Source: Candidatus Acetothermia bacterium JdFR-50 (lineage in GTDB: Bacteria; Bipolaricaulota; Bipolaricaulia; Bipolaricaulales; Bipolaricaulaceae). Taken from it: 10,343 bases of DNA. Below the pieces are notes generated by a model, which was given only the letters and a program-made list of their open reading frames with translations, did not search any database and was not told the origin of the DNA. Position 1 is the stretch's first letter. Each line of letters begins with the position of its first letter. Positions 1 through 10,343 of this stretch are shown here, piece by piece. The stretch covers positions 1-10,343 of the forward strand of contig MTNL01000042.1 in the NCBI GenBank assembly GCA_002010365.1, given 5' to 3'. The position numbers were made by a program, and so were the translations under genes.

Positions 1-84
1 GAGAAAGGAGTGAAGGGCCGGGGAGAGGGAGTGCTCCACCGGGTCGCCGATGAGCCCCAGGAGCTTGGTGGCACTATCGGTCAT
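1..84 (-). CDS. aroE: Shikimate dehydrogenase, N-terminal fragment (cut by window edge)
   Basis: Only the first 28 codons are in the window. The frame opens with ATG at 84-82 and contains LIGDPVEHSLSPALH, the substrate-binding signature that opens shikimate dehydrogenases; in the family the paired serines contact shikimate. The enzyme reduces 3-dehydroshikimate to shikimate with NADPH in the cytoplasm. The start lies inside the 3' end of aroA, so the two genes overlap by 11 bases (74-84). A GAGG-containing stretch just upstream, within aroA, can serve as ribosome binding site. The overlap indicates translational coupling as the fifth visible gene of the aromatic operon. The Rossmann domain and catalytic Lys/Asp lie outside the window, so completeness cannot be judged. 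Identification rests on the N-terminal motif plus context. Confidence 0.9.
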   Translation of the reverse strand, partial: MTDSATKLLGLIGDPVEHSLSPALHSFL

Positions 85-1360
85 GAGCGAGCCCCTCGAG
101 GAGGTCGAAGAACCCGGGGAAAGAGACATCCGCCCACTCCGCGTCTCCGATCACCGTCTCCCCCTCCGCGTACAGGCCGGCCACGGCACACGCCATCACC
201 ACCCGGTGGTCGCGGAACCCCGAAAGCCGCACCGCCCGCAGGCGCTGCGGTCCACGGATGGACATACCGTCGGGGTGCTCCTCCACGGAAGCCCCCATCC
301 GCCGTAGGTTCTCCCCCATGGCCGCGATCCGATCCGACTCCTTCACCCGGAGCTCCTCCGCGCCCCGGACCACCGTCGTCCCGATGGCCTGGGTGGCCAA
401 AACGAACACCAGGGGAAGCTCGTCGATCATCCGGGGAATGATATCCCCGGAGAGCTCGATCCCCCGCAGCTCCCGCCCCCGCACCAGGATGTCCGCCACC
501 GGCTCCCCGTTCACCTCGTGCCCGTTCAAGAGGGTGACGTCCGCCCCCATCTCCCGCAGGGCTTCCAGGAAGCCGGTCCGCGTGGGGTTCACTCCCACCC
601 CCCGGATGAGGACCTCCGCCCCGGGGCGCGCCGCGGCCGCGGCCATGAGGAAGGCCGCTGAGGAAAGATCCCCGGGCACCGTGATGTCTCTGGCACCCAG
701 TTCCGTCGGTACCAGACGCACCCGCAGCCCGTCCCGCTCCAGCTTTGCCCCGAGGTAGGCGAGCATCCGCTCGGTGTGGTCCCGGGAGGGGGCGGGTTCC
801 TCCACAACCGTCTCCCCCTCCGCCTGGAGCCCGGCAAGCAGCACGGCCGACTTCACCTGGGCGCTGGCCACGGGCAGGCGGTAGCGGATCCCCCGCAGAC
901 GGCCCCCCCGGACCCGCAGGGGCGGGTGCTCTCCCTCCCGCGCTTGGATCCTCGCCCCCATGAGGCGAAGAGGTTCCGCCACCCGGCGCATGGGCCGTCG
1001 GGAGAGGGACTCATCGCCCACGAGGACGGACTCGAAGGGCCTTCCGGCGAGGATCCCACAGAGGAGGCGCATGGTGGTGCCGGAGTTCCCGCAGTCTAAG
1101 AGGACCTTGGGCGGAGCCAGTCCCTCGGGGCCTCGACCTATCACGTGGACAACTCCTCCTTCCTTGCGGATCTCCACCCCTAGGGCCCGGAGGCACCCCT
1201 CCGTGCTCCGGACGTCCCTGGCGGGGGAAAGCCCCCGGATCTCCGTTTCCCCGTGGGCCAGCGCCCCGAGGATGAGGGCGCGGTGGGAGATGGACTTGTC
1301 CCCCGGGACCCGGGCCTCCCCCCTGATCGCCTTCGGTCCCCGGACCCGCATTTCCATCAC
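74..1360 (-). CDS. aroA: 5-enolpyruvylshikimate-3-phosphate synthase (class II-like)
   Basis: This is a full-length EPSP synthase of about 428 residues, which transfers enolpyruvate from PEP to shikimate-3-phosphate. Numbered from GTG at 1360, GDKSISHR is at 20-27 (K22 binds PEP), GNSGTTMR at 91-98, SAQVK at 166-170, RDHTE at 193-197, NPTR at 258-261, MIDE at 311-314 (D313 the usual catalytic acid) and LRVKESDR further on. The four motifs GDKx, SAQxK, RxHxE and NxTR are those described for class II, often glyphosate-tolerant, enzymes. However, G94 aligns with the Gly whose change to Ala contributes to tolerance in the CP4 enzyme, so tolerance is not implied. The start is ambiguous: GTG (1360) overlaps the tyrA stop as GTGA, and the adjacent ATG (1357) overlaps it as TGATG. 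GAGG upstream suits either. It is coupled to tyrA and aroE. Confidence 0.97.
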   Translation of the reverse strand: MMEMRVRGPKAIRGEARVPGDKSISHRALILGALAHGETEIRGLSPARDVRSTEGCLRALGVEIRKEGGVVHVIGRGPEGLAPPKVLLDCGNSGTTMRLLCGILAGRPFESVLVGDESLSRRPMRRVAEPLRLMGARIQAREGEHPPLRVRGGRLRGIRYRLPVASAQVKSAVLLAGLQAEGETVVEEPAPSRDHTERMLAYLGAKLERDGLRVRLVPTELGARDITVPGDLSSAAFLMAAAAARPGAEVLIRGVGVNPTRTGFLEALREMGADVTLLNGHEVNGEPVADILVRGRELRGIELSGDIIPRMIDELPLVFVLATQAIGTTVVRGAEELRVKESDRIAAMGENLRRMGASVEEHPDGMSIRGPQRLRAVRLSGFRDHRVVMACAVAGLYAEGETVIGDAEWADVSFPGFFDLLEGLAHDR

Positions 1361-2445
1361 GCCACCGCCTCGGTCTCGTACCCGAGCGCCCGCAGGACCT
1401 TCGCTGCCTCCTCGGCTTCCCCCTGGCTTCCTACGTAGATCCTGAAGGTCCCACCGATCCCCTCCCGCACCCGCATGAGCTCCAGGTCCTTGATGTTTAT
1501 CCCCGCGGCCCCGAGCGCCCCGGTCACCTCGGCCAAGGCTCCCACCCTATCCGGCACCACCACCCGGACACTGGGGAATTCCTTCACGAAGCCCTTGGCG
1601 CGCTTGGGGATGGAGGCCCGCAGGGTCCTGGCGCGGGAGAAATCCTCCCCCAATCCCTCAGAGAGCCTCTCCCGGAGCCGCGAAAGCTCCCCGATCAGCT
1701 CCCCCAGGGCCCGGTCCACCCTCGCGGCGTTGGTGGCCAGGATGTCCTCCCAGATCCCGTAGGGGGAGGAGGCGATCCTGGTGAGGTCCCGGAAGCCGCC
1801 GGCAGCGAATGGGAGGAACCCCTCCTTCCTCCCCACCGTATTCACCAGGGCCACCGCCAGGAGCTGGGGAAGATGGCTCACGTAGGCGGCGATCTCGTCG
1901 TGGAGCCCGGGCTCCATTACCACGGGTATCGCGCCCAGGGCCTCCAGGAACGCCTCGAGCCGCGCCGCCGCCCCTTCGGAGCCCGGGAGTGGGGTGAGGA
2001 CGTAGAGAGCGTTCTGGAAGAGGAACGGATCGGCGGCGCGGAAGCCGCTTCCCTCCGCCCCGGTGAGGGGATGTCCCCCCACGAAATGAACCTCCTCGGG
2101 GACAGCCTCGGCGGCGACGCGGCAGATCTCCTCCTTGGTGGAGCCGAGGTCGGTGAGGATCGTCCCCTGGCGCATGGCGGCCGCCGCCCGGGGAATCAGC
2201 CCCAGGATCGTCCGGATGGGGGTGGCCAAAAAGACGATATCCCCCTCCGCCGCGGCGCGTTCGAGCTCCTCAGGGGGATATCCCCCGTGAATCGCTTCCT
2301 TCCCCCGGGCAAGCTTCAGCACCTCGGGGTAGTCCACGCCCAGCACCGTGATCTCCGGGAGGACGCGCCTCGTCGCCAGCGCCAGCGATCCCCCCATGAG
2401 GCCCAAGCCCACGATCACGACCGTCCTAGGAAATCCTGGTTCCAT
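1357..2445 (-). CDS. tyrA: Prephenate dehydrogenase with C-terminal ACT domain
   Basis: The 362-residue protein oxidises and decarboxylates prephenate to 4-hydroxyphenylpyruvate, the tyrosine branch. The dinucleotide-binding motif GLGLMG is at 13-18, and acidic D38 ends the second strand, pointing to NAD+ rather than NADP+. HPLTGAEGSG at 125-134 holds the His expected to act in hydride transfer, and FRDLTRIASSPYGIW marks the helical dimerisation half. Residues 293-362 form an ACT domain (VPDRVGALAEVTGALGAAGI), a common site of tyrosine feedback control. No separate chorismate mutase domain is fused; that activity is in the upstream aroQ. ATG 2445 overlaps the aroF end by 20 bases but has no clear ribosome binding site. 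An alternative GTG at 2418 has AGGA five bases upstream, directly after the aroF stop, and would remove nine residues. The family assignment is firm; the start is not. Confidence 0.95.
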   Translation of the reverse strand: MEPGFPRTVVIVGLGLMGGSLALATRRVLPEITVLGVDYPEVLKLARGKEAIHGGYPPEELERAAAEGDIVFLATPIRTILGLIPRAAAAMRQGTILTDLGSTKEEICRVAAEAVPEEVHFVGGHPLTGAEGSGFRAADPFLFQNALYVLTPLPGSEGAAARLEAFLEALGAIPVVMEPGLHDEIAAYVSHLPQLLAVALVNTVGRKEGFLPFAAGGFRDLTRIASSPYGIWEDILATNAARVDRALGELIGELSRLRERLSEGLGEDFSRARTLRASIPKRAKGFVKEFPSVRVVVPDRVGALAEVTGALGAAGINIKDLELMRVREGIGGTFRIYVGSQGEAEEAAKVLRALGYETEAVA

Positions 2446-3472
2446 TGGGCTGTCGCAACAGAAGGTCCCTCCCCAGGGTGCGGGCGATGTTCCTAAGCTC
2501 CCGCAGGAGCTGGGAGAACTGCTGTGGGAGGAGGGCCTGGGGGCCGTCGCTCAACGCCTCCTCGGGGCGGTGGTGGACCTCCACCATGATGCCGTCCGCC
2601 CCTGCGGCCACTGCGGCCCGGGCCATGGGGATCACCATGTCCCGCCTCCCCGTGGCATGGCTCGGGTCCACGATCACCGGAAGGTGCGTTTCCCGCTTGA
2701 GCACGGGCACCGCGGTGAGATCCAGGGTGAAACGGGCGAAGTCGGAGAAGGCCCTGATCCCTCGCTCACATAGGATCACCTGTTCGTTTCCTTCAGAGAT
2801 TATGTACTCCGCCGCCATGAGAAACTCTTCAAGCGTAGCCGCAAGACCCCGTTTGAGGAGGACGGGCTTGTCCGCCCTGCCCGCCTCCCGGAGGAGGTTG
2901 AAGTTCTGCATATTACGGGCGCCGATCTGGATGATGTCGGCGTAGCGGGAAACCAGTCCCACCTGGGAGGGGTCCATGGCCTCGGTGACCACGTACATCC
3001 CGAACTCATCGGCCGCTTCCCGCAGGAGCTTCAAGCCTTCCTCTCCGAGGCCTTGGAAACTGTACGGAGAGGTACGGGGTTTGAACGCTCCCCCACGAAG
3101 GATCCACACGCCCTCCCGGGCCACCGCCTCGGCGATGGTCCTGATCTGCTCCACGCTTTCCACCGCGCAAGGGCCGGCGATAACCGCGATCTCCCGGGCC
3201 CCGATGGTGACCTCTCCGAGCTCGATCACGGTGTCCAGGGGGTGAAAGGCCCGGCTCGCCAGCTTATAGGGGACACTTACCTCTACGACCTTATAAACCC
3301 CATCCAACACCTCCAGCTCCCGAGGATCTATGCCTCTTTTTTCCCCGATGGCGCCCAAAATGGTGTAGTTCTCCCCTTGGGAAAAGTGGACCTTAAAACC
3401 GAGGGAAAGGAGCTTGTCCGTCACCCGGTCTATTTCCTGTTGACTGGCCCCGGGCTTCATCACCACAATCAT
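2426..3472 (-). CDS. aroF: DAHP synthase, type I-beta, with N-terminal ferredoxin-like regulatory domain
   Basis: This enzyme condenses PEP and erythrose-4-phosphate to DAHP, the first step of the shikimate pathway. Residues 1 to about 70 (starting MIVVMKPGAS) match the ferredoxin-like domain that gives Thermotoga maritima DAHP synthase feedback inhibition by Tyr and Phe. The barrel follows: AGPCAVES with metal-ligand C102, LRGGAFKPRTSPYSFQGLG, IQIGARNMQNF, KPVLLKRG, DPSHATGRRD (His ligand) and VEVHHRPEEALSDG (Glu and Asp ligands). At 348 residues it is slightly longer than the Thermotoga enzyme because of a C-terminal tail. ATG 3472 is fixed by AGGAGGTG at 3487-3480, seven bases upstream and inside aroQ. 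The gene overlaps aroQ by 80 bases and tyrA by 20. Allosteric control by Tyr/Phe is inferred from the domain. Confidence 0.97.
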   Translation of the reverse strand: MIVVMKPGASQQEIDRVTDKLLSLGFKVHFSQGENYTILGAIGEKRGIDPRELEVLDGVYKVVEVSVPYKLASRAFHPLDTVIELGEVTIGAREIAVIAGPCAVESVEQIRTIAEAVAREGVWILRGGAFKPRTSPYSFQGLGEEGLKLLREAADEFGMYVVTEAMDPSQVGLVSRYADIIQIGARNMQNFNLLREAGRADKPVLLKRGLAATLEEFLMAAEYIISEGNEQVILCERGIRAFSDFARFTLDLTAVPVLKRETHLPVIVDPSHATGRRDMVIPMARAAVAAGADGIMVEVHHRPEEALSDGPQALLPQQFSQLLRELRNIARTLGRDLLLRQPNGTRIS

Positions 3473-3734
3473 TTCGCACCACCTCCTCTTGGAGCCTGCG
3501 CGTTTCGGCGATGATCCGCCGGAAGATCCGCGCCACCGCTTCCCCGCTCAAGGGGCCCGGATTTTCACGCCTCAGGCGGGCGATGATCTCCTCCTCCCTC
3601 TCCGGCGAGCGAAGCGGGAGACCCTCCTTGGCTTTTAGGCGTCCGATACGCAACGCCATTTCCGCACGACGGGCAAGGAGGCGAAGGAGTTCCCCGTCTA
3701 TCCGATCAAGCTCCCGTCGCAGTCGTTCTATCAT
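3393..3734 (-). CDS. aroQ: Chorismate mutase, AroQ type
   Basis: This small all-helical enzyme of 113 residues rearranges chorismate to prephenate. The AroQ fold spans residues 1 to about 85. By alignment from memory to the E. coli domain, R6, R23, K34, R46-E47 and Q82 occupy the positions of active-site residues R11, R28, K39, R51-E52 and Q88, so it should be active. ATG 3734 has AAGGAG five bases upstream (3745-3740); the frame stays open further upstream, but that stretch is the terminator hairpin. The last 25 or so residues (Gly/Asp/Arg-rich, low complexity) lie entirely in the 80-base overlap with aroF and are probably a by-product of the overlap. It is the first structural gene after the leader at 3735-3908. 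In Bacillus the same domain is fused to DAHP synthase; here the two are separate but overlapping. Confidence 0.93.
   Translation of the reverse strand: MIERLRRELDRIDGELLRLLARRAEMALRIGRLKAKEGLPLRSPEREEEIIARLRRENPGPLSGEAVARIFRRIIAETRRLQEEVVRNDCGDEARGQSTGNRPGDGQAPFPRF
3480..3487 (-). promoter_or_regulatory. Ribosome binding site of aroF, inside aroQ
   Basis: AGGAGGTG on the minus strand sits seven bases before the aroF ATG and is a near-perfect anti-16S match. It lies within aroQ coding sequence, so aroF translation can initiate while ribosomes still traverse the aroQ tail. It is the main evidence that aroF really starts at 3472, not by a frameshift fusion with aroQ. Confidence 0.85.
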
Positions 3735-3748
3735 CCTTGCTCCTTGAC

Positions 3749-3781
3749 AAATAAAAAGGTCGGGGCCTTTCGGCCCCGACC
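3749..3781 (-). terminator. Intrinsic terminator in the aro operon leader (attenuator)
   Basis: On the minus strand, GGTCGGGGCC, loop GAAA, GGCCCCGACC forms a perfect ten-pair stem (3781-3758), followed immediately by TTTTTATTTG. This is a textbook intrinsic terminator. It ends only about 15 bases before the aroQ ATG and points into the operon, so full termination would silence the genes; that position is typical of an attenuator. It follows hairpin 3823-3786 after four bases. Confidence 0.9.
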
Positions 3782-3785
3782 GCAT

Positions 3786-3823
3786 GGGGTTTAGCGACCT
3801 CTTACGAGGCCGGGCTAAACCCC
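3786..3823 (-). promoter_or_regulatory. Leader hairpin containing the leader-peptide stop codon
   Basis: On the minus strand, GGGGTTTAG pairs with CTAAACCCC (nine pairs). Above a CC bulge, CGGCCTC pairs with GAGGTCG (one G-U), closed by a GTAA tetraloop. The TAG stop of the leader peptide is in the 5' arm. The 3' arm could instead contact the terminator: its AAGAGGTCG can pair with CGACCTTTT (nine pairs, one G-U), and its CCCC with the GGGG of the terminator 5' arm. That would let it act as a switch; the alternative pairing is inferred and weaker than the terminator stem. Confidence 0.7.
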
Positions 3824-3877
3824 GATGGCAAAATAATACCAGCTGCTGTTTTTCAACGCATCAGCACACCACTCCAC
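3815..3877 (-). CDS. Putative aromatic leader peptide with Trp-Tyr-Tyr-Phe codons
   Basis: A short frame ends with codons TGG TAT TAT TTT GCC ATC GGG GTT TAG, encoding SSWYYFAIGV. It directly precedes hairpin 3823-3786 and the terminator at 3781-3749 in front of the aromatic operon. An earlier Trp codon is at 3871-3869. A run of Trp, Tyr, Tyr, Phe codons in this position is what a leader peptide sensing all three aromatic tRNAs would have. The start is unclear. GTG 3877 gives 20 residues, with the purine-rich AGGAAAGAAAG 10 or more bases upstream; GTG 3901 in the same frame gives 28 residues but would be almost leaderless from the predicted transcript start; TTG 3856 gives 13. The lack of a strong ribosome binding site is the main weakness. 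Confidence 0.65.
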   Translation of the reverse strand: MEWCADALKNSSWYYFAIGV

Positions 3878-3914
3878 CGCCGAAAGTCTTTCTTTCCTCA
3901 CCAAGGCAACTTCA

Positions 3915-3944
3915 TATATACGACTTCATCTCCCACTTCGTCAA
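3915..3944 (-). promoter_or_regulatory. Predicted sigma-70-type promoter of the aro operon
   Basis: On the minus strand, TTGACG (3944-3939) is followed by an 18-base spacer and TATATA (3920-3915). The -35 element matches five of six consensus bases. The transcript would start near 3908, giving a leader of about 175 bases through the leader peptide and terminator to aroQ. Confidence 0.6.
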
Positions 3945-3952
3945 GGGCAATG

Positions 3953-3974
3953 AAGTGTGATGCACATCACTCAA
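3953..3974. promoter_or_regulatory. CRP/FNR-family-like palindromic operator
   Basis: The site TGTGA-TGCACA-TCACT (3956-3971) has the spacing and half-sites of the CRP/FNR consensus TGTGA-N6-TCACA, off by one base. The inner GTGATG/CATCAC arms are a perfect inverted repeat. The centre lies about 55 bases upstream of the predicted transcript start at 3908, within the range used by activators of this family. Whether the host has such a regulator is not visible here. Confidence 0.45.
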
Positions 3975-4022
3975 AAGCAGGGGGAAACTCCCGAGGAAGT
4001 CCCCTAATGGCGCGCCAGGGGG
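3973..4022 (-). terminator. Possible weak terminator after purA
   Basis: Just after the purA stop, the minus strand can fold CCCCT...AGGGG around the GGCGCGCC palindrome. Alternatively it can fold GGGGACTT...AGTTTCCCC (4004-3981, one bulge), followed after four bases by TTTT. The two folds share a GGGG arm. Either could end the ileS-birA-purA transcript, but the stem is imperfect and the T-run short. Confidence 0.35.
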
Positions 4023-4029
4023 ATCTGCT

Positions 4030-5277
4030 TTAGCAGAATATGGTCTCCTCGGGCTTCGGCCCCACGCTTATGAGCCGCACGGGAACGCCCAGGGCTTCCT
4101 CGATGTAGCGGAGGTAATCCCTGGCGGCCCGTGGAAGCTCCTCTTTCACCCGGATACCACGCACGTCTTCCTTCCATCCGGGAAGACGTTCGTATATGGG
4201 CCGCGCATGTGATAGATCCATCAAGGAGGAGGGGAACTCCTCCACCCGCTCGTTCCCGATCCGGTAAGCGGTGCAAACGAGGATCTCCGGGAGCCCGGAG
4301 AGGACGTCCAGCTTCGTCACCGCGAGCTCCGTAAAGTCATTGACCCGCTGGGCATAGCGAAGCGCCACGAGATCGAGCCAACCGCAGCGGCGCGGCCTCC
4401 CCGTGGTGGCGCCGTACTCCATCCCCTTCCGCCGCAGGAGCTCCCCCAGCTGGCCCACGTCCTCGGTGGGAAACGGCCCCTCCCCCACCCGGGTGGTGTA
4501 GGCCTTGAGGACCCCGATTATCCGCTCCACTTTTTTGGGGGAGATACCGGCTCCGGAGGCGATCCCGTGGACGGTGGTGTGGGAAGAGGTGACGTAGGGA
4601 TAGGTACCGAGATCGATGTCCAGTAGCGTCCCCTGGGCACCCTCGAAGAGGACATTCCGTCCCTCCGCCAACGCTGCGGTGATCGTTCGTATCGAGTCGC
4701 CGATCGTGTCCTTGAACGCAGCGTAAAACTCGAATAGCTCCTGGACCACCCGCTCGGGATCCATGGGCGGGCGGTAGGGATTCCGGTGGGCCCCCTCGAG
4801 CCGGGAGAGCCGTTCCCGGGCTACATCCTGGTCCGCTAGGTCCGCGAACCGGATACCCAGGCGCAGGGCTTTGTCTGCGTAGGCGGGGCCGATCCCCCGG
4901 CGGGTGGTGCCGATGGACTTCGCGATCCCGCTACCTACCTCCATCTCCTTGTGGTGAGGAAGGATCACATGGGCCCGGTCGGAGATGAGGAGCTTAGGGA
5001 CGGGGCGGCCTTGTTTTTCCACCTCCTGGAGTTCCTCCCGCAGGACCCAAGGGTCGATCACCATGCCGTGGGCCAAAACACCCACAGTTCCTTCCCTAAG
5101 CGCCCCTGCGGGGAGGTGGTGGAGGCGGATCTCCCCATAGGAATCCACCACCGTGTGCCCGGCGTTGGGCCCCCCGTTGAAGCGGACGACGAGATCCACT
5201 CCTTCCGACAAGAGATGGGAGATCTTCCCCTTTCCCTCGTCGCCCCACTGCGCCCCGATGACCGCTATTCCCGGCAT
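4030..5277 (-). CDS. purA: Adenylosuccinate synthetase
   Basis: This 415-residue cytoplasmic enzyme uses GTP to join IMP and aspartate, the first committed step to AMP. The N-terminal QWGDEGKGK (10-18) carries the general base D13, and NGGPNAGHT (34-42) carries H41, both at the E. coli numbering. GTTRRGIGP (123-131), FEGAQGTLLDIDLGTYPYVT, TRVGEGPFPTE, TTGRPRRCGWLD and KLDVLSG all follow in family order, so no domain is missing. It is a little shorter than the usual 425-430 residues. ATG 5277 lies inside the birA 3' end (13-base overlap), with GGTGA seven bases upstream as a modest ribosome binding site. It is the last gene of the ileS-birA-purA group. No purine riboswitch or PurR-like site is visible next to it, so expression probably follows the ileS promoter. 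Confidence 0.98.
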   Translation of the reverse strand: MPGIAVIGAQWGDEGKGKISHLLSEGVDLVVRFNGGPNAGHTVVDSYGEIRLHHLPAGALREGTVGVLAHGMVIDPWVLREELQEVEKQGRPVPKLLISDRAHVILPHHKEMEVGSGIAKSIGTTRRGIGPAYADKALRLGIRFADLADQDVARERLSRLEGAHRNPYRPPMDPERVVQELFEFYAAFKDTIGDSIRTITAALAEGRNVLFEGAQGTLLDIDLGTYPYVTSSHTTVHGIASGAGISPKKVERIIGVLKAYTTRVGEGPFPTEDVGQLGELLRRKGMEYGATTGRPRRCGWLDLVALRYAQRVNDFTELAVTKLDVLSGLPEILVCTAYRIGNERVEEFPSSLMDLSHARPIYERLPGWKEDVRGIRVKEELPRAARDYLRYIEEALGVPVRLISVGPKPEETIFC

Positions 5278-5870
5278 CTCCGGTTCACCGAAAGATCATC
5301 CAACGCCGAGAGCACAATCTCAAGCGTTTTCTCGAGGTCCACCGGGCCACCCAAGGCCTCCCGGAGGGAGATCGCCGTACCCCTCACTTCCTCCGGGATG
5401 GGGTTGTTCACGTTTATTCCCACCCCGATGACCACCGGCCCCTCCGCCTCCCCTTGGAAGAGGGTCTCCACCAGCACCCCTCCGAGCTTCCGCCCGAAGA
5501 GCTGGAGGTCATTGGGCGGTTTGGTGCTTATTGGGAGCCGGTAAAACTCCTTTATGGCCTTGGCCACCGCGGTGGCCACCTGAATGTGAAGGGGAGCGGG
5601 GGGCGGGAGCACGGCGGAGAGCCACAGACCCCCTTTGGGGGAATGCCAGAACGCTCCCCGCCGCCCCCGCCCCCGCTCCTGGACTTCCGCTACCACCACC
5701 AGACCCGCTTCCCCTTTTTCCCGGGCCACGTCCTGAGTGGAGCCCACCCGGAGGAGGCGGAGGATCTTCCACGGTGACCCGGTGACGCGTGACGGGTGAC
5801 GCGTGACGGGTGCAGATGGTGGCGACAGAGAGTCCTTTGAAACGGGATGGTCACCGCTTGCCAGGTCCAT
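5265..5870 (-). CDS. birA: Biotin-protein ligase, catalytic domain only
   Basis: The protein (201 residues from ATG 5870) should activate biotin as biotinyl-AMP and attach it to a carboxylase lysine. It shows GSTQD, then ERGRGRRGAFWHSPKGGLWLS, the biotinyl-adenylate-binding loop. KPPNDLQLFGRKLGGVLVE follows, then VIGVGINVN and GTAISLREALG. Three things are odd. There is no N-terminal helix-turn-helix, so it is not a BirA repressor. The usual KWPND reads KPPND. The sequence stops after the catalytic domain, lacking the roughly 50-residue SH3-like C-terminal domain. About 34 residues before the domain are Pro/Ser/Thr-rich and partly read through a tandem repeat (5772-5812). ATG 5870 overlaps the ileS stop (GTGATG arrangement, with GTG 5873 as alternative); no good start exists between the repeat and the domain. 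Confidence 0.85.
   Translation of the reverse strand: MDLASGDHPVSKDSLSPPSAPVTRHPSRVTGSPWKILRLLRVGSTQDVAREKGEAGLVVVAEVQERGRGRRGAFWHSPKGGLWLSAVLPPPAPLHIQVATAVAKAIKEFYRLPISTKPPNDLQLFGRKLGGVLVETLFQGEAEGPVVIGVGINVNNPIPEEVRGTAISLREALGGPVDLEKTLEIVLSALDDLSVNRRCRE
5772..5812. repeat. Seven-base tandem repeat (GTGACGC/GTGACGG)
   Basis: On the plus strand, alternating heptamers GTGACGC and GTGACGG form 2.4 copies of a 14-base unit (5781-5812), preceded by a degenerate GTGACCC unit at 5774-5780. It lies in the N-terminal coding part of birA. The unit length is not a multiple of three, so a change of copy number would shift the reading frame. Confidence 0.9.
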
Positions 5871-8800
5871 CACGTTTTCACCCGACGGAGGTAGATCTTT
5901 CCCGATTTGCCGTGGATCTTGGTGGAGAGCCTATCCCGCTCGTCCCGCCGGCGGTCCCCTTCGTCCCTCGAGAACTCCACCGTGTACTCAGCCTCGGAGA
6001 GCTTCCCCTCCACCAGGGAAAGGGCGAGGACCTCCTCCTTTATGCGCTCGGGGAAGCGGCGGAAGATCTCCGAGATCTCTCCCTCGTAGCCGAGCTCGAT
6101 CCGGTCGGTGACCTCGAAGCCCGCCTCTTTACGGGCGAGCTGGATGCGGTGGATGAGCTCCCGCAGGTCCCCCTCCGCCCGGAGCTCATCGTCCAGGCAC
6201 ACGTCCAAGGCCACGGCGTCATCGCCCTCCTCGAGCAGGACGTACCCTTCCGCCGTCTCCCAGGAGACCTTGACGTCGGCGGCCAGGAGCTCCACTTCCT
6301 GGCCGTCTACGGACACAGTGGCCTTCCCCTCGTCCCGTAGCCTCTGCCACAAGGCAGCATGATCGGCTCCTTTCAGAAAAGCTGCGATCTTCTGGGCCGT
6401 GGGCCCGAGGCGCGGGCCCAGGGAAGCGAAGTTAGGGGAGAGGACCGGTCGACGGAGCTCGCCCAGGCTCTCCACCAGGGCGATTTCCTTCACGTTGAGC
6501 TCTGCCTTCACAAGGTCCCAAAGCTCACCGGGCAGTTCCTCATCGCCCGGCCGCTTCCGCACCAGGAGCCGCCGCAGGGGCTGGCGGACTTTCACCTTGG
6601 CCAGGTTACGCGCCGCGAGGCCCAGGTTCGCCACCGTCCTCGCACGTTCCATCCCCCCCTCAAGGGCGCGGTCCCTCTCGCCGGCCTCGGGCCACGGAGC
6701 CAGGTGCACCGACTCCGGGTCTCCCTCGGTCTTCAGCGAACGCCACATCGCCTCGGCCAGGAAGGGGGTGAAGGGGGCGATGAGGGCGCTCAGGGTCTTC
6801 AGGGCCGTATAAAGGGTGTGGTAGGCGGAGCGCTTGTCATCGGTCCACTCCCCGCCCCAGAACCGGGGCCGGGAGAGGCGGATGTACCAGTTGGATAGGT
6901 CGTCCACGTATCGCTCCAGGGCCCGGCAGGCCTCCACCACCTTGTAGGCGTCGAGATACCCGGTGACCTCCTCCACCGCGGCGGCGGTGCGGGAAAGGAG
7001 CCAGCGGTCGAGGAGCGGGCGCTTATTCGGCACCGGCATCCCCGGGTCGAACCCATCGATCCCCGCATATAAGGCAAAGAAATCGTGGGAGTTCTTCACC
7101 GTCTCCAGGAACCCGGCCCGGGCCTTCCGCACCCCCTCCAGGGATATCCGCCGTACCGTCCAGGGAGCCGATTCCGCCGCCAGATACCACCGGATGGCGT
7201 CGGCGCTGTATTGGTCCGCTACGGGAAGGGGATCGATCACGTTCCCCCGGGACTTGCTCATCTTCTGTCCCCGCTCGTCGAGGCCCAGGCCCGTCACCAG
7301 TACCCGTTTGTAGGGCGTCTTCCCGTGGAGGAGGACCCCGGTCACGATAAGGGTGTAGAACCAACCCCGGGTCTGGTCGAGCCCCTCGCAGATGAAGTCC
7401 GCGGGGTAATTCTCCCGGAAGAGTTCCTCGTTCTCGAAGGGATAGTGCCACTGGGCGGTGTGCATGGCCCCGGAGTCGAACCAGGTGTCGAGGACGTGGG
7501 GCACCCGCTCCATCTCGTCCCCGCAGTCGCATTTGAGCCGCACCCGGTCGATGTAGGGGCGATGGAGTTCCACTTCACGCGCCAGCCCCGGATCCAGGGC
7601 CCTTTCGGCGAGCTCGGCCCGGGAGCCGATGACCTCCATCCGCCCACAAGATCTACACTCCCACACGGGGAGGGGAGTTCCCCAGAAGCGATCGCGGGAG
7701 AGGGCCCAGTCCCGCATGGAGTTCAGGAAGTCCCCGAAACGCCCTCGGCCCACGTGCTCGGGGTGCCACTCCACCGTCCCGTTCTCGGCGATGATCTCTT
7801 CCTTCTTCGCCGTGGTAGCGATAAACCATGAGTCCAGGGCGTAGTAGAGGAGTGGGGTGTCGCAGCGCCAGCAGAAGGGGTACTCGTGTTCCACCGTTCC
7901 GGCGCGGAAAAGCCTTCCCCGCTTCCGCAAGTCCTCCAGGATCACGGGGTCGGCATCCTTCACGAAGAGCCCCTGGGCGAGGGGGAAGGCATCGGTAAAC
8001 TTCCCCGCAAGATCCACCGGCTGCACGAAGGGGAGACCCTCCTCCCTCCCCAGTTGGTAGTCCTCTTCGCCGAAGGCAGGGGCGATGTGCACCACCCCGG
8101 TCCCTTCCTCCATGGAGACGAAATCGGCCCCCACGATCCGGTAGGCGTTCTCTTTCCCAGCCACCAGGGGATAGAGGGGCTCGTACTCCCTGCCCACGAG
8201 CTCCTCTCCCGGAAACTCCCGTAGGAGCTCCGCCTCCTCACCCAACACGTCCTGGAGCCGGGGCTTGGCCAAAATCAGCCGCTCCCCACGGTAGCGGACT
8301 TCCACGTACGCCGCCGCCGGATCGATGGCCAAGGCCACGTTGGAGGGAAGGGTCCACGGGGTCGTGGTCCAGACGAGGACCTTGACATCGGGGTTCTCCA
8401 CCAACGGCATCAGCACGAAGACGGAAGGATCCTCGGTAGTACGGTAACCCTGGGCCACCTCGTGGGAGGAGAGGGGGGTGCCGCAGCGAGGGCAATACGG
8501 GAGGACCTTGTGGCCCCGGTAAAGCAGTCCCTGCTCGTGGATCCGCTTTATCGCCCACCAGAGGGTCTCGATGTAATCATCGGTCATAGTGACGTAAGGT
8601 TGTTCGAGGTCGATCCAGAACCCCATCCGGCGGATCATCTCCTCCCACTTGCCGATGTAGAAGCGCACCGACTCCTTACATTTCTCCACGAAACGTTCGA
8701 CGCCGTAGGAGACGATCTCCGGTTTGCTCTTTATCCCCAGTTCCTTCTCTACCTCGATTTCCACCGGGAGCCCGTGACAATCCCACCCCGCCTTCCGCAG

Positions 8801-9040
8801 GACGTAATAGCCCCGCATGGTCTTGTACCGGGGGAAGAGGTCCTTATAGAGGCGGGCAAGGAGGTGGGCGAAGTGGGGGGTCCCGTTGGCGGTAGGCGGG
8901 CCCTCGTAGAAGACGAACCTGGGTTTGCCCCTGGTTTTTTCCAGGCTCTTCTCGAAGACCTTTTTTTCTTCCCAGAAACGGAGGACTTCCCTTTCCCTTT
9001 TGGCTGGATCCTTCTCTATTTTGCGCGGCTGAAAGGCCAT
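5870..9040 (-). CDS. ileS: Isoleucyl-tRNA synthetase (Thermus/eukaryote-like type)
   Basis: This 1056-residue class I synthetase charges tRNA-Ile. ATP-binding signature 1 is GPPTANGTPHFAH with HFAH at 56-59 instead of HIGH; signature 2 is KMSKS at 593-597. A zinc knuckle CPRC is at 183-186. The editing domain contains WTTTPWTLPSN and GTGVVHIAPAFGEEDY, and further Cys pairs occur in WECRSCGRM and LKCDCGDEM. YALDSWFI, LSRDRFWGTPLPVW, DTWFDSGAM and GLDQTRGWFY are typical of IleRS rather than ValRS or LeuRS, and overall wording follows the Thermus enzyme (type 2, the group that includes mupirocin-resistant forms). ATG 9040 is fixed by AAGGAGG six bases upstream; a TTG 24 bases earlier lies before that site. 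It overlaps birA at GTGATGA. The leader at 9041-9185 probably regulates it. Confidence 0.97.
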   Translation of the reverse strand: MAFQPRKIEKDPAKREREVLRFWEEKKVFEKSLEKTRGKPRFVFYEGPPTANGTPHFAHLLARLYKDLFPRYKTMRGYYVLRKAGWDCHGLPVEIEVEKELGIKSKPEIVSYGVERFVEKCKESVRFYIGKWEEMIRRMGFWIDLEQPYVTMTDDYIETLWWAIKRIHEQGLLYRGHKVLPYCPRCGTPLSSHEVAQGYRTTEDPSVFVLMPLVENPDVKVLVWTTTPWTLPSNVALAIDPAAAYVEVRYRGERLILAKPRLQDVLGEEAELLREFPGEELVGREYEPLYPLVAGKENAYRIVGADFVSMEEGTGVVHIAPAFGEEDYQLGREEGLPFVQPVDLAGKFTDAFPLAQGLFVKDADPVILEDLRKRGRLFRAGTVEHEYPFCWRCDTPLLYYALDSWFIATTAKKEEIIAENGTVEWHPEHVGRGRFGDFLNSMRDWALSRDRFWGTPLPVWECRSCGRMEVIGSRAELAERALDPGLAREVELHRPYIDRVRLKCDCGDEMERVPHVLDTWFDSGAMHTAQWHYPFENEELFRENYPADFICEGLDQTRGWFYTLIVTGVLLHGKTPYKRVLVTGLGLDERGQKMSKSRGNVIDPLPVADQYSADAIRWYLAAESAPWTVRRISLEGVRKARAGFLETVKNSHDFFALYAGIDGFDPGMPVPNKRPLLDRWLLSRTAAAVEEVTGYLDAYKVVEACRALERYVDDLSNWYIRLSRPRFWGGEWTDDKRSAYHTLYTALKTLSALIAPFTPFLAEAMWRSLKTEGDPESVHLAPWPEAGERDRALEGGMERARTVANLGLAARNLAKVKVRQPLRRLLVRKRPGDEELPGELWDLVKAELNVKEIALVESLGELRRPVLSPNFASLGPRLGPTAQKIAAFLKGADHAALWQRLRDEGKATVSVDGQEVELLAADVKVSWETAEGYVLLEEGDDAVALDVCLDDELRAEGDLRELIHRIQLARKEAGFEVTDRIELGYEGEISEIFRRFPERIKEEVLALSLVEGKLSEAEYTVEFSRDEGDRRRDERDRLSTKIHGKSGKIYLRRVKT

Positions 9041-9088
9041 TCCTTTCCTCCTTTTTCCTAACAAAAACGGGAAACGTAAACGATAAAT

Positions 9089-9140
9089 GCGGACGTGCCC
9101 GCGGCCTCTTCGCGGCTTCCCTGCCCCCTAGCGGGGCAGG
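9089..9140 (-). promoter_or_regulatory. GC-rich hairpin array in the ileS leader
   Basis: Minus-strand hairpin A (9140-9120) is CCTGCCCC-GCTAG-GGGGCAGG, a perfect eight-pair stem whose loop holds the stop codon of the leader frame. Hairpin B (9115-9099) is CCGCG-AAGAGGC-CGCGG. Hairpin C (9102-9089) is GCGGG-CACG-TCCGC, followed by the T-rich ATTTATCGTTTACGTTT. B and C share 9099-9102 and exclude each other, as expected of a switch. C is short for an intrinsic terminator, so control could act on transcription or on translation. Confidence 0.55.
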
Positions 9141-9172
9141 ATAATGAGGGGACCACGTATGGGCCAAAACAT
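9128..9172 (-). CDS. Putative isoleucine leader peptide of ileS
   Basis: A 14-codon frame, MFWPIRGPLIILPR, starts at ATG 9172 with GGAGGT (9183-9178) five bases upstream, one of the best ribosome binding sites in the window. Three of its codons are isoleucine and use all three synonyms: ATA, ATT and ATC; the last two are adjacent and sit just before hairpin A, whose loop contains the TAG stop. The predicted transcript start (about 9185) is immediately before the binding site. Leader-peptide control of a synthetase gene is known for E. coli pheST, so a frame of this kind upstream of ileS is a coherent candidate for sensing uncharged tRNA-Ile. One Trp and one Phe codon are also present. No homologue search was possible. 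Confidence 0.65.
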   Translation of the reverse strand: MFWPIRGPLIILPR

Positions 9173-9190
9173 CTAGGACCTCCGTGAACG

Positions 9191-9219
9191 ATTATAGGAA
9201 AAGAAAAAGCGGGGTACAA
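9191..9219 (-). promoter_or_regulatory. Predicted sigma-70-type promoter of ileS
   Basis: A perfect TATAAT (9196-9191) lies 17 bases downstream of TTGTAC (9219-9214, four of six consensus bases). Transcription would start near 9185, giving a leader of about 145 bases to ileS. The -35 element lies within the inverted repeat 9210-9225. Confidence 0.7.
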
Positions 9220-9232
9220 TCCCCGTTTTTTT
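9204..9232. terminator. Bidirectional terminator-like hairpin at the ileS promoter
   Basis: CGGGG-TACAAT-CCCCG (9210-9225) is flanked by AAAAAG on the left and TTTTTTT on the right of the plus strand, so it looks like an intrinsic terminator in both directions. It coincides with the -35 element of the predicted ileS promoter. No plus-strand gene ends here, so it may insulate the divergent permease from antisense readthrough, or serve as an operator. Confidence 0.55.
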
Positions 9233-9352
9233 AAATGGGGGAGATCTTTTCCCCTCGGACGTCTTCAGCCGCTCCATGGTCCCAGTGTACCCCAGCTTGT
9301 GGAGACACGGGGTTTTCCACGCTCCGGCTTCGGGGTTATCTTCGTGGGGAAA
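9233..9352 (+). other. Upstream region of the permease gene
   Basis: This stretch holds small inverted repeats, for example GGGG-AGATCTTTT-CCCC around 9238 and GTGGA...TCCAC around 9300-9320. I see no convincing promoter, no riboswitch signature and no gene in it. Confidence 0.4.
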
Positions 9353-10343
9353 ATGGGATCCCTGTGGGATAGACGCGATCCTGCGGCCGGGGCACTTCTT
9401 TTCGCTCTTCCCCTCCTTTTCCTCGCGGTAGCTTTCTACCTCCCCCTATGGGAGGTGCTCGAACTCGGCCTCCGGGAAGGGGAACGTTATACTCTGGTGC
9501 GGTTTCGGGAGTTGCTTTCCGATCCCTATGTGCGGCATCTCTTCCGTTTCACGTTGGGGCAAGCACTTATCTCCGCCGCGTTGAGTCTCGTCTTGGGTTT
9601 CCCCTTGGGGTGGTTGCTTGCCCGCTACCGCTTCCCCGGCCGGGAACTCTTCCGGGCCTTCACCTTGGTGCCCTTCGTCCTCCCCCCGATAACCGTGGCC
9701 CTGGGATTCGTGCTTTTCTTCGGGAGGACGGGTTACCTCAATCAGGCCCTCATGGAGATCTTCGGCCTGGGTTCCCCTCCAGTGAAGATCCTCTATTCCC
9801 TTTGGGGGATCGTGCTCGCGCACGCCTTCTATAACGCGCCGGTATTCGCCCGGTTCGTGGCCGCGGCTTGGGAGGGCCTGGACCCCGAGCCCCTGGAGGC
9901 GGCGCGGACCTTGGGAGCCTCCCCGTTCTGGGCCTTCATCACCGTTACCCTCCCCGGCCTCCTCCCCGCCATCGCCTCGGCCTTTTCACTCGTCTTCATC
10001 TTCTGCTTCCTTTCCTTCGCCATCCCGCTCACCTTGGGGGGCGCTCGATACGCCACCCTTGAGGTAGGGGTCTACCTCTTCGCCCGCGTACACAACCAGA
10101 TCCCTCAAGCCGCGGCGCTTGCATTGATGGAGCTTTTAATCTCCCTGTGCTTCTCCTACCTTTATCTACGGGGAGGCGGGCTCTTTTCGGGCCGCATGGT
10201 GGGGGGGAGACACCTTCCCACAACGTCCCTTTTTTCGCGGCGGGCCCACCTCCTGTGGGGCCTGTACCTTCTTTTTTCCGCGGTGCTCTTCCTGGGACCC
10301 TTGGGCTCGGTGATGGCCGACTCGTTTCTACGGACTGGCCCTA
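9353..10343 (+). CDS. ABC transporter permease, FbpB/ThiP-like, partial (3' end outside window)
   Basis: The frame is open from ATG 9353 to the window edge, 330 codons. It encodes a membrane protein: a short basic N-terminus, then hydrophobic segments near residues 11-32, 66-90, 103-123, 142-165, 200-230 and 245-270, with another beginning near 300. LEAARTLGASPFWAFITVTLPGLLPAI is the EAA loop of binding-protein-dependent permeases, which docks on the ATPase. A second membrane block starting after the first is typical of the fused two-domain iron(III) (FbpB) or thiamine (ThiP) permeases of about 500-550 residues. The substrate cannot be told; no thiamine box precedes it. GTG 9344 in frame, with GGGG eight bases upstream, is an alternative start. 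It is divergent from ileS, and the partner binding protein and ATPase are not in the window. Confidence 0.88.
   Translation, partial: MGSLWDRRDPAAGALLFALPLLFLAVAFYLPLWEVLELGLREGERYTLVRFRELLSDPYVRHLFRFTLGQALISAALSLVLGFPLGWLLARYRFPGRELFRAFTLVPFVLPPITVALGFVLFFGRTGYLNQALMEIFGLGSPPVKILYSLWGIVLAHAFYNAPVFARFVAAAWEGLDPEPLEAARTLGASPFWAFITVTLPGLLPAIASAFSLVFIFCFLSFAIPLTLGGARYATLEVGVYLFARVHNQIPQAAALALMELLISLCFSYLYLRGGGLFSGRMVGGRHLPTTSLFSRRAHLLWGLYLLFSAVLFLGPLGSVMADSFLRTGP

Follow-up and report, generated by a model that had tools for sequence, protein, structure and literature searches.

The window analysed here, a 10,343-nt stretch of DNA, carries an operon for the common aromatic pathway that is preceded by a short frame with codons for Trp, Tyr, and Phe, raising the question of whether translation of that frame controls transcription of the operon and, if so, which amino acids are sensed and by which RNA structure. 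All of the parts named in a preliminary description of the locus (a frame with TGG TAT TAT TTT, a stop codon in a hairpin, a terminator, and the aro operon) were present, on the minus strand. Judged from the sequence and its relatives, the locus is very likely a ribosome-mediated transcription attenuator of aroQ-aroF-tyrA-aroA-aroE, while the full model, in which the hairpin holding the stop codon (hairpin 1) acts as the antiterminator in the starvation state, is given a probability of about 0.6.

The leader and the operon in the window

The genes behind the terminator follow the order aroQ-aroF-tyrA-aroA-aroE, all on the minus strand. The first, aroQ (chorismate mutase, PF01817; 3393–3734), has its ATG at 3734 behind AAGGAG and is followed by aroF (DAHP synthase, profile matches TIGR01361 and PF00793; 2426–3472), tyrA (prephenate dehydrogenase with an ACT domain, PF02153, PF20463, and PF01842; 1357–2445), aroA (EPSP synthase, profile matches TIGR01356 and PF00275; 74–1360), and the first 28 codons of aroE (1–84), a fragment cut by the window edge that had no Pfam match and was named from sequence. 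Pfam cut-offs were passed by aroQ, aroF, tyrA, and aroA; for NCBIfam, aroF and aroA were above the cut-offs, with aroQ (67.5 of 69.55 bits) and tyrA below. The aroQ gene overlaps aroF by 80 nt in a different frame (3393–3472), and a comparable overlap occurs in the related genome G001.

Upstream on the same strand, a −35 box (TTGACG, 3939–3944) and a −10 box (TATATA, 3915–3920) separated by an 18-nt spacer were read directly, with similar boxes ahead of the leaders in 11 relatives. This promoter (3944–3915) was absent from a consensus promoter scan of the window because its −10 box lacks the final T. The leader frame, VRKERLSAVEWCADALKNSSWYYFAIGV (3815–3901), runs for 28 codons from GTG at 3901, 13 nt downstream of the −10 box, to TAG at 3815, and ends in WYYFAIGV, with the control codons TGG TAT TAT TTT at 3830–3841. 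Hairpin 1 (3786–3823; 16 pairs, GUAA loop) holds the leader stop UAG (3817–3815) in its 5' arm. The GC-rich terminator hairpin, GGUCGGGGCC-GAAA-GGCCCCGACC (3758–3781; 10 pairs), has TTTTTATT directly 3' of it, the U tract at 3750–3757 being read from the sequence, and this intrinsic terminator sits between the leader and aroQ. The preliminary description had noted that the leader start lacks a clear ribosome-binding site; none is there, though the concern is removed by the short distance, about 13 nt, between the −10 box and the start, which accounts for the absence and makes the GTG start probably near-leaderless.

The 10-pair terminator stem is the longest of 15 terminator-like sites in the window (shuffle mean, 8.2), and folding of the leader region (z = −6.2) and of hairpin 1 by itself (z = −5.6) was stronger than in shuffles. 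The purA gene upstream carries its own terminator-like site (4004–3983), and relatives have different upstream neighbours (G001 has five tRNA genes there, and G004 has two on the opposite strand), so the terminator at 3781–3750 belongs to the aro operon. No Rfam match reached the gathering score in the window, and a T-box or other Rfam leader identity was rejected on that ground; the four sub-threshold matches within 3700–4030 (E, 0.2–0.54) included no leader families. Elsewhere in the window, two terminator-like hairpins lie ahead of ileS (9089–9225, minus strand), where neither a T-box nor any other Rfam model reached the gathering score.

Conservation and codon content of the leaders

By itself, the aromatic run of the window is not beyond chance (p = 0.12 against dinucleotide shuffles of a 350-base stretch) and counts as significant because it is conserved in relatives; that the leader is rich in end-product codons, as in the attenuator class, is likewise established by comparison and not by the window by itself. 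Five other genomes of the genus were searched, of which three (G001, G002, and G004) join the window as AroF-bearing; the remaining two, which are incomplete, yielded no AroF and no leader. The four leaders end in WYYFAIGV (window), WYYFATGV (G001), and GYYFPGGV (G002 and G004), with the stop codon within hairpin 1 in each. The YYF codons, the frame, the hairpin, and the terminator were kept in all four operon-bearing genomes, such that relatives retain the Tyr and Phe codons and the frame along with the terminator. Of the WYYF run whose conservation had been looked for, YYF stood and the Trp codon beside it did not, a Gly codon taking its place in G002 and G004. The leader of G004 is devoid of Trp codons; that of G002 has two further upstream. 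Pairwise identity among the four genomes was 83–98% from the control codons to the terminator, 28–71% in the 5' part of the leader, and 64–85% in the first 240 nt of aroQ. The YYF codons differ by one synonymous change, and hardly any covariation was seen within the genus, where the sequence between the control codons and the terminator is nearly invariant. Counted by hand, the distance from the −10 box to the ATG was 13 nt in G002 and G004 and 15 nt in G001, and the corresponding distance was 9 nt in four leaders of family f5 and three of family f2; with starts 13–15 nt (genus) or 9 nt (f5 and f2) behind the −10 box, the mRNAs would be near-leaderless.

In a set of 100 genomes from the phylum searched for AroF, 22 carried AroF and every one of these had an aromatic-rich leader ahead of an aroF operon (by eye, checked against the DNA). 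For the 26 operons involved, the aromatic count in the last 16 codons of the best frame averaged 5.0 on the forward strand and 1.7 on the reverse strand, and p < 0.05 against shuffles was reached by 16 operons forward and by none in reverse; these counts retain, as picked, four operons in which the automatic choice missed the leader found by eye (G001, G070, G079, and the second aroF of G058), the probable cause being a 60-codon limit. With the frame and YYF present in four genomes of the genus and aromatic leaders in 22 of 22 AroF genomes, the earlier proposal of a leader-peptide attenuator before a common aromatic operon is upheld. The same observations, together with the conserved promoter spacing, weigh against the view that the terminator (or insulator) is unregulated and the frame accidental, a highly improbable reading that draws on the great strength of the terminator in all modelled states. 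Among the papers listed in the literature searches, which mostly excluded subscription journals, none was seen to describe aromatic leaders for this phylum. Beyond the phylum, the best 80 AroF loci among the matches listed included 79 with upstream DNA, 38 of which lacked a long frame extending to aroF (mean aromatic count, 3.0 forward and 2.2 reverse). Three convincing candidate aroF leaders were seen by eye among these best 80 loci: FYSYYYFPLRGK (L065) and SFGYFYFPQRGI (L077), both from records titled Bacteroidetes, and FYSYFYFPHRGI (L066), from a record titled Candidatus Kryptoniota.

Codon content differed with the type of operon. Where a genome carries two aroF operons (four genomes), the Phe:Tyr ratio of the leaders was 13:1 before aroF-aroA and 1:14 before aroF-tyrA (Fisher p = 2.9e-6), from which it follows that leader codons track the branch served by the operon. 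Adding three more aroF-aroA leaders gives 25:1 against 1:14 (p = 6e-9), though the split rests on the four two-operon genomes because one of the additions, G065, with its aroF split over contigs, was placed in the aroF-aroA group by inference. Across L118–L123, L134, and L129–L132, Phe-rich leaders (e.g., FIFPTFWPPRGA) precede aroF-aroA and Tyr/Trp-rich leaders precede aroF-tyrA.

Some peptide endings are shared within and between families (by eye): YYFA.G(V/F) by two leaders of the window's genus and two of f2, and FWPP by five aroF-aroA leaders of sister families. Such conserved C-terminal peptides, together with the ability of proline pairs to stall ribosomes, could speak for arrest by the nascent peptide in response to a free amino acid and not to hungry codons. 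This is very unlikely, as the GV-stop portion in the genus is fixed by the RNA hairpin, and the peptides diverge between families while their aromatic content persists.

In the 15 leaders from genomes with a single AroF (window included), Phe and Tyr occurred together without exception, whereas Trp was present in the last 16 codons of seven (window, G001, G002, G021, G006, G082, and G089) and missing from eight, G004 of the window's own genus among them. The idea in the preliminary description that a single leader covers all three residues is therefore only partly supported. Equal sensing of Trp, Tyr, and Phe by one leader, which the seven leaders with W, Y, and F together would favour, is accordingly unlikely; in addition, the AroR leader of Corynebacterium glutamicum has Phe-Tyr-Phe, yet Tyr availability was without effect according to a review (PMC11802643).

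Hairpin geometry and the proposed mechanism

Thirteen leaders were of the terminator type (four from the genus, four f5, and five f2). In every one, the 5' arm of hairpin 1 took in part or all of the stop codon (all three bases in 10 leaders), and the gap between hairpin 1 and the terminator was 1–5 nt. The stability of hairpin 1 relative to shuffles ranged from z = −1.8 to −8.7 (mean, −4.6), with three f5 leaders at just −1.8 to −2.3. Four leaders of f5 trp operons (two from G044) had an identical layout by eye, ending in SWPWLN (twice), SWLWIV, and WIFWPWFN. With the stop codon inside hairpin 1, a ribosome on the control codons leaves hairpin 1 free, and a ribosome on the stop opens it. The constancy of this arrangement suggests, with moderate confidence, that hairpin 1 is the starvation-state structure, for which static energies are no proof.

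The competing possibility is a classical trp-type attenuator, in which stalling of the ribosome would release the 3' arm of hairpin 1 for pairing with terminator arm 3 (CCCC/GGGG); this would apply mainly to Phe in the A site, the one position at which the ribosome masks the base of hairpin 1. It was evaluated by masking 13 nt from the A-site codon on, folding the remainder up to terminator arm 4, and scoring the energy gained when terminator arm 3 pairs upstream, with four E. coli attenuators as controls. The controls gained 10.5 (trpL), 14.9 (pheL), 13.7 (thrL), and 8.5 kcal/mol (hisL) with the best control codon in the A site. Some other control codons gave smaller gains, as little as 3.2 kcal/mol for the first His, and the gains with the ribosome on the stop were 0, 0, 0, and 3.2 kcal/mol, respectively. 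All four genus leaders gained 4.9–5.1 kcal/mol with the Phe codon in the A site. The window and G001, however, gained 2.0 at Trp and Tyr, 4.9 at Phe, and 5.5 at the stop, such that the pairing would not discriminate; the values for G002 and G004 were 0 at Tyr, 5.1 at Phe, and 3.2–3.3 at the stop. Three of the five f2 leaders showed a weak form of this alternative pairing (5.5–5.9 at the Phe of the run against 1.7–2.8 at the stop), whereas the other two gained little (1.9–2.1 and 1.0–3.5), and the f5 leaders gained more at the stop (4.9–5.4) than at the last Phe (0.7–4.1). The antiterminator pairing put forward in the preliminary description was thus not borne out for the window (5.5 at the stop against 2.0–4.9 at control codons, compared with 0–3.2 against 8.5–14.9 in the much clearer E. 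coli controls), and the trp-type explanation is rather doubtful, though the strongest of the rivals.

When the ribosome was masked at every position of the window leader and the remainder folded, no pairing that excludes the terminator was found. Hairpin 1 and the terminator coexist in the minimum-energy fold, and the terminator state was favoured by 17–21 kcal/mol at every modelled ribosome position; the preference was 21–27 kcal/mol in hisL, a working attenuator, about 5–14 in trpL, and 4–19 in pheL. With Trp in the A site, CAU 5' of hairpin 1 can pair with AUG 3' of it, an extension that takes hairpin 1 to one base or less from the terminator. A masking scan of the four f5 trp leaders found no common antiterminator.

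Under the favoured model, with hairpin 1 as the antiterminator, a near-leaderless mRNA would be translated from its 5' end to give the 28-residue leader. While charged tRNA is ample, the ribosome would reach the stop inside hairpin 1 and hold that hairpin open during synthesis of the terminator, and transcription would end. With Phe or Tyr scarce (in some species also Trp), the ribosome would stall on the WYYF run just 5' of hairpin 1, allowing hairpin 1 or a variant of it to form against the base of the terminator, and transcription would read on. Of these elements, the frame, its codons, the two hairpins with their conservation, and the recurrence across the phylum are observed, whereas we infer the promoter and start, translation of the leader, stalling, the ON state under starvation, and the antiterminator role of hairpin 1; by analogy with the C. 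glutamicum ilvBNC attenuator, hairpin 1 may adjoin or compete for the terminator base.

Translational attenuation was considered for nine leaders without a terminator by eye (G063 was also scanned and had none; the four aroF-tyrA leaders were left out) and was rejected as a general explanation, with pairing between leader and first-gene ribosome site beyond shuffles in one of the nine (G067). In that genome, the Phe codons of the leader (CTTCCCGACCTTTT; L120) are complementary over 14 bases to the aroF ribosome site, and a translational switch is possible there.

A candidate +1 frameshift at a Trp codon

A search with PF00425 in the 100 genomes returned 21 trpE-like genes or pieces in 17 of them, the name trpE resting on this profile; when one of them (G053) was scanned against NCBIfam, the top match was to anthranilate synthase component I and stayed below the cut-off. 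In 12 genomes, 13 of the 21 show a short frame that has a start of its own and terminates soon after (G/S)DR(V/L)W or a GGxVW form, and trpE continues in the +1 frame (L150:830–900 in G053, L151 on the minus strand in G001, L149, L152, L153, L154, L155, L156, L157, L158, L160, L165, and L166). The first ATG of the trpE frame is >400 nt downstream in 11 of the 13, and an upstream ATG in the open frame occurs in two (G058 and G063). The other eight lack the string, some since the contig ends, and G082 has an ordinary start. The site, GGTGAT-CGN-(G/C)TT-TGG, is frameshift-like: the elements of GGTGAT-3 nt-(C/G)TT-TGG are spaced as in the frameshift signal of prfB, which consists of an SD-like sequence, three nt, CTT, and TGA (PMC12421855); TGG takes the place of TGA. 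The 15-base pattern occurred 39 times in the 100 genomes, compared to three times for the reversed pattern; trpE accounted for 11 of the occurrences and trpS for seven, with two ahead of TrpB-like genes, one in the G058 aroF-tyrA leader, 13 elsewhere, and five others.

Genes for trpS (Trp-tRNA ligase) start with the string and a short frame in seven genomes of families f3 and f4 (L193, L195, L196, L197, L198, L200, and L201), identified from L196, which was above the TIGR00233 cut-off, and for the others by sequence. The first ATG in the trpS frame lies 196–211 nt behind the TGG in three and 22–28 nt in four. The string also occurs before a TrpB-like gene in two f5 genomes and in the aroF-tyrA leader of G058 (L187:1500, L189 at 871 on the minus strand, and L191:1500). 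At the TrpB-like loci, named from NF009057 for L187, the +1 frame closes upstream of the gene after encoding a peptide of 48–55 codons, similar by eye in the two genomes.

Expression of the trpE-like genes thus appears to require +1 frameshifting at a Trp codon, and such a frameshift is a candidate mechanism for trpE and trpS alike; if true, TrpE would be made on Trp starvation. The rival explanation is translation starting at the GTG inside the string. No report of a Trp-codon frameshift in trpE or trpS was seen among the papers listed in the literature searches, where subscription journals were mostly lacking. In f5 trp operons (L150, L153, L158, and L160), a further leader with a stop-codon hairpin and a terminator lies ~150 nt before the trpE start region, and these operons possibly have two Trp sensors in series. 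Somewhat short of even odds is the broader proposal that the aromatic pathway of the phylum is run by ribosomes at hungry codons in several forms, namely attenuators with hairpin 1 as antiterminator, leader codons matched to the branch, and +1 frameshifting on a Trp codon of trpE and trpS.

Relation to known systems

Leader-peptide attenuation is textbook knowledge, and multi-amino-acid leaders such as thrL are well known. The AroR leader of C. glutamicum aroF was reportedly described by Neshat et al. in 2014. New, as far as the literature searched extends, are the phylum-wide set of leaders, the codon split by branch, and the stop-codon-hairpin layout. In a poorly known phylum, leader-peptide control is thereby extended to the common aromatic pathway, the comparison shows that leader codons track the branch an operon serves, and an attenuator layout is offered with the stop codon in a hairpin adjoining the terminator and a near-leaderless start.

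Two sources give C. glutamicum aroF a Phe-Tyr-Phe leader (PMC11802643, PMC4046766), which resembles the present leaders in placing aromatic codons ahead of a DAHP synthase operon. By description, Phe limitation acts there and Tyr limitation does not; the leaders here have longer and varied runs of Tyr, Phe, and Trp, and that of the window precedes aroQ-aroF-tyrA-aroA-aroE. An aroF attenuator sensing Tyr-tRNA is listed in a Shewanella prediction paper (PMC2659441). The C. glutamicum ilvBNC attenuator (PMC11857589) has a near-leaderless multi-amino-acid leader, with ilvL beginning a single nt from the transcription start; the antiterminator hairpin adjoins the terminator and overlaps the terminator base, similar to the layout proposed here. 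Its antiterminator and terminator share a boundary trinucleotide, however, whereas the window has just a weak extension of hairpin 1 to the terminator base. With pheL, trpL, thrL, and hisL of E. coli, the window shares a leader ORF, end-product codons, and a terminator before the first gene, but in those attenuators the antiterminator is strong at the stall and weak or lost at the stop, which is not so in the window.
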